NCBI GenBank assembly: GCA_902775375.1
Contig: CACYLU010000004.1
Location: 99,384 to 163,383 of the forward strand
Length of the DNA stretch: 64,000 nt
DNA from: an uncultured Bacteroidales bacterium
GTDB taxonomy: Bacteria > Bacteroidota > Bacteroidia > Bacteroidales > Bacteroidaceae
Direction of reading: 5' to 3'
Shown: piece after piece, positions 1 through 64,000 of the stretch
How the letters are laid out: each line of letters opens with the position of its first letter
How positions within the stretch are numbered: the stretch's first letter is position 1
The notes under the pieces: model-generated
What the model was told of the DNA's origin: nothing
Seen by the model: the letters and a program-made list of their open reading frames with translations, nothing else
Databases searched by the model: none
Position numbers and translations under genes: made by a program

Positions 1-2
1 CT

Positions 3-65
3 TGCGATGGAGAAAGTGCTACGCTAACTAATTGGGTAATGGATAAAATCCTAGGCAAGATCTGA
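3..65 (+). CDS. C-terminal end of an unidentified protein (cut by window edge)
   Basis: An open frame enters from the left edge and stops at a TGA at 63-65, giving a 20-residue tail that ends ...NWVMDKILGKI. The tail is too short to assign to a family. It would be convergent with the leftward hsp15 gene, and the roughly 65 bp between the two stop codons are AT-rich with no clear hairpin. This could also be a chance open frame. Confidence 0.35.
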   Translation, partial: CDGESATLTNWVMDKILGKI

Positions 66-130
66 ATAATTAAAATAATATATTACTAAAAGACTTTATT
101 AAGGGTTTCTATTTTGTTTGTTTTCATTGG

Positions 131-568
131 TTAGTCTCCAAAATCTTCTTCGTCATCATCGCTGTCAAAGTCAAAGTCGAAGTCTCCAAGAAAGATTGGG
201 TCAGTAAAATCTTCCAATTCGCGACGCTCCTTCTTGGTAGGCCGACCTGTCCCTTTAGCTCGGTTAACAAACCCACTTATTTTACTTACCTCTAACAATT
301 CTAGCTGATCGGGGGCCGTAACATTCTCCATCATACTAGGTACCAACTTGGCACCCACACGCTTTTCAATTGACTGCAACACTTTGAATGACCATGTGAT
401 AGGAGGTTTTTTGACACTTACTATATCGCCCTCCTTTATAGTATGGGCAGGTTTGGCCTGAGTCCCATTTAACAATATACGCCCTTTTTTACATGCTTCT
501 GCAGCCATTGAACGTGTTTTGAAAATGCGTACAGCCCATAACCATTTATCAATTCTTGCACTTCCCAT
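131..568 (-). CDS. hslR: RNA-binding S4 domain protein, Hsp15 family
   Basis: The N-terminal 60 residues form an S4 RNA-binding domain: RIDKWLWAVRIFKTRS, then a basic KKGRILLNG segment. This is the signature of Hsp15, which in the known family binds free 50S subunits carrying a stalled nascent chain and helps recycle them. The 145-residue length is typical. The C-terminus is very acidic (DFDFDFDSDDDEEDFGD), a tail often seen in Bacteroidetes versions. It lies 8 bp downstream of pth and is probably co-transcribed with rplY and pth from the promoter near 1.98 kb. The function is inferred from the domain; the family call is secure. Confidence 0.88.
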   Translation of the reverse strand: MGSARIDKWLWAVRIFKTRSMAAEACKKGRILLNGTQAKPAHTIKEGDIVSVKKPPITWSFKVLQSIEKRVGAKLVPSMMENVTAPDQLELLEVSKISGFVNRAKGTGRPTKKERRELEDFTDPIFLGDFDFDFDSDDDEEDFGD

Positions 569-576
569 TGATAGTA

Positions 577-1146
577 CTATTTTTTATTAAACTGGTTCAT
601 CGTAGTGGTGATGCCTGCCAGACAGAAACTTTTAATCATTTCGCAAGCTATATCTATGCGTTCAGACAAAAAACTCAGATCTTCGTCATCAAACTTGCCC
701 AGCACAAAGTCTACTTGTCCACCTCTAGGATATTCGTTTCCAATTCCAAAACGCAGTCGGGCGTAAGATTGAGTACCCAATATGTCGGCGATGTGTTTCA
801 ACCCGTTATGTCCTGCATCGCTTCCTTTTGGTTTCAGCCGTAGCTCGCCGATGGGTAGTGCCAAATCGTCTACTACAACTAATAGGTTTTCTAAAGCAAT
901 GTTTTCCTCTTTCATCCAGTAGCGTACAGCATTTCCACTCAGGTTCATAAAAGTAGATGGTTTCAGTAGTACAATTTGCCTACCTTTGATGTTAACTCGG
1001 TTGATAAAACCATATCTACGGTCTTCCCAAGCAGCCGCGTTATTTTTCTCTGCAAATCTATCTACCACCATAAACCCTGTGTTATGGCGAGTTTTACAAT
1101 ATTCAGGGCCTATATTGCCCAAGCCTACTACTAGATACTTTATCAT
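577..1146 (-). CDS. pth: Peptidyl-tRNA hydrolase
   Basis: This enzyme cleaves the ester bond of peptidyl-tRNAs released from stalled ribosomes, recycling tRNA in the cytoplasm. Visible family motifs are GLGNIGPEY near the N-terminus, the catalytic His in [17 protein letters not shown] with the conserved Asp, and GHNGLKHI. I chose the ATG at 1146 because it puts the first beta strand ([11 protein letters not shown]) at the start and gives 189 residues, the usual length. An upstream in-frame ATG at 1209 would add 21 residues with no family counterpart. It sits between rplY and hsp15 in an apparent three-gene leftward transcription unit, a common grouping of ribosome-rescue and ribosome-component genes. 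Confidence 0.95.
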
Positions 1147-1293
1147 ATTGTATGTTATTTGCTGCTCTGCACGTTTAGCGGAGCCGAATAGATGTAGGAA
1201 ACTCCACATTTTATAAAGAATATGCGGATTGATGCCTCACGAAGAGTGATGCGCCAATCCGCAATTTTTAGTTCTATTGTTCCTGTCCAGTAA

Positions 1294-1878
1294 TTACTGA
1301 GCAACTGCCGCATCCTTTGACTGGCGAGTTGCAGCTACCATGCATACAACAGCAGTCTTAGGATTAATCAACTCGAGGTTCTCATAGCTTAGGTCAGCAA
1401 TCTTCTTTGCCTTACCCAGTCCCATGTCAGTAACGTCAATAGTTAGCATCTCAGGAATGTTAGTATAGAGAGCTTTTACTTTCAATGTACGCATTAATTG
1501 ACGCATCTTTCCACCGGCTTTTACACCTACTGCCAAACCTTGCAACTTCAGAGGCACTTCCATGACGATAGGCTTCTTGTCGTTAATCTCCAGGAAATCC
1601 ATGTGCAGGATGGTGTCCTTTACAGGGTGGAACTGAATTTCACGAACGATAGCTGTATGAACCTCGCCATCAATTGTCAGGTTTACATAATGGATATCTG
1701 GAGTGTAAACCAACTTGCGTACATCAGCGCTCTTTACACTGAAATTCACATTTTTCTCACCACCGTAAATAACGCAAGGAATCAAGCATTCTTTACGCAT
1801 AGCTTTCAAAACCTTCTGCTGCTCAGAAGAACGTTCAGCAATTGTTCTTAAAGAACCAGTTAAATCAAAACTTTTCAT
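1294..1878 (-). CDS. rplY: Ribosomal protein bL25 / general stress protein Ctc
   Basis: The 194-residue protein has the two-domain layout of the Ctc/TL5 branch of bL25. An N-terminal 5S-rRNA-binding domain of about 95 residues includes REIQFHPVKDTILHMDFLEI. A C-terminal beta domain starts with the PIVMEVPLKLQGLAVGVKAGG stretch typical of TL5. It binds 5S rRNA in the large subunit. A strong Bacteroidetes promoter lies at 1978-2007, giving a predicted leader of about 90 nt, long for this organism. The pth and hsp15 genes follow on the same strand. Confidence 0.95.
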   Translation of the reverse strand: MKSFDLTGSLRTIAERSSEQQKVLKAMRKECLIPCVIYGGEKNVNFSVKSADVRKLVYTPDIHYVNLTIDGEVHTAIVREIQFHPVKDTILHMDFLEINDKKPIVMEVPLKLQGLAVGVKAGGKMRQLMRTLKVKALYTNIPEMLTIDVTDMGLGKAKKIADLSYENLELINPKTAVVCMVAATRQSKDAAVAQ

Positions 1879-1977
1879 TTTTTCAATTTTTTGTGTTACT
1901 CTAAAATTAAGTTGTTTTGCTTAATTCACCATCACACAGTGCATGTAAAGACGCACAATGATTGCAAAAAAGCGGTG

Positions 1978-2007
1978 CAAAGATACAACACTTTTCTGAA
2001 TTATCAA
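1978..2007 (-). promoter_or_regulatory. Promoter for rplY-pth-hsp15
   Basis: On the minus strand, TTG (2007-2005), a 19-bp spacer and TATCTTTG (1985-1978) match the Bacteroidetes sigma-ABfr consensus exactly. Predicted transcription start is near 1971, leaving a 5' leader of about 90 nt before rplY. The leader contains a small TTAAG/CTTAA hairpin. Confidence 0.7.
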
Positions 2008-2016
2008 AACTTCTCT

Positions 2017-2409
2017 TTAAAAATCAATATCTATTTTTAAAGGGGCATTCAAGTCTGTATTCTCTACTTCTATTTCAGGAACTTCTTCTGGAGTATTTTC
2101 TTTTACAGGTGCTGGAGTTTCGTAAGGCTGGCGCTCCTTGATAAAAGCAATAGCCTCATTCAAACTATTACAGAATTTGTCGAAATCTTCTTTGTATAAA
2201 AATATTTTATGCTTTTCATAACTCACCTGCGCATCATCACCTTCACCAGTAACAATTTTCTTGCTTTCGGTGATGGCAAGAAAAAGCTCGTCTTTACGGC
2301 TCTTCTTAACATCCATGTAATAAATTCTCTTGCCGGCCTTTACTGATTGTGAATATACAATCTCCTTGTCGCCGCCTTCAACAGCACTTTTTTTCTTGTA
2401 ATCTTCCAT
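2017..2409 (-). CDS. PUR-family nucleic-acid-binding protein (DUF3276)
   Basis: The 130-residue protein has a single PUR-like repeat in its first 95 residues (VKAGKRIYYMDVKKSRKDELFLAITESKK ... HKIFLYKEDFDKFCNSL). This is the DUF3276 family, which is essentially confined to Bacteroidetes and resembles eukaryotic Pur-alpha and Borrelia BpuR. The C-terminal 35 residues are acidic and proline-rich and are probably disordered. It is expected to bind single-stranded DNA or RNA as a dimer; its cellular targets are not known to me. It is transcribed alone, divergently from nusB. Confidence 0.88.
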   Translation of the reverse strand: MEDYKKKSAVEGGDKEIVYSQSVKAGKRIYYMDVKKSRKDELFLAITESKKIVTGEGDDAQVSYEKHKIFLYKEDFDKFCNSLNEAIAFIKERQPYETPAPVKENTPEEVPEIEVENTDLNAPLKIDIDF

Positions 2410-2519
2410 ATTTTATTATTTTAGTATGACTATTCTCAATTACAGCCCAAAGTTGGTTATTTTTTTTTATCTGACCAAGAAAAAAACAGTGTTTATGTGG
2501 TAACGACAAAAAAAATGCC

Positions 2520-2527
2520 TACCTTTG
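2520..2527 (+). promoter_or_regulatory. -7 element for the nusB operon
   Basis: TACCTTTG matches the TAnnTTTG consensus. A GTG at 2497-2499 stands where a TTG is expected, 20 bp upstream. The predicted start, near 2533, gives a leader of only about 11 nt before the nusB ATG. Confidence 0.55.
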
Positions 2528-2543
2528 CAGAAAATAATTAATT

Positions 2544-3473
2544 ATGATAAACAGAGTTCTTATCCGATTAAAGATTATTCAGATTGTGTATGCCTACTAT
2601 CAGAATGGCAGCAATAACTTGGATGCTGCTGAAAAAGAGTTACTTTTCAGCCTATCAAAAGCCTATGACCTTTATAACTATTTATTACTTCTCATGGTAG
2701 ATCTAACAAAATGTGCTTCAAGGCGTATTGAGAATGCTAAACTTAAGAAACTGGCTACAGAAGATGATATACACCCTAATATGCGGTTTGTAACCAATAA
2801 GTTTATTGCCCAATTACAGTGCAACAAGATGTTGTTGGATTATCAGGATAAGCAAAAGCGTTCATGGCTTATCGATCATGAGGAGTTTACCAAACAACTT
2901 TTAGATAAGATTCAGAGTTCAGATATATATAATGAGTACATGACCAAGAAAGATACTTCCTTTGAAGATGATCGTGAGTTTTGGCGTGCACTCTATAAGT
3001 CTTTTATCAACAAAAATGTAGAATTGGAAGATCTACTAGAGGAAATGAGCCTTTATTGGAATGATGACAAGGAGATTGTTGATACCTTCGTACTGAAAAC
3101 CATCAATCGTTTTGATGGTATTAATGGTGCAGATCAGCAGTTGCTTCCCGAGTTTAAGGATGAAGATGATCGTACCTTTGCAGTTCGTCTATTGCGCCGT
3201 TCGGTGCTTAATTGCGAAGAGTATCGTCATCTAGTGAGTGAAAGCACCCGTAATTGGGACATTAACCGCGTTGCATTTATGGATGTGGTGATTATGCAAG
3301 TCGCGCTGGCTGAAATTCTGAGTTTCTCAAATATACCTGTTAGTGTGTCACTTAATGAGTATGTTGAAATAGCCAAATACTATAGTACTCCTAAAAGCAG
3401 CTCTTTTGTTAATGGTACTTTGGATGGTATTGTGAAGAAACTCCGAAAAGAAGGTAAAATCACCAAAAATTGA
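2544..3473 (+). CDS. nusB: Transcription antitermination factor NusB (long Bacteroidetes form)
   Basis: NusB binds boxA RNA with ribosomal protein S10 and promotes antitermination, especially of rRNA operons. The NusB helical core is in the C-terminal half (about residues 175-305), where DRTFAVRLLRRSV, NWDINRVAFMDVVIMQVALAEIL and the NEYVEIAKYYSTPKSSSFVNGTLDGI motif are recognisable. The 309-residue length is about twice that of proteobacterial NusB because of an N-terminal helical extension. This long form is usual in Bacteroidetes, so it is not a new fusion. It heads a rightward run of nusB-yajC-ybbR-coaE-DUF5606. Confidence 0.95.
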   Translation: MINRVLIRLKIIQIVYAYYQNGSNNLDAAEKELLFSLSKAYDLYNYLLLLMVDLTKCASRRIENAKLKKLATEDDIHPNMRFVTNKFIAQLQCNKMLLDYQDKQKRSWLIDHEEFTKQLLDKIQSSDIYNEYMTKKDTSFEDDREFWRALYKSFINKNVELEDLLEEMSLYWNDDKEIVDTFVLKTINRFDGINGADQQLLPEFKDEDDRTFAVRLLRRSVLNCEEYRHLVSESTRNWDINRVAFMDVVIMQVALAEILSFSNIPVSVSLNEYVEIAKYYSTPKSSSFVNGTLDGIVKKLRKEGKITKN

Positions 3474-3537
3474 TTATAGATTTATATAATTGTTTTTTTT
3501 AGTTTTAGATAATAATTAATTAGTAACCTAATAAATA

Positions 3538-3861
3538 ATGAATATGAATGTAATGTTACAAGCTCCCGCGGCGGGAATGGATTCATCTATGATGTGGATC
3601 ATGCTGATCCTGATGTTCGTTATCATGTATTTCTTCATGATCCGTCCTCAAAACAAAAAACAGAAGGAAATTGCGGAGTTCCGCAGATCATTGCAGGTAG
3701 GTCAGTCAGTTATCACTGCTGGTGGTATCCATGGAGTTATTAAAGAAATTAATGACAATGATGTGATGCTTGAAATAGATCGTAATGTGAAAGTGTGTGT
3801 TGACAAAAATTCTATCTTTGCAGCAGCTGCTGATGCTAATGCCAACAACCAGACAAAATAA
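3538..3861 (+). CDS. yajC: Preprotein translocase subunit YajC
   Basis: This is a small inner-membrane protein associated with SecDF in the Sec translocon. It has one transmembrane helix (about residues 18-38, MMWIMLILMFVIMYFFMIRP) followed by the family hallmark IRPQNKKQKE and a small cytoplasmic domain with VITAGGIHGVI. The length of 107 residues is normal. Either the first Met or the one two codons later could be the start. The TTG start of the next gene is 7 bp after its stop. Confidence 0.95.
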   Translation: MNMNVMLQAPAAGMDSSMMWIMLILMFVIMYFFMIRPQNKKQKEIAEFRRSLQVGQSVITAGGIHGVIKEINDNDVMLEIDRNVKVCVDKNSIFAAAADANANNQTK

Positions 3862-3867
3862 CTTGCA

Positions 3868-4866
3868 TTGAAGGAACGTTTCTGGCATATTATTAGTAAA
3901 ATTAAAGACTTCTTACTCAGCAAAAGTAGTAGGGAGGTCTTTACTTTTCTTTTTTTTCTGCTCATAGCTGCTTTGTTCTGGTTAGAGCAAACCCTTGACC
4001 GAGAGTATGAAATTGAAGTCAAGGTGCCCCTAAAACTTAAGAATGTGCCAGAGAATATCGTCATCACTTCTGATTTTCCAGAGAATCTTACTGTTACTTT
4101 GCGTGATAAAGGCAATACTTTATTAAATTATCAGCTAACAAAACGTTTTTATCCTATAAATATTGATTTTGCTGAACATCAAAATCGTCGTCACCACGTT
4201 TCGTTATTGAGCAATTTCTATAATAAATCCATTCTTGCTCAACTGGCTAATTCAACTTCTGTATCTGCCATAAAGCCTGATACTATTGATTATTATTATT
4301 CCGAAGGTAAGTCAAAGAAAGTGCCAGTACGTTTGCAAGGTAAGGTGACGCCCGGCCAGCAATATTATATTAGTGACACTATCTTTAATCCTTCTCAGGT
4401 TACAGTTTATGCTCCTCAAGGAGCACTAGACACCATTCAGGTGGCCTATACCAATTATTTTGAAGATACACAGATAGAAGATACATTGCACCGTCGAGTT
4501 GAACTGGTTGGCAGTAAGGGAGTGAAATTTGTACCAGATGTGGTAGAGCTTATCTTACCAGTTGATATTTATACAGAGAAATCTGTTGAAGTACCTATAG
4601 AAGGAGTGAATTTCCCTGCTGGCAAAGCATTACGCGCTTTCCCCTCAAAAGTGAAAGTAACTTTTCATGTGGGGTTAACCAAATACCTAGACATAAAGCC
4701 TGAAGATTTTCATGTTCTGGTGAGCTATGAAGAATTACGCAAGCTAGAAGGTGAAAAATATGAAGTTAAGCTTAAGAAGATGCCCAAGGGGATAAGTCAA
4801 GTGCGTGTCTATCCTGCTCAAATAGATTTTTTGATTGAAAATGTTTCCAAAGATGACGCCGATTAG
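3868..4866 (+). CDS. YbbR-like domain protein, membrane-anchored
   Basis: The protein begins at a TTG and has one N-terminal transmembrane segment (about residues 24-44, VFTFLFFLLIAALFWLEQTL). About 285 residues of YbbR-type beta-rich repeats follow, exposed outside the cytoplasmic membrane. No ATG occurs in frame before the membrane segment, so TTG is the only plausible start. YbbR proteins are linked elsewhere to diadenylate cyclase (CdaR), but in Bacteroidetes this gene conserves the nusB-yajC-ybbR-coaE order seen here and its role is unknown. Its 3' end overlaps the start of coaE by about 14-26 bp depending on the coaE start. Confidence 0.8.
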   Translation: MKERFWHIISKIKDFLLSKSSREVFTFLFFLLIAALFWLEQTLDREYEIEVKVPLKLKNVPENIVITSDFPENLTVTLRDKGNTLLNYQLTKRFYPINIDFAEHQNRRHHVSLLSNFYNKSILAQLANSTSVSAIKPDTIDYYYSEGKSKKVPVRLQGKVTPGQQYYISDTIFNPSQVTVYAPQGALDTIQVAYTNYFEDTQIEDTLHRRVELVGSKGVKFVPDVVELILPVDIYTEKSVEVPIEGVNFPAGKALRAFPSKVKVTFHVGLTKYLDIKPEDFHVLVSYEELRKLEGEKYEVKLKKMPKGISQVRVYPAQIDFLIENVSKDDAD

Positions 4867-5452
4867 GTTAGGCATTACAGGAGGTATCGGTAGCGGTAAA
4901 AGCGTTGTGGCTCGTACGTTACAGACGATAGGAATACCTGTCTTTGATAGCGATGCAGAGTCCAAGCGGCTTTGTGTAGAGCATTCTGGCATTCGTGAGC
5001 AGTTAATAGCCATCGTTGGTTCCGAAGTATATCTTCCTCCGATTGCCAATTGTCAATTAAACAAACCCCTTTTAGCTCAATACTTGTTTGCTTCTGCAGA
5101 ACACGTTCTACAGGTCAATCGCATTATACATCCCGTAGTAAAAGAATACTTCAAGGAGTGGACTGCCAAACAAGAGGCTGATATGGTAGGCATAGAGTCG
5201 GCTATCCTTTTTGAGGCAGGTTTTGATGATGTGGTAGATAGTGTCATTATGGTGTTAGCGCCTATAGAGGTTCGTATTGAGCGTGCCATGCAGCGAGACG
5301 GTGTTTCAAGAAGTGCTATTGAAAAGCGTATTCGTCAGCAAATGTCTGATGACGAGAAGTGCCTTCGGAGCCAGTTCGTAGTGCTTAATGATGGAAAAAC
5401 TCCTGTCATTCCACAGGTTTTGCAAATTATTAACACGCTATCTCAAAAATAA
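4853..5452 (+). CDS. coaE: Dephospho-CoA kinase
   Basis: This enzyme catalyses the last step of coenzyme A synthesis, phosphorylating the 3'-OH of dephospho-CoA with ATP. The P-loop GITGGIGSGKS is near the N-terminus, followed by the DSDAESKRL motif, HPVVKEYF, and the ESAILFEAGFDDVVD segment. I chose the ATG at 4853 because the P-loop then falls where the family has it. ATG at 4841 and TTG at 4835 are in frame and would add 4 or 6 residues. The start overlaps ybbR, implying translational coupling. Around residue 65 the stretch PPIANCQL is encoded by three degenerate 7-bp repeats (5041-5061). Confidence 0.95.
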   Translation: MTPIRLGITGGIGSGKSVVARTLQTIGIPVFDSDAESKRLCVEHSGIREQLIAIVGSEVYLPPIANCQLNKPLLAQYLFASAEHVLQVNRIIHPVVKEYFKEWTAKQEADMVGIESAILFEAGFDDVVDSVIMVLAPIEVRIERAMQRDGVSRSAIEKRIRQQMSDDEKCLRSQFVVLNDGKTPVIPQVLQIINTLSQK

Positions 5453-5495
5453 TGTTTATCTTCGCATCAATAAATACTAAATAAGGAATAATATT

Positions 5496-5918
5496 ATGTT
5501 GAAAACCATTTTATCTATTGCTGGTAAACCAGGCCTTTACAAGCTGGTATCACAAGGTAAGAATATGCTCATTGTTGAATCATTGATTGATGGCCGTCGT
5601 TCACCAGCTTACGGCAATGACAAAATCGTATCTTTGGGCGACATCTCTATGTTCACTAATGCAGAGGATGTTTCTCTTCGCCAGGTGTTGAAAAATATGT
5701 TGGAAAAAGAAAATGGCGCAGAGGTGGCACTTGATTTCAAGAAGGCCAACACAGCTGAGTTGCAAGCTTATCTCGAACAGGTGTTGCCTGATTTCGATCG
5801 CGATCGTGTGCATCCCAACGATATCCGGAAACTCATCAGTTGGTATAATATCCTCGTGAAGAGCGGTAACACCGACTTTGAGGAGAAAACGGAAGAAGAT
5901 GCCCCTAATGCAGAATAA
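5496..5918 (+). CDS. DUF5606 family protein
   Basis: The 140-residue protein starts MLKTILSIAGKPGLYKLVSQG and continues with the GDISMFT and VHPNDIRKLISWYNIL motifs characteristic of the Bacteroidetes-specific DUF5606 family. No signal peptide or membrane helix is visible, so it is probably cytoplasmic. The N-terminal half looks like a small beta barrel and the C-terminal half is helical. Its function is not known. It is the last gene of the nusB run and is followed by a strong terminator at 5968. Confidence 0.85.
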   Translation: MLKTILSIAGKPGLYKLVSQGKNMLIVESLIDGRRSPAYGNDKIVSLGDISMFTNAEDVSLRQVLKNMLEKENGAEVALDFKKANTAELQAYLEQVLPDFDRDRVHPNDIRKLISWYNILVKSGNTDFEEKTEEDAPNAE

Positions 5919-5967
5919 GGAAAGTTTTTTTGATAGTATAGCCTTGCATTGTGTCATTAAATAAATA

Positions 5968-5998
5968 ACGGAGAGCTTCACAGCCCTCCGTTTTTTAT
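5968..5998 (+). terminator. Rho-independent terminator after the nusB-DUF5606 unit
   Basis: ACGGAG (5968-5973) pairs with CTCCGT (5986-5991) around a 12-nt loop with extra GC/GC pairing inside, followed by a run of T. The opposite strand is followed by an AT-rich stretch, so it may also end transcription of the small gene at 6027-6164. Confidence 0.8.
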
Positions 5999-6026
5999 TA
6001 TAAAGATAATTTGTTTTAGTAAAAAA

Positions 6027-6164
6027 TCAAGCAAGCTCTGTTTGCTGGTCCTGCAGTTTCATCAGCTTGCTTTTCAATACTTGACACATAGCTCCATTGC
6101 CCATTCTCTGATAACGCTCAATGCTATATTTCAGCATTGAAATAGTGTTTGCATTCTTGGTCAT
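6027..6164 (-). CDS. Small 45-residue protein of unknown function
   Basis: A short frame on the minus strand runs from an ATG at 6164 to a TGA at 6027. It encodes MTKNANTISMLKYSIERYQ... ending LMKLQDQQTELA. A perfect AAGGAGG Shine-Dalgarno sequence sits 5 nt before the ATG, unusual for this phylum. A TATCTTTG -7 element lies about 95 bp upstream (6262-6269). The leader holds an 8-bp hairpin, and the 5968 terminator lies downstream. The protein is predicted to be mostly helical, basic in the middle, without a signal peptide. I do not recognise the family. The complete set of expression signals makes it likely to be a real gene. Confidence 0.65.
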   Translation of the reverse strand: MTKNANTISMLKYSIERYQRMGNGAMCQVLKSKLMKLQDQQTELA

Positions 6165-6181
6165 ATTAACCTCCTTCTTTA

Positions 6182-6204
6182 AGTCTTTGCTCTCACCAAA
6201 GACT
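6182..6204 (-). promoter_or_regulatory. Leader hairpin upstream of the 45-codon gene
   Basis: AGTCTTTG (6182-6189) and CAAAGACT (6197-6204) form an 8-bp stem with a 7-nt loop just upstream of the AAGGAGG site. It could influence translation or mRNA stability. The role is inferred. Confidence 0.5.
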
Positions 6205-6261
6205 AGTTAAACAATCTTTTTTTATCTCTCTCTTATTATCCTTTTTCTTCTTTTGGCGCTG

Positions 6262-6269
6262 CAAAGATA
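6262..6269 (-). promoter_or_regulatory. -7 element for the 45-codon gene
   Basis: On the minus strand TATCTTTG matches the consensus exactly. No TTG lies at the ideal distance (the nearest is about 15 bp upstream), so only the -7 box is well supported. Confidence 0.5.
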
Positions 6270-6374
6270 ATAATAAAAAGTTAACAAAACATGCTATTCA
6301 ACATAAAAATTACATAATTTAACAAATGGATAGTCAATAAAAGGACTGAAATTGATGAAATATAGTTGCGTTAC

Positions 6375-6405
6375 TTGTATAAATATTCTTTTTATATTAT
6401 TTTTG
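6375..6405 (+). promoter_or_regulatory. Promoter for ald
   Basis: TTG (6375-6377), a 20-bp spacer and TATTTTTG (6398-6405) match the Bacteroidetes consensus. The predicted start is near 6411, about 20 nt before the ald ATG. Confidence 0.7.
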
Positions 6406-6430
6406 AAATGACCTTTAAAAAACTAATACC

Positions 6431-7543
6431 ATGATTATCGGAATTCCTAAAGAAATCAAGAACAATGAAAATCGTGTCGGCATGACCCCAATGGGCGTTG
6501 CTGAGTTGGTGCGACACCATCATACAGTGGTGGTACAGCATACTGCTGGTGAAAACAGTGGCTTTTCAGACGCCGAGTATGTAAAGGCAGGTGCTACGAT
6601 ACTGCCTGCTATCAATGATGTGTATGCTACTGCAGAGATGATTGTTAAGGTAAAAGAACCAATAGTTCCAGAATATCCTATGATAAGAGCTGGTCAGGTG
6701 ATTTTTACCTATTTCCATTTTGCTGCTGATGAAGAGTTGACGCATGCCATGCTTAAGAGTGGTGCCGTTTGTATTGCTTATGAGACTGTAGAGCGTACAG
6801 ATCATAGTTTGCCTTTGCTCATTCCTATGAGTGAAGTGGCTGGGAAAATGGCAGTACAAGAGGGGGCTACTTATCTGAAGAAGATTTATGGTGGCAAAGG
6901 TGTTCTGTTAGGAGGTGTACCAGGAGTGAAACCAGGCAAGGTACTGATTTTGGGCGGTGGACGAGTCGGACGTAGTGCAGCTCACGTGGCTGCTGGCATG
7001 GGTGCTGATGTTATCATTGCTGATGTGAGTCTCGACTGTTTGCGTTATTTGGATAGTATTATGCCTGCTAATGTGCACACGATGTATGCTTCTCGCATGC
7101 AGATAGAGCATGAACTACCAACAGTAGATCTGGTGATAGGATCGGTCTTGATTCCTGGCGACAAGACACCACATCTCATTACTCGTGATATGTTGAAACT
7201 TATGCAGCCAGGCACCGTATTGGTGGATGTGGCCATTGATCAAGGGGGATGCTTTGAGACGAGTCGGCCAACTACACATAGCGATCCTGTATATGTGCTC
7301 GATGGCATCGTACACTATGCTGTAGCCAATATTCCTGGAGCCGTTAGTCGCACTTCAACCTTTGCCCTTACCAATGCCACTCAGCCCTACACACTAGCTT
7401 TAGCCGATAAAGGATGGAAGCAAGCTTGTAAAGATGATCCTGCCTTGCTGAAAGGACTGAATATGGCTGCGGGCAAGGTCACATACAGGGCTGTGGCTGA
7501 TTGCTTCGGACTTGCATATACTCCTGCCGAGCGTGTATTATAA
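6431..7543 (+). CDS. ald: Alanine dehydrogenase
   Basis: This enzyme catalyses the NAD-dependent interconversion of L-alanine and pyruvate plus ammonia. The 370-residue length and the opening [20 protein letters not shown] are diagnostic. The substrate-binding Lys in MIVKVKEP and the catalytic His in [13 protein letters not shown] are present. The NAD-binding Rossmann motif [21 protein letters not shown] lies around residues 176-196. It is a single gene with its own promoter, convergent with the trp operon. A 22-bp repeat array fills the gap between the two. Confidence 0.96.
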
Positions 7544-7570
7544 ATATTCATGCTAGTGGTACGTGTTTCG

Positions 7571-7636
7571 TCTACTACGGGAGGACCCTTACTCTACTAC
7601 AGGAGGACTGACCATCCTCCCGTAGTAAATGAAAGG
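7571..7636. repeat. Three-unit 22-bp repeat array between ald and trpA
   Basis: Three consecutive 22-bp units start at 7571, 7593 and 7615. The first two carry the 13-bp motif TACTACGGGAGGA (A for the first G of GGG in unit 2) in direct orientation. The third carries it inverted (TCCTCCCGTAGTA, 7615-7627). Units 1 and 3 can therefore form a 13-bp stem. The array lies between convergent genes and may also act as a transcription end, although no T-tract follows. Confidence 0.8.
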
Positions 7637-7664
7637 TGTTTCAAGGGCTGTCGTGCTAATCCTT

Positions 7665-8444
7665 TCAACTTAATTCTTGGATTAATGTATTTAAGGCAGC
7701 ATCAGCATCACCATTCGACTCATTGAGAAGGGATACGAACTTTGAACCGATGATGGCACCTGCGGCATTGTCTTGTGCGGCCTTAAGAGTTTGCGCATTG
7801 CTGATCCCAAAACCTATCATACGAGGGTTCTGAAGATTCATCTTGTGGATGCGATGGAAATATTCCTGTTTCTGTTCATCAAAGTTTTTCTGTGCACCTG
7901 TTATCGATGCTGACGATACCATATATATAAATCCATTTGTGTTGTTATCTATCAGCCTGATGCGTTCTTCGCTAGTTTCTGGTGTGATGAGCATGATGAT
8001 GCGTAAGTTGTATCTGTCGGCTATAGGTTTAACAATGTGTAGATAGTCCTCAAAAGGAAGATCAGGGATAATAGCTCCACTTACGCCAGCTTTTACGCAC
8101 GATTGACAGAAATTCTCAAATCCATAATGCATAATAGGGTTAAGATAACCCATCAGTACCAAAGGAATGTGCACTTGGTCTTTGATGGCTTCGAGTTGTG
8201 AGAAAAGTTTGTTGAGTGTCATTCCATTTCTCAATGCACGAGCGGCAGCATCTTGTATGACAGGGCCGTCAGCCAACGGGTCACTAAAGGGAATGCCCAC
8301 CTCAATCATAGCGATGCCGTGACGTTGCATAGAGATTATTACATCTGCAGTGCCCTCCAAGGTGGGACATCCTGCACAGAAATAGAGTGAAAGGAGTTTT
8401 TTGTCCTTACTGTTTTCAAATAGGTTATTGATTTTGTTATTCAT
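7665..8444 (-). CDS. trpA: Tryptophan synthase alpha subunit
   Basis: TrpA cleaves indole-3-glycerol phosphate to indole and glyceraldehyde 3-phosphate, and the indole passes to TrpB. The catalytic Glu and Asp are in [18 protein letters not shown] (about residues 47-64). [12 protein letters not shown] and the phosphate-binding GFGISNAQ motif are in place. At 259 residues it is complete. It is the last gene of the trp operon and overlaps trpF by 4 bp, so the two are translationally coupled. TrpB is the first gene of the same operon, so the two subunits of the complex are encoded at opposite ends. Confidence 0.97.
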
Positions 8445-9109
8445 AATGATGTTCTGTTTAATGACTGGATGAATGTTTTGATTTTCTGTATATCTTTAAT
8501 CCCCGCTGCTATTTCAAAGCGGGAATTGAGGTCGATGCCGATACATCTGGGATTGATATTACTTCCAACGGGATGGTTTGTCAATCCCAACGATTGTAGT
8601 TTAAGTGAATCTTCGGGGCCTATGCCACCACTAAGTATATAGGGAGTGTTCCCCTTGTAGAACTTCAGCATATTCCAATCGAACTTCTGTCCGTTGCCAC
8701 CCACCATTTTGCCTTTGGTGTCGAAGAGAAATAGGTCGGCCATGCCCTCGTAAGGTTCTGTTTGTGCAAAATCCGAGGCATCGGCTATGTTGAAAGCCTT
8801 AATAACTTTTATGATTGAGAATTGAGGATTGAGAATTGAGGATTTAAGACTTTGGATATATGCAGGCGATTCTGAACCATGCAGCTGAACATAATCAAGT
8901 TCATATATTTCAGCTATGCGCCTAACCTTTTCTACGTTCTCATTAACAAACACCCCCACACGTTTCACTTTTGTAGGCATATAAACTGGCATCTTGCTTA
9001 CAAATCGTTTGCTACCACTCCAAAATATGAAGCCCATCATGTCGATGCCTAAGGCCTCTATTTCGCGGATATTGTCCGCATCTCTCATGCCACACACCTT
9101 GATGATCAT
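8441..9109 (-). CDS. trpF: Phosphoribosylanthranilate isomerase
   Basis: TrpF isomerises N-(5'-phosphoribosyl)anthranilate to CdRP, the third committed step of tryptophan synthesis. The catalytic Cys is in KVCGMRD at the N-terminus and the catalytic Asp in [26 protein letters not shown] and the phosphate site LSGGIGPED are also present. A segment [10 protein letters not shown] around residues 88-97 has no usual counterpart and is encoded by four tandem 7-bp repeats (8813-8844). It lies in a loop before the VIKAF strand, so activity is probably kept. It overlaps trpC and trpA by 4 bp each. Confidence 0.95.
8813..8844. repeat. Four tandem 7-bp repeats inside trpF
   Basis: On the plus strand GATTGAG-AATTGAG occurs twice in tandem (8813-8826, 8827-8840), followed by GATT. 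The repeat is read in frame by trpF as part of [11 protein letters not shown] similar 7-bp array occurs in the GH78 gene near 28.07 kb. Confidence 0.85.
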
Positions 9110-9888
9110 AATTTTTCTATAAAATGTTTGAGTGTGATTCCTGGGTCAGTTGATTTCATGAAATGTTCACCCATTAAGAAACCTCTGAAGCCTGCTGCTC
9201 GTAATGCTTTTACCGTCTCAGGATTTGAAATACCGCTTTCGCTTACTTTTACAGAATCCTTTGGCAACAGTTCAACTAAATGGAAACTGTTTTCAACATC
9301 TGTAATAAATGTGCCTAAGTTCCGGTTGTTGATACCATACAGATCTGGCTTCAGCTCTGTGTATTCCAATTCTGTTTCTGAGTGCATCTCCAATAGAACT
9401 TCCAATCCTAATTCATGCGCTTTCTCCAAAAGAGATTTGCATTGATCTTTCGTGAGACAAGCAGCAATGAGCAGTACGGCAGATGCACCACATAGAGCTG
9501 CTGCATAGAGTTGTGCCTCATCAATGACGAAATTCTTATATAGTATGGGCAGGGTGACACCAGACTGCTTCGCTTCTAGGATGAAATCATCTTGCCCTGC
9601 AAAATACTGTTCATCTGTTAAAATAGACAGTGCTGATGCTCCATTGTGCTGGTAGCTAAGTGGAATAATATCAGCACGTCCGTCCTCTTTGATCCACCCT
9701 TTTGAGGGGGAGCGGCGCTTAAACTCAGCAATGATACCTGTGTCGCTCTCAATCAATGCTTTACGTAGCGATGATTTTGGGGCGAATAATAGTTCTGTTG
9801 AATAGTTACTTAAAGCTTTATCAACAACTTCTCTGATAGCAGGCAACTCCAATTGTTTATGGGCAATAATCTGCTCTAAAATATCCAT
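9106..9888 (-). CDS. trpC: Indole-3-glycerol phosphate synthase
   Basis: TrpC closes the indole ring, converting CdRP to indole-3-glycerol phosphate with loss of CO2. The 260-residue protein shows the family fingerprint AEFKRRSPSKGWI with catalytic Lys (about residue 54), ALSILTDEQYFAGQ, LPILYKNFVIDEAQLY, GINNRNLGTF and VSESGI. It is a stand-alone enzyme, not fused to TrpF as in enterobacteria, and overlaps trpF by 4 bp. A 3-bp gap separates it from trpD. Confidence 0.97.
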   Translation of the reverse strand: MDILEQIIAHKQLELPAIREVVDKALSNYSTELLFAPKSSLRKALIESDTGIIAEFKRRSPSKGWIKEDGRADIIPLSYQHNGASALSILTDEQYFAGQDDFILEAKQSGVTLPILYKNFVIDEAQLYAAALCGASAVLLIAACLTKDQCKSLLEKAHELGLEVLLEMHSETELEYTELKPDLYGINNRNLGTFITDVENSFHLVELLPKDSVKVSESGISNPETVKALRAAGFRGFLMGEHFMKSTDPGITLKHFIEKL

Positions 9889-9891
9889 GAT

Positions 9892-10890
9892 TTATGAATT
9901 AAGTTCAGCAAACTTTTTGAATGTACGAAGAGCGGAACCACTGTCTATGCTCTCACGGGCAATGGTAATGCACTCTTCAATGTCTTTCTGTCCTTTCTCC
10001 AATACTTGGATGCCAAAAGCAGCATTAGCCAGTACGATATTCTTCTGTGCTGGTAAAGCGCGATTCTCCAATACGGCATCAAATATCTGTGCAGCTTCTT
10101 CCTCACTAGCACCTCCCACCAACTCTTCGGGTTTGGCTATGTCGAAACCCAAGTCCTGTGGCTTGAAAATGCGCTCATAGTTGTTGGTTGTTACCTTGAA
10201 GTTGCCAGTAAGTGATATTTCATCGTAGCCATCAATGCTGTTCACAATGCCATAGTCGATGCCTATACGTTGATATACATTATTGTAGAGGCGCATCTGA
10301 TCGAGGTTGGCCACACCTAGTAACTGGCATTTGGGCTGGCTGGGGTTGACAATAGGACCCAGCAGGTTGAAAATTGTGGGGAACTGTAATGCTTTACGAA
10401 TAGGGCCTACAAACTTCATCGCCTTGGCAAATAGTTGTGCATGCAGATAGACGATGCCTGTCTCGTTGAGCGAGCGGTTCAAGTGATCGATGTTATCAGT
10501 AAACTTTATACCGTGATGTTGTATCACGTTGCTGGCACCACTGACAGATGTTGCTGCATAGTTACCATGCTTAGCCACTTTATAGCCTGCACCTGCAATG
10601 ACGAAACAGGCAGTTGTAGAGATGTTGAATGTGTTTTTGCGGTCACCTCCTGTTCCCACCACGTCAATATAACGGTCGCAGTCTAGGATGGCAGGTACAC
10701 CCGTTTCCAAAATGCCATCACGGAAGCCTAATAGCTCATCTACTGTTACGCCTTTCATCTGCAATGCCGTAAGTAAGGCGGTAATCTGTTCGTTAGGATA
10801 TTCACTATGAGTGATGCCAATAAGTACGGTTTTCATTTCTTCTCGTGTCAAGTCCTCGTGGTTGAGGAGTTTAGTCAATAGCTGTTTCAT
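9892..10890 (-). CDS. trpD: Anthranilate phosphoribosyltransferase
   Basis: TrpD transfers the phosphoribosyl group of PRPP to anthranilate. The PRPP-binding motif DVVGTGGDRKNTFNIST is at about residues 75-92, with KHGNYAATSVSGASN and the LLGPIVNPSQP loop following. At 332 residues it is complete and not fused to TrpG. Its ATG overlaps the trpG stop by 4 bp (ATGA), implying coupled translation. Confidence 0.97.
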   Translation of the reverse strand: MKQLLTKLLNHEDLTREEMKTVLIGITHSEYPNEQITALLTALQMKGVTVDELLGFRDGILETGVPAILDCDRYIDVVGTGGDRKNTFNISTTACFVIAGAGYKVAKHGNYAATSVSGASNVIQHHGIKFTDNIDHLNRSLNETGIVYLHAQLFAKAMKFVGPIRKALQFPTIFNLLGPIVNPSQPKCQLLGVANLDQMRLYNNVYQRIGIDYGIVNSIDGYDEISLTGNFKVTTNNYERIFKPQDLGFDIAKPEELVGGASEEEAAQIFDAVLENRALPAQKNIVLANAAFGIQVLEKGQKDIEECITIARESIDSGSALRTFKKFAELNS

Positions 10891-11450
10891 GATTTGATAA
10901 AGTTTTTAATGATGGTTTTGCCATAAGGCGTTAATACGGATTCTGGATGAAATTGAATGCCGTGAATATTGAGTTCTTTGTGGCGTAGTGCCATAATCTG
11001 GCCCTCGTCACTCCATGCTGTAATTTCCAAACAAGCAGGGAAACTCTCATAGGAAACCACCCAAGAATGGTAACGGCCTACAGTAATTGTCTCTGGAAGA
11101 CTTCTGAAAATCAAATCCCTCCTATCAATGTGGCAAGGTGATGCTACGCCATGAAATACATCGCTGAGATTTTCTAATTGGGCTCCAAATGCCTCACCTA
11201 TGGCTTGGTGACCTAAACAAACACCTAAAATAGGCTTCTTGTCAGAGTATGTACGAATCACATCTAACAGTAATCCTGCTTCTGAAGGAATGCCAGGACC
11301 TGGCGAAAGGATAATCTTGTCAAACTCCTCTAGGTCATCTAATTGAAACTGGTCGTTACGAAGCACCGTCACCTCTGCTCCCAATTCCTTTACTAAATGA
11401 CTTAAGTTATAAGTAAACGAGTCGTAATTATCAATGATAACTATTTTCAT
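10887..11450 (-). CDS. trpG: Anthranilate synthase glutamine amidotransferase component
   Basis: TrpG hydrolyses glutamine and channels ammonia to TrpE for anthranilate synthesis. The class I amidotransferase triad is visible: Cys in ILGVCLGHQAIGEAFG and the His/Glu pair in GIQFHPESV. The start at 11450 gives MKIVIIDNYDSFTYN, the usual family N-terminus; an alternative ATG two codons upstream is possible. In many bacteria TrpG also serves as PabA, but no pab genes are in the window. Confidence 0.96.
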   Translation of the reverse strand: MKIVIIDNYDSFTYNLSHLVKELGAEVTVLRNDQFQLDDLEEFDKIILSPGPGIPSEAGLLLDVIRTYSDKKPILGVCLGHQAIGEAFGAQLENLSDVFHGVASPCHIDRRDLIFRSLPETITVGRYHSWVVSYESFPACLEITAWSDEGQIMALRHKELNIHGIQFHPESVLTPYGKTIIKNFIKS

Positions 11451-11476
11451 AATCAATATATTGGTGTGGTTGGTAA

Positions 11477-12928
11477 TTATATTATTTCTGCTAAATCTAT
11501 TGCCTTGCGTAAAGCACCTAATTTGTTATTTACTTCCTGCAGTTCGTAGTCCTCATTGCTCTTAGCTACGATACCCCCGCCAGCCTGAAACCATAGTTCA
11601 CCATTGCGAGATACGAAGGTACGTATAGTGATAGCTTGGTTTAACGAACCATCCAGGCCAATGATACCAATACATCCCCCGTATGCACCACGATTATGTG
11701 GCTCGTATTTAGAGATGAGTTGCATGGCACGTATCTTTGGCGCTCCTGAAAGTGTACCAGCTGGGAAGGTGTCGATAAATGTTTTGATAGGGTCGACTCC
11801 ATCGTTCAGTTCCCCTGATACCCTTGAGACCAAGTGTATCACGTGACTGTAGTATTGCAGGTCTTTGTAAAAATCAAGTTTTACATCATGGCAATTACGG
11901 CTCAGGTCATTTCGTGCCAGATCTACCAGCATCACATGCTCGGCATTCTCTTTGGGATCATGCTTCAGGTATTCAGCACCCTGGCGGTCTGCCTCAGCAT
12001 TGCCCGTGCGTCTAGTAGTACCTGCAATAGGGTCGATGTATGCCATGAATGCCATTTCACCATCGGACTTTGTATATTTCTCAATCCTGCAATGCGTCTC
12101 AGGTGAAGAGCCGAAGATGCGGAAACCACCAAAGTCGAAGAAGAAAAGATACGGACTGGGGTTGATGCTCCGCAAAGCACGATATAACTTGAAATCATCA
12201 CCTTCGTAGGTTTGTATGAATCTGCGACTGAGTACAATCTGGAACACATCGCCACGCAGGCAGTGTTGAATGCCTTTGCGGATATTTGCCTTGTGCTCCT
12301 CGTCTGTCAGGGTACTTCTTACATCACCTATAGGATGAAAATCGTAGGTTTGTACATTGGCCTTGTTCATTGCCTTGAGAATACTATTGATAATAGTACT
12401 ATCATTATCTTGCGTATCATTATTCTCTTTCTCCTCCTTTAAGCTCACTACTTTCAGCATATTGCCATGATGATCAAAAACAATCACCACCTTATAGAGG
12501 ATATAAAGCAAGTCAGGTGCGTCGTTCTTCTCCTGTGTCTCGTCTTTAACGTTAATGTTCTCGAAATATCTAACAGCATTGAAACTCGTATATCCGAATA
12601 AGCCAAATACTGTAGCATTATCTCCACTCACCACGATATTATCAATTAAATCATGTATGGCATTATCCGATCTATATTTGTTGTCTACCTCGTGACGCTT
12701 CACACTACCATCTGGGTAGGTAATGGTGGCGATACCATGACCGATAGCCACACTCGCTATAGGGTTGACGCCAATAAAGGAGCGTGAATCGTTGGCATCA
12801 TGATAATCGGAGCACTCCATCAAAGCACTTTGCGGATAGAGGTCACGGAGTCGCAGATAGACACCAACTGGAGTGTATAAGTCGCCCATTATTGTTCTGC
12901 TTATAGTTGTATAGTGAAATGTTTTCAT
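11477..12928 (-). CDS. trpE: Anthranilate synthase component I
   Basis: TrpE makes anthranilate from chorismate using ammonia from TrpG and is the usual target of tryptophan feedback inhibition. The chorismate-binding domain fills the C-terminal half, with IVLSRRFIQTY, INPSPYLFFFDFGGFRIFGSSPETH, the GTTRRTG loop and FPAGTLSGAPKIRAMQLI. The N-terminal domain has an SALMECSDYH segment where the feedback-inhibition LLES motif is expected. I chose the ATG at 12928, which lies 9 nt after the trpB stop. Confidence 0.96.
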   Translation of the reverse strand: MKTFHYTTISRTIMGDLYTPVGVYLRLRDLYPQSALMECSDYHDANDSRSFIGVNPIASVAIGHGIATITYPDGSVKRHEVDNKYRSDNAIHDLIDNIVVSGDNATVFGLFGYTSFNAVRYFENINVKDETQEKNDAPDLLYILYKVVIVFDHHGNMLKVVSLKEEKENNDTQDNDSTIINSILKAMNKANVQTYDFHPIGDVRSTLTDEEHKANIRKGIQHCLRGDVFQIVLSRRFIQTYEGDDFKLYRALRSINPSPYLFFFDFGGFRIFGSSPETHCRIEKYTKSDGEMAFMAYIDPIAGTTRRTGNAEADRQGAEYLKHDPKENAEHVMLVDLARNDLSRNCHDVKLDFYKDLQYYSHVIHLVSRVSGELNDGVDPIKTFIDTFPAGTLSGAPKIRAMQLISKYEPHNRGAYGGCIGIIGLDGSLNQAITIRTFVSRNGELWFQAGGGIVAKSNEDYELQEVNNKLGALRKAIDLAEII

Positions 12929-12937
12929 AATTATCAA

Positions 12938-14143
12938 TTAAAAGTTTCCGTATTCTTTTGCCATTTGTTTATTGTTCAGATAAGTTTCTACGTCTTTGTC
13001 TCCACGTCCGCTCACTGTCAGCACCACCACATCGTCCCTTTTAAAGTTCATCTTTTTCAGTGCAGCAATGGCGTGAGCCGACTCGATGGCAGGGATGATG
13101 CCTTCCATGCGAGTCAGTTCGTAGCCTCCATAGATAGCTTCGTCATCATTAATGCTGAGCACTTGTGTACGCCCTTTTTTTGCCATATGGCAGTGCATGG
13201 GTCCAACACCAGGATAGTCTAGGCCTGCTGAAATCGTGAAAGCTTCCTCTATTTGTCCATCCTCATTTTGCATCACCAGCATCTTTGCACCATGCAATAT
13301 GCCCACTGTGCCTCGATGTATAGTGGCTGCTGTGTGGTCTGTCTCCCAGCCCTGACCTCCTGCTTCTGCCAGCACAATCTTCACTCGCTCGTCGTTCATG
13401 TAGTGATAGATGGTACCTGCGGCGTTACTACCTCCTCCTATGCATGCCATGAGATAGTCGGGATAGTCGCGACCTTCCTTCTCCAGTAGCTGCCATTTGA
13501 TCTCCTCAGAGATGATGCTTTGCATCCTTGCCACTAAATCGGGGTAGGGGTGAGGGCCCATCGTAGAACCCACTATGTAGAAAGTGTCCTTAGGGTGACA
13601 GCACCAGTCGCGTATGGCCTCTGAACAAGCATCTGATAGTGTCATGTTGCCAGTCCGTACAGGATGCACCTCTGCACCCAACATTTTCATACGTTCCACG
13701 TTGGTGTGCTGGCGTTCCACATCAGTAGCCCCCATGAACACCTCACATTGCATACCCATCAGTGCACAAACAGTAGCTGTGGCTACACCATGTTGTCCTG
13801 CACCAGTCTCGGCTATGATGCGTGTCTTGCCCATCTTCTTGGCCAACAAGATTTGTCCGATAGTGTTGTTGATTTTGTGGGCACCTGTGTGGTTTAGGTC
13901 CTCCCGTTTGAGGTACAGGCGGCACCCATAGCGTTCGCTCATCCTGCGGGCATAGTAGAGTGGTGAAGGTCTGCCCACATAATCTTTGAGCAAAGCGTGG
14001 TATTCTTTCTTGAACTCCTCCGATTCGATAATGGGTAGATAAGCTTCTTGCAAGTCGTGCACACACTTGTAAAGAATCTCTGGCACATAGGCACCGCCAA
14101 ACTCCCCATAAAACCCATTCTTGTCAACTTGATAATTTCCCAT
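12938..14143 (-). CDS. trpB: Tryptophan synthase beta subunit
   Basis: TrpB condenses indole with serine through PLP. The PLP-binding Lys is in LNHTGAHKINNTIGQ (about residue 90) and the PLP phosphate site is CIGGGSNAAGT. At 401 residues it is a complete TrpB1-type subunit, paired with trpA at the far end of the operon. It is the first structural gene of the trp operon, and its leader (about 210 nt) carries the attenuator described at 14208-14335. Confidence 0.97.
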   Translation of the reverse strand: MGNYQVDKNGFYGEFGGAYVPEILYKCVHDLQEAYLPIIESEEFKKEYHALLKDYVGRPSPLYYARRMSERYGCRLYLKREDLNHTGAHKINNTIGQILLAKKMGKTRIIAETGAGQHGVATATVCALMGMQCEVFMGATDVERQHTNVERMKMLGAEVHPVRTGNMTLSDACSEAIRDWCCHPKDTFYIVGSTMGPHPYPDLVARMQSIISEEIKWQLLEKEGRDYPDYLMACIGGGSNAAGTIYHYMNDERVKIVLAEAGGQGWETDHTAATIHRGTVGILHGAKMLVMQNEDGQIEEAFTISAGLDYPGVGPMHCHMAKKGRTQVLSINDDEAIYGGYELTRMEGIIPAIESAHAIAALKKMNFKRDDVVVLTVSGRGDKDVETYLNNKQMAKEYGNF

Positions 14144-14207
14144 ATTTTTGACTTTTGTGAATAAATTTGTCTAACAACAATTAGTAGTAATATGTATTTA
14201 AAACTCA

Positions 14208-14237
14208 AGAGGCCCGTCGTAAGAACGACGAGCCTCT
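14208..14237 (-). terminator. trp operon attenuator hairpin
   Basis: On the minus strand AGAGGCUCGUCGU pairs with ACGACGGGCCUCU (13 bp, one G-U) around a UCUU loop. UGAGUUUUAAA follows, a weak U-tract. The hairpin lies about 65 nt upstream of trpB and about 42 nt after the leader peptide stop. The 5' arm can alternatively pair with GAUGAUGGCC (minus strand of 14278-14269), directly after the leader stop codon, giving a bulged antiterminator of about 10 bp. Confidence 0.8.
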
Positions 14238-14278
14238 CTATTTAATCACCCTAAACTTATAGGTACGTGGCCATCATC

Positions 14279-14335
14279 TCACGATCTTTTGAATCTTGAG
14301 TTCTGCCACCACCAAAAGTTAGTTGTCATCATCAT
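14279..14335 (-). CDS. trpL: trp operon leader peptide
   Basis: A short frame on the minus strand encodes MMMTTNFWWWQNSRFKRS, with three consecutive TGG codons at positions 8-10. It starts about 22 nt after the predicted transcription start and ends just before the antiterminator arm GATGATGGCC. A ribosome stalled on the Trp codons leaves that arm free, whereas a ribosome at the stop codon covers it. This is the classical layout for ribosome-mediated attenuation. There are three possible ATG starts in a row. Confidence 0.88.
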   Translation of the reverse strand: MMMTTNFWWWQNSRFKRS

Positions 14336-14363
14336 AATTGTCTATTTTGTTATTTTCTGTGGG

Positions 14364-14394
14364 CAAATTTATGCGATTGCTTTCATTTCGCCAA
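14364..14394 (-). promoter_or_regulatory. Promoter of the trp operon
   Basis: On the minus strand TTG (14394-14392), a 20-bp spacer and TAAATTTG (14371-14364) match the Bacteroidetes consensus. The predicted start near 14357 gives a leader of about 213 nt before trpB. Confidence 0.75.
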
Positions 14395-14507
14395 ATATTC
14401 TGCCGTTTTTTTTATAATTATTTTTTATACCATATTTATTAAAGAATCAAAAGCAATGATATTAAAGCAGGTTAATACTCCACTTCAAATTGCTATGATG
14501 ACTACAT

Positions 14508-15161
14508 TTATTCTTTTACTTTAGCTAGCCAACTTTGAATTAGTGCACTGCAGTTAGAACGGTTGGAGTTGTTAATCCATAGTTCCTCGCTCAAGTACTT
14601 GCCGTTGGGCACAAGGCGTTTGCAATCGCTTACCACACCGCTGATGCTACTGCTTGCACTCGACACTATCAGGCCTATGTTCTTGTTTGCCATCTGAGCA
14701 CCGTTGGTAAACAGGTAGGTTTGCATGATAGGTGACATCTGGCTCCACCAAAGAGGTGTAACTATGATGATGGTGCTATAGCTGTCAAGTTGGGTAGTTA
14801 CGGGGTCAATACCAGGATAGCTGTTAGCATCCGTTGGATTGGCCTTGATGGCATTGAGCAGCTCCGTACCAAGAGCGTAGTTGTTGGCTTCATATTTCAG
14901 TCCCTTTTCCGCAGGAGAGATTTCCACTATGTCAGCTTCTATCTGTGAAGACAGATTTGATACAATATCACGGCAGTTGTTTGTATAGCTGTAAAACACC
15001 ACCAATGTTTTTCCGAAACTAACCCCTGTCTTGGCGTCGGTATTAGATTCTGGGGTAGTGGAATCTGGCGTGTTTGTTTGTCCTGCATCATCTTTGCTGC
15101 ATGCAACGGCCAGCAAGGTTATAACTGTTAATAATACACTGCTTAAAATAATTCTCTTCAT
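14508..15161 (-). CDS. Lipid-anchored flavodoxin-like protein
   Basis: The protein starts MKRIILSSVLLTVITLLAVACSKDD, a lipoprotein signal with the modified Cys at residue 21, followed by a Thr/Pro/Ser-rich linker. The rest is a flavodoxin fold. KTLVVFYSYTNNCRDIV is the FMN phosphate loop, TIIIVTPLWWSQMSP the aromatic FMN-binding loop, and NIGLIVSSASSS the third strand. It probably carries FMN outside the cytoplasm and acts in redox reactions; the partner is unknown. An in-frame ATG 18 codons upstream is unlikely because it precedes the signal peptide. A second protein of the same design is at 23536-24177. Confidence 0.82.
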   Translation of the reverse strand: MKRIILSSVLLTVITLLAVACSKDDAGQTNTPDSTTPESNTDAKTGVSFGKTLVVFYSYTNNCRDIVSNLSSQIEADIVEISPAEKGLKYEANNYALGTELLNAIKANPTDANSYPGIDPVTTQLDSYSTIIIVTPLWWSQMSPIMQTYLFTNGAQMANKNIGLIVSSASSSISGVVSDCKRLVPNGKYLSEELWINNSNRSNCSALIQSWLAKVKE

Positions 15162-15195
15162 AAAATGTTCTGTTTTAATCTGATATTCCTGATGA

Positions 15196-15203
15196 CAAAG
15201 ATA
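15196..15203 (-). promoter_or_regulatory. -7 element for the flavodoxin lipoprotein gene
   Basis: TATCTTTG on the minus strand, about 35 nt before the ATG. No good TTG at the right spacing is visible. Confidence 0.45.
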
Positions 15204-15279
15204 CATCTTCTTCAATGATGGCTGGTAATCCAGATTATTGTTTTTTCTACCAATATTACCGAAATATAGATAAAAAGTG

Positions 15280-15287
15280 TAATTTTG
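15280..15287 (+). promoter_or_regulatory. -7 element for the CobW-type GTPase gene
   Basis: TAATTTTG matches the consensus and places the transcription start near 15293. This rules out the in-frame TTG at 15285 as a start codon and supports the ATG at 15309. Confidence 0.55.
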
Positions 15288-15308
15288 CGGTGCAAAATTT
15301 TAACGGAC

Positions 15309-16550
15309 ATGGAAATTAAATTAAAGAGTGAAGTGCCTGTGCTTTTGCTCACAGGCTATTTGGGCAGTGGCAAGACCACCCTGCTGAATCGTATATTGAC
15401 CAATGAGCGCGGTATTAAGTTTGCTGTGATAGTGAATGATATAGGAGAAGTAAATATTGATGCCGACTTGATAGAGAAAGGTGGTGTCGTTGGACAGAAG
15501 GACGATAGTCTGGTGGCTTTACAGAATGGCTGTATTTGTTGTACCTTGAAAATGGATTTGGTGGAACAGTTGAGTGACATCATGCGTATGCACCGCTTTG
15601 ATTATATCGTCATTGAGGCCAGCGGCATTTGTGAACCTGGACCTATTGCGCAAACCATTTGCTCGATGGATAAAATCTATCCACCTTATGCAGGCATAGG
15701 TACTGCACGTTTGGATTGCATTGTCACCGTTGTTGATGCCTTGCGCATGAAAGATGAGTTTGCTGGAGGCCTCGACCTGTTGAAAGCCAATATAGACGAG
15801 GAAGATATTGAGAACTTGGTGATTCAGCAGATAGAGTTCTGCAACATCGTGTTGCTCAACAAAGCCAGTGAGGTTAGTGAAAGTGAATTGCAGCGACTCA
15901 AGGATATCGTACGGGCTTTGCAACCTCAAGTTGAGATTATTCCATGTGATTATGGCGATGTGGAATTAGAACGCATCCTTAATACACAACTATTTGATTT
16001 TGATAAGGTAGCTACATCTGCTCGTTGGATTAGTGAGGTAGAAGCTGAATATAAAGAGGATGAAGACGATGATGATGAAGATGAACACGAGCACCATCAC
16101 CATGGAGATGAAGAAGAACATGAACACCACCATCATGAGCATCATCACCCTCATCATCACGAAGAAGGAGAAGCCGAAGAATATGGTATTGGCACATTCG
16201 TATATTATCGCCGTAAGCCGTTCGACTCAGCTCGCTTTGATGAGTTTGTGGCACGCTTTTGGCCGAAGAGTGTAATTCGTGCCAAAGGCTTGTGCTACTT
16301 CGCTGAGGAGTATGATATTTGCTATGTGTTTGAGCAGGCAGGCCATCAGGTGTCACTTCGCAATGCAGGACAGTGGTATGCCACTATGCCTAAAGACGAA
16401 CTGCACGATATGATGGAACGTGAGGCAGGTCTTCGTCGTGATTGGGATGAGCACTATGGTGACCGCATGCAGAAACTAGTGTTCATCGGTCAGCACTTAG
16501 ACAAGGAAGCTATTTCAGCTGCCCTCGATAAATGTCTGGTGGATAAATAA
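15309..16550 (+). CDS. COG0523 (CobW/ZNG1-type) metallochaperone GTPase
   Basis: This is a G3E-family GTPase. The P-loop TGYLGSGKTTLLNRI is at about residues 15-29 and the metal-binding CxCC motif in NGCICCTLKMDL. The Walker B-like EASGICEP and the NKASE guanine motif follow. A long His/Asp/Glu-rich loop (about residues 252-290, about 18 His) separates the GTPase domain from the C-terminal CobW_C domain. COG0523 proteins insert or allocate metals, commonly zinc, into client enzymes. The His loop suggests zinc or nickel handling, but the metal cannot be told from sequence. No metal-dependent client is adjacent. Confidence 0.88.
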   Translation: MEIKLKSEVPVLLLTGYLGSGKTTLLNRILTNERGIKFAVIVNDIGEVNIDADLIEKGGVVGQKDDSLVALQNGCICCTLKMDLVEQLSDIMRMHRFDYIVIEASGICEPGPIAQTICSMDKIYPPYAGIGTARLDCIVTVVDALRMKDEFAGGLDLLKANIDEEDIENLVIQQIEFCNIVLLNKASEVSESELQRLKDIVRALQPQVEIIPCDYGDVELERILNTQLFDFDKVATSARWISEVEAEYKEDEDDDDEDEHEHHHHGDEEEHEHHHHEHHHPHHHEEGEAEEYGIGTFVYYRRKPFDSARFDEFVARFWPKSVIRAKGLCYFAEEYDICYVFEQAGHQVSLRNAGQWYATMPKDELHDMMEREAGLRRDWDEHYGDRMQKLVFIGQHLDKEAISAALDKCLVDK

Positions 16551-16562
16551 ACCCTACTTCCT

Positions 16563-18365
16563 TTATTGTGTGATGCTGGCTATCCTGTCAACATTCATGC
16601 TGCGAGCGCTGGCATCCACAATATCCTTATACAGCCCTCCTTGGCGATACACCTCATCAGGCAAACCGCTTTGCACCACATGTCCTTTCTGTAACACGTA
16701 AATCTGGTCAGCATCGATAATTTGACCTATATTGTGGCTGATGATAATCACAGTGCGTCCAGCCTTAATAGCATCGATACTCGCTTTGATCTGTTCTGTT
16801 GCCACTGCATCCAAACTGGCTGTTGGCTCATCCAAAAAGATGATAGGAGGATTCTTGATAAACATACGGGCAATGGCGATGCGTTGTTGTTGTCCACCAC
16901 TCAGCTGCAGTGCTTGGGAATCAAACTGATTGGGCAGTTGCATAATCTGGTCGTAGATATAAGCCTGCTTGGCGGCTTTCACCACCTCTTCGTGGGTAGC
17001 ATTGGGGTTGCCATACTTGATGTTCTCCTCAATTGTGCCGTTGAAGATGTGGTTCTTCTGCAGTACCAGTCCCACGTGGTCACGCAGCCACTGGGTGTCC
17101 CATTCCTTCAGATCCACGCCATCCAGTTTTATGCTTCCGCTATCAGGGTTGTAGAACTTGTCAAGTAGGTTTACTATAGTAGTCTTGCCAGCACCACTCA
17201 ATCCCACTAGCGCCGTAATCTTGCCATGAGGAATCTTCAGACTCACGTCAAATAGTGCCTTTGTGCCGTTGCCGTAGGTGAAGTCCACATGACTCATCTC
17301 AAAGTCACCATTCACCATATCAGGATGATACTTACCCGTTTCTTCCACCTCGTTGTGGGCATGCAAGATACCGAAGAATCCCTCGGCATAGATCAGTGCA
17401 TCGTTCATGTCGTCATAGATGCGATGCAGTTGTCGGATAGGCGCACTCACGTTACTGAACAGCATCACATGATACATAATCTTACCTATTGACATACCTG
17501 GATAATCTATCAGCACTAAGTATGCAGTGAGTATGATAATCAAAACAGTACCTATCTGCTCGAAGAAACTTTTCAGACCATCATAGAGGTAGCTCCAGCG
17601 ACGTGTGCTCATCTGCTGGTCAGTCATTGCCTGTTGCACCGCAGCTTGCTTCTCAGCCTCAATCTGTTCACGGTTGAATGATTTAATCACACTGATGCTC
17701 TCGATGATGTTCAGAATGCCTTGGCTAACAGCCTGGTGACTGCTGAAGATACTCCTTCGTCCTCCCTTCATGCGTTTGGCCTGACGATAGGTGATGTAGA
17801 AATATATCGGAACGATGCAGAGTGCTACCAAGCCCACATAGAAGTTGGCAGCAAACATCAGGCCTAATGCCAGCACCGCACTGGTGAACAGTGGCAGAAT
17901 ATCGATAAAGAAGTTGTTCACTGTATTGCTCAGACTCATTACACCACGGTCTATGCGCGATTGCAGCTTACCCGTATCGTTGTCCTCTGCCGAGAAGAAC
18001 GCCATACGGAAGGTCAGTATCTTGTCGATTACCTGCAACGACAAATCTCGGCTCACCAAGATGCGCAACTTCTGACCAAAATAGCGTTGGAAGAAGGTGA
18101 TAAATGCCGACACCACCTCCTTGCCCAACAGCACGGCACTTATGATAACCAGTATTTGTGCCGCCTTGCTCCATTCAAAGTTAATGTTCTGTATAAGGGC
18201 ATTAATGGCGTCCACTGTCTTGTCGAGTACCACAGCATTGACCTGCGCCATGAGTGACCCAACGAAGGTCAGTGTCACGGTGGCTATTATCAGCCATCTG
18301 TAAGGCTTTACGAAAGGCCATAGATTCTTCAGCAGGTCGAAAATGTTCATCTTTTCAGTATTCAT
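16563..18365 (-). CDS. ABC transporter, fused permease/ATPase (MsbA/MDR type)
   Basis: This is a half-transporter with six N-terminal transmembrane helices (about residues 20-320) and a C-terminal nucleotide-binding domain. Walker A is GLSGAGKTT, the Q-loop VGLVLQKNHIF, the signature LSGGQQQR, Walker B PPIIFLDEPTASLD and the switch His IISHN. It probably works as a homodimeric exporter of lipids, peptides or drugs, and the substrate is not evident. Its 3' end is only 12 bp from the convergent GTPase gene. The dicarboxylate symporter gene lies 53 bp upstream on the same strand. Confidence 0.9.
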   Translation of the reverse strand: MNTEKMNIFDLLKNLWPFVKPYRWLIIATVTLTFVGSLMAQVNAVVLDKTVDAINALIQNINFEWSKAAQILVIISAVLLGKEVVSAFITFFQRYFGQKLRILVSRDLSLQVIDKILTFRMAFFSAEDNDTGKLQSRIDRGVMSLSNTVNNFFIDILPLFTSAVLALGLMFAANFYVGLVALCIVPIYFYITYRQAKRMKGGRRSIFSSHQAVSQGILNIIESISVIKSFNREQIEAEKQAAVQQAMTDQQMSTRRWSYLYDGLKSFFEQIGTVLIIILTAYLVLIDYPGMSIGKIMYHVMLFSNVSAPIRQLHRIYDDMNDALIYAEGFFGILHAHNEVEETGKYHPDMVNGDFEMSHVDFTYGNGTKALFDVSLKIPHGKITALVGLSGAGKTTIVNLLDKFYNPDSGSIKLDGVDLKEWDTQWLRDHVGLVLQKNHIFNGTIEENIKYGNPNATHEEVVKAAKQAYIYDQIMQLPNQFDSQALQLSGGQQQRIAIARMFIKNPPIIFLDEPTASLDAVATEQIKASIDAIKAGRTVIIISHNIGQIIDADQIYVLQKGHVVQSGLPDEVYRQGGLYKDIVDASARSMNVDRIASITQ

Positions 18366-18418
18366 AACATTCTGCTTTTGGGAATTATACTTATTATATT
18401 TGTTTCTATTATTTGAAA

Positions 18419-19606
18419 TTACGAAATATCATGATCTGTCATAGCGCAGACACAGGAGTCTGACCACACGTTCTCTGCAGTTTCTATCATATCGATAATA
18501 GTATAGATGGGCAGGATAATGCCGAGGATAGCTACAGGGGCCCCAATCCCCGACATGAGCGAGAGTGTCAGGAAATAGCACCCCATAGGCACACCAGCAT
18601 TGCCAACGGCAGAGACTACTGAGATAAGAATCCATAGCAGGATGGTAGGCAACGTGATGACTGTCCCCCCGTTCTGCATCACGAAGAGAGACGTGACAAG
18701 GATAAACGCAGCACATCCATTCATGTTGATAGTGGTACAGATGGGCAAAACAAAGCGTGAGATATTGCGCTTTACACCTAAACGCTGCTCTGCCGTCTCC
18801 ATTGTGACGGGTAGGGTAGCGGCACTGCTCTTGGTGAAGAGCGCCATCAGTACGGCAGGCATCATATTCGACAATACATTTAGGGGATTCAGACCTCGTA
18901 CCATCAGGAACAGTGGCAAGACCACGAAAAACTGTATCACATTACCCCCTAAAACCACCAGCACGTACTTGCCTATCGAATCGGCCATCACACCTGCACT
19001 CACCTGTGCTGACAACTGAGCTGAGAAAGCAACAATGCCAAGAGGCAGAGTCCAGATTAAACCACGAATCAGCAAGAAGAGCAAATCCTGCAATCCCAAC
19101 AGTCCCTTGACCACAACGGACTTGTTTTCGCTATCTTGCAATTTCGACAGACCAATACCAACGGCAAAGGCCAACAGGAGCAACGACAGTACATTACCTT
19201 CCAATATAGGCCTTAGAATGTTATTCGGAATCACGCTCAGGATATGGCTGTAGTAAGTCTGTTGTGGAGCCTCTTCGATGGCATGGCTACCCTGATTGAT
19301 GGCTTCCACAGGCAAATTGCCTGGTGACACCACTACATAGAGCAATGCCCCCACCACTGCTGCAGCGAGTGTTGTTAGAAGCGTATAGGCCAATGTGTGT
19401 CCGAAAATTCTGCCAGAGCCCTTCGAGCCAAAAGTGGCGAATGTCGTAATAACCGCTAGCACAATCGTTGGTACGGCCAGCAACTGGAACAGTCTGGTAT
19501 ACACCGTTGCCAGGAAATCCATCAGATTGTTGAGCCAATCCAAGCCCAGCAATCCTAAAACCGCACCTACCAGTAAGGCACCTATCCATAAAACCGTTTT
19601 CTTCAT
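18419..19606 (-). CDS. Dicarboxylate/amino acid:cation symporter (DAACS family)
   Basis: The protein of 395 residues has eight membrane helices and two re-entrant hairpins. The first hairpin includes the Ser-rich FTKSSAATLPVTMETAEQRLG. The NMNGCAAF segment is the Na+-binding NMDGTA-type motif of helix 7. These features identify the glutamate/aspartate/dicarboxylate or serine/threonine symporters; which substrate is used here is uncertain. It has a consensus TATATTTG at 19669-19662, divergent from the sugar transporter promoter. Confidence 0.9.
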   Translation of the reverse strand: MKKTVLWIGALLVGAVLGLLGLDWLNNLMDFLATVYTRLFQLLAVPTIVLAVITTFATFGSKGSGRIFGHTLAYTLLTTLAAAVVGALLYVVVSPGNLPVEAINQGSHAIEEAPQQTYYSHILSVIPNNILRPILEGNVLSLLLLAFAVGIGLSKLQDSENKSVVVKGLLGLQDLLFLLIRGLIWTLPLGIVAFSAQLSAQVSAGVMADSIGKYVLVVLGGNVIQFFVVLPLFLMVRGLNPLNVLSNMMPAVLMALFTKSSAATLPVTMETAEQRLGVKRNISRFVLPICTTINMNGCAAFILVTSLFVMQNGGTVITLPTILLWILISVVSAVGNAGVPMGCYFLTLSLMSGIGAPVAILGIILPIYTIIDMIETAENVWSDSCVCAMTDHDIS

Positions 19607-19661
19607 AATGCTTTGTTCTCGGAAGTAAAAGTACGAAGTATAAAGGTGTAATTATTTGCTA

Positions 19662-19669
19662 CAAATATA
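19662..19669 (-). promoter_or_regulatory. -7 element for the DAACS symporter gene
   Basis: TATATTTG on the minus strand, about 55 nt before the start codon. The -33 region is not clear. It is divergent from the element at 19711. Confidence 0.45.
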
Positions 19670-19689
19670 GTGTTTTTTTATAAACTGTT

Positions 19690-19718
19690 TTGTTGTTCGC
19701 TACTTTTCTTTAATTTTG
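19690..19718 (+). promoter_or_regulatory. Promoter for the MFS-dehydrogenase pair
   Basis: TTG (19690-19692), an 18-bp spacer and TAATTTTG (19711-19718). The -7 is perfect and the spacer slightly short. Confidence 0.5.
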
Positions 19719-19779
19719 TGCAGGAATAGGCATTGTGTATGTTTGTAAAGCAAATTGACAAAATTTAGACAAGATAGCT

Positions 19780-21153
19780 ATGGAGCCAGTAAAGAAGGGC
19801 AAGGTGCCTTTTATCAGTAAAATTGCCTATGGCATGGGCGATGTGGGATGCAATTTCAGTTGGATGTTCGTGGGAAACTTCCTGATGATATTTTATACCG
19901 ATGTGTTCGGCATCGGCATGAGTGCAGTGGCCACGCTGATGCTGGTGGCACGCATCTGGGATGCCGTGAATGACCCTCTTATAGGCGCCTTGTCAGACAA
20001 GACCAAGTCCCGTTGGGGCAGGTTCCGTCCTTGGCTGTTGTTTGGTGCCCCTTTTACGGCTTTGGTACTGATGCTCACCTTCTGGGCCCATCCCGAGTGG
20101 TCACAGACAGCCAAGATTATCTACATGGCCGTCACCTACTGCATCCTGGTTACAGGCTATACCTGCGTCAACTTGCCATACGGAACGCTGTGCGGAGCCA
20201 TGACGCAGGATATTGATGAGCGAGCTACCTTGAATACCAGTCGCTCCGTCAGTGCGATGATTGCCATTGGTGTCATCAACATCATTACTGTACCTTTGAT
20301 AGAGTACTTTGGCGAGGGCGATGTCAAGAACGGCTACCTGACTGTTGCCATCCTCTATGGCATCATTTTTGCTGCCTGCCATCTGTTCTGCTTCTCCAAG
20401 ACACGCGAGGTAGTCACCATTCCCCCTGGTCAAAAACTGCCCCTGAAAGTGCAGCTCCAGTCGGTGGTGAAGAATAAGCCCTACTTGCTGGCCCTGCTCG
20501 GACAGTTTTTATTTGGCTTCATCCTCTATGGTCGCAATGCCGACATGCTGTATTATTTTACCTATGTGGAAGGAAGTGCCAACCTGTTCTCGTTCTATTC
20601 GATGGTCATCATCGTGCCGTCAATCATCGGAGCTGCCTGTTTCCCCATGGTGTTCAGGTGGACTCAGAACAAAGGGTGGACTGCTGCCATATTCTCCGCA
20701 TTGACAGGCCTCACCATGATCATGCTCTATTTCTTCAGCCCCAATGGCAGTGCCGTACCTTTCTATATCTTTGCAGCCTTGAGCCAGTTCTTCTTCTCAG
20801 GTTTCAACACCGCCATCTATGCCATCATCCCCGATTGCGTGGAATATGGAGAGTGGAAGACAGGTATCCGAAACGACGGTTTCCAGTATGCGTTCGTATC
20901 GTTGGGTAATAAGATAGGCATGGCTCTAGGTACTTCGTTGTTAGCTGCAGCCCTAGGCAGTGCGGGCTATGTGGCCAATGCCATCCAGAACGAGGCAGTC
21001 ATCAGCGTTATGCGCCATGCGTTCTCCACCATTCCTGGTGTGCTGTGGATTTTGACGGCAGGTTGTCTGGTTCTCTACCGTTTGAACAAAAAGACCTATA
21101 ACAAGATTGTAGCAGAATTGGAAGAATCAAAAGCTAACAAACTTAATAACTGA
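19780..21153 (+). CDS. Sugar:cation symporter, GPH (MelB-like) MFS transporter
   Basis: The 457-residue protein has 12 predicted membrane helices. The GPH-family signature DPLIGALSDKTKSRWGRFRPWLL in the loop after helix 2 includes the conserved Asp that binds the cation. FSGFNTAIYAIIPDCVEYGEWKTGIRNDG near helix 10-11 is also typical. GPH transporters import glycosides, pentosides, hexuronides or sugar alcohols with Na+ or H+. The dehydrogenase gene 7 bp downstream is presumably co-transcribed, so the imported compound is likely oxidised by it. The pair is visibly richer in G+C than the neighbouring genes. Confidence 0.92.
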   Translation: MEPVKKGKVPFISKIAYGMGDVGCNFSWMFVGNFLMIFYTDVFGIGMSAVATLMLVARIWDAVNDPLIGALSDKTKSRWGRFRPWLLFGAPFTALVLMLTFWAHPEWSQTAKIIYMAVTYCILVTGYTCVNLPYGTLCGAMTQDIDERATLNTSRSVSAMIAIGVINIITVPLIEYFGEGDVKNGYLTVAILYGIIFAACHLFCFSKTREVVTIPPGQKLPLKVQLQSVVKNKPYLLALLGQFLFGFILYGRNADMLYYFTYVEGSANLFSFYSMVIIVPSIIGAACFPMVFRWTQNKGWTAAIFSALTGLTMIMLYFFSPNGSAVPFYIFAALSQFFFSGFNTAIYAIIPDCVEYGEWKTGIRNDGFQYAFVSLGNKIGMALGTSLLAAALGSAGYVANAIQNEAVISVMRHAFSTIPGVLWILTAGCLVLYRLNKKTYNKIVAELEESKANKLNN

Positions 21154-21160
21154 AAACGAT

Positions 21161-22195
21161 ATGAGACAAGCAGTATTGATAGAGCCCAAGCATATAGAAT
21201 TTCGGGATGTACAGGCTCCTGTAGCCTCTGATTTGAAAGACCATCAGGTGCTCATTAACGTGAAACGTATAGGTATCTGTGGCAGTGAAATACATTCCTA
21301 TCACGGACAGCATCCTGCCACCTTCTACCCAGTGGTGCAGGGGCATGAGTACTCAGCCGTTGTGGTGGCCTGTGGCAAGGATGTTACCGTATGCAAGCCA
21401 GGCGACCATATCACAGCACGTCCTCAACTGGTGTGTGGTGAGTGCAATCCCTGCAAGCGAGGACAGTACAATGTCTGCGAGCACCTTCGTGTGCAGGCTT
21501 TCCAGGCTGATGGTACTGCACAGGACTATTTTATTGTCGATGACGATAGGGTGGTGGTATTGCCAGAGGGCATGAGCCTTGATTATGGCGCCATGATAGA
21601 GCCCTCAGCCGTTGGAGCCCATGCCACCCAGCGCACAGATGTAAAAGGCAAGAATGTGGTGGTGAGTGGTGCAGGAGCCATAGGCAACCTGGTGGCGCAG
21701 TTCTGTATGGCGCGTGGAGCCAAGAAAGTGCTGATTACCGATGTCAGCGATTTCCGTCTGGCTAAGGCGCACGAATGTGGTATCCCATATACCCTGAATG
21801 TTGCGAAGACTCCTTTGAAAGAAACTGTAAAAGACGTGTTTGGCGATGAAGGTTTCCAGGTAGGTTTCGAGGTGGCAGGTGTTGAGTCATCCATTCGCTC
21901 ACTGATGGAGTGCATCGAGAAAGGCAGTGACATTGTGGTGGTGGCAGTCTTCGCCAAAGACCCAGCGTTGAGCATGTTCTATCTGGGCGAGCACGAGCTG
22001 AGACTGATAGGCACCATGATGTACCGTCATGAAGACTACCTCACCAGCATCGACTTCATCAACAAGGGACTGGTAAACCTCGAACCACTCATCAGCAACC
22101 GTTTTGCCTTCGAGCAATACGATGAGGCATATCAGTATATCGATGCCCATCGCGAGACCACCATGAAGGTGATCATCGATTTGGACAGCATTTAA
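21161..22195 (+). CDS. Zinc-dependent medium-chain dehydrogenase (sugar alcohol/sugar acid type)
   Basis: The catalytic zinc site is RIGICGSEIHSYHG and GHEYSAVVV. The structural zinc site has four Cys in CGECNPCKRGQYNVC. The Rossmann motif is VVVSGAGAIGNLVAQF. This architecture is shared by sorbitol, L-idonate, galactitol-phosphate and threonine dehydrogenases. At 344 residues it is complete. Being paired with a GPH transporter favours a polyol or sugar-acid substrate. A 5-bp stem hairpin (22201-22214) follows the stop. Confidence 0.88.
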   Translation: MRQAVLIEPKHIEFRDVQAPVASDLKDHQVLINVKRIGICGSEIHSYHGQHPATFYPVVQGHEYSAVVVACGKDVTVCKPGDHITARPQLVCGECNPCKRGQYNVCEHLRVQAFQADGTAQDYFIVDDDRVVVLPEGMSLDYGAMIEPSAVGAHATQRTDVKGKNVVVSGAGAIGNLVAQFCMARGAKKVLITDVSDFRLAKAHECGIPYTLNVAKTPLKETVKDVFGDEGFQVGFEVAGVESSIRSLMECIEKGSDIVVVAVFAKDPALSMFYLGEHELRLIGTMMYRHEDYLTSIDFINKGLVNLEPLISNRFAFEQYDEAYQYIDAHRETTMKVIIDLDSI

Positions 22196-22267
22196 ACGAC
22201 TGCTTTTGTAAGCACCGTTTAGTTTGCTTTGGATGAATAATTAATTGTAACAATAAGTCAAAGATCG

Positions 22268-22333
22268 TTTTGCGGAAGTAAAAGGTGGTTTTAGCGGAAC
22301 TAAGCCGCCAGTTTAGTTGGACTAAGCGTTCCG
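22268..22333. repeat. Three-unit 22-bp repeat array (composite element A, part 1)
   Basis: Units start at 22268, 22290 and 22312, each 22 bp. The best conserved part is TTTAGnnGnACTAAGC in units 2 and 3; unit 1 is diverged (TTTTGCGGAAGTAAAA). The core TTAGTnnnACTAA of unit 3 is itself palindromic. Exactly 22 bp after the last unit, the 8-bp array begins. Confidence 0.75.
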
Positions 22334-22355
22334 AGTAGTGGTGACCCCTATAGTG

Positions 22356-22391
22356 CAATAGTAACAACGTAACATAGTAACATCGTAACAT
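22356..22391. repeat. 8-bp repeat array, left arm of composite element A
   Basis: Four 8-bp repeats of the type CATAGTAA/CAACGTAA/CATCGTAA end in CAT. The same array occurs inverted at 22520-22554. Confidence 0.85.
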
Positions 22392-22431
22392 CTTATTTTC
22401 TAAATTTTGCACACTTTGTTAGAGATTAATT

Positions 22432-22477
22432 TTTTATATTTATATATATAATATATATTATATATATAAATATAAAA
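22432..22477. repeat. 46-bp perfect AT palindrome (composite element A, core)
   Basis: Every base from 22432 to 22477 pairs with its mirror partner around 22454.5, with no loop and only A and T. It could extrude as a cruciform. It lies centrally between the two inverted 8-bp arrays (40 bp on the left, 42 bp on the right). Confidence 0.95.
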
Positions 22478-22519
22478 GTTATATTCTTGGTTGCTTGTTG
22501 CTAAAAATGAAAAAAGTAA

Positions 22520-22554
22520 ATGTTACGATGTTACTATGTTACTATGTTACGTTG
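22520..22554. repeat. 8-bp repeat array, right arm of composite element A
   Basis: ATGTTACG-ATGTTACT-ATGTTACT-ATGTTACG-TTG. Its reverse complement equals the left arm (22365-22391) with one extra CATAGTAA copy. Confidence 0.9.
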
Positions 22555-22676
22555 GTCTGTCTGTTATGTTCTCAATGTTTAATCTTCACCTCCCTATGAA
22601 AAAAAAATTAACTTTCATAGTATCTATGTCTGTTAACTCCACATTGCAGTGCTTTGCTTTATTTTCCTCTTATTAT

Positions 22677-22707
22677 TTGCATTAGTTGAGCTCTTTATCT
22701 ACCTTTG
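22677..22707 (+). promoter_or_regulatory. Promoter for the orphan lipoprotein gene
   Basis: TTG (22677-22679), a 20-bp spacer and TACCTTTG (22700-22707) match the consensus. The start near 22713 gives a short leader. Confidence 0.7.
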
Positions 22708-22728
22708 TTATCATTATAGAGAAAAGAC

Positions 22729-23532
22729 ATGAAAAGTATGAAGCTATGGATGAAAGTCACCATGCTGGCACTCTGTTGCGCAAGTATGGTATTTACGGCT
22801 TGTAAAGACGCAAATGAGGGATATAGCTTGGTGGCTGGCACACTGGACGGTCCGCTGGTGTCCAGCTCGGCTCCTCCCAGTGTGCATGAGGCGATGAAAC
22901 GGGCTGAACGCTACCATAACTATGAAATCATGAGTGACTCGGCAAATGCTGTCTGCGTGGAGGCTATTGCCGAGGTGGGCGATATTTCCACCGAGGGATA
23001 CGGCATAGTGGTGGTGAAGGGTGACATATCTACCACGTTCCCAGACATCTGCAACGCTCGCAATCCTATGGCTCGCTATGACGAGCAGAGCAATACGCTA
23101 TGGCTCACCAGCAGTGCCGTATGGGGTACTGGCATACAAGTGGACTGGCTCTATCAGATTGGTTTCGGCGATAACGGCATAGCGTATATTGTTCACACCG
23201 TAGATCCTTACGACATTCAGCAGCAACTATGCCAGCGTCTGGGCTATCGCATCAAGGGTGAGCAGATAACACTGTATGACGGTGAGCGTGAGATAGCACA
23301 AGCCACCAATACCGTTGCCGATATGGGTGGCTTTGACAGTGAGCAACCTGTGTGGATAGGCGAGCAAATACAGTATGACCTGAGTGGCGACGCTCCCTGT
23401 CTGCTTGTCACTCCTGGTGTGAAGTTCACCACTGGTCTCGTGCTGACCTACGATGACATGCCCACACTCACTGCCCCAATCACCATTGGCGATGACGGCA
23501 AGGTGAACATAGGTGACTTAAATGAACACTAA
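22729..23532 (+). CDS. Lipoprotein of unknown function
   Basis: The 267-residue protein has a lipoprotein signal (CCASMVFTACKD, modified Cys at residue 25). It therefore sits in an outer or inner membrane leaflet facing the periplasm or surface. The mature part is beta-rich, with acidic and glycine segments (VVKGDISTTFPDICNARNP, DGEREIAQATN, ISIGDDGK-like ends), and I recognise no family. It is preceded by a good promoter and by composite repeat element A. Its stop is 3 bp from the convergent flavodoxin stop. No paralogue is in the window. Confidence 0.7.
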   Translation: MKSMKLWMKVTMLALCCASMVFTACKDANEGYSLVAGTLDGPLVSSSAPPSVHEAMKRAERYHNYEIMSDSANAVCVEAIAEVGDISTEGYGIVVVKGDISTTFPDICNARNPMARYDEQSNTLWLTSSAVWGTGIQVDWLYQIGFGDNGIAYIVHTVDPYDIQQQLCQRLGYRIKGEQITLYDGEREIAQATNTVADMGGFDSEQPVWIGEQIQYDLSGDAPCLLVTPGVKFTTGLVLTYDDMPTLTAPITIGDDGKVNIGDLNEH

Positions 23533-23535
23533 GAG

Positions 23536-24177
23536 TCAGAATCCTAATTCCAGGAGCCACTTCTCCACGCGTTCTTTTGAAGAGCGTGCGTCAGTGCCTT
23601 TGACAGCCAATGCTTTCTCTAACTTGGCATTGGGGTAGAGTTTCTTCAGGTCGTTGACCACACTACCCAGACCACTGCCTTCGTGGGTGGTGAATGGGAT
23701 AATGGTCTTGCCGTTCAGGTCGTACTTGTCGAAGAAGGTGAACATTACCTGGGGGAAGGTGCCCCACCAGATAGGAGTGCCCACAAACACTACGTCGTAC
23801 TGGTTGAGGTTGTCAATACCACCCTTGAAGGCAGGCTTCTCGCCTTTGTTCTGTTCTTCCTTTGCCACCTTGATAAGGTCGCTGTATGACATGTCGTAGC
23901 TCTTCTCTGCCACTACCTCAAACTGGTCAGCATGGGTATAGTCCTTGATATAGTCGGCTACCACCTTGGTATTGCCTACGGTGATGTTGCCCACTGCATA
24001 GTTCTCGCCTGCATGCGAGAAGAACACGATGAGTGCCTTGCCTTCTCTGGCGTTAGTTACCTGTGTTTCCTGTGTAGGCTCAATGACTGTTGCCTTCTCC
24101 TTGTTCGTTGCTGCGTTGCATGATGCTGCCATCAATACGCCTGTTGCTGATGCCATAATTGTTTTCAGAATATTCAT
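23536..24177 (-). CDS. Lipid-anchored flavodoxin-like protein
   Basis: The N-terminus MNILKTIMASATGVLMAASCNAAT is a lipoprotein signal with Cys at residue 20. A flavodoxin domain follows: KALIVFFSHAGENYAVGNITVGNTKVVADYI (FMN phosphate loop region), VFVGTPIWWGTFPQVMFTFFDKY (aromatic FMN loop) and IIPFTTHEGSGLG. This matches the flavodoxin_4-type family that binds FMN. It probably works outside the cytoplasm as an electron carrier or quinone/aromatic reductase. The next genes on the strand encode a secreted NTF2-like protein and an AraC regulator, so the three may form a regulated unit. Confidence 0.85.
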   Translation of the reverse strand: MNILKTIMASATGVLMAASCNAATNKEKATVIEPTQETQVTNAREGKALIVFFSHAGENYAVGNITVGNTKVVADYIKDYTHADQFEVVAEKSYDMSYSDLIKVAKEEQNKGEKPAFKGGIDNLNQYDVVFVGTPIWWGTFPQVMFTFFDKYDLNGKTIIPFTTHEGSGLGSVVNDLKKLYPNAKLEKALAVKGTDARSSKERVEKWLLELGF

Positions 24178-24240
24178 GATTTAATTTCTAATTAGTTATT
24201 GTTGATAAATTCTGTACAATAAGTAATTAATCATATTATT

Positions 24241-24714
24241 TTACTCGCTAAAGAGTATGTACTGGTCACGTTCTACAATCCACCAGCGACCATCAATCTT
24301 CTCATACTTGTCAAAGTATCTGATATACATGTGTCTGGCATTACCTTGATTTACCATTAGGGCTGTCAGGTAAACCCATCCACTGGCATGGGTGCTGTCG
24401 GTAAAGTCGAGTACCTGTTGTCCTGTTTGGTGGAAAGAGATATCAACGGCACCAGCTGCCTTGTAGATGTTGATCATGTTGTCAACGCCATTGATCTCGT
24501 TGACATTTTCACCCATATGTATGCGAAGTTTCAAGTCTTTGTGGAAAACTTCGTTATAGTTCTCCTGCTTGAACTGGTCACTTAAAAGGGCATAATTGTC
24601 AACCAGGGCGCGAATCTGGATTCTGTCACTCATTTCTTGTGCAGAGATTGTCTGCTGTGCATGGATGCCCATAACAACTGCGAGCATCATCATTGTAGCT
24701 AATAACTTTTTCAT
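24241..24714 (-). CDS. Secreted NTF2/SnoaL-like protein
   Basis: The mature domain of about 135 residues has the SnoaL_4/NTF2 cone fold pattern: DRIQIRALVDNYALLSDQ, DLKLRIHMGENVNEINGVDNMI, ISFHQTGQQVLDFTDSTHASGWVYLTALMV, WWIVERDQYI. An N-terminal signal peptide (MKKLLATMMMLAVVMGIHAQQ) points to export. I chose the ATG at 24714; an ATG at 24723 is also possible. The longer frame reaching 24798 is ruled out because a TACTTTTG -7 element lies inside it. Members bind small hydrophobic ligands or act as isomerases, but no catalytic role can be assigned. Confidence 0.8.
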   Translation of the reverse strand: MKKLLATMMMLAVVMGIHAQQTISAQEMSDRIQIRALVDNYALLSDQFKQENYNEVFHKDLKLRIHMGENVNEINGVDNMINIYKAAGAVDISFHQTGQQVLDFTDSTHASGWVYLTALMVNQGNARHMYIRYFDKYEKIDGRWWIVERDQYILFSE

Positions 24715-24741
24715 ATTGATCATTGTTATTGTTTCCGTTTG

Positions 24742-24749
24742 CAAAAGTA
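24742..24749 (-). promoter_or_regulatory. -7 element for the NTF2-like gene
   Basis: TACTTTTG on the minus strand, about 27 nt before the likely start codon. No clear -33 at the expected distance, which fits an activator-dependent promoter such as one controlled by the adjacent AraC protein. Confidence 0.45.
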
Positions 24750-24808
24750 GGTCATCCTGCTCGTTGCATTGATAACAATAATGGAGGAGAATTTGCACAA
24801 ATTGCAGT

Positions 24809-25621
24809 TTATGATAGTTGCTTGCGGTATTCTGAGGGCGTTACTCCCAAAACTTTCTTGACATAGCGACTGAAGAAAGATGGGGTAGAGAAGTTCATCT
24901 CATCGGCAATGTCGGTAAACGACAGCGATTTGTCGTTCAATAGGCGTGTCAGTTCATTGCCAACAAACTGCTCTATCCAGTCGGAAGCTGGTTGCTGGCT
25001 CACTTTTCGGCATATTTCAGAGAGATACTTTGGCACGATGCACAGCTTGTCGGCATAAAAAGCCACATCGCGATTCTTCCTGCAATGCTCCTGAACAAGA
25101 AAGAGGAAGCGCAAGAATATGCGTGACTGGTTGTCGTCGGCGCCGTATTGTTCCAGCTCTAATCTGACAACATTCCATAAGTCGAAGAGAAACACTTGTA
25201 GTACTCTGCCTACTGTCTCGTCCTGGAACAAGGGTTGTGGATGGTCGATGCGACTCTTGAAAAGCTGAAAATCGGCATCTATAATATGAAATGTGTTGTC
25301 ATCTAAGTGGATGACAGGATTGAATTTCAGCAAGACATAACCTTTCGTTGCCCACACCATCTCTGGGTTATAGGTCTGCAGGAATTCCCAGCTAACGAGC
25401 AGGAAATCCATTTCAGCATCAGCAGAATAAGTCACCTCAGTGATATGGTTGCTCATTTGCCAGATGACTAAGTCACCCCTACGAACTTCATGCCACTGGT
25501 TGTTGGCCTTGAATCTCATGTGGCCCGTCTTACAGAGAATATGCACATGATAGCTCCGCAAGTAATCTGATGGCTTCACGCCATTACGCACGTTATTGAA
25601 TATGAGGTAGGGTGAGTTCAT
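24809..25621 (-). CDS. AraC-family transcriptional regulator
   Basis: The 270-residue protein has an N-terminal cupin-like sensor domain (HILCKTGHMRFKANNQWHEVRRGDLVIW) and two C-terminal helix-turn-helix motifs. The first is FYADKLCIVPKYLSEICRK. The second is SFTDIADEMNFSTPSFFSRYVKKVLGVTPSEYRKQ, the AraC signature. It is upstream of, and on the same strand as, the NTF2-like and flavodoxin genes, and probably controls them. It is divergent from the GH35 gene. Confidence 0.92.
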   Translation of the reverse strand: MNSPYLIFNNVRNGVKPSDYLRSYHVHILCKTGHMRFKANNQWHEVRRGDLVIWQMSNHITEVTYSADAEMDFLLVSWEFLQTYNPEMVWATKGYVLLKFNPVIHLDDNTFHIIDADFQLFKSRIDHPQPLFQDETVGRVLQVFLFDLWNVVRLELEQYGADDNQSRIFLRFLFLVQEHCRKNRDVAFYADKLCIVPKYLSEICRKVSQQPASDWIEQFVGNELTRLLNDKSLSFTDIADEMNFSTPSFFSRYVKKVLGVTPSEYRKQLS

Positions 25622-25745
25622 CTTTTTTTGTTTTTCGCAGCTAAGTTATAAATAATTCTGTAATTTGTGAAAATTTTGGGGAGTATTTGTTTTTTATTTG
25701 GCGAGTGGGTTTGTTGCCATCTTTTTGCGAAAAACTTTTGCAATG

Positions 25746-25758
25746 CCCTATATTAGGG
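25746..25758. promoter_or_regulatory. Dyad upstream of the GH35 promoter
   Basis: CCCTA-TAT-TAGGG is a perfect 5-3-5 inverted repeat ending 10 bp before the -33 element of the GH35 promoter. This is a natural place for an activator or operator site. Function inferred from position only. Confidence 0.4.
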
Positions 25759-25768
25759 TGAATGACGC

Positions 25769-25799
25769 TTGCATAGTTCAAGAAAAAATGCTATCTTTG
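25769..25799 (+). promoter_or_regulatory. Promoter for the GH35 gene
   Basis: TTG (25769-25771), a 20-bp spacer and TATCTTTG (25792-25799) match the consensus exactly. The predicted start is near 25805. Confidence 0.7.
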
Positions 25800-25818
25800 T
25801 AGAAATATATATGAAGAT

Positions 25819-27497
25819 ATGAAAAGTATAGTTTGTAGTTTGTTTTTGGCCTTTTCTGTAGCCGTTTCCGCTCAGGTTCCTTCGCTGCAGAAGGTAGGGA
25901 ACAGTACTTGCCTGATAGTGGATGGCAAGCCATTTGTGATGTATTGTGGTGAGTTGCATAACTCTACAGCATCATCGTTGAGTTATGTGCAGGAGCACCG
26001 AGTGTGGGACAAACTAAAGGAGATGCACCTCAATTCGGTGATTGCTACTGCCAGTTGGGAACTGGTGGAGCCTGTTGAGGGGCAATACGACTTTACTCTG
26101 GTGGATGCCATAATAGCTGAAGCCCGCCAGCGGGATATGAAAATTGCTTTCCTGTGGTTTGGCGCTTTCAAGAACCCGATGATGACCTATGCGCCTACTT
26201 GGGTGAAGGCTAATCCGAAGAAATATCCGCATGCAGTGGATGACAAAGGACAGGAGATGGAACACATCTCTGTGTATGGAAGTGAGGTGTTGAAAGCTGA
26301 TACGAAGGCTTACAAGGCATTCCTGCAGCACATCAAGGATACCGACAAAGACCATACGGTGGTGATGATACAGTTGCAGAACGAGCCTGGCTTGAGGGGA
26401 ACACCTCGCGACTACAGTGCTGATGCCAACAAGGCTTGGAAGGCACAGGTACCCCAACAAATCGTTGACTACCTGAAAGCCAACAAGGGGCAGCTGCAAC
26501 CCGACCTGGAGCAGGTGTGGGCCAAGTATGGCAACAAGACCGTGGGCAACTGGGAAGAGCTGTTTGGCAAGAGCGAAGTGAACAACCAGGCTGAGAACCC
26601 TATACGCAACATGACGGAACATCTGTTTACCGCCTATGGCTATGCCAACTATCTGGAACAGATGGCAAAGGCTGGCAAGGAGGTTTATCCGTTGCCAGTG
26701 TTCATCAATGCCAGTGTGTTTGGCATGAACACTCGTGGAGTGAGCTTGGGCAATGGTTGCTCAATACCTGAATTCTTCGATATCTACCGTGCTGCAGCTC
26801 CGAGCATTGATATATTGACACCTAACAGCTATATGCAGCAACTCGACTGGATAGGCAAGGCATTCTCTTGGAAAGTAACCCTGTGTTGATTCCTGAAAGT
26901 ACGCTGGTAGGTGCAAGAGGCCTGTACATCATTGGTGAGCACGATGCCATCGCTTTCTCTCCTTTTGGCATAGACTATGAGGACAGTGAGCTGACACCTC
27001 AGCTGGAGAAGCAACATCGCCTGCTGGCAGAAAGCTATGACCAGATGCAGCAGATGGGTAATTTGATTACCGATAACTTGGGCTCTGACAAGATGCGTGG
27101 CATCTATCTCTATACTGGTCATGAAACCGATACGGTGGAGATGGGTAACTATGTGCTGACATTCAGCCCACGTAAAGGCTTCGACATAGGTGCGCTGATG
27201 GCACCTGCAGGAGGTGGTTTCCAAGCCGAAGGCGAGCAAAAGCAGATAGAGCAGGGCGGTGCTGTGATTGTGCAGACCAGTGCCGATGAGTTCTATGTGG
27301 TGGGCTATGGCTTCAATGCCGATGTGAAGCTGAAAGATGGTGTGAAGAGCAAGTTCTGTGGCTATGACAGCATCTGGGAAGGCTGGTTTGAGAATGGTAA
27401 GTTCATTCCTGGTCGCCTGCTGAATGGTGATGAGCGCAACGTGTTTGCTACCTACGACAAGGTGAAGGCTTTGAAGGTGAAGATGTTTCACTATTGA
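25819..27497 (+). pseudogene. GH35-type beta-galactosidase with DUF5597 domain, frameshifted
   Basis: The first frame (25819-26889) carries a signal peptide and a GH35 TIM barrel, with the acid/base Glu in IQLQNEPGL (about residue 189). It then ends abruptly in ...AFSWKVTLC. The second frame (to 27497) continues with NPVLIPES, which contains the expected nucleophile Glu, and the C-terminal DUF5597 beta domain. Inserting one G after 26874 would restore SWKGNPVLIPES and one open frame of about 560 residues, so a single-base deletion is the simplest explanation. It may be a true inactivating mutation or a sequence error. The intact enzyme would remove terminal beta-galactose from plant glycans in the periplasm. 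Confidence 0.85.
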
Positions 27498-27605
27498 CCA
27501 TTGATACTTTTTTGAACAGCGTGCGCAGCGTGATGCCCGCATCAGCTATGCCATGTAGTGGCGAAATTGTTACGAAGTAGAATTGGGTAAAGACAATAGA
27601 GTTTT

Positions 27606-29792
27606 ATGTTGAGAACGAAGAGTTGTAGAGTACTTGTTTGTTGGGTCACTTCGGCAGCCCTCTGTCTGTGTGCTTCAGCGCAGAAGGTATTTGACCCGAC
27701 ACTGGATCCAGAGGTGAAGGTGTTGCCGTCACGAAGTCACGAATTATGGAAAGGTTCTGCCTACATGTGGTACCCTGGCCAGTTGGCAGCCTATCGGCAG
27801 CAATGGCTGAGGGAACAAAGTCAGGCCCGCTGTATGGATGTGGGCTATGTGGGCAAGTTCAATCCCATGCAAGAGGTGACTTGGTTCAAGGTGCAGTTGG
27901 TGGCAAAAGATTCCACACCGCTGGAATATGCTGCTGCAGGTTCGCAAGGCGTTGAAATCACCGATAACGGCAAACCTTTTACAGGACACTTGTTGAAGGG
28001 CAAGCACGAATTGGTGTTTACAGTTACTACTAGAAATCAGCTGCCTGCTTTGATGGTTCAGCATAGTTCTCAATTCTCAATTGTCAGTTGTCAATCATCT
28101 CTCGATGGCAAGACCTGGATGCCCGTTGAGACTGATAGCCGTTATAATGACCCAGAGATAAATCCCAATGTCCGTATCAACGACGAGGTGCTGCTACTGC
28201 CTAAGGATATTATCCCCTTGAAGAATGTAAAAGACAAGACTCAGCTGCATCATAATGGCTCCATTATCTACGATTTCTGGTATGATGAGGTGGGCACCAT
28301 TGAGGTAGTAGCATCTGGTAGTGGTAAGCTGCACTTCACCGTGGGTGAGAGCATAGAGGAGGTGATGAACGAAGACACCAAGAAGTTTGAACAGCAACCC
28401 ATCGCTGATGTGGCGCTGACTGGTGGGCGTCAGACCATCACTTTGCCTGAGCGTGCTTTGCGTTATCTGAAGATAACGGCAACTGAAGCCTGTACCTTGC
28501 ATAGTGTGAAGTTCCGTGCCATGATGTGGCCTGTGCAAGAGATGCTGATGACCTTTGAGAGTAGTGACCAGTCATTGAATGATCTCTTTAATGCTGGTGT
28601 GGCTACACTGCATACTTCAATGCACGACTTCAACCTGGATGGTATCAAGCGTGACTTCCTGCCTTGGTCGATGGATGCAGTGGCCAGTATGTATGGAATG
28701 AATCTGCTGATGGGTGACCGCCAGGTGGGTCGAAATAACATAAGTATCTGCCTGATGCCTCCTTCACCCAAACAGAGTGACTGGGGTATTGTGGATTATC
28801 CGCTGCACGCACTGATTGCCTTGCAACAGGATTATCTGCGCTATGGCGATCTCAGTACTTACAAGATGTTCAAAGACCGCATTGACCAGCAGATGGACTT
28901 TTACATGAGCGTGCAGGATGAAAACGGATTTATCCATGCTGCCAAGCCTTCATCTGGTTTCATTCCAGGATGGAGTAGGGACAATGGTCCTGATGACTAT
29001 GGGGTGGCCTGCTATCCGCAAATCATGTTGTATCAGAACTTCCGCATTGCTGCCTATTTCTCGAAATTACTGAAAGAGAATGATAAAGTAAAGATTTATA
29101 CAAATAAGGCTAATCAGTTAGAAAAGAATATTATAGAAAATTTTTGGAGTACAGAGGAGAAGGCCTTTGTAAATGGCTATCGTGAGGATGGCTCATTGGA
29201 TAAGCGTATTTCGCATCATGCCCAGTATTGGGCTGTGTTAGCTGGACTCTATCCTGAGCGTCTCTATGACTATCTTTACGAAACGGTGATTCCTTCTATT
29301 CCAAACTATAAAGACAATATCTCTTATGAGAAAGGCTATGAGGCGTTGGCATATATCAAGGCTGGCAGAACAGAAGAGTTTATGCAGCTGCTGGATGAGG
29401 TGTGGGGAGATTGGCTCAGGCAGGGCTATAGTCGCTTCCCTGAGAACTTCATGGTGAATGCTGATGTGAGCAAGCAACTGATGTTTTACGGGCGCTCCTT
29501 CGGATTGAGTTTGTGTCATGGGGCCAATGGTGCACCTCCTGTGGTATTGGCTGCCTATGGCATCTTTGGATTCAGTCAGAGTGTTGCCAACATCAATGAA
29601 TATACATTATCTCCCAACTTGCTGCACTTGGATTGGGTGAAAGGCCGTATTCCTGTGAAGGAAGGATTTATCAGCATCAGCATGAACAAGGATGGCCGTA
29701 ATGAGGTGGAAATCCCTGCAGGATGCAAAGTGACTGTAAACTTTGCAGGCAAGACACAGGTGCTGAAGAAAGCAGGAAAGTTTTCTTTCTAA
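27606..29792 (+). CDS. GH78-type alpha-L-rhamnosidase, secreted
   Basis: The 728-residue protein has a signal peptide (CWVTSAALCLCASAQ), N-terminal beta-sandwich domains and a C-terminal (alpha/alpha)6 barrel. The barrel runs from about residue 310, including FNLDGIKRDFLPWSMDAVASMYG, GWSRDNGPDDYG and the HHAQYWAVLAGL helix. This matches the GH78 catalytic core, in which the acid and base are carboxylates of the barrel. It probably cleaves terminal alpha-L-rhamnose. Around residues 155-165 a QFSIVSCQSS insertion is encoded by four 7-bp repeats. It follows the broken GH35 gene by about 110 bp. Confidence 0.82.
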   Translation: MLRTKSCRVLVCWVTSAALCLCASAQKVFDPTLDPEVKVLPSRSHELWKGSAYMWYPGQLAAYRQQWLREQSQARCMDVGYVGKFNPMQEVTWFKVQLVAKDSTPLEYAAAGSQGVEITDNGKPFTGHLLKGKHELVFTVTTRNQLPALMVQHSSQFSIVSCQSSLDGKTWMPVETDSRYNDPEINPNVRINDEVLLLPKDIIPLKNVKDKTQLHHNGSIIYDFWYDEVGTIEVVASGSGKLHFTVGESIEEVMNEDTKKFEQQPIADVALTGGRQTITLPERALRYLKITATEACTLHSVKFRAMMWPVQEMLMTFESSDQSLNDLFNAGVATLHTSMHDFNLDGIKRDFLPWSMDAVASMYGMNLLMGDRQVGRNNISICLMPPSPKQSDWGIVDYPLHALIALQQDYLRYGDLSTYKMFKDRIDQQMDFYMSVQDENGFIHAAKPSSGFIPGWSRDNGPDDYGVACYPQIMLYQNFRIAAYFSKLLKENDKVKIYTNKANQLEKNIIENFWSTEEKAFVNGYREDGSLDKRISHHAQYWAVLAGLYPERLYDYLYETVIPSIPNYKDNISYEKGYEALAYIKAGRTEEFMQLLDEVWGDWLRQGYSRFPENFMVNADVSKQLMFYGRSFGLSLCHGANGAPPVVLAAYGIFGFSQSVANINEYTLSPNLLHLDWVKGRIPVKEGFISISMNKDGRNEVEIPAGCKVTVNFAGKTQVLKKAGKFSF
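28069..28096. repeat. Four tandem 7-bp repeats inside the GH78 gene
   Basis: CTCAATT-CTCAATT-GTCAGTT-GTCAATC, the reverse-complement type of the AATTGAG repeats in trpF. It is read in frame. Confidence 0.8.
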
Positions 29793-29825
29793 GAGCAACG
29801 AATAATAGATATGGATGGAAGAATA

Positions 29826-31178
29826 TCATGCAAACATCGAGATGATTAATGCCACGATGAAACCTGTGGTACCCACAAGCGTCTCCATCACCGTCCAAGT
29901 CTTCAGTGTGGTGGTCTCATCCATACCCACTAATGATTTGACCAGCCAAAAGCCCGAATCGTTGAAATGGGAACAAACAGTAGATCCACCTGCTATGGCT
30001 GCTGTGGTGCAGGCCAGATAGATGGGTGAGAGGTTGCTTACCTCAGGCATAGCAGCAATGATGCCTGCTGCCATTGTCATTGCAACAGTAGCTGAACCAA
30101 CAGAGATGCGCACCAAGGCTGCTACGACAAATGCCACCACCACAATAGGCAAGGATGCAGATGCCACCGCATCGCCAATCACTTGCCCCAATCCTGAGTT
30201 CTGCAAGATATAGCGCAATACACCGCCAGACGCTGTAACAAGTAATATTAATCCTGTGGGTTCCAAACTCTTAGTCATTACTCGTTCAAGTTCTTCTTTA
30301 GTATATCCATGCCCATATCCAAGGATGATCATTGCTACTACAACAGCGATAGTCAGTGCCACAAAAGGCTCACCTAAGAAAGCTAAGATGGGTTGTACGC
30401 CACTCATGGCAGGCACTACCTTTGCCACAGAGTTGAGGATAATCAGTACCAAAGGAATCAGTACGATGCAAACGATTGTCCAGAAAGAGGGCAGTTTGCT
30501 CTCATCAATGTCAGGTTGGTTGGCTACATGTTCAGGGACAGGAATGTGGAACTTCTTACCAGCTATGCTGCCCCAGATGGGACCTGCTACAATCATTGAC
30601 ACAATTCCACAGCTGATACCCACCATGATGACCCAACCCAGCTCAACGTTCAGCATGGTGGCCACCAATACAGGGCCAGGAGTAGGGGGTATGAAAGCAT
30701 GACCTACAGCAAGGCCGGCCAATAGTGGAATGGCATAGTATAGCGTGGAACGCTTGGTACGCTTTGCCAATGAGAAAGCAAGTGGTATGAGGATGATAAG
30801 ACCCGCATCGAAGAATACAGGCATGGCAATTACCAAACCGGTGATACCCAACGCCCATGCTGCTTTTTGGTCGCCAAACTTGCGCACCATAGTCACTGCT
30901 AAGGTCTGTGCGCCTCCTGAAGCTTCCAAGATAGCACCAAACATTGAACCCAAGCCTACCAACAGAGCAATGCCTTTCAGTGTCTCTCCAATGCCTTGAT
31001 TCACAGATCCAACTATTTCACTATAGGGCATACCTGCCATCAATCCGATAGCAACAGCACCTATCAGGATGGCAATCATTGCCTGTACCTTGAACTTGAT
31101 GATGAGCACTAGCAAAATCACCAGTCCTATCAAAGCGGATATTACTAATCTCGTAGGATCTAACATTACTTCATTCAT
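29826..31178 (-). CDS. GntP-family gluconate/sugar-acid:H+ symporter
   Basis: The 450-residue protein has about 12-14 membrane helices and typical GntP stretches: KGIALLVGLGSMFGAILEASGGAQTLA, ALGITGLVIAMPVFFDAGLIILIPLAFSLAK, and AFIPPTPGPVLVA. The C-terminal part has STVCSHFNDSGFWLVKSL. GntP proteins import gluconate and related aldonates with protons. The upstream gene on the same strand encodes an IlvD/Edd dehydratase 39 bp away, so the imported compound is probably dehydrated to a 2-keto-3-deoxy acid. Confidence 0.93.
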   Translation of the reverse strand: MNEVMLDPTRLVISALIGLVILLVLIIKFKVQAMIAILIGAVAIGLMAGMPYSEIVGSVNQGIGETLKGIALLVGLGSMFGAILEASGGAQTLAVTMVRKFGDQKAAWALGITGLVIAMPVFFDAGLIILIPLAFSLAKRTKRSTLYYAIPLLAGLAVGHAFIPPTPGPVLVATMLNVELGWVIMVGISCGIVSMIVAGPIWGSIAGKKFHIPVPEHVANQPDIDESKLPSFWTIVCIVLIPLVLIILNSVAKVVPAMSGVQPILAFLGEPFVALTIAVVVAMIILGYGHGYTKEELERVMTKSLEPTGLILLVTASGGVLRYILQNSGLGQVIGDAVASASLPIVVVAFVVAALVRISVGSATVAMTMAAGIIAAMPEVSNLSPIYLACTTAAIAGGSTVCSHFNDSGFWLVKSLVGMDETTTLKTWTVMETLVGTTGFIVALIISMFA

Positions 31179-31217
31179 AATTATGACTTACTATTTCCAA
31201 TGGATTTTGTTTCGTTG

Positions 31218-32939
31218 TCAATTAATATACCCTCCTTTCATGGGTGAGACAGCCTTTTCGGAGAACAGTTTCAGTACGCCTTTCTTATATTTGGGTTCCT
31301 TGGGTTGCCAAGCAGCTTTGCGCTCTGCCAGTACCTTGTTCACTTCGTCAGGAGACATCTCAACACCCTTGATACCCACCACTTCCAATAGGCGGGCAGG
31401 AATATCAATATGTATCAAATCACCTTCTTCTATCAAGGCGATAGGGCCACCTTCTGCTGCTTCAGGGGAAACATGCCCAATGGCAGGACCTTTTGATGCC
31501 CCTGAGAAACGTCCGTCAGTTATCAGAGCAATGCTCTTGCCCAATTCAGCATCAGATGAAATGGCTTCGGTGGTATAGAACATCTCAGGCATACCAGAGC
31601 CTTTAGGACCTTCGTAACGGATGATCACCGCATCGCCTGGCTTGATTTGGTGCGATAATACTGCAGCAATAGCATCTTCTTCGCAATCAAAAGGACGTGC
31701 CTTCAGCACAGCTTTGAACATCTCCTTAGGTACAGCTGAATGTTTCACAACAGAACCTTCAGGAGCCAAGTTGCCTTTCAGAATTGCCACCGTTCCATCT
31801 GTTCCTATGGCGTGATCGAAACGACGAATCACATCTGTACGTTTTAAGTTCCACTTGGCCAGATATTGCTCGCAATGGTCGTAGAATCCATTGGCTTTCA
31901 ACTCTTCCAGGTTTTCACCCAAGGTCTTGCCTGTAACGGTAAGTACATCCAGATGAAGCATCGACTTGATTTCTTCCATCACAGCTGGTACGCCACCAGC
32001 ATAGTAGAAGAACTGAGCAGGCCAACGGCCAGCAGGACGGATGTCCAATAGGTAGTGGGCACCACGATGCATACGGTCGAAAGTATCGCTGTCTATTTCT
32101 ATACCCAACTCGTGGGCGATGGCTGGGATATGTAGCAATGAGTTGGTAGAACCACTGATGGCTGCGTGAACCATGATAGCGTTCTCAAATGATTTGTTTG
32201 TTACGATATCGCTCACTTTCAATCCTTTCATAGCCAACTCCATCACTTGTTTGCCTGCTTCGTATGCCATCTTTTTAAGTTCAGGAGAGGTAGCAGGCAT
32301 AAGAGCTGACCCTGGCAGCATCAGGCCAAGGGCTTCTGCCATGATCTGCATGGTACTGGCAGTTCCCATAAATGAGCAGGCACCACATGAAGGACACGCA
32401 TGGTGCTTGTAGAACAGCAACTGCTCCTCGCTGATTTCTCCACGCTGGCACATAGCAGAATAGGCACCTATCTGTTCTAACGTAAGCAAATCGGGACCTG
32501 CATCCATCACACCGCCCGTAATCATGATGCTGGGTAAGTTCAAGCGGCAAAGTCCCATCAGACAGGCAGGTACTGACTTATCGCACGAGGCGATGAATAC
32601 TCCTCCGTCAAAGCCTGTAGAGTTGCCATGAATCTCTATCATGTTGGCAATCATGTCACGGCTTACCAATGAATAATTGATACCATCATGCCCTTGTGCG
32701 ATGCCATCGCATATATCTGTCACGAAATAACGTGCCGCTTTTCCACCTGCTTCGCTAATACCACTTACAGCTTCAGCAACAAATTGATCTAGATGGGCAC
32801 TTCCCGGATGGGAATCACCAAAGGTACTCTCCACCAATATCTGAGGCTTATCGAGATCGGCCACCGTCCATCCCATACCAATTTTCAACGGGTCGTTCTC
32901 AGGAGCCAGTTGTCTCACTTTCTGACTATTCAGTTCCAT
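31218..32939 (-). CDS. IlvD/Edd family dehydratase (sugar acid or dihydroxy-acid dehydratase)
   Basis: This is an iron-sulfur dehydratase of 573 residues with the family motifs ESTFGDSHPGSAHLDQ, DICDGIAQGHDGINYSL, ASCDKSVPACLMGL and HHACPSCGACSFMGTASTM, whose cysteines bind the cluster. GLMLPGSALMPA, FDHAIGTDGTVAIL and SGASKGPAIGHVSPEA follow. Sequence alone does not separate IlvD of branched-chain amino acid synthesis from pentonate/gluconate dehydratases. The GntP permease partner and the glycan-degradation setting favour a sugar acid. No ilvBNC genes are nearby. Confidence 0.88.
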   Translation of the reverse strand: MELNSQKVRQLAPENDPLKIGMGWTVADLDKPQILVESTFGDSHPGSAHLDQFVAEAVSGISEAGGKAARYFVTDICDGIAQGHDGINYSLVSRDMIANMIEIHGNSTGFDGGVFIASCDKSVPACLMGLCRLNLPSIMITGGVMDAGPDLLTLEQIGAYSAMCQRGEISEEQLLFYKHHACPSCGACSFMGTASTMQIMAEALGLMLPGSALMPATSPELKKMAYEAGKQVMELAMKGLKVSDIVTNKSFENAIMVHAAISGSTNSLLHIPAIAHELGIEIDSDTFDRMHRGAHYLLDIRPAGRWPAQFFYYAGGVPAVMEEIKSMLHLDVLTVTGKTLGENLEELKANGFYDHCEQYLAKWNLKRTDVIRRFDHAIGTDGTVAILKGNLAPEGSVVKHSAVPKEMFKAVLKARPFDCEEDAIAAVLSHQIKPGDAVIIRYEGPKGSGMPEMFYTTEAISSDAELGKSIALITDGRFSGASKGPAIGHVSPEAAEGGPIALIEEGDLIHIDIPARLLEVVGIKGVEMSPDEVNKVLAERKAAWQPKEPKYKKGVLKLFSEKAVSPMKGGYIN

Positions 32940-32999
32940 GATTATTTCTTTTATAGCTTTTAGTTATAGTTTTATGATGCTAAGGTACAATTTTTTTTG

Positions 33000-33007
33000 T
33001 AACTTTG
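33000..33007 (+). promoter_or_regulatory. -7 element for the GH2-GH30 unit
   Basis: TAACTTTG matches the consensus; ATG stands where TTG is expected 20 bp upstream. The predicted start is near 33013, about 18 nt before the start codon. Confidence 0.55.
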
Positions 33008-33030
33008 CGATATACTTCTATTTTTAAACC

Positions 33031-36000
33031 ATGAAAAATAATCTAATTTACCTATTGTTGGCAGTTTGTTGCAGCAATACTATGCAAGCCCAGCAGGGAT
33101 TCCTAAATAACATCTATAGTCGCATTGAGAATACGCAAGTATTTGAGCAAGGACAGGAAGAAGGACATGCATACTATATCCCCAAAAACAATCTTTCGCT
33201 CAATGGGAAGTGGAAGTTTTATTTTGCTGATGTGCCAGAAGACATTCCACAGCAATTTTTTCAGACAAACTATAATGACAGCAAGTGGAATCTGATAGAC
33301 GTACCTTCCAATTGGGAAATGCAAGGCTATGGCGATAAGCTGTTCCGAAACGTTCATGCACCTTTTAAGGCAAATCCGCCTCATGTGCCTCGCGAGTATA
33401 ACCCAACCGGTGCCTATCGCACCTCGTTCAACTTGCCTGCAGATTGGAGTGGGAAAGAGGTATTCTTGCGCTTTGAGAAAGTCGCTTCGGCTTCGTTTGT
33501 ATGGGTGAACGGACAAGAGGTGGGCTATAATGAAGGTGCCCAGGAACCTGCTGAATATAACATTACTCCTTATCTGAAGAAAGGTAAGAATACCATTGCA
33601 GTAATGGTGACAAAATATAATGATGGCTATTACCTGGAAGGACAGGACTACTGGCGACTGGCTGGTATCTTTGATGATGTGTGGGTGATGGCAACGCCCA
33701 AGACTCGCCTGATGGATTGGCAGGTAATAACTGATCTGGATGAGAATTATCGTGATGCTGAATTGCAGATAAATACTTTCATAAAGAATTATGGTGCCTC
33801 TATGGAAGGTTTGCAGGTAAAGGCTTTGCTCTCTGACAAGAATGGACAGCAGGTGGCTGTGATGCAGGGTGCTGTGCCAGTTGTTGCCGATCGTCAGATG
33901 GCAGAGACTTCCCTTAAAAATCATGTGACGAACCCGTTGAAATGGACATCTGAGACTCCTCATCTGTATAACCTTAACTTACAGTTGTTGAGTAATGGGC
34001 AGGTGATTGATGAGGTAAATACCCGCATAGGTTTCAAGGAGACAAGAATTATAGGTGAGACTTTCTATCTTAATGGCGTACCATTGAAAGTGAATGCACA
34101 GAACAGTCACATGCAGCATCCAGTGATGGGGCATGCTATGACAGAGGACGTGATTCGCAAAGACTTTGAAATACTGAAGCAGTTTAACTTCAATGCTGTG
34201 CGTACTTCACATTATCCACCTGTAAACAAATATCTGGAGCTGGCAGATGAATATGGCCTGTTCATCATTGATGAGACAGGTGATGAGGCGCATGCTTCCG
34301 AACAAATATCTGGAGAAGATCAGTATCTGGGTATGTATCAAGAACGAGTGCGACGCATGGTGCTCAGAGACCGCAACCATGCATGTGTCTTGTTTTGGAG
34401 TGCAGGCAATGAAAGTGGTGAGGGGCATCTGATAGGTGAGGTTATTAAAGAAGGAAAGAAGTATGATCCTACTCGTTCATGGATGTATGGGGGCAATGCC
34501 TATAGTCATCCTGCAGAGGAAATCATAGGCCCACGTTATCCTACGCCAGAAGAACTTGACCTGCAGGTAGGTCTGCATGGCGATGGTGACATACGCCCTT
34601 CGTTTATGGATGAATATCTCTCTGTTGCAGGAAATGGAGGTGGAGCTTTGGACGACTTTTGGCGAGTAATCTACAACCATCCGAGAACAATGGGTGGTGC
34701 CATCTGGGACTTTGTAAGTCCTGGCTTGCAAGAACCTGCCCGTTTGGTGCAGGATGACTCTCCTTTCCACACCCCAGCACATTTGATGGGTAATGCTAAG
34801 TTGCTGAAAAGTAAGAACGGAACAGTACTCGACCTTAATGGACACGACCAGTGGGTAGAGGTATATCGTGCTGATAATGTGGAAATCAGTTCTGATCAGC
34901 TGACAATCACTATGCAAGTCTATCCGCGTAAACTGATCAGTAGCTGTGGATCGTTCATTACTAAAGGTAGCAAACAATTAGGCATACAGCAGGAAGGCAA
35001 GGAAAACATCATCTTCTACATATATACTGATAAACTCTATAAGGCTACAGGCAAATTGCCTGCAGATTGGGAGTACAACTGGCACAATCTGTATGCCGTA
35101 TATGATGGTGCTCAGTTGCGTTTGCTCATCGATGGACAAGAGGTGGCAAAAGCAGAAGCTAAGGGTAACATCAGGAACCTGCCTATGCCACTGAATATAG
35201 GGCGTAATGAGGAAACACATGGACAAGAGACTGATGTATATATCTGTGATGCTCAAATTGATAAGGTAGGGGTGTTCGACAGAGCTTTGCCTGTTGAAGA
35301 ACTGACAGCAGAGAAGTCTGTTCTTTGGCTTGATTTTGAGAGTGAGACCAAAGAAGGTAATTTTTTCAGCTACGGCATAGGTGCAAGGACATACGGAAGC
35401 ATTTGGCCAGATCGTACTCCACAACCAGAGATGTGGCAGATGAAGAAAACAGTTCAGCCTCTGAGCTTCTCAATGCTGGATGTTGAAAAAGGTTTGGTGG
35501 AAGTGTGGAATCGTAATCATTTCCTGCCTGCCTCTCATTACGATAATACCTGGCAGATTGAGTGTGAAGGAAAGGTACTGGCTTCAGGTACGTTGGATAT
35601 CCGGACACCAGCCCTTCAGAAAGAGGTGGTGAGGGTGCCCTATCATCTGACTGATATTGATTCTACTAAAGAGTATTTCCTACGCATTAGCTCTAAGCTG
35701 AAACAGGATGAACTGTGGGCAAAAAAAGGCTTTGAGGTGAGCTGGGATCAGTTGCCTTTGAATAAGGTCTCTATGGCTTCATTCCCAAGCAGTATTAGCA
35801 ATGAAAAACTTAATTTGTCGCAGACTGCCGATGGCTATACAATTACTGGCTCCGACTTTACATACCATTTTAATAAAAATGGTCAGCTATGCTCAATTGT
35901 GAAAGGTGGCAAGGAACTGTTGAAGTCACCACTGAAGTTGAATGTTTGGCGTGCTCCACTAGCCAATGAGCAAGATCAATGGAACTCATGGCGGGCATTG

Positions 36001-36750
36001 AGTCGTGACATGCTATCTTCTGTCTATGGCATGCAGCTTGCTACTGTTTATTATCATGCTAATCTTGACCATCTTACCTATACACCTCTCCAGGTGGAGG
36101 CTCAGATGCTTGATGGAGATGTTTATATGAGAGTGAGAGACTTTATGCAGTTTGGCTCTCCTACAATGGCACGCCAGGATAGCTACATCTTTGGTGCGCA
36201 ATATAATGGCTATGAAGAAAACTATTTATATGTCATTCATTCAGATGGCAGTGTGACTTTAACCCACGAACTGACACCACAGGGCTCAATGCCGATGTGG
36301 CTTCCTCGCGTTGGCTTGACTCTTACGCTGGATAAATCGTTGCAACAAGTTGACTATTATGGTAGGGGCCCTCAGGAAAACTATCCAGACCGCAAGACGG
36401 GATATGCCGTTGGTCAATATCATAATACGGTGGATGGTATGTACGAGCCTTACCTCATTCCGCAAGATCATGGTTTACGGACTGATAATCGTGAAATGAA
36501 ACTGTATGATGCTGAGGGTAGGGGAATTGGAGTGACCATGAACGAATTGTTCAATTTCAACGTATCAAATTACAGTACTGAGAACCTGACCAAAGCCGTT
36601 TACCAATATCAACTGCAAAAGCAGGATGGTGTAACGCTGAACCTAGATTATGCTACCAGTGGTGTGGGGTGCACTGCACGTGGCATTTTCCCCGCATACC
36701 GGGCATTGCCTACTGCCTATAGGCGAGTGATTAACATAAAACTAAATTGA
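33031..36750 (+). CDS. GH2 beta-galactosidase with an inserted LamG-like domain
   Basis: The 1239-residue secreted enzyme has a signal peptide, a GH2 sugar-binding domain (LSLNGKWKFYFADVPE ... EYNPTGAYRTSFNLP), a beta-sandwich, and a TIM barrel with the acid/base Glu in WSAGNESGEG (about residue 461). The nucleophile Glu is in SFMDEYLSVAGNGGG (about 528). A concanavalin/LamG-type module sits at about residues 585-770. The DUF4981-type domain (VEVWNRNHFLP) and the C-terminal Bgal_small_N domain (YYGRGPQENYPDR) follow. It should release beta-galactose from oligosaccharides or galactan in the periplasm. GH30 follows 2 bp after its stop. Confidence 0.93.
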   Translation: MKNNLIYLLLAVCCSNTMQAQQGFLNNIYSRIENTQVFEQGQEEGHAYYIPKNNLSLNGKWKFYFADVPEDIPQQFFQTNYNDSKWNLIDVPSNWEMQGYGDKLFRNVHAPFKANPPHVPREYNPTGAYRTSFNLPADWSGKEVFLRFEKVASASFVWVNGQEVGYNEGAQEPAEYNITPYLKKGKNTIAVMVTKYNDGYYLEGQDYWRLAGIFDDVWVMATPKTRLMDWQVITDLDENYRDAELQINTFIKNYGASMEGLQVKALLSDKNGQQVAVMQGAVPVVADRQMAETSLKNHVTNPLKWTSETPHLYNLNLQLLSNGQVIDEVNTRIGFKETRIIGETFYLNGVPLKVNAQNSHMQHPVMGHAMTEDVIRKDFEILKQFNFNAVRTSHYPPVNKYLELADEYGLFIIDETGDEAHASEQISGEDQYLGMYQERVRRMVLRDRNHACVLFWSAGNESGEGHLIGEVIKEGKKYDPTRSWMYGGNAYSHPAEEIIGPRYPTPEELDLQVGLHGDGDIRPSFMDEYLSVAGNGGGALDDFWRVIYNHPRTMGGAIWDFVSPGLQEPARLVQDDSPFHTPAHLMGNAKLLKSKNGTVLDLNGHDQWVEVYRADNVEISSDQLTITMQVYPRKLISSCGSFITKGSKQLGIQQEGKENIIFYIYTDKLYKATGKLPADWEYNWHNLYAVYDGAQLRLLIDGQEVAKAEAKGNIRNLPMPLNIGRNEETHGQETDVYICDAQIDKVGVFDRALPVEELTAEKSVLWLDFESETKEGNFFSYGIGARTYGSIWPDRTPQPEMWQMKKTVQPLSFSMLDVEKGLVEVWNRNHFLPASHYDNTWQIECEGKVLASGTLDIRTPALQKEVVRVPYHLTDIDSTKEYFLRISSKLKQDELWAKKGFEVSWDQLPLNKVSMASFPSSISNEKLNLSQTADGYTITGSDFTYHFNKNGQLCSIVKGGKELLKSPLKLNVWRAPLANEQDQWNSWRALSRDMLSSVYGMQLATVYYHANLDHLTYTPLQVEAQMLDGDVYMRVRDFMQFGSPTMARQDSYIFGAQYNGYEENYLYVIHSDGSVTLTHELTPQGSMPMWLPRVGLTLTLDKSLQQVDYYGRGPQENYPDRKTGYAVGQYHNTVDGMYEPYLIPQDHGLRTDNREMKLYDAEGRGIGVTMNELFNFNVSNYSTENLTKAVYQYQLQKQDGVTLNLDYATSGVGCTARGIFPAYRALPTAYRRVINIKLN

Positions 36751-36752
36751 TA

Positions 36753-38258
36753 ATGCAGAAAACAATGATGATGCTGGCGATGGTTGGACTGATGATGTCC
36801 TGCCAGCAAGGACCAAAAGTTACTGAGTGGGTGACAACTTCATATGATGCCCCTTGGCAAATTAATGCTACAACACAGTTGACTGATGCCGTGAGCGATT
36901 CTTTGGTGATAATTGATTCAACCAAAACGCTGCAAACCATCGAGGGATTCGGCACTTGCTTCAACGAGTTGGGGTGGAGCTCATTGAGTGAGTTGGGCTA
37001 TGATGAAATACAAAATATCATGCACGAGCTTTTCGAGCCTGGCAAGGGAGCCAATCTTACAATGGGGCGTATGCCATTGGGTGCTAACGATTTTAGCTTA
37101 GACTATTATAGTTATGATGAAACCGATGGTGATTTCGACTTGAAAGATTTCAGCATCGACCATGATCGTCAGACATTGCTGCCTTTCGTAAAAGCTGCTT
37201 TGGCTGTTCAGCCACATATCAAGATGTTTGCATCTCCTTGGTGCCCTCCTGCTTGGATGAAATATAACAAGCACTATGCTTGCAACTCTACTGCAGCTAT
37301 TCGAAAGATGGTGGAGGAACGCATGGCTCAGTTGCCTGATAGTGTGCGTCATCGTATGGGTGGCAACTCTGGAATTTTAGGATGGTTGAGTGTTGATAAT
37401 GGTCTTCCCATCGATAAGGTGATTCCTGAAGGTGAGGATGCCTTTATTCAGGAACCTCAATACCTTGATGCTTATGCCCGTTATTTTGGTAAGTTCATTG
37501 ATGCATATCGTGGTGAAGGTGTTGTTTTCCAGACTGTAATGCCCCAGAATGAGTTTAATTCTTCTCAGCCTTATCCTGCTTGCGTGTGGAAGCCAGAGAG
37601 CCTGGCCGACTTTATAGGGAATTACCTTGGCCCGGAAATGGAGAAACGTGGGGTAGAAGTTTATTATGGAACTATAGAACGCGCCAACTTGGATCTGAGT
37701 CGCACCGTATTGAACCATCCAACAGCTAGTAAATATATTAGCGGATTGGGATTCCAGTGGGCAGGCAAGAATGCTCTGCCTACCTTGCATGCAGAATATC
37801 CCAATCTCCCCTGCTATCAGACTGAACAGGAGTGTGGTGATGGCAAGAACGATTGGGCAGGAGCTATGCATTCATGGGACTTGATGAAACACTATTTCAA
37901 GTATGGCGTGCAGGCCTATTTCTATTGGAACACCTCACTGTTTGAGGGTGGGGTAAGCCATTGGGGCTGGAGCCAGAATAGTCTGGTAACAGTGAATAAG
38001 GATAATAAGACTTTCCGCTACACCCCCGAATATTATGTATTGAAACATGCCAGCCACTATGTATTGCCAGGAGCTAAACTGTTGGATTTGTCAGGAAGCT
38101 ATACTGACGCTATGGCTTTTGTCAATACTGATGGTAGTGTGGTAGCATTAGTGGGGAATCAGACTGATCATAATCAGCCTGTTACTTTGCAGTTGAATGG
38201 GAAGAATGTGACGGTAACGCTGTCTCCGAATACCCTGAATACAGTTGTCTTGAGATAG
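36753..38258 (+). CDS. GH30-family glycoside hydrolase, lipoprotein
   Basis: The protein of 501 residues has a lipoprotein signal (MLAMVGLMMSCQQG, Cys 17). The GH30 barrel follows, with QTIEGFGTCFNELGW at the first strand, the acid/base Glu in MPQNEFNSSQ (about residue 267) and the nucleophile Glu in YQTEQECGDG (about 358). A small C-terminal beta-sandwich completes it. GH30 members include beta-glucosylceramidase, beta-1,6-glucanase, beta-xylosidase and beta-fucosidase types, and the specificity here is not clear. I chose the ATG at 36753; an in-frame TTG overlaps the GH2 stop. It is almost certainly co-transcribed with GH2. Confidence 0.92.
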   Translation: MQKTMMMLAMVGLMMSCQQGPKVTEWVTTSYDAPWQINATTQLTDAVSDSLVIIDSTKTLQTIEGFGTCFNELGWSSLSELGYDEIQNIMHELFEPGKGANLTMGRMPLGANDFSLDYYSYDETDGDFDLKDFSIDHDRQTLLPFVKAALAVQPHIKMFASPWCPPAWMKYNKHYACNSTAAIRKMVEERMAQLPDSVRHRMGGNSGILGWLSVDNGLPIDKVIPEGEDAFIQEPQYLDAYARYFGKFIDAYRGEGVVFQTVMPQNEFNSSQPYPACVWKPESLADFIGNYLGPEMEKRGVEVYYGTIERANLDLSRTVLNHPTASKYISGLGFQWAGKNALPTLHAEYPNLPCYQTEQECGDGKNDWAGAMHSWDLMKHYFKYGVQAYFYWNTSLFEGGVSHWGWSQNSLVTVNKDNKTFRYTPEYYVLKHASHYVLPGAKLLDLSGSYTDAMAFVNTDGSVVALVGNQTDHNQPVTLQLNGKNVTVTLSPNTLNTVVLR

Positions 38259-38325
38259 TAGCATCAACCAAATCCTCCTAAGAAAAGAGAAGTACGAAGA
38301 TAATAGAAAATAAGTAGAGTTTACC

Positions 38326-38883
38326 ATGATCTATCTCAATGATAGAATATTCGATTTTGACTTTGAAACGGCGTTGGCTGAGTTGTCAGACCAGCGCCGT
38401 GAACAAGCCTTACGTTTTAAGCATGAGCTGGGACAGCGTACGTGTGTAGCTGCCTACCTCTTGCTTTGCGAGGGACTGCAAAAGGAATATGGCATAACTG
38501 ATAAGCCTGTGTTTGATTATGGTGAACATGGCAAACCATTTATCATGGGACATCCCGAGATTCATTTCAACCTCAGTCACTGTCGTGAGGCAGCTATTTG
38601 CATAATTGCTGAACATCCTGTAGGCATTGACATCGAATCGATTCGTGAATTCAAACCAACATTGGTGGATTATACAATGAATGAAGAGGAAGTGTTTCGT
38701 ATCTATCAGGCAGAACGTTCAGATATTGAGTTTATCAAGTTGTGGACACAGAAAGAGGCTGTACTGAAGCTCTCTGGTGAGGGTATCAGTAGGGATATGA
38801 AACAGGTACTACACAATCCTCCAGCATCGCTCACCACTGTCGTTAGTGCCGACTTTCGCTATATTTATAGCTATTGCTATTAA
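38326..38883 (+). CDS. 4'-phosphopantetheinyl transferase superfamily protein
   Basis: The protein of 185 residues is of the Sfp/AcpT type. PEIHFNLSHCREAAICII contains the conserved His, VGIDIESIRE carries the Mg-binding Asp-x-Glu pair, and FIKLWTQKEAVLKLSGEGIS is the WxxKEA(x)xK signature. It activates carrier proteins by adding phosphopantetheine from CoA. No polyketide or peptide synthetase is nearby, so its client may be the fatty-acid acyl carrier protein. It follows GH30 by 67 bp and is convergent with the next gene. Confidence 0.92.
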   Translation: MIYLNDRIFDFDFETALAELSDQRREQALRFKHELGQRTCVAAYLLLCEGLQKEYGITDKPVFDYGEHGKPFIMGHPEIHFNLSHCREAAICIIAEHPVGIDIESIREFKPTLVDYTMNEEEVFRIYQAERSDIEFIKLWTQKEAVLKLSGEGISRDMKQVLHNPPASLTTVVSADFRYIYSYCY

Positions 38884-38922
38884 TTTTCATTCAGAAATGA
38901 TACTTCTTGTATCTCACCAGCA

Positions 38923-39348
38923 TCATTGGGTGGTCGTCAATAAAACCTTAGTCAAAGTATCAAAAATCTCTTCCTCTCTCTCGTAGGGATGGATTTGGAA
39001 GTAAGCGTCTCCCGTCAGCATAGCCGAAAGTTGTGTTTTCGTCTTATTATAGAAAATATGGCAAGGCTTACCCAAGTGTTCAGCATATGCCAATTCGTAG
39101 CCCACACCCAACGATGGACATGTACATTCTGCAATCACCACGTCACATTCCTGTAGCCATGTGGTATCTCTGTCATATATCAGCGCATCACGGCTTCGCC
39201 CTTGCTCTAAAAGGTTAAGTTTCGAACTGCCCACATGTTCAGTCAGCACAGTATCTGTGCGTTGCATAAACTCGATAATGCGGTGATAGAGAGTTGCATC
39301 TATACGTCCTCCACGGATGGAACCTGCAAAATAAATCTTTTTATTCAT
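38923..39348 (-). CDS. DNPH1-like nucleoside 2-deoxyribosyltransferase superfamily protein
   Basis: The 141-residue protein begins MNKKIYFAGSIRGGRIDA and continues with VLTEHVG, the DALIYDRDTTWLQECDVVIAECT segment with catalytic-type Asp and Glu, and LGVGYELAYAEHLGKPCHIFY. This pattern matches 2'-deoxynucleoside 5'-phosphate N-hydrolase 1 (DNPH1/Rcl), which splits deoxynucleoside monophosphates into base and deoxyribose 5-phosphate. It would act in nucleotide pool cleansing. I chose the ATG at 39348 because the beta1 strand starts there; the longer frame to 39450 would overlap the divergent transporter gene. Confidence 0.85.
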   Translation of the reverse strand: MNKKIYFAGSIRGGRIDATLYHRIIEFMQRTDTVLTEHVGSSKLNLLEQGRSRDALIYDRDTTWLQECDVVIAECTCPSLGVGYELAYAEHLGKPCHIFYNKTKTQLSAMLTGDAYFQIHPYEREEEIFDTLTKVLLTTTQ

Positions 39349-39401
39349 ATAACTGGCATTAATCATTGATGCGAATTTACGAATTATTGGCGGAAAATAC
39401 C

Positions 39402-39409
39402 TAACTTTG
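39402..39409 (+). promoter_or_regulatory. -7 element for the EamA transporter gene
   Basis: TAACTTTG matches the consensus, about 40 nt before the ATG at 39449. The -33 is not clear. Confidence 0.5.
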
Positions 39410-39448
39410 ACACAAAATCTAAGCAAACAGACTTGACTATTGCAAACC

Positions 39449-40315
39449 ATGAGCGAAACTCAAAAAGGATTTATTCAGTTGCACCTGAGTGTGTTGTTGG
39501 CGGGGTTTACAGGCCTTTTCGGCCGATTGATAACGCTTAACGAGGTAGATATCGTGTGGTATCGTATGCTGTTTACCAGTTGTATTCTGTTAGTATTTAC
39601 AGGACTACCTAAACTGGAATGGCGCAAGGTGTTGCAACTATGTGGGTGTGGTGCATTGCTGGGTTTTCACTGGATATTGTTTTATGGCTCTATCAAGGCT
39701 TCTAATGTTTCCATTGGTGTTATTTGTTTCTCTCTGATAGGTTTCTTTACAGCTATATTTGAACCCATAATATTCAAGCGCAAGATCTCGTGGGTTGAAC
39801 TTTGTTACTCACTCATCACGGTGGCTGGCGTCTTGTGCATCTTCTCGTTTGATGCCCGATATCGTTATGGTATCATGATAGGAGTGGTATCTTCGGCGGT
39901 ATGTGCCTTGTATGCTATTTGCAACAAGAAAGCCAGCGTAGGTATTCGTAGCCGTGATGTTCTTTTATACCAGATGTCGGGTGGTCTAGTCATCGTAAGC
40001 ATGATCATTCCCATATATCTATATTTCTTTCCAAGTAATCAACCCGTGATGGTTATCCCTGCAGGTACTAATCTCTGGTTTATGCTTTGTCATGCCTTGT
40101 TCTGCACCGTTGGTATGTACCTCTTGCAGATTCAGGCGTTGAAGCGTCTATCAGCCTTCACAGTTAATCTTACCTACAATCTTGAGCCTTGTTACACTAT
40201 CATTCTGGCATTCCTTATCTTTGGAGAAGGACGTGAAATCAATTTCTCATTCTATCTTGGTATCGCTATGATTCTCCTGAGCGTCTTACTTCAATCAATG
40301 AGGTCATGGAAATAG
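39449..40315 (+). CDS. EamA/DMT-family transporter
   Basis: The protein of 288 residues has ten predicted membrane helices in two EamA repeats: VLLAGFTGLFGRLI..., GALLGFHWILFYGSIKASNVSIGVICFSLIGFFTAIFEPII, and LKRLSAFTVNLTYNLEPCYTIILAFLIFGE. DMT proteins usually export amino acids or metabolites, and the substrate is unknown. I chose the ATG at 39449; an in-frame TTG three codons earlier is possible. It is divergent from the DNPH1-like gene, and a terminator follows at 40374. Confidence 0.9.
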   Translation: MSETQKGFIQLHLSVLLAGFTGLFGRLITLNEVDIVWYRMLFTSCILLVFTGLPKLEWRKVLQLCGCGALLGFHWILFYGSIKASNVSIGVICFSLIGFFTAIFEPIIFKRKISWVELCYSLITVAGVLCIFSFDARYRYGIMIGVVSSAVCALYAICNKKASVGIRSRDVLLYQMSGGLVIVSMIIPIYLYFFPSNQPVMVIPAGTNLWFMLCHALFCTVGMYLLQIQALKRLSAFTVNLTYNLEPCYTIILAFLIFGEGREINFSFYLGIAMILLSVLLQSMRSWK

Positions 40316-40373
40316 AAGCGACTAACTAAATATATATAATTGCAGAGATAAGTTGTTGGTGAAAGCAAAGAAA

Positions 40374-40405
40374 AAGGGATGCTTTAAGAAGCATCCCTTC
40401 ATTAT
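40374..40405. terminator. Terminator between the EamA and GH3 genes
   Basis: AAGGGATGCTT (40374-40384) pairs with AAGCATCCCTT (40389-40399) around a TAAG tetraloop. Both sides are A/T rich, so it can serve both convergent genes. Confidence 0.85.
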
Positions 40406-40420
40406 TTACTTTAACGAACT

Positions 40421-42622
40421 TTAGATTTCAACTGTAGTCTGCAAAGGCAGGTTATCAGATGAACCACCAACATAGATTACAGCTTTGCCGCTCTCCACGT
40501 TCCAAGCATGCTGGAACTCGTTCCAATGGCGAAGGCGATCTTTTGGAATAGTGATAGTTATCTTGGTTGTCTCGCCAGCCTTGATGGCAGTACGCTTAAA
40601 ACCCTTCAATTCATATTTTGGACGTTCCACCTTAGAGTCAGGACGGCCAATATAAACTTGTGAAACCTCTTCTGCTTCCATATTTCCCTGATTAGCCACA
40701 TCAAAAGTAACCTCAATGTTCTCACCTTCAACTTTGGCAGCCAGGTTAGCATACTTGAATGGTACGTATGACAATCCATAGCCGAAAGCATACATAGGCT
40801 TCACATTCTTGGTAGTGTACCAACGGTAGCCAACGAAGATGCCCTCAGAATAGTCAGCATCAGCCTTACGAACAGCAAAACGGTCACGGTTAACCAGGTT
40901 TACGAACACATCACCACCGCCTTGTTCCTGCTGAGGATAAACACCCAGTGCATAAGCAGGAGAGTCCTCCAATTTTCTTGGGAAAGTAAATGGCAGCTTG
41001 CCAGAAGGAGCAATCTTGCCAGTCAATACGTCAGCCAGTGCATTGCCACCCTCTGTGCCGTTGAACCAGCTATATACCAAACTCTTTGCTACAGGTTCCA
41101 CCTCACGCAAGTCAACAGGAGCACCAGCCACCATTACTACTACGATGTTAGGATTTATCTCTGCAATATCTTCCAGCAAATCTTCCTGATCGAATGGCAA
41201 CTTGATAGTAGTACGGTCAGAACCTTCAGTTTCCACCTCACGGTTGTCACCACCGATAAACAGAACCACATCAGCACCCTTCACAGCTTTCAGTGCCTCC
41301 TTCTTCAGCTTCTCCATGCGTTTCTCGTATTCCTCCATTGCGTTCTCAGGCAACTTTTGGCCCCAACGGGCTTGTGGAGCAGGTTCATAACCACGGGCAT
41401 AGCGAATCTTAGCTTTACCCTTCAGTGCTTTCTGCAGACCTTCCAGAGGGGTTACCTCGTAGAGCGTCTTCACACCAGCGCCTACACCACCTAACGCCAT
41501 AGTACGTGTAGCGTTGTCACCAATCACAGCAATGGTCTTTACCTTGTTGCTCAGTGGCAACAAACCTTCGTTCTTCAGCAATACGATGCTCTTTGAAGCC
41601 ACTTTGTAGGCAATTGCCTGAGTCTCTGGTTGAGAAGTTACCTTCTTATTGGCTACGTCATCAGGCACAGGGTTCACAGTTAGTCGAACGCGCAGGATGT
41701 TGCGCACTCTCTGGTCAATCACATTCATGGGCACATCTCCTCTGTTAACGGCAGCAATCAGAGAATCACCCAAATAGGTGCTACTTGGCATCTCAACTTC
41801 CAAACCACCCATTACTGCACCAACGGTAGAGTGAGTACCACCCCAGTCGCTGATGATCATACCCTTGAAACCCCATTCATTGCGCAGAATGTTTTCCTGC
41901 AAGTTGAAGTTCTCTGAGCACCATTGACCCCAAATCTTGTTGTATGCAGCCATCATGCCCCATGCGTTACCTTCCTTTACAGCCATCTCAAATGGGGTGA
42001 GGTATATTTCGCGTAAAGCACGCTCGGAGATGTTTGCATTGATGAAACCACGCATATTCTCCTGACTGTTCACAGCAAAGTGCTTCAGACATACAGCCTC
42101 GTTCATGTCTTGAGCACCTTTAGTATAGCCAGTAGCCAGTATGCCACTCAGCAGTGGATCCTCACTCAGGTACTCGTAGGTACGACCACCAGTAGGCAGT
42201 CGCTGGATGTTCATGGCAGGACCCAAGATCATGTCTTTGCCACGCAACTTAGCCTCAATGGCCATACCCTTGCCATATTCATAAGCAATGCCAGGGCACC
42301 AGGTAGCAGCCAGTGCAGAGCCAGTAGGGAAGAAGGTCGCACGGTCGGTATCCCAGCCCAGTGGGGTCCAAGAGTGGTCTTCCAACTCTTCACGAATGCC
42401 GAAAGGACCGTCGGCATACTTCATGTCGGCAATGCCCAGTCTTTCGATACCTGCTGAAGAGAACATGGTTTTGCCATGCAGCATATTCACCTTCTCTTCC
42501 AGCGTCATTGTTTTAATGATTTCCGTAATCTCAGCCTCATGTTGCAGAAGCGGATTCTTCTGCTGTGCTGAAGCCACACCAAAAAACATGGATGCAGCCA
42601 GCAAAATGAATGACTTCTTCAT
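40421..42622 (-). CDS. GH3-family beta-glucosidase-like hydrolase, secreted
   Basis: The protein of 733 residues has a signal peptide ending in ASAQQ. The N-terminal GH3 barrel includes YADGPFGIREE, RGKDMILGPAMNIQRLPTGGRTYEYLSEDP, CLKHFAVNSQE, and the nucleophile Asp in GMIISDWGGTHS (about residue 260). The C-terminal (alpha/beta)6 domain carries IAVIGDNA and KSIVLLKNEGLLPL. An FnIII-like domain ends the protein. The substrate could be beta-glucosides, xylosides or other plant sugars. It is 37 bp downstream of the thioredoxin-fold gene on the same strand. Confidence 0.93.
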   Translation of the reverse strand: MKKSFILLAASMFFGVASAQQKNPLLQHEAEITEIIKTMTLEEKVNMLHGKTMFSSAGIERLGIADMKYADGPFGIREELEDHSWTPLGWDTDRATFFPTGSALAATWCPGIAYEYGKGMAIEAKLRGKDMILGPAMNIQRLPTGGRTYEYLSEDPLLSGILATGYTKGAQDMNEAVCLKHFAVNSQENMRGFINANISERALREIYLTPFEMAVKEGNAWGMMAAYNKIWGQWCSENFNLQENILRNEWGFKGMIISDWGGTHSTVGAVMGGLEVEMPSSTYLGDSLIAAVNRGDVPMNVIDQRVRNILRVRLTVNPVPDDVANKKVTSQPETQAIAYKVASKSIVLLKNEGLLPLSNKVKTIAVIGDNATRTMALGGVGAGVKTLYEVTPLEGLQKALKGKAKIRYARGYEPAPQARWGQKLPENAMEEYEKRMEKLKKEALKAVKGADVVLFIGGDNREVETEGSDRTTIKLPFDQEDLLEDIAEINPNIVVVMVAGAPVDLREVEPVAKSLVYSWFNGTEGGNALADVLTGKIAPSGKLPFTFPRKLEDSPAYALGVYPQQEQGGGDVFVNLVNRDRFAVRKADADYSEGIFVGYRWYTTKNVKPMYAFGYGLSYVPFKYANLAAKVEGENIEVTFDVANQGNMEAEEVSQVYIGRPDSKVERPKYELKGFKRTAIKAGETTKITITIPKDRLRHWNEFQHAWNVESGKAVIYVGGSSDNLPLQTTVEI

Positions 42623-42659
42623 TTGTAATAATATATGGTTGTTTTCTATTCATCTTATT

Positions 42660-43157
42660 TCATTCCTTCACCGCTTTGGGTGTCCAGCTATTAAAGAATC
42701 GGAGCACCTTCTCTTTGTTGTAGCCCTGACCTTCTTCCAAAAAGCTGGAGTCTTGGTGGTGCAATACCTTTCCGTTTTCGTCAAGCACCACGAAAACTGG
42801 GAATCCAAAGCGTTGTGGACTATTCAGCCTTTTCAGCATCTGGACAGCTCGTTTCGTCTTTTCCTCGCCTTCCGATTTCCTCGGATTGTAGTTTACGTGG
42901 ATATAAACGAAGTTGTCGCTGATGGTCTTGGCTATCTCACTATCATTCGTAATGAAGTCGGCAAATCGTAGGCACCAGGGACACCAGTTGCCACCCACCT
43001 GAGCAATCACGAACTTACCGTTGGCCTTTGCTTCAGCTACAGCCTTATCTATCTGCTCCAGTTGGTTGATCTCCTCGTCATACACCTTCTTTGTTTGTGC
43101 CTGTACTGTCAGCGTTATGATGGCCATCAACAGTACACTCATTATTGTCTTTTTCAT
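42660..43157 (-). CDS. Exported thioredoxin-fold protein
   Basis: The protein has a signal peptide (MKKTIMSVLLMAIITLTVQAQT) and a thioredoxin fold with the active-site motif GGNWCPWCLRF (two Cys separated by Pro-Trp) and the cis-Pro segment FGFPVFVVLDENGKVLH. It resembles the thioredoxin_7/DsbD-gamma-like group and probably reduces or oxidises disulfides outside the cytoplasm. I chose the ATG at 43157; the codon two positions upstream is TTG. It seems to be co-transcribed with the GH3 gene. Confidence 0.88.
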   Translation of the reverse strand: MKKTIMSVLLMAIITLTVQAQTKKVYDEEINQLEQIDKAVAEAKANGKFVIAQVGGNWCPWCLRFADFITNDSEIAKTISDNFVYIHVNYNPRKSEGEEKTKRAVQMLKRLNSPQRFGFPVFVVLDENGKVLHHQDSSFLEEGQGYNKEKVLRFFNSWTPKAVKE

Positions 43158-43354
43158 ATTCAAAAAACTAATATTAATTATGTGTTTGCAAATATGGTAA
43201 TTTTGGTATTAATCTGCAAGGGATAAGAGGAAATTTTGTCCATATGTTGATGCCAAATAAAGGATAGGTGGCCTTGTTTAGCTTGTTATCGCTGTCGAAA
43301 TATATGTCGTAGTAGTGGATGGTAGCCACAGCATATCTCAAATTCTCCAGATGT

Positions 43355-43385
43355 TTGGCGTTTCGCTCGTTTATTCTTATCTTTG
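43355..43385 (+). promoter_or_regulatory. Promoter for the GH106 gene
   Basis: TTG (43355-43357), a 20-bp spacer and TATCTTTG (43378-43385) match the consensus exactly. The predicted start near 43391 supports the ATG at 43412 over the longer frame. Confidence 0.72.
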
Positions 43386-43411
43386 TTGACAATATAAAAT
43401 CAAATGTTGAA

Positions 43412-46054
43412 ATGAAAAAGATACTCTTATTATTGTTCTGTATGATGGCTATGACTGTTCAAGCACAGGAATGGCCGGCCTCTTCGATTCAGACATATGC
43501 TGGAACCCGTTGGTGGTGGATGGGTAGTGCAGTGGAAGAAAAAGAGCTTAGTGAACTAATGAAAGAGTATTCCAGTCATGGCATCCGCACTTTAGAGATC
43601 ACACCTATTTATGGAGTAAAGGGTAATGAGGTCAACAATATCAATTTTCTGTCTCCCAGATGGATGGAAATCCTGAAATACGTGGAAGAACTGGGCGTTA
43701 GAAACCAAATGCAGATTGATATGAACTGTGGGACAGGGTGGCCCTTTGGCGGTCCTGAGGTGCCATTGGAGGAAGCCACATGTCGAGTGATGTATAGAGT
43801 GGATACCGTTCAGGTGTTAAAGCAGCTGAGTTTAGATCTTACACCAGACAATCGTCTGAAAGTGGCATCAACCACAGAAGAAGACGGAGAGAACGTACTA
43901 CAAACAGCCCTGTTGCAAAGGGTGATGGCTTATCGGTTGGACACCCCAGCAGATACGCAGGATCTGACATCATTGGTGCAAGATAATGTGCTGACGTGGG
44001 AGCCTAAGATAAAGGAAGGTAGTACGTGGCAGATCTTTTCCGTCTATCAAGCGCGTACCAAGCAACGTGTGAACCGTGCAGCACCAGGTGGGGAAGGTTG
44101 GGTGATCGACCATTTTGATGCAATGGCAGTTAAACATTATCTTGATCGTTTTGATAAAGCTTTTGCCGAGAACGGCACACCTTATCCTGATACTTTCTTT
44201 AACGATAGTTATGAGGTGTATGGCGCTGATTGGACACCTGGCATCTTTACAGAGTTTGCCAAACGAAGAGGATATAAATTGGAAGAACATCTGCCAGAAC
44301 TCTTCCTCAACGAAGGCGAAGATCCAACGCAGGTATTGATAGATTATCGAGAAACATTGAGCGATCTTCTCTTAGAGAATTTCACGAAACAATGGACAGA
44401 ATGGGCACATAGCCATAACGTGAAGACACGTAATCAAGCACATGGCTCTCCTGCTAATTTGATTGACCATTATGCAGCGGTGGATATCCCAGAGGTAGAG
44501 GGGTTCGGATTGTCCGACTTTGGCATCAAAGGACTGCGTACGGATGCTGATAAGGTGCGACCAAATTATAGCGACCTTTCTATGCTGAAGTATGCCTCTT
44601 CGGCTGCCCATATCACAGGAAAGCCTTTGACCAGTTGCGAATCATTCACATGGTTGACGGAGCATTTTCGCACTTCACTTTCACAGTTGAAGCCTGACTT
44701 GGATTTAATATTCTGCGCAGGGGTAAATCGCGTGTATTTTCATGGTACGGCCTATTCTCCTACGAATGATCCCTGGCCAGGATGGAAGTTCTATGCAACG
44801 ATAGATATGTCGCCTACCAATAGTATCTGGCGTGATGCTGCCAAGTTCACAGATTATGTGAACAATTGCCAGCGTTTCCTGCAATGGGGTGAGCCAGACA
44901 ATGATTTTTTGGTTTACTTACCAGTGCGCGACATGTGGGCAAGGCGTACTTCCGATTTACTGATGATGTTTGAGATCAGCAACATGGACAAGAATGCGCC
45001 AGAGTTTATTCGTGATGTGTTGCTAATAGATTCCTTAGGATATGACTGCGACTATATTAGTGACAGCTATTTGTTGGGTACTACCTATCAGGAAGGTAAA
45101 CTTAAAACGGCTGCAGGCGTAAGCTACAAAGCTTTGATTATCCCTGGAGAAGTTAGGATGACTTCACAACTGAAAGCACACTTAGATCGTTTGAAAGCAC
45201 AAGGTGCGCCTATCTTGTATCGCATTGACAATGCTGAAATGAACAGATTGGCAAAACCAGAAGAACTAAAGACAGTGTGTGGGTTACACATGATTCGTCG
45301 CAGTAATCCTACTGGGTATCATTATTTTATCTCCAATCTGACTCCCAATGATGTGGACCAGTATGTGACATTAGGGGTGGACTTTCTGGATGCTATGCTC
45401 TTCAATCCATTGAATGACAGTGAACACTATACCGTAGAAAAGCGTGATGGCAAGGTACGTATTCGTTTGCGTTCAGGAGAATCCATTATTTTGCAAACCT
45501 TCAATATGTCTGTACCCAATGCTGGAAAACAGCCTGTTCTGGATTATGCGGTTACAAAGGATTTGACAACAGGTGCATGGACCCTTAGTTTTGAAGAAAG
45601 TGCTCCTGCTGTAAAGCAGACATTCAAATTGCCTAAGGTACAGACCTGGGAAACTCTCGATGATGACTCAGTGAAGGTGACAATGGGAACGGGAGTTTAT
45701 TCTTGCCGTTTCACTCTTACCACTAGAGAGATGGCCAATCACTGGGCCATAGACTTAGGAGATGTGCGTGAAAGTGCACGTGTTTTCGTGAATGGCAAAT
45801 ACATTGGTACAGCATGGTCAGTACCTTTTGTCTTGAAGCTTAGTAATCTGAAGGTTGGGAACAATGACTTACGCATTGAAGTCACTAACTTACCTGCCAA
45901 TCGTATCAGTGAAATGGATAGAAGAGGAGTTCCTTGGCGAAAGTTTGAAAACATCAATGTGGTGGATATTCATTATGAACACACTACTTATGAACATTGG
46001 GAACCTATGCCAAGTGGACTGAACAGTACGGTTAAACTGGTGAAATGGCAATAA
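43412..46054 (+). CDS. GH106-type alpha-L-rhamnosidase, secreted
   Basis: The protein of 880 residues has a signal peptide (MKKILLLLFCMMAMTVQAQ), followed at once by TRWWWMGSAVEEKELSELMKEYSSHGIRTLEITP. The barrel segment MQIDMNCGTGWPFGGPEV and EVYGADWTPGIFTEFAKRRGYKLEEHLPEL are characteristic of GH106. The C-terminal beta domain has GDVRESARVFVNGKYIGTAW. Family members release alpha-L-rhamnose from rhamnogalacturonans in a Ca-dependent way. At 880 residues it is shorter than many Bacteroides members. Together with the GH78-like gene it gives this cluster two rhamnosidases. Confidence 0.9.
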   Translation: MKKILLLLFCMMAMTVQAQEWPASSIQTYAGTRWWWMGSAVEEKELSELMKEYSSHGIRTLEITPIYGVKGNEVNNINFLSPRWMEILKYVEELGVRNQMQIDMNCGTGWPFGGPEVPLEEATCRVMYRVDTVQVLKQLSLDLTPDNRLKVASTTEEDGENVLQTALLQRVMAYRLDTPADTQDLTSLVQDNVLTWEPKIKEGSTWQIFSVYQARTKQRVNRAAPGGEGWVIDHFDAMAVKHYLDRFDKAFAENGTPYPDTFFNDSYEVYGADWTPGIFTEFAKRRGYKLEEHLPELFLNEGEDPTQVLIDYRETLSDLLLENFTKQWTEWAHSHNVKTRNQAHGSPANLIDHYAAVDIPEVEGFGLSDFGIKGLRTDADKVRPNYSDLSMLKYASSAAHITGKPLTSCESFTWLTEHFRTSLSQLKPDLDLIFCAGVNRVYFHGTAYSPTNDPWPGWKFYATIDMSPTNSIWRDAAKFTDYVNNCQRFLQWGEPDNDFLVYLPVRDMWARRTSDLLMMFEISNMDKNAPEFIRDVLLIDSLGYDCDYISDSYLLGTTYQEGKLKTAAGVSYKALIIPGEVRMTSQLKAHLDRLKAQGAPILYRIDNAEMNRLAKPEELKTVCGLHMIRRSNPTGYHYFISNLTPNDVDQYVTLGVDFLDAMLFNPLNDSEHYTVEKRDGKVRIRLRSGESIILQTFNMSVPNAGKQPVLDYAVTKDLTTGAWTLSFEESAPAVKQTFKLPKVQTWETLDDDSVKVTMGTGVYSCRFTLTTREMANHWAIDLGDVRESARVFVNGKYIGTAWSVPFVLKLSNLKVGNNDLRIEVTNLPANRISEMDRRGVPWRKFENINVVDIHYEHTTYEHWEPMPSGLNSTVKLVKWQ

Positions 46055-46156
46055 CTATTTTTTCCCATACCCAATAGTAGGTATTTTGAACTGATGTGCT
46101 TGTGTAAGTCGATAAGAATTAAGATATTTGCAGAAATTTATAAGAATTAAGCAGAT

Positions 46157-47383
46157 ATGTGGAATAAGCCGTGGGGTATGAAGGAGGGTTTTGCCATTGG
46201 CATAGCTCTGATAGTGATAGGACTGGTGCTGCAATTCAGCATTGGCGCTGTGGAGTGGGGACTGCTTAGATGGCCTGTCAACATCATCATACTGGCAGTA
46301 TTTCTTGTGGCAGCTGTTGTTCTCTTTTTCTTGAGAAGTAAAGTTCGTGTATTGAGGTACTTTGCCACATTGCCTTGTGCAGTGCCTGCCTTGGTGCTTA
46401 CAGCCCTTATCACTATAGTGATGGGACTGACCCGCCAAGTGCCTGACGGACAGCAGGCAACCGATTCCTTAGGCATCACCCGAATGCTTTCGTTTTGGCC
46501 TTTCGTATTATTATATGTTTATGTAGCCTTCATTCTCTCGCAGGTAACTTTGGTGCAGCTCACACATTTCAGCTGGCGTAAGTTGCCTTCTCTGTTCAGT
46601 CATGTGGGACTGCTGATGTCGCTCTTGACGGCAACATTGGGCAGTGCCGATATGCAGCAACTTACCATGACTGTTAATAAAGACTATGCTGAATCGAGGG
46701 TGTATGACAGCAATACGGGGGCAGCAAAGAAACTTAATATCTCTATCCGGCTGAAAGATTTTACTATTGATGAATATCCTCCCAAACTGATGTATTATGA
46801 CGAGGTGAATGGTGTGATGTTGCCTGAGGGCAACCCTGAATCACTTTTGATAGATGATGACTTTAACGGTGGTAGCTTGCAGGGTTGGCATGTTGAAGTA
46901 GACAAAGTGATTGATGAGGCGCATCCTGTAACAGCTGGTGATTCCACTTATTACGAAGAGTGGCACGAATCGGGTGCACTGACTGCCATCCATCTGAAGG
47001 CTACGCCATCAAATGGAGGAAAAACATATGAAGGATGGGTGACGGCAGGCAGTTACCTGTATCCCTATCAATTGCTGAAAGTGACTGAACACCAATATAT
47101 CATAATGGCTGAGCGTGAGCCACAGCGTTATGTCTCTAAGGTGGAGATTTTGACAGAGAGTGGCAAGCATGAGGAAGCAGATATCTTGGTAAACCAACCT
47201 TATAGCATTATGGGATGGAAAATCTACCAGCTGAGCTATGATGTGGATCGTGGCAAGTGGAGCGAGATAAGCGTGTTGGAGTTGGTGCGTGACCCTTGGC
47301 TGCCATATGTCTATACAGGTATCTATATGATGATAGCTGGTGCCGTTATGCTGTTGTTTACAGCACAAAGAAGAAAACAGTAA
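46157..47383 (+). CDS. Cytochrome c biogenesis protein, ResB domain
   Basis: The protein of 408 residues has an N-terminal membrane part (four helices in the first 160 residues), a large periplasmic domain of about 190 residues and a final membrane helix. VNQPYSIMGWKIYQLSYDVDRGKWSEISVLELVRDP is the typical ResB segment before the last helix. ResB/CcsB works with CcsA in system II to deliver and attach haem to apocytochrome c. The ccsA gene follows 19 bp later. In many relatives the pair sits beside nrfHA nitrite reductase, which is absent here. Confidence 0.9.
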   Translation: MWNKPWGMKEGFAIGIALIVIGLVLQFSIGAVEWGLLRWPVNIIILAVFLVAAVVLFFLRSKVRVLRYFATLPCAVPALVLTALITIVMGLTRQVPDGQQATDSLGITRMLSFWPFVLLYVYVAFILSQVTLVQLTHFSWRKLPSLFSHVGLLMSLLTATLGSADMQQLTMTVNKDYAESRVYDSNTGAAKKLNISIRLKDFTIDEYPPKLMYYDEVNGVMLPEGNPESLLIDDDFNGGSLQGWHVEVDKVIDEAHPVTAGDSTYYEEWHESGALTAIHLKATPSNGGKTYEGWVTAGSYLYPYQLLKVTEHQYIIMAEREPQRYVSKVEILTESGKHEEADILVNQPYSIMGWKIYQLSYDVDRGKWSEISVLELVRDPWLPYVYTGIYMMIAGAVMLLFTAQRRKQ

Positions 47384-47402
47384 AGAATAATTATCAATTA
47401 AA

Positions 47403-48200
47403 ATGACTTGGGATTACTTCATATATTTTGCGATTGCTTCTGTCCTGTGCTGGATGTATGGCGCCTATGTGGCATGGAAGGGTAAGACAAAAACAGCATA
47501 TACTGCCACCATAGCAGGGTTGTTGGTTTTCTTGTCTTTCATCGTCTCCATGTGGATATCATTGGAGCGTCCTCCTTTGCGAACGATGGGGGAGACACGC
47601 CTGTGGTATAGTTTCTTCTTGCCACTGGCAGGCATCATTGTTTATGGCCGATGGAAATACAAATGGATATTGAGTTTCTCAACCATGATGGCAGTGGTGT
47701 TCATCTGTGTGAACCTCTTCAAGCCAGAGATTCACAACAAGACGCTGATGCCAGCTTTGCAAAGCCCTTGGTTTGCCCCTCATGTAATCGTATATATGTT
47801 TGCATACGCCTTGCTGGGTGCAGCTACAGTAATGGCTCTTTATCTGTTGTTCTTTAAAAGAAACAATCTAACTAATGCGTCAGGTTCTGTGGAACTTGCT
47901 ATCACTGACAACCTTGTCTATGTAGGTCTTTCATTTATGACCTTCGGCATGTTGTTTGGTGCCTTGTGGGCGAAAGAGGCTTGGGGGCACTATTGGGCTT
48001 GGGATCCAAAGGAAACTTGGGCTGCCATTACTTGGTTTGCATATTTGGCGTATATCCATTATCGGCTGATGCCTAAGCATAACCCTAAAGTAGCGCTATG
48101 GGTGCTACTTATTGCCTTTGTCCTGTTGCAAATGTGTTGGTGGGGTATCAACTATTTGCCTTCTGCTCAAGGCACGAGTGTGCACACTTACACGAATTAG
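47403..48200 (+). CDS. ccsA: Cytochrome c biogenesis protein CcsA
   Basis: The protein of 265 residues has about eight membrane helices. The haem-handling tryptophan-rich WWD motif is WGHYWAWDPKETWAAITWF, with conserved His residues in flanking helices (APHVIVYMF and IHYRL). Together with the ResB protein it forms the system II cytochrome c synthetase. It is the last gene of the pair, and downstream lies composite repeat element B, which separates it from the convergent rsmE operon. Confidence 0.94.
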   Translation: MTWDYFIYFAIASVLCWMYGAYVAWKGKTKTAYTATIAGLLVFLSFIVSMWISLERPPLRTMGETRLWYSFFLPLAGIIVYGRWKYKWILSFSTMMAVVFICVNLFKPEIHNKTLMPALQSPWFAPHVIVYMFAYALLGAATVMALYLLFFKRNNLTNASGSVELAITDNLVYVGLSFMTFGMLFGALWAKEAWGHYWAWDPKETWAAITWFAYLAYIHYRLMPKHNPKVALWVLLIAFVLLQMCWWGINYLPSAQGTSVHTYTN

Positions 48201-48256
48201 CTTAATTCTTTGATTTAAGCCATTCAGAATAAATAGTATTTAAAATAAACGAGTGG

Positions 48257-48322
48257 CTTAGTTCTAGTAAGCAGGCCGTTTAGTTCTAGTAAGCAGGTGG
48301 TTTAGTTCTAGTAAACGGGTTG
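48257..48322. repeat. Three-unit 22-bp repeat array (composite element B, part 1)
   Basis: Units start at 48257, 48279 and 48301. TTTAGTTCTAGTAAGCAGG is nearly identical in all three (the first begins with C, the third has AAACGGG at its end). The same TTTAG...TAAGC frame is seen in element A at 22290-22333. Confidence 0.9.
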
Positions 48323-48326
48323 CTTT

Positions 48327-48358
48327 CTTACATTCTAACATTCCAACATTCTTACATT
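48327..48358. repeat. 8-bp repeat array, left arm of composite element B
   Basis: CTTACATT-CTAACATT-CCAACATT-CTTACATT, four contiguous 8-bp units. Confidence 0.9.
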
Positions 48359-48397
48359 AAGGTCCTAGCATATATGCAGTGAATAACCTGAGAGGAT

Positions 48398-48445
48398 TAA
48401 GAAGAATAATATAATATATAATTATATATTATATTATTCTTCTTA
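48398..48445. repeat. 48-bp perfect palindrome (composite element B, core)
   Basis: Every base from 48398 to 48445 pairs with its mirror partner around 48421.5, with no loop. It is AT-rich with two G/C pairs near each end. It lies about 39 bp after the left 8-bp array and 30 bp before the right one. Confidence 0.95.
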
Positions 48446-48475
48446 TACTGTCATGGGATGGTGTGGAACATCCTT

Positions 48476-48510
48476 ATTGTAAGATTGTAAGGTTGTAAGA
48501 TTGTAAGATT
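48476..48510. repeat. 8-bp repeat array, right arm of composite element B
   Basis: ATTGTAAG-ATTGTAAG-GTTGTAAG-ATTGTAAG-ATT. Its reverse complement is CTTACAAT-type, one base different from the left-arm unit CTTACATT. Confidence 0.9.
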
Positions 48511-48518
48511 TTGTTTTT

Positions 48519-48672
48519 TAACCTCTATGGTTTGCTCCCTGCATCCTTATGATTTTCAGGCTGTAATCCTGTGGTTTGGAGGCTGCAGACCTATGGCTTA
48601 GAGGGTGCAAACCTATGGTTTGGAGGGCGATAACCTATGCTTTAGAGGGCATTAACCTATGGGTTAGAAGCC
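48519..48672. repeat. Seven-unit 22-bp repeat array downstream of element B
   Basis: The anchor CTATGG (with variants) recurs at 48525, 48547, 48569, 48591, 48613, 48635 and 48657, an exact 22-bp step. The consensus core is AACCTATGGTTTAGAGG, which contains the palindrome AACC-TAT-GGTT. It lies between the convergent ccsA and rsmE genes. Confidence 0.9.
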
Positions 48673-48700
48673 TGCAAAACGAATAATCATGCTTTGCACA

Positions 48701-49399
48701 TTAATAGTTGAGCAGATTTATGGTGTGAACAGCGACAAGGGCAGCTGTTTCGGTACGTAGGCGAGAAGGACCGAGACTGATGGGAGTGAAGCCGTGAGAG
48801 AGGGCGAGGGCTACTTCCTCTTCGCTGAAATCACCTTCGGGACCTATCAGTACGACTGCATCTTGACTAGGTTGAATGACGTCTTTCAACTCCTGCCGTT
48901 CATTTTTGTAGCAGTGGGCAATGAATTTCTGCCCACTGAATGGCTGACTGACAAACTTGTTGAAATCAGTCATCCCATGCAGCTGAGGCAAGCGGGCTTT
49001 CAATGATTGCTTGATGGCTGATACCAGAATCTTCTCGATGCGTTCCGTCTTAACAACTTTACGCTCTGAATAGCGACAATCGAGGAATGTTATCTCATCC
49101 AGTCCAATTTCTGTAGCTTTCTCTACCAGCCATTCCATGCGGTCTATATTCTTGGTGGGAGCTACTGCCAAGTGGATATGATTCTTCCATAAAGGGGCTT
49201 GTGGTTGCTTCTCCAGTATGTTTACCAAGCAGTGTTTCTTGTCGCATACGCTGATTTCTGCTTTATAGAAACAGCCCTTGCCGTCAGTGAGCATCACCTC
49301 GTCACCTGGTTGCAGACGCAACACACGCACTGCATGAGCCGCCTCTTCCTCTGGCAGCACAGTGCTATGTTCGATATCGGGTGTATAGAATACGTGCAT
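48701..49399 (-). CDS. rsmE: 16S rRNA (uracil-1498-N3)-methyltransferase
   Basis: RsmE methylates U1498 of 16S rRNA using S-adenosylmethionine. It has a short N-terminal PUA-like domain (EEAAHAVRVLRLQPGDEVMLTDGKGCFYKAEI) and a SPOUT domain with AVAPTKNIDRMEWLVEKATEIGLDEI, VLIGPEGDFSEEEV and SLGPSRLRTETAALVAV, which builds the deep-knot SAM site. At 232 residues it is complete. It is the last gene of a leftward unit behind the DUF151 nuclease and the NupG-type transporter. Confidence 0.95.
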   Translation of the reverse strand: MHVFYTPDIEHSTVLPEEEAAHAVRVLRLQPGDEVMLTDGKGCFYKAEISVCDKKHCLVNILEKQPQAPLWKNHIHLAVAPTKNIDRMEWLVEKATEIGLDEITFLDCRYSERKVVKTERIEKILVSAIKQSLKARLPQLHGMTDFNKFVSQPFSGQKFIAHCYKNERQELKDVIQPSQDAVVLIGPEGDFSEEEVALALSHGFTPISLGPSRLRTETAALVAVHTINLLNY

Positions 49400-49410
49400 G
49401 ACGGAGCGCT

Positions 49411-49992
49411 TTATTGGTAACCCATTTCCTTGAGCTGATCGCGTAACTCTGCAGCTTTCTCGTAGTCTTCTTTCTGGATGGCTTCATCCAGCTGCTGTTT
49501 CAGTGTATCAACACCAGGTGTTACCACTTTTATTTCCTTGAACTCTTCGAGATCGTCTTCCACCTTGATACTGCAGTCCTGACCAATCAGAGCATTCATC
49601 AACAACTCTTTGTAGGTGAAGATGGGGGCACCCATGCGTACCGCCATTGCCAACGCATCGCTGGTACGGGCATCTACCCTCATCACTCCATAGTCTTTCT
49701 GAAAATACAGGTAAGTATAATAAATGCCTTTCTCTACTTTGTAGATGACAACTCTCCACAACTTCACTGCCATAGCGTTCATCACCCCAGCAAAAAGATC
49801 GTGCGTCATAGGGCGGTTTTGCTGTATGCCTTTGGCGCCCATATAGATGGCACGTCCTTCGTATGCACCAATGACAATGCTCAGAATGTCGTCAGTACCT
49901 ACTGCCCTCATAGTGACTTTGCAGTTGTTGAGGTCGCCAGGTATATTGGAGATGCTTTCTAACTGTAGCTGTATTTTCTCGTTTTTCTTCAT
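49411..49992 (-). CDS. Bifunctional nuclease family protein (DUF151) with C-terminal UVR motif
   Basis: The protein has an N-terminal DUF151 domain of about 140 residues (LSIVIGAYEGRAIYMGAKGIQQNRPMTHDLF, VRMGAPIFTYKELL). This is the fold of bifunctional nucleases with RNase and DNase activity in known members. The C-terminus is a UvrB/UvrC-type motif (DEAIQKEDYEKAAELRDQLKEMGYQ) that mediates protein contacts. The combination is common in Bacteroidetes. It lies 11 bp upstream of rsmE and 6 bp downstream of the transporter gene. Confidence 0.9.
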   Translation of the reverse strand: MKKNEKIQLQLESISNIPGDLNNCKVTMRAVGTDDILSIVIGAYEGRAIYMGAKGIQQNRPMTHDLFAGVMNAMAVKLWRVVIYKVEKGIYYTYLYFQKDYGVMRVDARTSDALAMAVRMGAPIFTYKELLMNALIGQDCSIKVEDDLEEFKEIKVVTPGVDTLKQQLDEAIQKEDYEKAAELRDQLKEMGYQ

Positions 49993-49998
49993 AGGCTA

Positions 49999-51261
49999 TC
50001 AGGCTTCTTTCTTCTGAGGTTTGAAATCATATTTGAAGAAGATGGCAAACAGGATGGCGATGACCAGTGAATATGCTGCAAAGATATACCAAACACTGCT
50101 CCAGTCGCCTATCATCTTGCCCTCTACATTCTCAGTGAAATAGTTCACAATGTTTTGTGCGGCTAAGGTGCCAAATGTAGCACCAATGCCATTGGTCATC
50201 AGCATAAACAGTCCTTGTGCACTGCTTCGCATACTCTTATCGGTAAACTGGTTGACAAACAACGAGCCAGATACGTTGAAGAAATCGAAAGCCACACCAT
50301 AGACAATCATGGAAAGGATAAACATCCAAACTCCACTGCCAGGATTGCCTGCACCAAACAAACCGAAGCGGAATACCCAAGCCAACATAGCCAACAGCAT
50401 CACTTTCTTGATGCCCAGACGCTTCATGAAGAACGGAATGAGCAAGATGCAAAGAGTCTCTGAGCACTGAGATAGTGATATCAACGCATTAGCGTGGTTG
50501 GCACCAAAGGTGTTGGCATATTCTGGTATGTCTTGGAAACTGGTGATGAAAGGATTGGCATAGCTGTTGCTCAGCTGCAATGCAACACCCAGCAACATTG
50601 AGAAAATGAAAAAGGTGGCCATTGTGCGATCCTTGAACAAACTGAAAGCCCTGAGGCCCAATGCATCAACCATTGTTTTCTTGCTAGCCTTGTTGATGGG
50701 GCACTCAGGTAATGTCATTGAGAAGAAGCCCAACAGAATGCCTAACACTCCTGATACTACAAACTGCATATAGGTGGTTTGGTAGCCAAGAACATCCACC
50801 AGCAACATGGTGCAGATAAATCCAATGGTGCCGAATATGCGGATAGGAGGGAAAGCGGTGATGGTATCCATTCCTGCCTTCTCCAGTGCGTTATAAGCCA
50901 CAGAGTAAGAAAGTGATAACGACGGCATGTAGAATCCTATGCCTACAGTGAACAGACCTATCAGTATGCCAAAGTTGACATCAGTACCAGCCTGCATTGC
51001 GTAGTAGGCCATTCCCAACAGGAAGCTGCTTGATATGAAGTGGCAGATGCCCATCATCTTCTGTGCTGGTATCCAACGGTCGGCTACAATGCCAATCAAG
51101 GCTGGCATGAAGATACTGGTAATGCCTTGCATGGCATAGAATGCACCAATATGTGCGCCTTGCCCTGCACTGGCCAAATAGCTACCCATAGAGGTAAGAT
51201 AAGCTCCCCACACAGCAAACTGCAGGAAGTTCATAATGATAAGTCGGAGTTTCAGATTCAT
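49999..51261 (-). CDS. Nucleoside:H+ symporter-type MFS transporter (NupG/XapB family)
   Basis: The protein of 420 residues has 12 predicted membrane helices. The N-terminus MNLKLRLIIMNFLQFAVWGAYLTSMGSYL and the later FQDIPEYANTFGANHANALISLSQCSETLCILLIPFFMKRLG are characteristic of the NHS family. It likely imports nucleosides. I chose the ATG at 51261; the longer frame would start inside the TACCTTTG -7 element. The DUF151 and rsmE genes follow in the same unit. Confidence 0.9.
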   Translation of the reverse strand: MNLKLRLIIMNFLQFAVWGAYLTSMGSYLASAGQGAHIGAFYAMQGITSIFMPALIGIVADRWIPAQKMMGICHFISSSFLLGMAYYAMQAGTDVNFGILIGLFTVGIGFYMPSLSLSYSVAYNALEKAGMDTITAFPPIRIFGTIGFICTMLLVDVLGYQTTYMQFVVSGVLGILLGFFSMTLPECPINKASKKTMVDALGLRAFSLFKDRTMATFFIFSMLLGVALQLSNSYANPFITSFQDIPEYANTFGANHANALISLSQCSETLCILLIPFFMKRLGIKKVMLLAMLAWVFRFGLFGAGNPGSGVWMFILSMIVYGVAFDFFNVSGSLFVNQFTDKSMRSSAQGLFMLMTNGIGATFGTLAAQNIVNYFTENVEGKMIGDWSSVWYIFAAYSLVIAILFAIFFKYDFKPQKKEA

Positions 51262-51285
51262 CGTAATAAAGTGTTTTAATGGGGA

Positions 51286-51293
51286 CAAAGGTA
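51286..51293 (-). promoter_or_regulatory. -7 element for the nucleoside transporter unit
   Basis: TACCTTTG on the minus strand, 25 nt before the start codon. The -33 is not clear. Confidence 0.5.
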
Positions 51294-51324
51294 CTTATTT
51301 TTTGTTGAAAACACGCATGAACAG

Positions 51325-51410
51325 GGCATAAAAAAGAAGGGTATCTATCTCAGACACCCAATCTTTATCAACCTTAAATCTAATACCATGAAAAACACAG
51401 TGCAAAGGTA
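51325..51410 (-). ncRNA. Candidate small RNA or leader with its own promoter and terminator
   Basis: On the minus strand a TACCTTTG -7 element (51410-51403) is followed about 45 nt later by a terminator (GGGUGUCU/AGAUACCC with a 5-nt loop, then UUCUUUUUU, 51359-51329). The predicted transcript is about 65-70 nt. No start codon followed by a useful frame is obvious. It lies between the rlmI-like gene and the transporter gene on the same strand. It could be an independent sRNA, or a long leader ending in a conditional terminator upstream of the transporter. Confidence 0.4.
51329..51359 (-). terminator. Rho-independent terminator upstream of the nucleoside transporter
   Basis: An 8-bp stem with one G-U pair and a 5-nt loop, followed on the minus strand by TTCTTTTTT. 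It could end the candidate small RNA or the rlmI transcript. Confidence 0.7.
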
Positions 51411-51545
51411 GCCTTTTTATGTTATCCAACATAATAATTCGTGTAAAAACTACATTTGTTTAACATTATTTAAGCGTTCCTCAATGTATAATGCTACTTA
51501 CTTGCGAAATTTATGCCCGTTGTGGTGTTTGAAGGAAACGTCGCA

Positions 51546-52730
51546 TCATTCTACATATAGTACCAGCCCCTTGAGATATTCACCTTCTGGGTGATAAATA
51601 TTCACAGGATGATCGGCAGGTTGGGTTAGCTGGTGCAGGATGCTTACTTTGCGTCCTGAAGCAGCTGCAGCCGTAAATACCGATGTGCGGAACTGATCTT
51701 TGTTTACTGCCTGTGAGCAAGAGAAAGTGAACAGGATGCCACCATGTTTAATCTTCTCGAAAGCCTTAGCATTAATGCGCCTGTAGCCCTGCAAGGCATT
51801 GCGTAACACGTCACGATGCTTAGCAAAGGCAGGTGGGTCAAGTATGATGAGGTCATACTGGTCTTTCTCCATCTCGTCGAGGAATTTGAACGCATCTTCA
51901 GCATAGGCGTGATGTCTGCCATCATCTGCAAAGTTTAGAGCTACATTCTGTTTGGTCAGTTCGATGGCTTTAGCAGAACTATCTACGGAATCCACCTGTG
52001 TTGCTCCTCCACGTAGGGCATAGACCGAGAAACCTCCTGTGTAGCAGAACATGTTGAGCACTTTTCTTCCCTGTGAGTAGTGTTCCAATAAGGCGCGGTT
52101 CTCACGTTGGTCTACAAAAAAGCCTGTCTTCTGGCCCTTCAGCCAGTCGATATGGAATTTTAAACCGTATTCAGTGGCAATGTTCTCCTTGCTTCCACCA
52201 ATCAGAAAACCATTTTCCTGTCCCAGTTCTGCTTTGTAGGGCAGGGTGGTCTCCGACTTATAGTAAATATGGTCTATCTTGCCATTCATCACCTTCATCA
52301 AAGCTTGCGCTATTTCCATTCGTTGGAAATGCATACCAGCTGAATGTGCCTGCATCACGGCAGTACGTCCATAGATGTCGACCACCAGTCCAGGCAGATT
52401 GTCGCCCTCGCCATGTACCAAGCGATAGGTGTTGTTGTCGGCACGTTGCGCAATACCAATTGCTATTCTTTTCAGGTAAGCCTCTTCCAAGCGATGTTGC
52501 CAGAAATGTTCGTCAATGGCTTCGTGCTCGTCGAAAGTAAGTACACGTACCATGATGCTGCCCACCTGATAATGTCCCCTTGCGATGAAGTCGTGTTGAG
52601 AGGTGAACACTTCCACGAGGTCACCTTCCTGTACATTGCCTTCTATGCGGCTGATAGCTCCTGAAAACACCCAAGGGTGAAAGCGTTTCAACGACTCTTC
52701 TTTGCCTGATTTAAGATAGATGTTGTTCAT
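51546..52730 (-). CDS. Class I SAM-dependent rRNA methyltransferase, RlmI type
   Basis: The protein of 394 residues has an N-terminal PUA domain (about 1-75, FHPWVFSGAISRIEG...GDLVEVFTSQHDFIARGHY), a linker domain, and a Rossmann methyltransferase. The methyltransferase shows KVLNMFCYTGGFSVYALRGGA, DSVDSSAKAIEL, and the catalytic LIILDPPAFAKH. E. coli RlmI methylates C1962 of 23S rRNA; the same target is likely but not proven. Its start overlaps the stop of the exonuclease gene (ATGA). Confidence 0.92.
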   Translation of the reverse strand: MNNIYLKSGKEESLKRFHPWVFSGAISRIEGNVQEGDLVEVFTSQHDFIARGHYQVGSIMVRVLTFDEHEAIDEHFWQHRLEEAYLKRIAIGIAQRADNNTYRLVHGEGDNLPGLVVDIYGRTAVMQAHSAGMHFQRMEIAQALMKVMNGKIDHIYYKSETTLPYKAELGQENGFLIGGSKENIATEYGLKFHIDWLKGQKTGFFVDQRENRALLEHYSQGRKVLNMFCYTGGFSVYALRGGATQVDSVDSSAKAIELTKQNVALNFADDGRHHAYAEDAFKFLDEMEKDQYDLIILDPPAFAKHRDVLRNALQGYRRINAKAFEKIKHGGILFTFSCSQAVNKDQFRTSVFTAAAASGRKVSILHQLTQPADHPVNIYHPEGEYLKGLVLYVE

Positions 52731-53401
52731 ATTGATAAGTTGGTAGTTTCTTCATCTTTTTCTTCAGCTGGTGCTGATTCTGGTTCTGGCTCTGGTACGA
52801 TGATTAGTTCATAATCACCCGTTTCTTTCAGTTCTTCCACCTTGCGGTAAATCTGAATACACGCCCATGCGTCGATAGCTGCATAATGTTGCTGAGAGAT
52901 ACTCAGCTCTTCAGATTCCCAATTAGACAGTCGCTGCGATTTGGATATCTTGCAGCCAAACAGGTTGGCATAGATTTTTTGCAATGATTTGTCGTTGATG
53001 CCGATATCCTGTACTAAAGCTTGCAGTTCAATCACGTTTTTGGGCTCAAATGGTGCCCACTTATGTAACTGGTGGAAGTCATCCTTCAGCGAAGTGCCCA
53101 CTTTGGCGATATGTGTATTCTCCAACAGCTGTATGAGGGGCAGCGTCAATCCAAATACATTCAAGCGGAACAGATAGCAACGCTCGTCGGTAGCCACCTG
53201 AAGCAGCGCCACCCTGTGACATACACCTTTTTTAAAAGAAGGACGAGTCTCTGTATCAATACCCAGCAAGGGGAACTGACTGAGGTACCTGACGGCAAAG
53301 TCAGCCTGCTGAGGCGTATCGATAATATATATCTGCCCCTGGTATTCTACCTTAGGCATTTCATTAATCTCTTCCTTCGTTATTTTGTTTTTAATTATCA
53401 T
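52727..53401 (-). CDS. 3'-5' exonuclease, DEDDy type
   Basis: The protein has one DnaQ/RNase D-like exonuclease domain. FPLLGIDTETRPSF carries the first Asp and Glu, HIAKVGTSLKDDFHQL the second Asp, and QQHYAAIDAWACIQIYRK the Tyr and last Asp. No HRDC domain is present, so it is a minimal version. The C-terminus is an acidic tail. I chose the ATG at 53401, which overlaps the upstream DUF5063 gene by 11 bp. The longer frame would start at a TTG. It is likely to trim RNA or DNA ends. Confidence 0.9.
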   Translation of the reverse strand: MIIKNKITKEEINEMPKVEYQGQIYIIDTPQQADFAVRYLSQFPLLGIDTETRPSFKKGVCHRVALLQVATDERCYLFRLNVFGLTLPLIQLLENTHIAKVGTSLKDDFHQLHKWAPFEPKNVIELQALVQDIGINDKSLQKIYANLFGCKISKSQRLSNWESEELSISQQHYAAIDAWACIQIYRKVEELKETGDYELIIVPEPEPESAPAEEKDEETTNLSI

Positions 53402-53927
53402 CTTCTCTGTGAGTATCAAATTTTACCTCATGCAAGGCCCTCAATGTGTTGACCAGCTTTTGTCCCCAATACAGTTTGAAGTTGTCTTGACAAGTGGCCA
53501 AAGCATTATGCATGTTGCGGTTCACACCCTGACGGAACACAAATATGAAATCTTTGATGTCCTGATAGATATCGGCCAGTCCTTCAGAAATAAAACGTGT
53601 AATAGGTTGGTCACTATATTTCATGTCCTCCACGAAAACATCGAGGTAATCGTCACGGTCGCCCATGATGTCAGCCAATTGGACATTCATTACGCTATAG
53701 GTTTCTTCTGTCACACAAGTTTCCAGTGTGTCGTCTTCGTCTATCATTTCCATTTCTGGCAGCAATAAAGCTTTGACGTAGAGTAGGGGCAGTATCTTCA
53801 GCACGGTATCGATAAACTCTTCACGCTGCATTCCTTCCACATTCTCTAAGAATTGGCAGTATTGGGCAGCTACCGTTACAAATTCCACGCTGTTACGCTC
53901 GAATATCACCTTGCTTTCGCTTTGCAT
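53391..53927 (-). CDS. DUF5063 family protein
   Basis: The protein of 178 residues is predicted to be all-helical, with FVTVAAQYCQFLENVE, FIDTVLKILPLLYVKALLLPE and DMKYSDQPITRFISEGLADIYQDIKDFIFVFRQG matching the DUF5063 family. The function is not known. I chose the ATG at 53927 because the promoter lies between it and the upstream ATG at 53966. It heads a three-gene unit with the exonuclease and the rRNA methyltransferase, the order common in relatives. Confidence 0.85.
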   Translation of the reverse strand: MQSESKVIFERNSVEFVTVAAQYCQFLENVEGMQREEFIDTVLKILPLLYVKALLLPEMEMIDEDDTLETCVTEETYSVMNVQLADIMGDRDDYLDVFVEDMKYSDQPITRFISEGLADIYQDIKDFIFVFRQGVNRNMHNALATCQDNFKLYWGQKLVNTLRALHEVKFDTHREDDN

Positions 53928-53953
53928 AAGATTCCTGTTTGTTATTCTGTCTG

Positions 53954-53983
53954 CAAAGATAGTCATTTTTGGGTAATAAACAA
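53954..53983 (-). promoter_or_regulatory. Promoter for the DUF5063-exonuclease-rlmI unit
   Basis: TTG (53983-53981), a 19-bp spacer and TATCTTTG (53961-53954) on the minus strand. The -33 abuts the terminator of nifJ. Confidence 0.7.
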
Positions 53984-53984
53984 T

Positions 53985-54013
53985 AATGGCGATACCTTTA
54001 AGGCATCGCCATT
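53985..54013 (-). terminator. Terminator after nifJ
   Basis: AATGGCGAT (53985-53993) pairs with ATCGCCATT (54005-54013), with an inner CCT/AGG pairing. On the minus strand it is followed by ATTGTTTATT. Confidence 0.75.
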
Positions 54014-54042
54014 ACTATATAATATGGTGTTGAGGATTACTT

Positions 54043-54114
54043 TTTCACTTCAGCACCTGAAATAATTATCTTTCTTTCTAGAAAGAAAAGAAATTATTCT
54101 TTCACTTCAGCACC
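54043..54114 (-). repeat. 15-bp direct repeat duplicating the nifJ 3' end
   Basis: The 15-mer GGTGCTGAAGTGAAA (minus strand) occurs at 54114-54100, inside the last codons of nifJ, and again at 54057-54043, after the stop. The offset is 57 bp, so the second copy is in the same frame. Between them is an 18-bp palindrome (54071-54088, centred on CTAG). Confidence 0.9.
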
Positions 54115-57100
54115 CCAGTTGTTCTGAGCCAAACGCTTGTAGCTATTGTAACGCCACTTAGCATTGTCCTCAGCAGCCTGGAACAGTTCGTCAGCTTCAG
54201 CAGGATACTGCTTCATCACTGATGCATAGCGAACCTCACCCTTCAGGAAGTCTTTGAATCCTTCCCACTTAGGCTCCTTGCTATCCAATGTGAATGGGTT
54301 CTTGCCCTCAGCTTCCAGTGCTGGGTTGTAGCGCCACAGGTGCCAGTAACCGCACTCAACAGCCTTAGCTTCCTCTGCCTGGCTCTTACCCATGCCGGCC
54401 TTCAAACCATGATTGATACATGGAGCGTAAGCAATGATGAGTGATGGACCTGGATAAGCTTCAGCCTCACGCAGTGCCTTCAGGGTCTGAGCGTTGTCAG
54501 CACCCATAGCAATCTGTGCTACATATACATAACCGTAAGTAGTAGCCATCAGACCGAGGTCTTTCTTGCGTACACGCTTACCAGCAGCAGCAAACTTGGC
54601 AATAGCACCGATAGGAGTAGCCTTTGATGACTGACCACCAGTGTTAGAATAAACCTCTGTATCAATAACGAGGATATTGACATCCTTACCAGATGCGATA
54701 ACGTGGTCGAGACCACCGTAACCGATATCGTAAGAAGCACCGTCACCACCGATGATCCACTGGCTACGCTTCACGAGGTAGTTCTGGAACTCAGCGATTA
54801 CTGCGCAATACTTGCACTTGTCCTTGTTAGCCTCTACCATAGGAACAATCTGCTTGTACAGCTCCTTGGTCTTAGCTGGGTCGTTCTGGTTGTCTACCCA
54901 ATCCTGGAACAAAGCCTTTGCCTCAGCAGGAACGTTTTCGTCAGCAATAGCAGCCAGCATGGTTTCAGTCAGACGCAGATGCATCTTCTCATTAGCCAAT
55001 GTCATACCTAAACCGAACTCACAGAAGTCCTCGAACAATGAGTTAGCCCACGCTGGTCCGTGACCTTCGGCGTTAGTAGTATAAGGAGTAGATGGAACAG
55101 AACCAGAGTAGATAGAAGAGCAACCAGTAGCGTTAGCTACAATCTCACGGTCGCCGAACAACTGGCTGATCAGTTTCACGTATGGAGTCTCACCGCAACC
55201 TGAGCATGCGCCAGAGAACTCAAACAGAGGCGTAGCGAACTGTGAGTTCTTAGGAGTCTGTTGGATATCAATCAGGTTCTGCTTGCTGGTTACCTTGTTT
55301 ACGCAGTATTCCCAGTTGGCAGCTTCCTTCTTCATGTCCTCAGCTTCAGGATCAAATGCTACCATCTTCAGTGCCTTCTCACCCTTCTTGCCCGGGCAGA
55401 CATCAGCACAGTTACCGCAAGCTAAGCAGTCCATTACATCTACCTGGATGCGGAACTGCATGCCCTTGAGCTGTGCAGGAGCCAAAACAGCTATCTTAGC
55501 AGCATCGATGCCAGCAGCTTCTTCTTCATTCATAACGAATGGACGGATAGCTGCGTGAGGACAAACGAATGCACACTTGTTACACTGGATACAGTTCTCA
55601 GAGTTCCATACTGGAACGAAGTTAGCCACACCACGCTTCTCGTACTTAGCGGTGCCGCTGTACCAAGTACCGTCTTCGATACCCTTGAAGGCAGATACTG
55701 GCAGCAAATCGCCGTCCTGAGCATTGATAGGACGAACCACCTCGTTGATGAATGCAGGGTCGTCATTCACTGGCTTAGGATCGTCTGGCAGGTTAGCCCA
55801 TGCAGGGTCAACGGTCAGAGTATGGTACTCACCACCACGGTCAACAGCTGCATAGTTCTTGTTCACCACATCCTCGCCCTTCTTAGCGTATGACTTTACG
55901 ATGAACTTCTTCATCTGCTCGATAGCCAGGTCGATAGGAATAACCTCCGTGATGCGGAAGAATGCACTCTGCAGAATGGTGTTGGTGCGGTTGCCCAAAC
56001 CAATCTCCTGTGCAATCTTGGTAGCGTTGATATAATAAACGGTGATGTTGTTCTTAGCGAAATACCTCTTCACACGGTTAGGCAGGTTAGCTGCCAGTTC
56101 TTCTGCATCCCAAACGGTGTTCAGCAGGAATGAACCATTCTTGCGCAAACCGCGGGTTACATCATACATATGGAGGTATGCCTGCACGTGGCAAGCTACG
56201 AAATTAGGTGTGTTTACATAGTAGGTTGAACGGATTGGAGAGTCGCCAAAGCGCAGGTGAGAGCAAGTGAAACCACCTGACTTCTTTGAATCGTAAGCAA
56301 AGTAAGCCTGGCAATGCTTGTTGGTGTTGTCACCGATAATCTTCACTGAGTTCTTGTTAGCACCAACGGTACCGTCAGCACCCAAGCCGTAGAACTTAGC
56401 TTCGAACATGCCGTCGCCGCCCAATGCAATTTCTTCCTCCTGTGGGAGAGAAGTAAAGGTAACATCGTCAACGATACCTACGGTGAAATGATCCTTAGGC
56501 TGTGGCAATGCCAGGTTCTTGAATACGGCAATCATCTGGGCAGGAGTGGTATCCTTTGAACCCAAACCGTAACGACCAGCCACGATGCAAGGAGCATCGG
56601 CAGCGCCATAGAATGAATCCTTCACGTTCATATAAAGTGGGTCGCCGGCAGCACCTGGCTCTTTGGTACGATCCAAAACAGCAATGCGCTTAGCAGTCTT
56701 AGGCATAGCAGCCAGCAAGTCCTTAGCACTCCAAGGGTTGAACAGGTGAACAGCCACCAAACCAACCTTCTCGCCCTGAGCACGCAGGTGGTCAACTACC
56801 TCACGAATACACTCGGTAACAGAACCCATAGCCACGATTACGCGCTCAGCCTCTGGGTCACCATAGTAGTCAAACAAGTGATAAGAACGGCCAGTAATCT
56901 TGGCAATCTCATCCATGTAATGCTGAACAACAGCAGGAACATTTGTATAGAAACCATTGCATGCCTCACGGTGCTGGAAGAAGTGATCTGGATTCTCAGC
57001 CATACCGCGCATCACTGGCTTCATTGGGTTCAGCGCCTTCTTGCGGAACTCAGCCAGTGCTTCTTTGTCAATCAGCGGAGCCAAGTCATCATTATCTAAC

Positions 57101-57660
57101 TTTTCAATTTTCTGAATCTCATGAGATGTGCGGAAACCGTCAAAGAAATTCAGGAAAGGCAGGCGAGCTGTCAATGCAGACAGGTGAGCCACACCAGCCA
57201 GGTCCATAACTTCCTGAACAGAGCCCTCAGCCAACATGGCGAAACCAGTCTGACGGCAAGCCATCACATCCTGGTGGTCACCAAAGATACAAAGAGCATG
57301 AGAAGCTAGTGTACGAGCAGAAACATGGAATACGCATGGCAGGTTCTCAGCTGCAATCTTATACATGTTAGGTATCATCAGCAGCAAACCCTGTGAAGCA
57401 GTGAAAGTGGTGGTCAGTGCACCAGCTTGCAGTGAACCGTGAACAGCACCTGCAGCTCCACCTTCTGACTGCATTTCCTGCACGCTTACTGTCTCGCCGA
57501 AGATGTTCTTTCTGCCAGCAGCAGCCCACTCATCCACATGCTCTGCCATGGTGGAAGAAGGTGTGATAGGATAGATAGCAGCTACTTCCGTAAACATATA
57601 CGCAATGTGAGCAGCAGCTTCGTTACCATCACAAGTAATGAATTTTTTCTCTTTAGCCAT
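54094..57660 (-). CDS. nifJ: Pyruvate:ferredoxin (flavodoxin) oxidoreductase
   Basis: This homodimeric enzyme oxidises pyruvate to acetyl-CoA and CO2 and reduces ferredoxin, central to anaerobic energy metabolism. All domains are in one 1188-residue chain. The N-terminal pyrimidine-binding domain has AAIYPITPSSTMAEHVDEWA. The transketolase-C-like and gamma domains follow (LRFGDSPIRSTYYV). A ferredoxin domain contains two 4Fe-4S motifs (CIQCNKCAFVCP and CLACGNCADVCPG). The TPP domain includes GACSGCGETPYVKL and GDGASYDIGYGGLDHV. A clear promoter lies upstream. The 3' end is partly duplicated beyond the stop codon. Confidence 0.97.
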   Translation of the reverse strand: MAKEKKFITCDGNEAAAHIAYMFTEVAAIYPITPSSTMAEHVDEWAAAGRKNIFGETVSVQEMQSEGGAAGAVHGSLQAGALTTTFTASQGLLLMIPNMYKIAAENLPCVFHVSARTLASHALCIFGDHQDVMACRQTGFAMLAEGSVQEVMDLAGVAHLSALTARLPFLNFFDGFRTSHEIQKIEKLDNDDLAPLIDKEALAEFRKKALNPMKPVMRGMAENPDHFFQHREACNGFYTNVPAVVQHYMDEIAKITGRSYHLFDYYGDPEAERVIVAMGSVTECIREVVDHLRAQGEKVGLVAVHLFNPWSAKDLLAAMPKTAKRIAVLDRTKEPGAAGDPLYMNVKDSFYGAADAPCIVAGRYGLGSKDTTPAQMIAVFKNLALPQPKDHFTVGIVDDVTFTSLPQEEEIALGGDGMFEAKFYGLGADGTVGANKNSVKIIGDNTNKHCQAYFAYDSKKSGGFTCSHLRFGDSPIRSTYYVNTPNFVACHVQAYLHMYDVTRGLRKNGSFLLNTVWDAEELAANLPNRVKRYFAKNNITVYYINATKIAQEIGLGNRTNTILQSAFFRITEVIPIDLAIEQMKKFIVKSYAKKGEDVVNKNYAAVDRGGEYHTLTVDPAWANLPDDPKPVNDDPAFINEVVRPINAQDGDLLPVSAFKGIEDGTWYSGTAKYEKRGVANFVPVWNSENCIQCNKCAFVCPHAAIRPFVMNEEEAAGIDAAKIAVLAPAQLKGMQFRIQVDVMDCLACGNCADVCPGKKGEKALKMVAFDPEAEDMKKEAANWEYCVNKVTSKQNLIDIQQTPKNSQFATPLFEFSGACSGCGETPYVKLISQLFGDREIVANATGCSSIYSGSVPSTPYTTNAEGHGPAWANSLFEDFCEFGLGMTLANEKMHLRLTETMLAAIADENVPAEAKALFQDWVDNQNDPAKTKELYKQIVPMVEANKDKCKYCAVIAEFQNYLVKRSQWIIGGDGASYDIGYGGLDHVIASGKDVNILVIDTEVYSNTGGQSSKATPIGAIAKFAAAGKRVRKKDLGLMATTYGYVYVAQIAMGADNAQTLKALREAEAYPGPSLIIAYAPCINHGLKAGMGKSQAEEAKAVECGYWHLWRYNPALEAEGKNPFTLDSKEPKWEGFKDFLKGEVRYASVMKQYPAEADELFQAAEDNAKWRYNSYKRLAQNNWGAEVKE

Positions 57661-57715
57661 AATTTTGTTTTTTGTTTATTGATTGTTGTTTATTCGTCTT
57701 ATTTATTCAAGTTTG

Positions 57716-57745
57716 CAAATATACTTCTTTTTTGCCTATTCTCAA
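57716..57745 (-). promoter_or_regulatory. Promoter for nifJ
   Basis: TTG (57745-57743), a 19-bp spacer and TATATTTG (57723-57716) on the minus strand. The leader is about 50 nt. Confidence 0.72.
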
Positions 57746-57801
57746 AACAGGAAATGCAAAATATTAACTATCTTTATGACCGATATTAGAATCTGGCAGA
57801 A

Positions 57802-59052
57802 ATGGTGCTCTATATATTCAATCCTGATACTGATTTGGCATTGGCCAATGGCAGGGGAAACTATACCCCTACCGAGGGGGTGCGGCAAATGATAAGTGAC
57901 TTGTCGCTGTTGCCTGTATGGTATGCCCAACCAGGCAGTTATGTGGTGACAGACAGCATGTATGGCAATACCTATTTAGAAGAAATGACTCAGTTTTTTG
58001 GACTGGATGTTAGATTGCTTTTGTGGAAGGCTCTGCCTTCGCGCATCAAGCAAGCTACTTTGTCAGGGCACTCTGAAGAACTTGTTGATGGGAGTGTAGT
58101 AGATATAAAAATGCCTGCTGAACCTATTGAGGTCCGTCCGTGGGGGTGGAACACTTCTTTTTGCAACATGTTGATACGTGCAGGTATCAACCCGCAGTGT
58201 CTGCCCTCTGATGCTCAACTTACTGCCCATCGCAATTTGTCTCAGCGGGGATTGGTACAATCAGCATTGCTGCAGTTCCAAGGTCAGCCAGGCTTTTGCG
58301 GCATTTCCCACAATGTGACAGATGTAGTTGGTTGCGAGCAGTATTACAATTCGTTGAAAGGTCAGAGTGGGGTAGTGTTCAAAGAACCGTGGTCTAGTAG
58401 TGGCAAGGGTTTGCTGTGGTGTCGAGAAAGCTTGAATGACAGAGACAAGAACTGGTGCCAGAGAGTGATAGATACGCAAGGTTATGTCACCATTTCACCT
58501 GTATATAATAAGGTGCAAGATTTTGCCATGGAGTTTTTTGTGGGGGATGAGCCGAATCATGCAGTGTCTTTCTTAGGTTATTCATTGTTCACTACCGATC
58601 ATAAAGGTTTCTACAAGGGCAATGCCCTGCTTAGTAACCAGGAGATAGAGCGTCGCCTCATGGCCTATGTGTCCAAGGCATCGTTAGACAAAACATTGCA
58701 TGTGGTGGGTAGTTTCCTGCTAGAAAACGGTTACAAAGGATTTGTGGGAGTAGATATGATGATATGTCATGAGACAGGAGGCATGTGCATCCATCCTTGT
58801 GTTGAAATCAACTATCGTCATACCATGGGTTATGTAGCTCGTGTTATTGCAGATAGATTCTTGGCAGAAGGGGTGCAAGGTAAATTCATGATTCAGCATT
58901 TCCGTACCCATGAACAACTCACCTCTTTCGTTGACGAAAGTAAATTTAGTTTCCCTTTGAACATTAAACAAGGGAAAATTCTTTCAGGTTTCTTACCATT
59001 AGTCCATATTACGCCTCATTCACTGAACTTAGCATATATTCTAACATCATAG
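57802..59052 (+). CDS. ATP-grasp-like protein of unknown function
   Basis: The protein of 416 residues has no signal peptide. It starts MVLYIFNPDTDLALANG, a strand-loop that resembles a pre-ATP-grasp domain. It later shows VVFKEPWSSSGKGLLW (about residues 191-206), the ATP-grasp lysine and glycine-rich loop. GFVGVDMMI and CVEINYRHTMGY (about 310-345) resemble the ATP-grasp metal-binding Asp/Glu-x-Asn motif. If so, it ligates a carboxylate to an amine or thiol. I know of no assigned substrate. It stands alone, convergent with the GHL10 gene. Confidence 0.65.
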   Translation: MVLYIFNPDTDLALANGRGNYTPTEGVRQMISDLSLLPVWYAQPGSYVVTDSMYGNTYLEEMTQFFGLDVRLLLWKALPSRIKQATLSGHSEELVDGSVVDIKMPAEPIEVRPWGWNTSFCNMLIRAGINPQCLPSDAQLTAHRNLSQRGLVQSALLQFQGQPGFCGISHNVTDVVGCEQYYNSLKGQSGVVFKEPWSSSGKGLLWCRESLNDRDKNWCQRVIDTQGYVTISPVYNKVQDFAMEFFVGDEPNHAVSFLGYSLFTTDHKGFYKGNALLSNQEIERRLMAYVSKASLDKTLHVVGSFLLENGYKGFVGVDMMICHETGGMCIHPCVEINYRHTMGYVARVIADRFLAEGVQGKFMIQHFRTHEQLTSFVDESKFSFPLNIKQGKILSGFLPLVHITPHSLNLAYILTS

Positions 59053-59059
59053 GGAACAA

Positions 59060-60517
59060 TCACTGTGTGGCTTCACTCTCATTGCCGTAGCGGTCAATCG
59101 CCGTCACGGCAAAATAGGTTTTCCTGTTCCAAGGAAAGATGGGAGTATATGTGTATTCAGTCGTTTGAACACGCTGGGCAATAATATTGGCTGGGTTGCT
59201 TGTGTCAACCGGGAAGGTGTTAGAACCATATACTACATACATGGGGGCATTTTGCTTGTCGTTGTCAGTGGCTACTTCCCATCTCAAAGTAGTGTATCCT
59301 TCTGAATCGGTCTTTACCTCCAGATTGCGTGGCGCGGTTGGGGCTACATTGTCAAGCCACGGGGAAGCAGGAGGTAGGGCCGGAGTAGTGTATAGCTCAT
59401 CAATAAGCAGGTCATAAAGTCCTTGCACGTTGTCCATCAGATACTTCACTCGGTAGTGGGCTTGTCCTAGTAAACCATTGCTACGGCTGAACAATATCTG
59501 CCGTTTTATCTCACTGATGTCCCAGTCGCCCTCCTTAGGGTCAAGGAAATAGATGCCCAGGCCTGGTATCACCTGACGACCATTGCTTTGCTCTTTCCAG
59601 TCTAATGCAAAAGGGTAGAAATTGTTGCCCTTGAAATACATCATGGGATATATCTGGTCTTGTATGCCTTCGCCCATCCAACCTACTACATCTTGCTTCA
59701 CAGCATTGTAGGCATTCCAGCCTCTTGATGGGTAACGGGTGGTGTCGTCGTATTTGCCCACAGGACTGGTACTTACCTTTACCCAAGGCTTTAAGGCTTT
59801 CACACCATTGTATATATACCGAACTATTTCTGTGATGTTGTCTCTGCGCCACTGGTCGATGTCTCGGCCGTTGCCATACTTACGGAATTCATTCCTGTCA
59901 GGGAATTGAGGAGCGTTTTCGGGATACCTTAAATAGTCGTAATGTACGCCATCTACATCGTAGTTCTGTACAATCTCACGGGTGATGTCCATCAGGTATT
60001 TCTTAGTGTCGGGATGTCCTGGATTGAGGAAGTACTCACGTTTATAGGCTATGGTGATATTTGGCCTTTTTTTGGTGACTGAATTGCTGCCCAACGAATT
60101 GACATGGGTGCGATTGCCCAAGGGAATAGCCACAATCCATGCGTGGCACTCCATGCCTCGCTTATGGCATTCTTCTACCACGAATGCTAAAGGGTCATAG
60201 CCAGGGTTGCCACCTACCTTACCTGTAAGAATGGAATTATAAGGCTCATATACTGACTTATATATTACATCTCCACGAGTGCGTGTCTGGAACAAAACGG
60301 TATTGAAGTTGGCCATCTTCAATTTGTCGAGAATATCTATGATTTCAGCCTTTTGGCGGCGTATGCTCTCTGCATTGGTAGCTCTGGTCTTTGGCCAGTC
60401 AAGACCATATACGGCAGTTATCCAAGCAGCCCTTACTTCGTGTTTGGGCATAGGAATTTGTGACATGGATAGCTGGCTCCAGATTATGGCGAGAAGAATG
60501 AGTACTTTTGTTTTCAT
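59060..60517 (-). CDS. GHL10 (DUF187) family glycosyl hydrolase-like protein, secreted
   Basis: The protein of 485 residues has a signal peptide (MKTKVLILLAIIWSQLSMSQ). A TIM-barrel follows with EVRAAWITAVYGLDWPKTRA at the N-terminus, MANFNTVLFQTRTRGDVIYKS, VEECHKRGMECHAWI, the YDVDGVHYDYLRYPE motif with acidic residues, and VVGWMGEGIQDQIYPMMYF. A C-terminal FnIII domain (about 395-485) has APTAPRNLEVKT. Related GHL10 proteins act on peptidoglycan or glycans; the substrate is unknown. I chose the ATG at 60517, just before the signal peptide. Confidence 0.9.
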   Translation of the reverse strand: MKTKVLILLAIIWSQLSMSQIPMPKHEVRAAWITAVYGLDWPKTRATNAESIRRQKAEIIDILDKLKMANFNTVLFQTRTRGDVIYKSVYEPYNSILTGKVGGNPGYDPLAFVVEECHKRGMECHAWIVAIPLGNRTHVNSLGSNSVTKKRPNITIAYKREYFLNPGHPDTKKYLMDITREIVQNYDVDGVHYDYLRYPENAPQFPDRNEFRKYGNGRDIDQWRRDNITEIVRYIYNGVKALKPWVKVSTSPVGKYDDTTRYPSRGWNAYNAVKQDVVGWMGEGIQDQIYPMMYFKGNNFYPFALDWKEQSNGRQVIPGLGIYFLDPKEGDWDISEIKRQILFSRSNGLLGQAHYRVKYLMDNVQGLYDLLIDELYTTPALPPASPWLDNVAPTAPRNLEVKTDSEGYTTLRWEVATDNDKQNAPMYVVYGSNTFPVDTSNPANIIAQRVQTTEYTYTPIFPWNRKTYFAVTAIDRYGNESEATQ

Positions 60518-60612
60518 GCTGTAAAGGTATAACAATCTTTCAAGACTACCAAGTTAAACATGAAAATTGACAATTTTCTTTTAAATAGTTTCTTTTTTAT
60601 GAATATATCTAT

Positions 60613-60620
60613 TAATTTTG
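60613..60620 (+). promoter_or_regulatory. -7 element for cstA
   Basis: TAATTTTG matches the consensus. TTC occupies the -33 position with a 20-bp spacer. It supports the ATG at 60658 as the start. Confidence 0.5.
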
Positions 60621-60657
60621 CACAGTTTTGTGTGCTTACAATAGGTATTTGTTAGTT

Positions 60658-62082
60658 ATGATTACTTTTTTCTTAGCATTGATGGCATTGATAGCGGGTT
60701 ACATGTTCTATGGAAAGTTTGTGGAGCATGTGTTTGGCCCTACTAATCATCGTACTCCAGCATTGACGAAAACCGACGGTGTGGATTTTATTCCTTTGCC
60801 ATTGTGGAAGATCTTCATGATTCAGTTTCTTAATATTGCTGGCACAGGTCCTATCTTTGGTGCAATCATGGGTGCTAAGTTTGGCACGTCGGCCTATCTA
60901 TGGATAGTGTTGGGCTGCATATTTGCAGGTGCCACTCATGATTATCTGAGTGGAATGCTTTCTGTTCGCAACGGAGGTATTGGCTTGCCTGATATCATAG
61001 GTAAATATTTGGGGAATCGTACAAAGACTATCATGTTAATATTCTCTGTCTTGTTGCTAGTCATGGTAGGCGCTGTATTTGTATATAGCCCAGCTATTAT
61101 CATGGGGGGCATAGTTGGTGATGTCGAGATATGGATTGCTGTGATTTTCATATATTATGTTATTGCCACCATGATGCCTATTGACCGTATCATTGGTAAG
61201 ATTTATCCATTATTTGCTTTTGCCCTGATGTTTATGGCTGCTGCCATGTTTGTAGGATTGTTGATTAAGATGCCAGATATTCCTGAAATATGGGAGGGTA
61301 TAGGCAACCGTAATCCTAAGATGGGTCCTATTGTTCCTATTTTGTTCATTACAATAGCTTGTGGTGCAATCAGTGGCTTCCATGCTACCCAGAGTCCGCT
61401 GATGGCACGCTGTATGAAGCATGAGAAACTGGGCCGCCCTATCTTTTATGGTTCTATGATTACCGAGGGCATAGTGGCACTGGTATGGGCTACGGTGGCA
61501 TCTTATTTCTTCTATGGTGGTGGGGCAGAAGAATTGGGTGCACAAACATCTGCCAGTGCCCCTCAGATAGTGAATATCGTGTCGCGGCAGTGGCTGGGTG
61601 GGTTAGGTGCTATACTTGCTCTGATGGGTGTGGTTGCAGCACCTATTACTAGCGGTGATACTGCATTGCGTAGCGCACGATTGATCATTGCTGACTTTAT
61701 CCACCTACCACAGAAGCCCATACGCAACAGATTGCTAATATGTGTCCCTTTGTTTGTTGTTACCAGTTTGATACTTTGGTTCAACATTGCCGATGAAGAT
61801 GGATTCAATGTGATTTGGAATTACTTTGGATGGGCCAACCAAGCACTGTCCATTTTTACTCTTTGGGCACTCACTGTATATTTGGCACAACAGCGCAAAC
61901 CTTTCTACATCACGCTAATACCTGCCTTGTTCATGACCTTTGTATGCAGTACCTTCCTACTGATATCGCCAATCGCCTTTGGTATAGGCAACCTGATATC
62001 CTACGGCATTGGTGGTTGCATTGTACTTGTAGCTATTTCCTGGTTCAGTCTTTGGTATCATAAAGATAAGACTACAAGATAA
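60658..62082 (+). CDS. cstA: CstA-family carbon starvation / pyruvate or peptide transporter
   Basis: The 474-residue membrane protein has about 13 helices and the CstA signatures NIAGTGPIFGAIMGAKFG, GCIFAGATHDYLSGMLSVRNGG, ISGFHATQSPLMARCM and PITSGDTALRSARLIIADF. Known CstA and BtsT members import peptides or pyruvate. It is shorter than the E. coli form (about 700), which is normal for Bacteroidetes. The longer frame would start at a TTG at 60628, right at the predicted transcription start, so I use 60658. A strong terminator follows at 62113. Confidence 0.92.
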   Translation: MITFFLALMALIAGYMFYGKFVEHVFGPTNHRTPALTKTDGVDFIPLPLWKIFMIQFLNIAGTGPIFGAIMGAKFGTSAYLWIVLGCIFAGATHDYLSGMLSVRNGGIGLPDIIGKYLGNRTKTIMLIFSVLLLVMVGAVFVYSPAIIMGGIVGDVEIWIAVIFIYYVIATMMPIDRIIGKIYPLFAFALMFMAAAMFVGLLIKMPDIPEIWEGIGNRNPKMGPIVPILFITIACGAISGFHATQSPLMARCMKHEKLGRPIFYGSMITEGIVALVWATVASYFFYGGGAEELGAQTSASAPQIVNIVSRQWLGGLGAILALMGVVAAPITSGDTALRSARLIIADFIHLPQKPIRNRLLICVPLFVVTSLILWFNIADEDGFNVIWNYFGWANQALSIFTLWALTVYLAQQRKPFYITLIPALFMTFVCSTFLLISPIAFGIGNLISYGIGGCIVLVAISWFSLWYHKDKTTR

Positions 62083-62112
62083 GCACATGAACTGTTCGAG
62101 TTAGCAATTATA

Positions 62113-62140
62113 AGAAAGGCTCCCAATTGGGAGCCTTTCT
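62113..62140. terminator. Bidirectional terminator between cstA and the acyl-CoA ligase gene
   Basis: A perfect 28-bp palindrome with the core AAAGGCTCCCAATTGGGAGC serves both convergent genes. Each strand ends in CTTTCT. Confidence 0.85.
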
Positions 62141-62143
62141 ACT

Positions 62144-63802
62144 TTATGCGTTTTGATAGAGATAGCGCTTAATAGATTTCTTCGGTGTTTTTTCGAATTC
62201 TTCGTAGAAAATCTTAATTCTGCTAATTTGGCAATAATTAGGCAGTCTCTGATTCAGTTGAACACGATTCTCTTCCATTACCGTAGCCATTTTGCCATTC
62301 ACGATACCTTCCTTATTGGCCAAATCGAAATCTGGATAAACTAGACCCACTAGTTTGCCTTCCTGCTGGATGACAATACACTCTGACACGTATGGCATGC
62401 TACCCAATTCACTTTCAATTTCCTCAGGATAGATGTTCTGACCATCAGGCCCAAGAATCATATTCTTAGAGCGTCCACGAATCGTAAGGTTACCTTCTGC
62501 GTCCAATACGCCCAAATCACCAGTATGTAACCAACCATCGGGAGTTATCGCAGCTTTAGTAGCTTCTTCGTTCTTATAATAACCTAACATAACATTCATA
62601 CCCTTGGTGAGAATTTCACCAGGAATATTCTGTGGGTCGGGCGAATCAATTTTGATTTCCATACGTGGAGCGGCTTTGCCACATGAATAAGGTTTGTATT
62701 TATCCCACCCCTCGTAAGATATAATAGGAGCACATTCAGTCATACCATAACCTACGGTGTATTTGAAGTTAATAGAACGCAGGAATGACTCCACTTCTTT
62801 ATTAAGCGGTGCACCACCCATGATGACCTCAATAAAGTTTCCACCAAAACCAGCTGTAACTTGCTCGCAAATACGTTTCTTCACGATGTCGCTAAGCACA
62901 GGTAGATTTAGCATGAGTTGTGCCCAGATATTCTTTTCTAATTGAGGGAGTACCTTCTTTTTGATAATCTTTTCAACCACCAAAGGCACTGCGATGACGA
63001 TGCGAGGTTTCACATCTGCAAATGCTTGTGCTATGATTTTTGGAGAAGGAATACGCGTAAGGAAATAAACATGGCAGCCTACAACAAATTCATATAAAAA
63101 TTCGAATGACATACCGAATGTATGAGCCATTGGAAGAATGCTTACTACTTTGTCGCCCGGGAACAAGTCAAGTACGCTTTGAGCAAACGCCATGTTAGAC
63201 CATAAAGCTCGGTAGGGAATCATTACACCTTTCGATGAACTAGTGGTACCAGATGTATAATTGATCATCGCAAGTTCATCGGGGCTTTGTTCCTTATAAT
63301 ACTGTACATGTTCTGGTCGGAAATTCTTAGGATATTTTTTTCCAAAAATTTCGTTCAGATGCTCGCGTGCATGCAATAGTTTCTTATTACGTGCTACCAA
63401 TACAGAGAAGTCAGTCATTAACATGATGCCCTCTAATTTAGGCATCTCTTGTTCGTTGAGGTCTTCCCATACTCGGTCGCCTACATATAACATTCGCGCA
63501 TCAGAATGATTTACAATATGATGAATGTTATCAGCTTTGAACTCATGGAGGATAGGCACAACTATCGCACCATATGTGAGGATAGCAAGATAGGTGACTC
63601 CCCAATGTGAAGAGTTTCTACCGCAAATAGCAATCTTATCACCTTTCTTTACACCTGCCTCTTCGAGGAAGATATGCACTTTATCAATTTTGCGAGCCAC
63701 ATCTTTGTATTGCAATGTAGCTCCATTATAATCGGTCAGAGCATCTAAATCCCAGTTCTTTTTAATTGAGTTTTCTATTAATTGCAAAAAACCTTGTTCC
63801 AT
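62144..63802 (-). CDS. Long-chain fatty acid-CoA ligase type AMP-binding protein
   Basis: The 552-residue enzyme activates a carboxylic acid to an acyl-adenylate and then the CoA thioester. The AMP-binding motif is MINYTSGTTSSSKGVMIPY, followed by the P-loop-region VSILPMAHTFGMSFE, YTVGYGMTECAPIISYEGW, and WLHTGDLGVLDAEGNLTIRGRSKNMIL. The catalytic Lys is in EKTPKKSIKRYLYQ at the C-terminus. The substrate is probably a long-chain fatty acid, but other acids are possible. Its promoter overlaps a 10-bp inverted repeat. Confidence 0.93.
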   Translation of the reverse strand: MEQGFLQLIENSIKKNWDLDALTDYNGATLQYKDVARKIDKVHIFLEEAGVKKGDKIAICGRNSSHWGVTYLAILTYGAIVVPILHEFKADNIHHIVNHSDARMLYVGDRVWEDLNEQEMPKLEGIMLMTDFSVLVARNKKLLHAREHLNEIFGKKYPKNFRPEHVQYYKEQSPDELAMINYTSGTTSSSKGVMIPYRALWSNMAFAQSVLDLFPGDKVVSILPMAHTFGMSFEFLYEFVVGCHVYFLTRIPSPKIIAQAFADVKPRIVIAVPLVVEKIIKKKVLPQLEKNIWAQLMLNLPVLSDIVKKRICEQVTAGFGGNFIEVIMGGAPLNKEVESFLRSINFKYTVGYGMTECAPIISYEGWDKYKPYSCGKAAPRMEIKIDSPDPQNIPGEILTKGMNVMLGYYKNEEATKAAITPDGWLHTGDLGVLDAEGNLTIRGRSKNMILGPDGQNIYPEEIESELGSMPYVSECIVIQQEGKLVGLVYPDFDLANKEGIVNGKMATVMEENRVQLNQRLPNYCQISRIKIFYEEFEKTPKKSIKRYLYQNA

Positions 63803-63810
63803 GTCAATTA

Positions 63811-63837
63811 TTGCACAAAATTATTATTTTTGTGCAA
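63811..63837. promoter_or_regulatory. Inverted repeat at the start site of the acyl-CoA ligase gene
   Basis: TTGCACAAAA (63811-63820) and TTTTGTGCAA (63828-63837) are a perfect 10-bp inverted repeat with a 7-bp spacer. It overlaps the 3' part of the -7 box and the predicted start (near 63829). This is a natural operator position; the regulator is not identified. As RNA it would form only a partial hairpin, because the start lies within it. Confidence 0.5.
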
Positions 63838-63864
63838 AGATATGCCTTTTGCGTCAAACGACAA
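63835..63864 (-). promoter_or_regulatory. Promoter for the acyl-CoA ligase gene
   Basis: TTG (63864-63862), a 19-bp spacer and TATCTTTG (63842-63835) on the minus strand match the consensus. Confidence 0.72.
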
Positions 63865-63945
63865 AATAAAAATAAGGGATTTTTTCTTTAACTACGTTTA
63901 TTTCCTTAATTCCGCAACACTATTACAAATATAACTTTTTAAGTA

Positions 63946-63970
63946 CCTGAGCAACAAAAAGTTGCTCAGG
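63946..63970. terminator. Terminator near the right edge
   Basis: CCTGAGCAAC (63946-63955) pairs with GTTGCTCAGG (63961-63970) around AAAAA. It probably ends a leftward gene that lies beyond the window edge, since no rightward gene precedes it. Confidence 0.65.
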
Positions 63971-64000
63971 ATTTTGCCATGTCAGATTTTTCACCTATCT
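63966..64000 (-). CDS. Possible C-terminal end of a leftward gene cut by the window edge
   Basis: On the minus strand a frame from the right edge reads IGEKSDMAKS then a TGA at 63968-63966, inside the start of the terminator stem. The other two minus frames stop at once. The segment is too short to identify and could be chance. Confidence 0.3.
   Translation of the reverse strand, partial: IGEKSDMAKS

Follow-up and report, generated by a model that had tools for sequence, protein, structure and literature searches.

Near 22 kb in a stretch of 64,000 nucleotides from an uncultured Bacteroidales bacterium (hereafter the window), degenerate 22-bp units, two short arrays in opposite orientations and a long palindrome follow one another. 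What kind of element has this plan, and what keeps it symmetric? The first-pass annotation had described the locus, here element A, as a 46-bp perfect A/T palindrome between inverted 8-bp arrays, and this description stands, with palindrome arms that are 100% complementary. The parts of element A are as follows.

22231-22274, plus strand: left-end module remnant (AATAAGTCAAAGATCG...), which matches the full-length copy on contig C17 at its left end (98%)
22268-22333, plus strand: three degenerate 22-bp units, read by eye and by period-22 score
22358-22392, plus strand: left short array of four GTAAC units, from tandem-repeat and array detection
22393-22431, no strand: left spacer, the inner 33 bp of which lack complementarity to the right spacer (spacer comparison)
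22432-22477, no strand: 46-bp perfect A/T palindrome, from palindrome search and shuffle control
22478-22519, no strand: right spacer (spacer comparison)
22520-22551, minus strand: inverted short array of four units, from tandem-repeat and array detection
22567-22630, plus strand: right-end module common to other copies in the genome (83% matches, query 313-376, in C2 and C19)

The palindrome consists of two 23-nt arms without a loop, made of A and T only. The left 8-bp array starts at 22358 or 22361, depending on the call, and ends at 22392; the spacers measure 39 bp on the left and 42 bp on the right. In the source genome each arm carries four GTAAC/GTTAC units, and the two arms are out of register by one unit. 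The extra 8-bp copy previously counted on the right arm is therefore not present in this genome, and four versus five units is instead the state of the element A orthologue in genome G027. The three 22-bp units formerly placed at 22268-22333 were recovered by reading, with a period-22 run score of 14. The left-end remnant abuts them directly, and fuller copies are a few hundred bp longer at this end.

A second locus near 48 kb had been said to repeat the plan with different letters, which proved correct. This element B spans 48258-48668.

48258-48323, plus strand: three 22-bp units (TTAGTTCTAGTAAGCAGGCCGT); the tandem-repeat call extends to 48314, the third unit to 48323 by reading
48325-48358, plus strand: left short 8-bp array (TTCTTACA), from tandem-repeat and array detection
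48398-48445, no strand: 48-bp perfect palindrome, not purely A/T, with two G-C pairs per arm among A-T pairs (palindrome search)
48476-48510, minus strand: inverted short array (ATTGTAAG), from tandem-repeat and array detection
48558-48668, plus strand: second 22-bp array, unrelated in sequence to the first (AACCTATGGTTTGGAGGGC), from tandem-repeat call, reading and period score

Element A is flanked by genes for a zinc-type alcohol dehydrogenase and for a protein of 267 aa that matched no Pfam family at E 0.001. Next to element B lie genes for a cytochrome c assembly protein and for an RNA methyltransferase. The neighbouring genes provide no functional clue. A paralogue of element B lies outside the window (G000 C4:70859-71138; L032, L090). 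It is 91% alike over query 2-281 and has a degraded palindrome with an arm of 6.

Neither locus resembles chance sequence. In 40 Markov resamples of the window, run with the array setting of the main detector counts, the longest loopless arm was 11 and there were no inverted-array pairs, and 1000 shuffles of 22351-22560 also gave a longest arm of 11. Shuffled sequence totalling 2.18 Mb, searched with a stricter array setting, contained no inverted-array pair. Folding as single-stranded DNA gave z-scores of -9.7 for element A and -8.1 for element B, and none of 200 shuffles was as good in either case.

The source genome is a draft of 2.43 Mb in 25 contigs. Similarity searches across it returned 72 matches with element A and 47 with element B, mostly partial and including the queries themselves. 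Reading these copies revealed a composite order, from a left module through the 22-bp array and the hairpin to a right-end module. Element A lacks most of the left module, and other modules are missing from some copies. The hairpin and the 22-bp array can occur apart. Other sites in the genome also match the 22-bp arrays, and two of them, in C10 and C8, were read without a hairpin; three Segatella copri hairpins lack a 22-bp array of the window's type. The left module carries a putative leftward promoter-like sequence of the Bacteroidales consensus type. In the last ~400 bases of L196 this sequence lies, by eye, directly upstream of an ORF beginning MAKEKIALGINLRQNK, which presumably resembles a Bacteroidetes HU-like protein. 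A reading of the left module as an rRNA leader was abandoned once a contig end had been inspected.

To find copies irrespective of their letters we used a structure-only detector, which requires a tandem unit of 6-11 bp, its inverse downstream and, between them, a palindrome with an arm of at least 9. It identified 12 elements in about 0.93 Mb (~38% of the source genome), 10 of them in 530 kb chosen by similarity (window included) and two in 400 kb from elsewhere in the genome. These last two copies, L332 and L339, are absent among the similarity matches listed. Twenty other genomes of the same genus, complete or nearly so, contributed 780 kb in which no element was detected; this sequence holds one inverted-array pair and one A/T palindrome, both without the plan. 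The similarity-chosen stretches of the source genome contain 16 A/T palindromes with an arm of 11 or more, and 10 passed the strict rule. L094, L101, L106, L109 and L102 had short arrays when read, yet were below a threshold, and the A/T palindrome at 6731-6754 of L091 lies inside a left module and lacks arrays. In G027, four of the seven A/T palindromes passed. A second set of loci (L111, L112, L117, L121, L122 and L123) has inverted 7-10 bp arrays of the GTGAAGAG type around palindromes that contain G and C, possibly a sister class of elements.

The plan extends to other genomes. We scanned 84,980 species for exact matches to a single palindrome core; the scan covers one palindrome type and may omit records very close to that of the window. 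It gave seven hits in five genomes: RUG12436 (our G027, three hits), RUG197, S16M_St_61, S. copri iAQ1173 and Candidatus Liminaster caballi. Three of these five are uncultured Bacteroidales. Inverted arrays accompany all seven hits (six by a looser detector setting and L215, the same site as L194, by reading), those of S16M_St_61 being weak, with about two units a side. Other palindrome types also exist. S. copri carries three copies with the plan, and sister Segatella genomes contain further copies with the units ACTCAATT, TGTGACA and ACAGTATC. The Segatella relative G570 yielded a single, weak instance of the plan (L285) in 300 kb, where six other inverted-array pairs failed the palindrome rule. 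A family-wide search with a palindrome pattern matched two of 399 genomes, one being the source genome and the other a locus (L242) that reads like the one of S16M_St_61. An array pattern searched in 158 genomes of the genus matched 18 loci in eight genomes; 10 loci (6 distinct elements) had the plan, seven had no pair and one (L231) had an unrelated pair.

Plasmid and phage collections gave no match with a 741-bp full-length copy as query. Two viral contigs matched the palindrome pattern, each with a different palindrome and, according to the detector, no arrays, and were rejected. Contigs C13, C24, C45, C59 and C75 of G006 (L223, L233, L237) carry multi-copy 29-bp near-palindromes in which two GTTAC and two inverted GTAAC units adjoin directly; several of these near-palindromes lie close to the end of a contig. 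The first-pass annotation had proposed that element A is not a chance arrangement, and would have abandoned the idea of an element had no further copy of the plan turned up. Copies were found by structure in the source genome, in relatives and in other genera, and the idea survives.

Which features are kept, and which vary? We compared 36 elements, orthologues and paralogues included and degenerate ones excluded. They were chosen for having a palindrome, so their symmetry is partly a product of sampling, and their counts are not independent. Excluded from the list are C17, C9 and B2, whose palindromes are short or degenerate, another hairpin of RUG197, its second (L216, 5657-5805), and weaker pairs from the detector such as L117, L208, L270, L274, L278, L279 and L282. 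The core, i.e., array, spacer, A/T palindrome, spacer and inverted array, measures about 135-230 bp, with spacers mostly of 30-60 bp. The array unit of 6-9 bp varies among copies, yet is identical, in inverted form, on both arms of each. A single genome contains GTAACATC, GATTACA, GTTGCAGTT, CATCACCT, TCAGTAGTT and more. The palindromes vary as well in letters and length, and 35 of the 36 are distinct; in this sample picked for its palindromes, 23 are loopless and 13 have a small loop. The spacing between array and palindrome is roughly constant. The arms are complementary in all 28 elements scored (z 3.9-16.1), and the inner spacers exceed a z of 2 in only two of these 28.

The array adjoining the hairpin behaves in a similar way. 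Its best period is 22 in 22 of the 36 elements and 23 in two, the control being flat, and a 22-period score of at least 20 was reached by 7/36 elements and 4/360 random positions. Many of the 36 share the TTTAGCGG array type; in B, L332, L339, G066 and G115 the 22-bp runs differ from it in sequence. The period peaks at 19 in L. caballi, 21 in G533 and S16M, and 23 in G592.

Comparisons of closely related copies indicate how the letters change. At locus A, the source genome and G027 are 92% alike over 10 kb, and the palindrome carries one mirrored double substitution. Two S. copri palindromes also differ by one mirrored double change. No other loopless pair of equal length shows few differences, and each of these two differs at exactly two mirror-image positions. 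The arrays of C12b and C13 show an A/G difference in three of three left units and its complement in three of three right units. One-sided changes occur too: the array count of four versus five at A, and the loss of one unit and of 3 bp of palindrome at C19. Larger replacements were also observed. The orthologous sites C12a/L194 and C12b/L197 hold different hairpins, and the spacers of the G027 hairpins at C12a and C12b match other copies (of the C2b and C2a types, z 6.1-8.9), which indicates that the hairpin changes as a cassette. In L350 and L351 (G066, G013), the gene that comes after C12b in the source genome is preceded by repeats of the CAGCTCCGACC type, unrelated in sequence and spaced by ~22 bp by eye.

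Among the earlier guesses on the nature of element A, a non-autonomous mobile element has fared best: two copies in one S. copri genome (L268 and L269) are 87% alike over 192 bp, the similarity stops at the arms and their flanks are unrelated. The comparisons made at A, at C12b and beside one S. copri copy revealed no clean empty site, but in each of them a flanking gene differs. The 19 sister loci that match the right neighbour of the S. copri L218 hairpin all lack an A/T palindrome with an arm of 12 or more. Their left neighbour differs from that of the L218 site, so this absence fits gain or loss and does not amount to a clean empty site. The flanks of L269 were matched in none of 119 other genomes at E 1e-15, and no target-site duplication was seen by eye around three S. 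copri copies.

We found no description of this element in the open-licence literature searched, and Bacteroid-, Prevotella and Segatella are not mentioned in the accessible part of PMC13155455. Going by the accessible part of its description, BrickBuilt is the nearest described relative in kind, also from Bacteroidales, with a different repeat period and plan. BrickBuilt MITEs of Porphyromonas gingivalis are intergenic and composite, with 23-nt tandem units of a single repeat type, a leader and a tail, IS5-like terminal repeats (GAGACCTTTGCA), predicted long stem-loops and promoter activity of segments, in 19 copies in one genome (PMC4596501). Inverted short arrays around an A/T palindrome are not among the features described there, as far as the accessible text extends (PMC4596501). 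Judged from that description, the 23-nt feature also differs, since the best period here is 22 in most elements and the unit is unrelated in several copies. The GAGACCTTTGCA repeat was not noticed at the ends of copies read by eye.

Like MITEs in general, the elements are short, non-coding, A/T-rich and present in several copies, 12 in the ~38% of the genome covered with cores of about 135-230 bp. As for terminal inverted repeats, inverted arms are present, and their sequence differs in each copy. The element works like a foldback MITE, and we class it as MITE-like only, having found neither a clean empty site nor a target duplication nor a parent. In the Drosophila elements Foldback (FB) and Galileo, a middle segment lies between inverted repeats that contain tandem subrepeats; in contrast to the hairpins, these elements are eukaryotic and much larger, and their copies have letters in common. 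TAACTGA direct repeats of Beggiatoaceae are reportedly intergenic, with one fixed 7-bp unit. They resemble the hairpin arrays as intergenic short direct repeats, whereas an inversion around a palindrome is not mentioned for TAACTGA in the accessible part of its source. REP/BIME sequences, and REPINs with their RAYT transposases, are dispersed intergenic palindromic DNA with short conserved palindromes in high copy number, a feature at odds with the diversity of palindromes reported above. Rfam 15 gave no match above the family threshold in 17 source stretches, some of them overlapping. The only Rfam match in the window is FopS (51327-51398, minus strand, 73.7 bits), which belongs to paralogous Bacteroidetes sRNAs. 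REP/REPIN families, invertible switches and Rfam families thus each differ from the hairpins in a feature that was tested.

Several processes might produce such a layout. The arrays could be iteron-like binding sites, with a palindrome that nucleates or bends DNA for a nucleoid, partition or regulatory protein. The roughly constant distance between arrays and palindrome suits such a site, as does a prevailing period of 22 bp, i.e., two helical turns, in the adjoining arrays (22/36). However, a single protein could hardly read by sequence all the units that occur among the copies of one genome, and we consider this explanation unlikely. The hairpins might otherwise mark the ends of transposons from a single-strand (HUH/Y1 or REPIN-like) family whose mobility requires a folded hairpin. 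A hairpin kept without its sequence, the unrelated flanks of copies and the lack of visible target duplications would agree with such an origin. A scan for the motif N-H/D-x-H in about 0.93 Mb (38%) of the source genome gave nine matches, though, none of which was judged a Y1 transposase, so that no RAYT (Y1) protein was recognised by motif in this part of the genome. REPs and REPINs keep their sequence and these hairpins do not; we regard this origin as rather unlikely.

Selection on RNA folding, with the hairpin as a terminator, an insulator or a 3' stabilising structure, would explain why 26/28 elements are not spanned by a candidate ORF (the exceptions, C1 and S16M, have one each) and why few sit between divergent genes (two among the 26 for which both neighbours could be assigned, for an expected fraction of 0.242; p 0.03 with related copies counted). 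Yet mismatches between arms comprise 32 G-T, 38 A-C and 121 other pairs, some of them counted beyond the arrays. There is no G-T excess and hence no sign of selection on RNA pairing, and the absent G-U bias points to a process at the DNA level. The palindromes, mostly A/T only, are also unlike a terminator, and the source stretches have no Rfam match; an RNA-level origin is quite improbable. An invertible, phase-variable segment could be bounded by the inverted arrays, which enclose roughly 120 bp, but the interior has the same orientation relative to the 22-bp array in all seven related pairs among 19 orientable elements (none inverted), and we regard such a switch as very improbable. Finally, A/T drift or an assembly artefact may be invoked because the source genome is a draft and several relatives are metagenome assemblies. 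The plan never arose in shuffles and occurs in the record of an S. copri strain as well as in separate assemblies. Its recurrence refutes an origin by chance or artefact, which we find hardly credible.

On balance, we favour a dispersed, non-autonomous foldback (MITE-like) element of Bacteroidales, intergenic in location, of which A and B would be copies and which would be shaped by template switching between its arms and by recombination between sites. Single-stranded or extruded DNA of the element would fold with the array paired to its inverted array as a basal stem, the spacers as an open internal loop and the palindrome as an apical stem. The letters drift, and a change in one arm tends to recur in the other and, in the arrays, in every unit. 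Slippage within the arrays and template switching by the polymerase from one arm of the extruded hairpin to the other may account for this behaviour. Template switching homogenises the arms of inverted repeats according to the accessible parts of two studies (PMC8604942, PMC8794818). Whole hairpins are also replaced at fixed sites, probably via recombination through the common 22-bp arrays and end modules. Against template switching, the inverted interiors that it predicts were not seen in any of the seven related pairs, and selection for the hairpin could be an alternative source of the mirrored changes. More tentatively, and with some doubt, the class may be defined by its format and not by its sequence: each copy would have its own unit and palindrome, inherit the self-complementary layout and have it rewritten from arm to arm by its own hairpin, next to a 22-bp array that keeps its period and changes its letters.

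A layout that stays constant while its letters change, often in mirrored fashion, makes these loci of gut bacteria well suited to studies of how repeated DNA stays symmetric. Searches by sequence similarity can miss such elements, as exemplified by L332 and L339. Mirrored changes of the 'compensatory' kind need not mean selection on RNA. If the arms are rewritten by template switching, the loci would be natural recorders of this process in bacteria, with the array units as built-in markers, and they occur in S. copri, a species for which strain collections are held.
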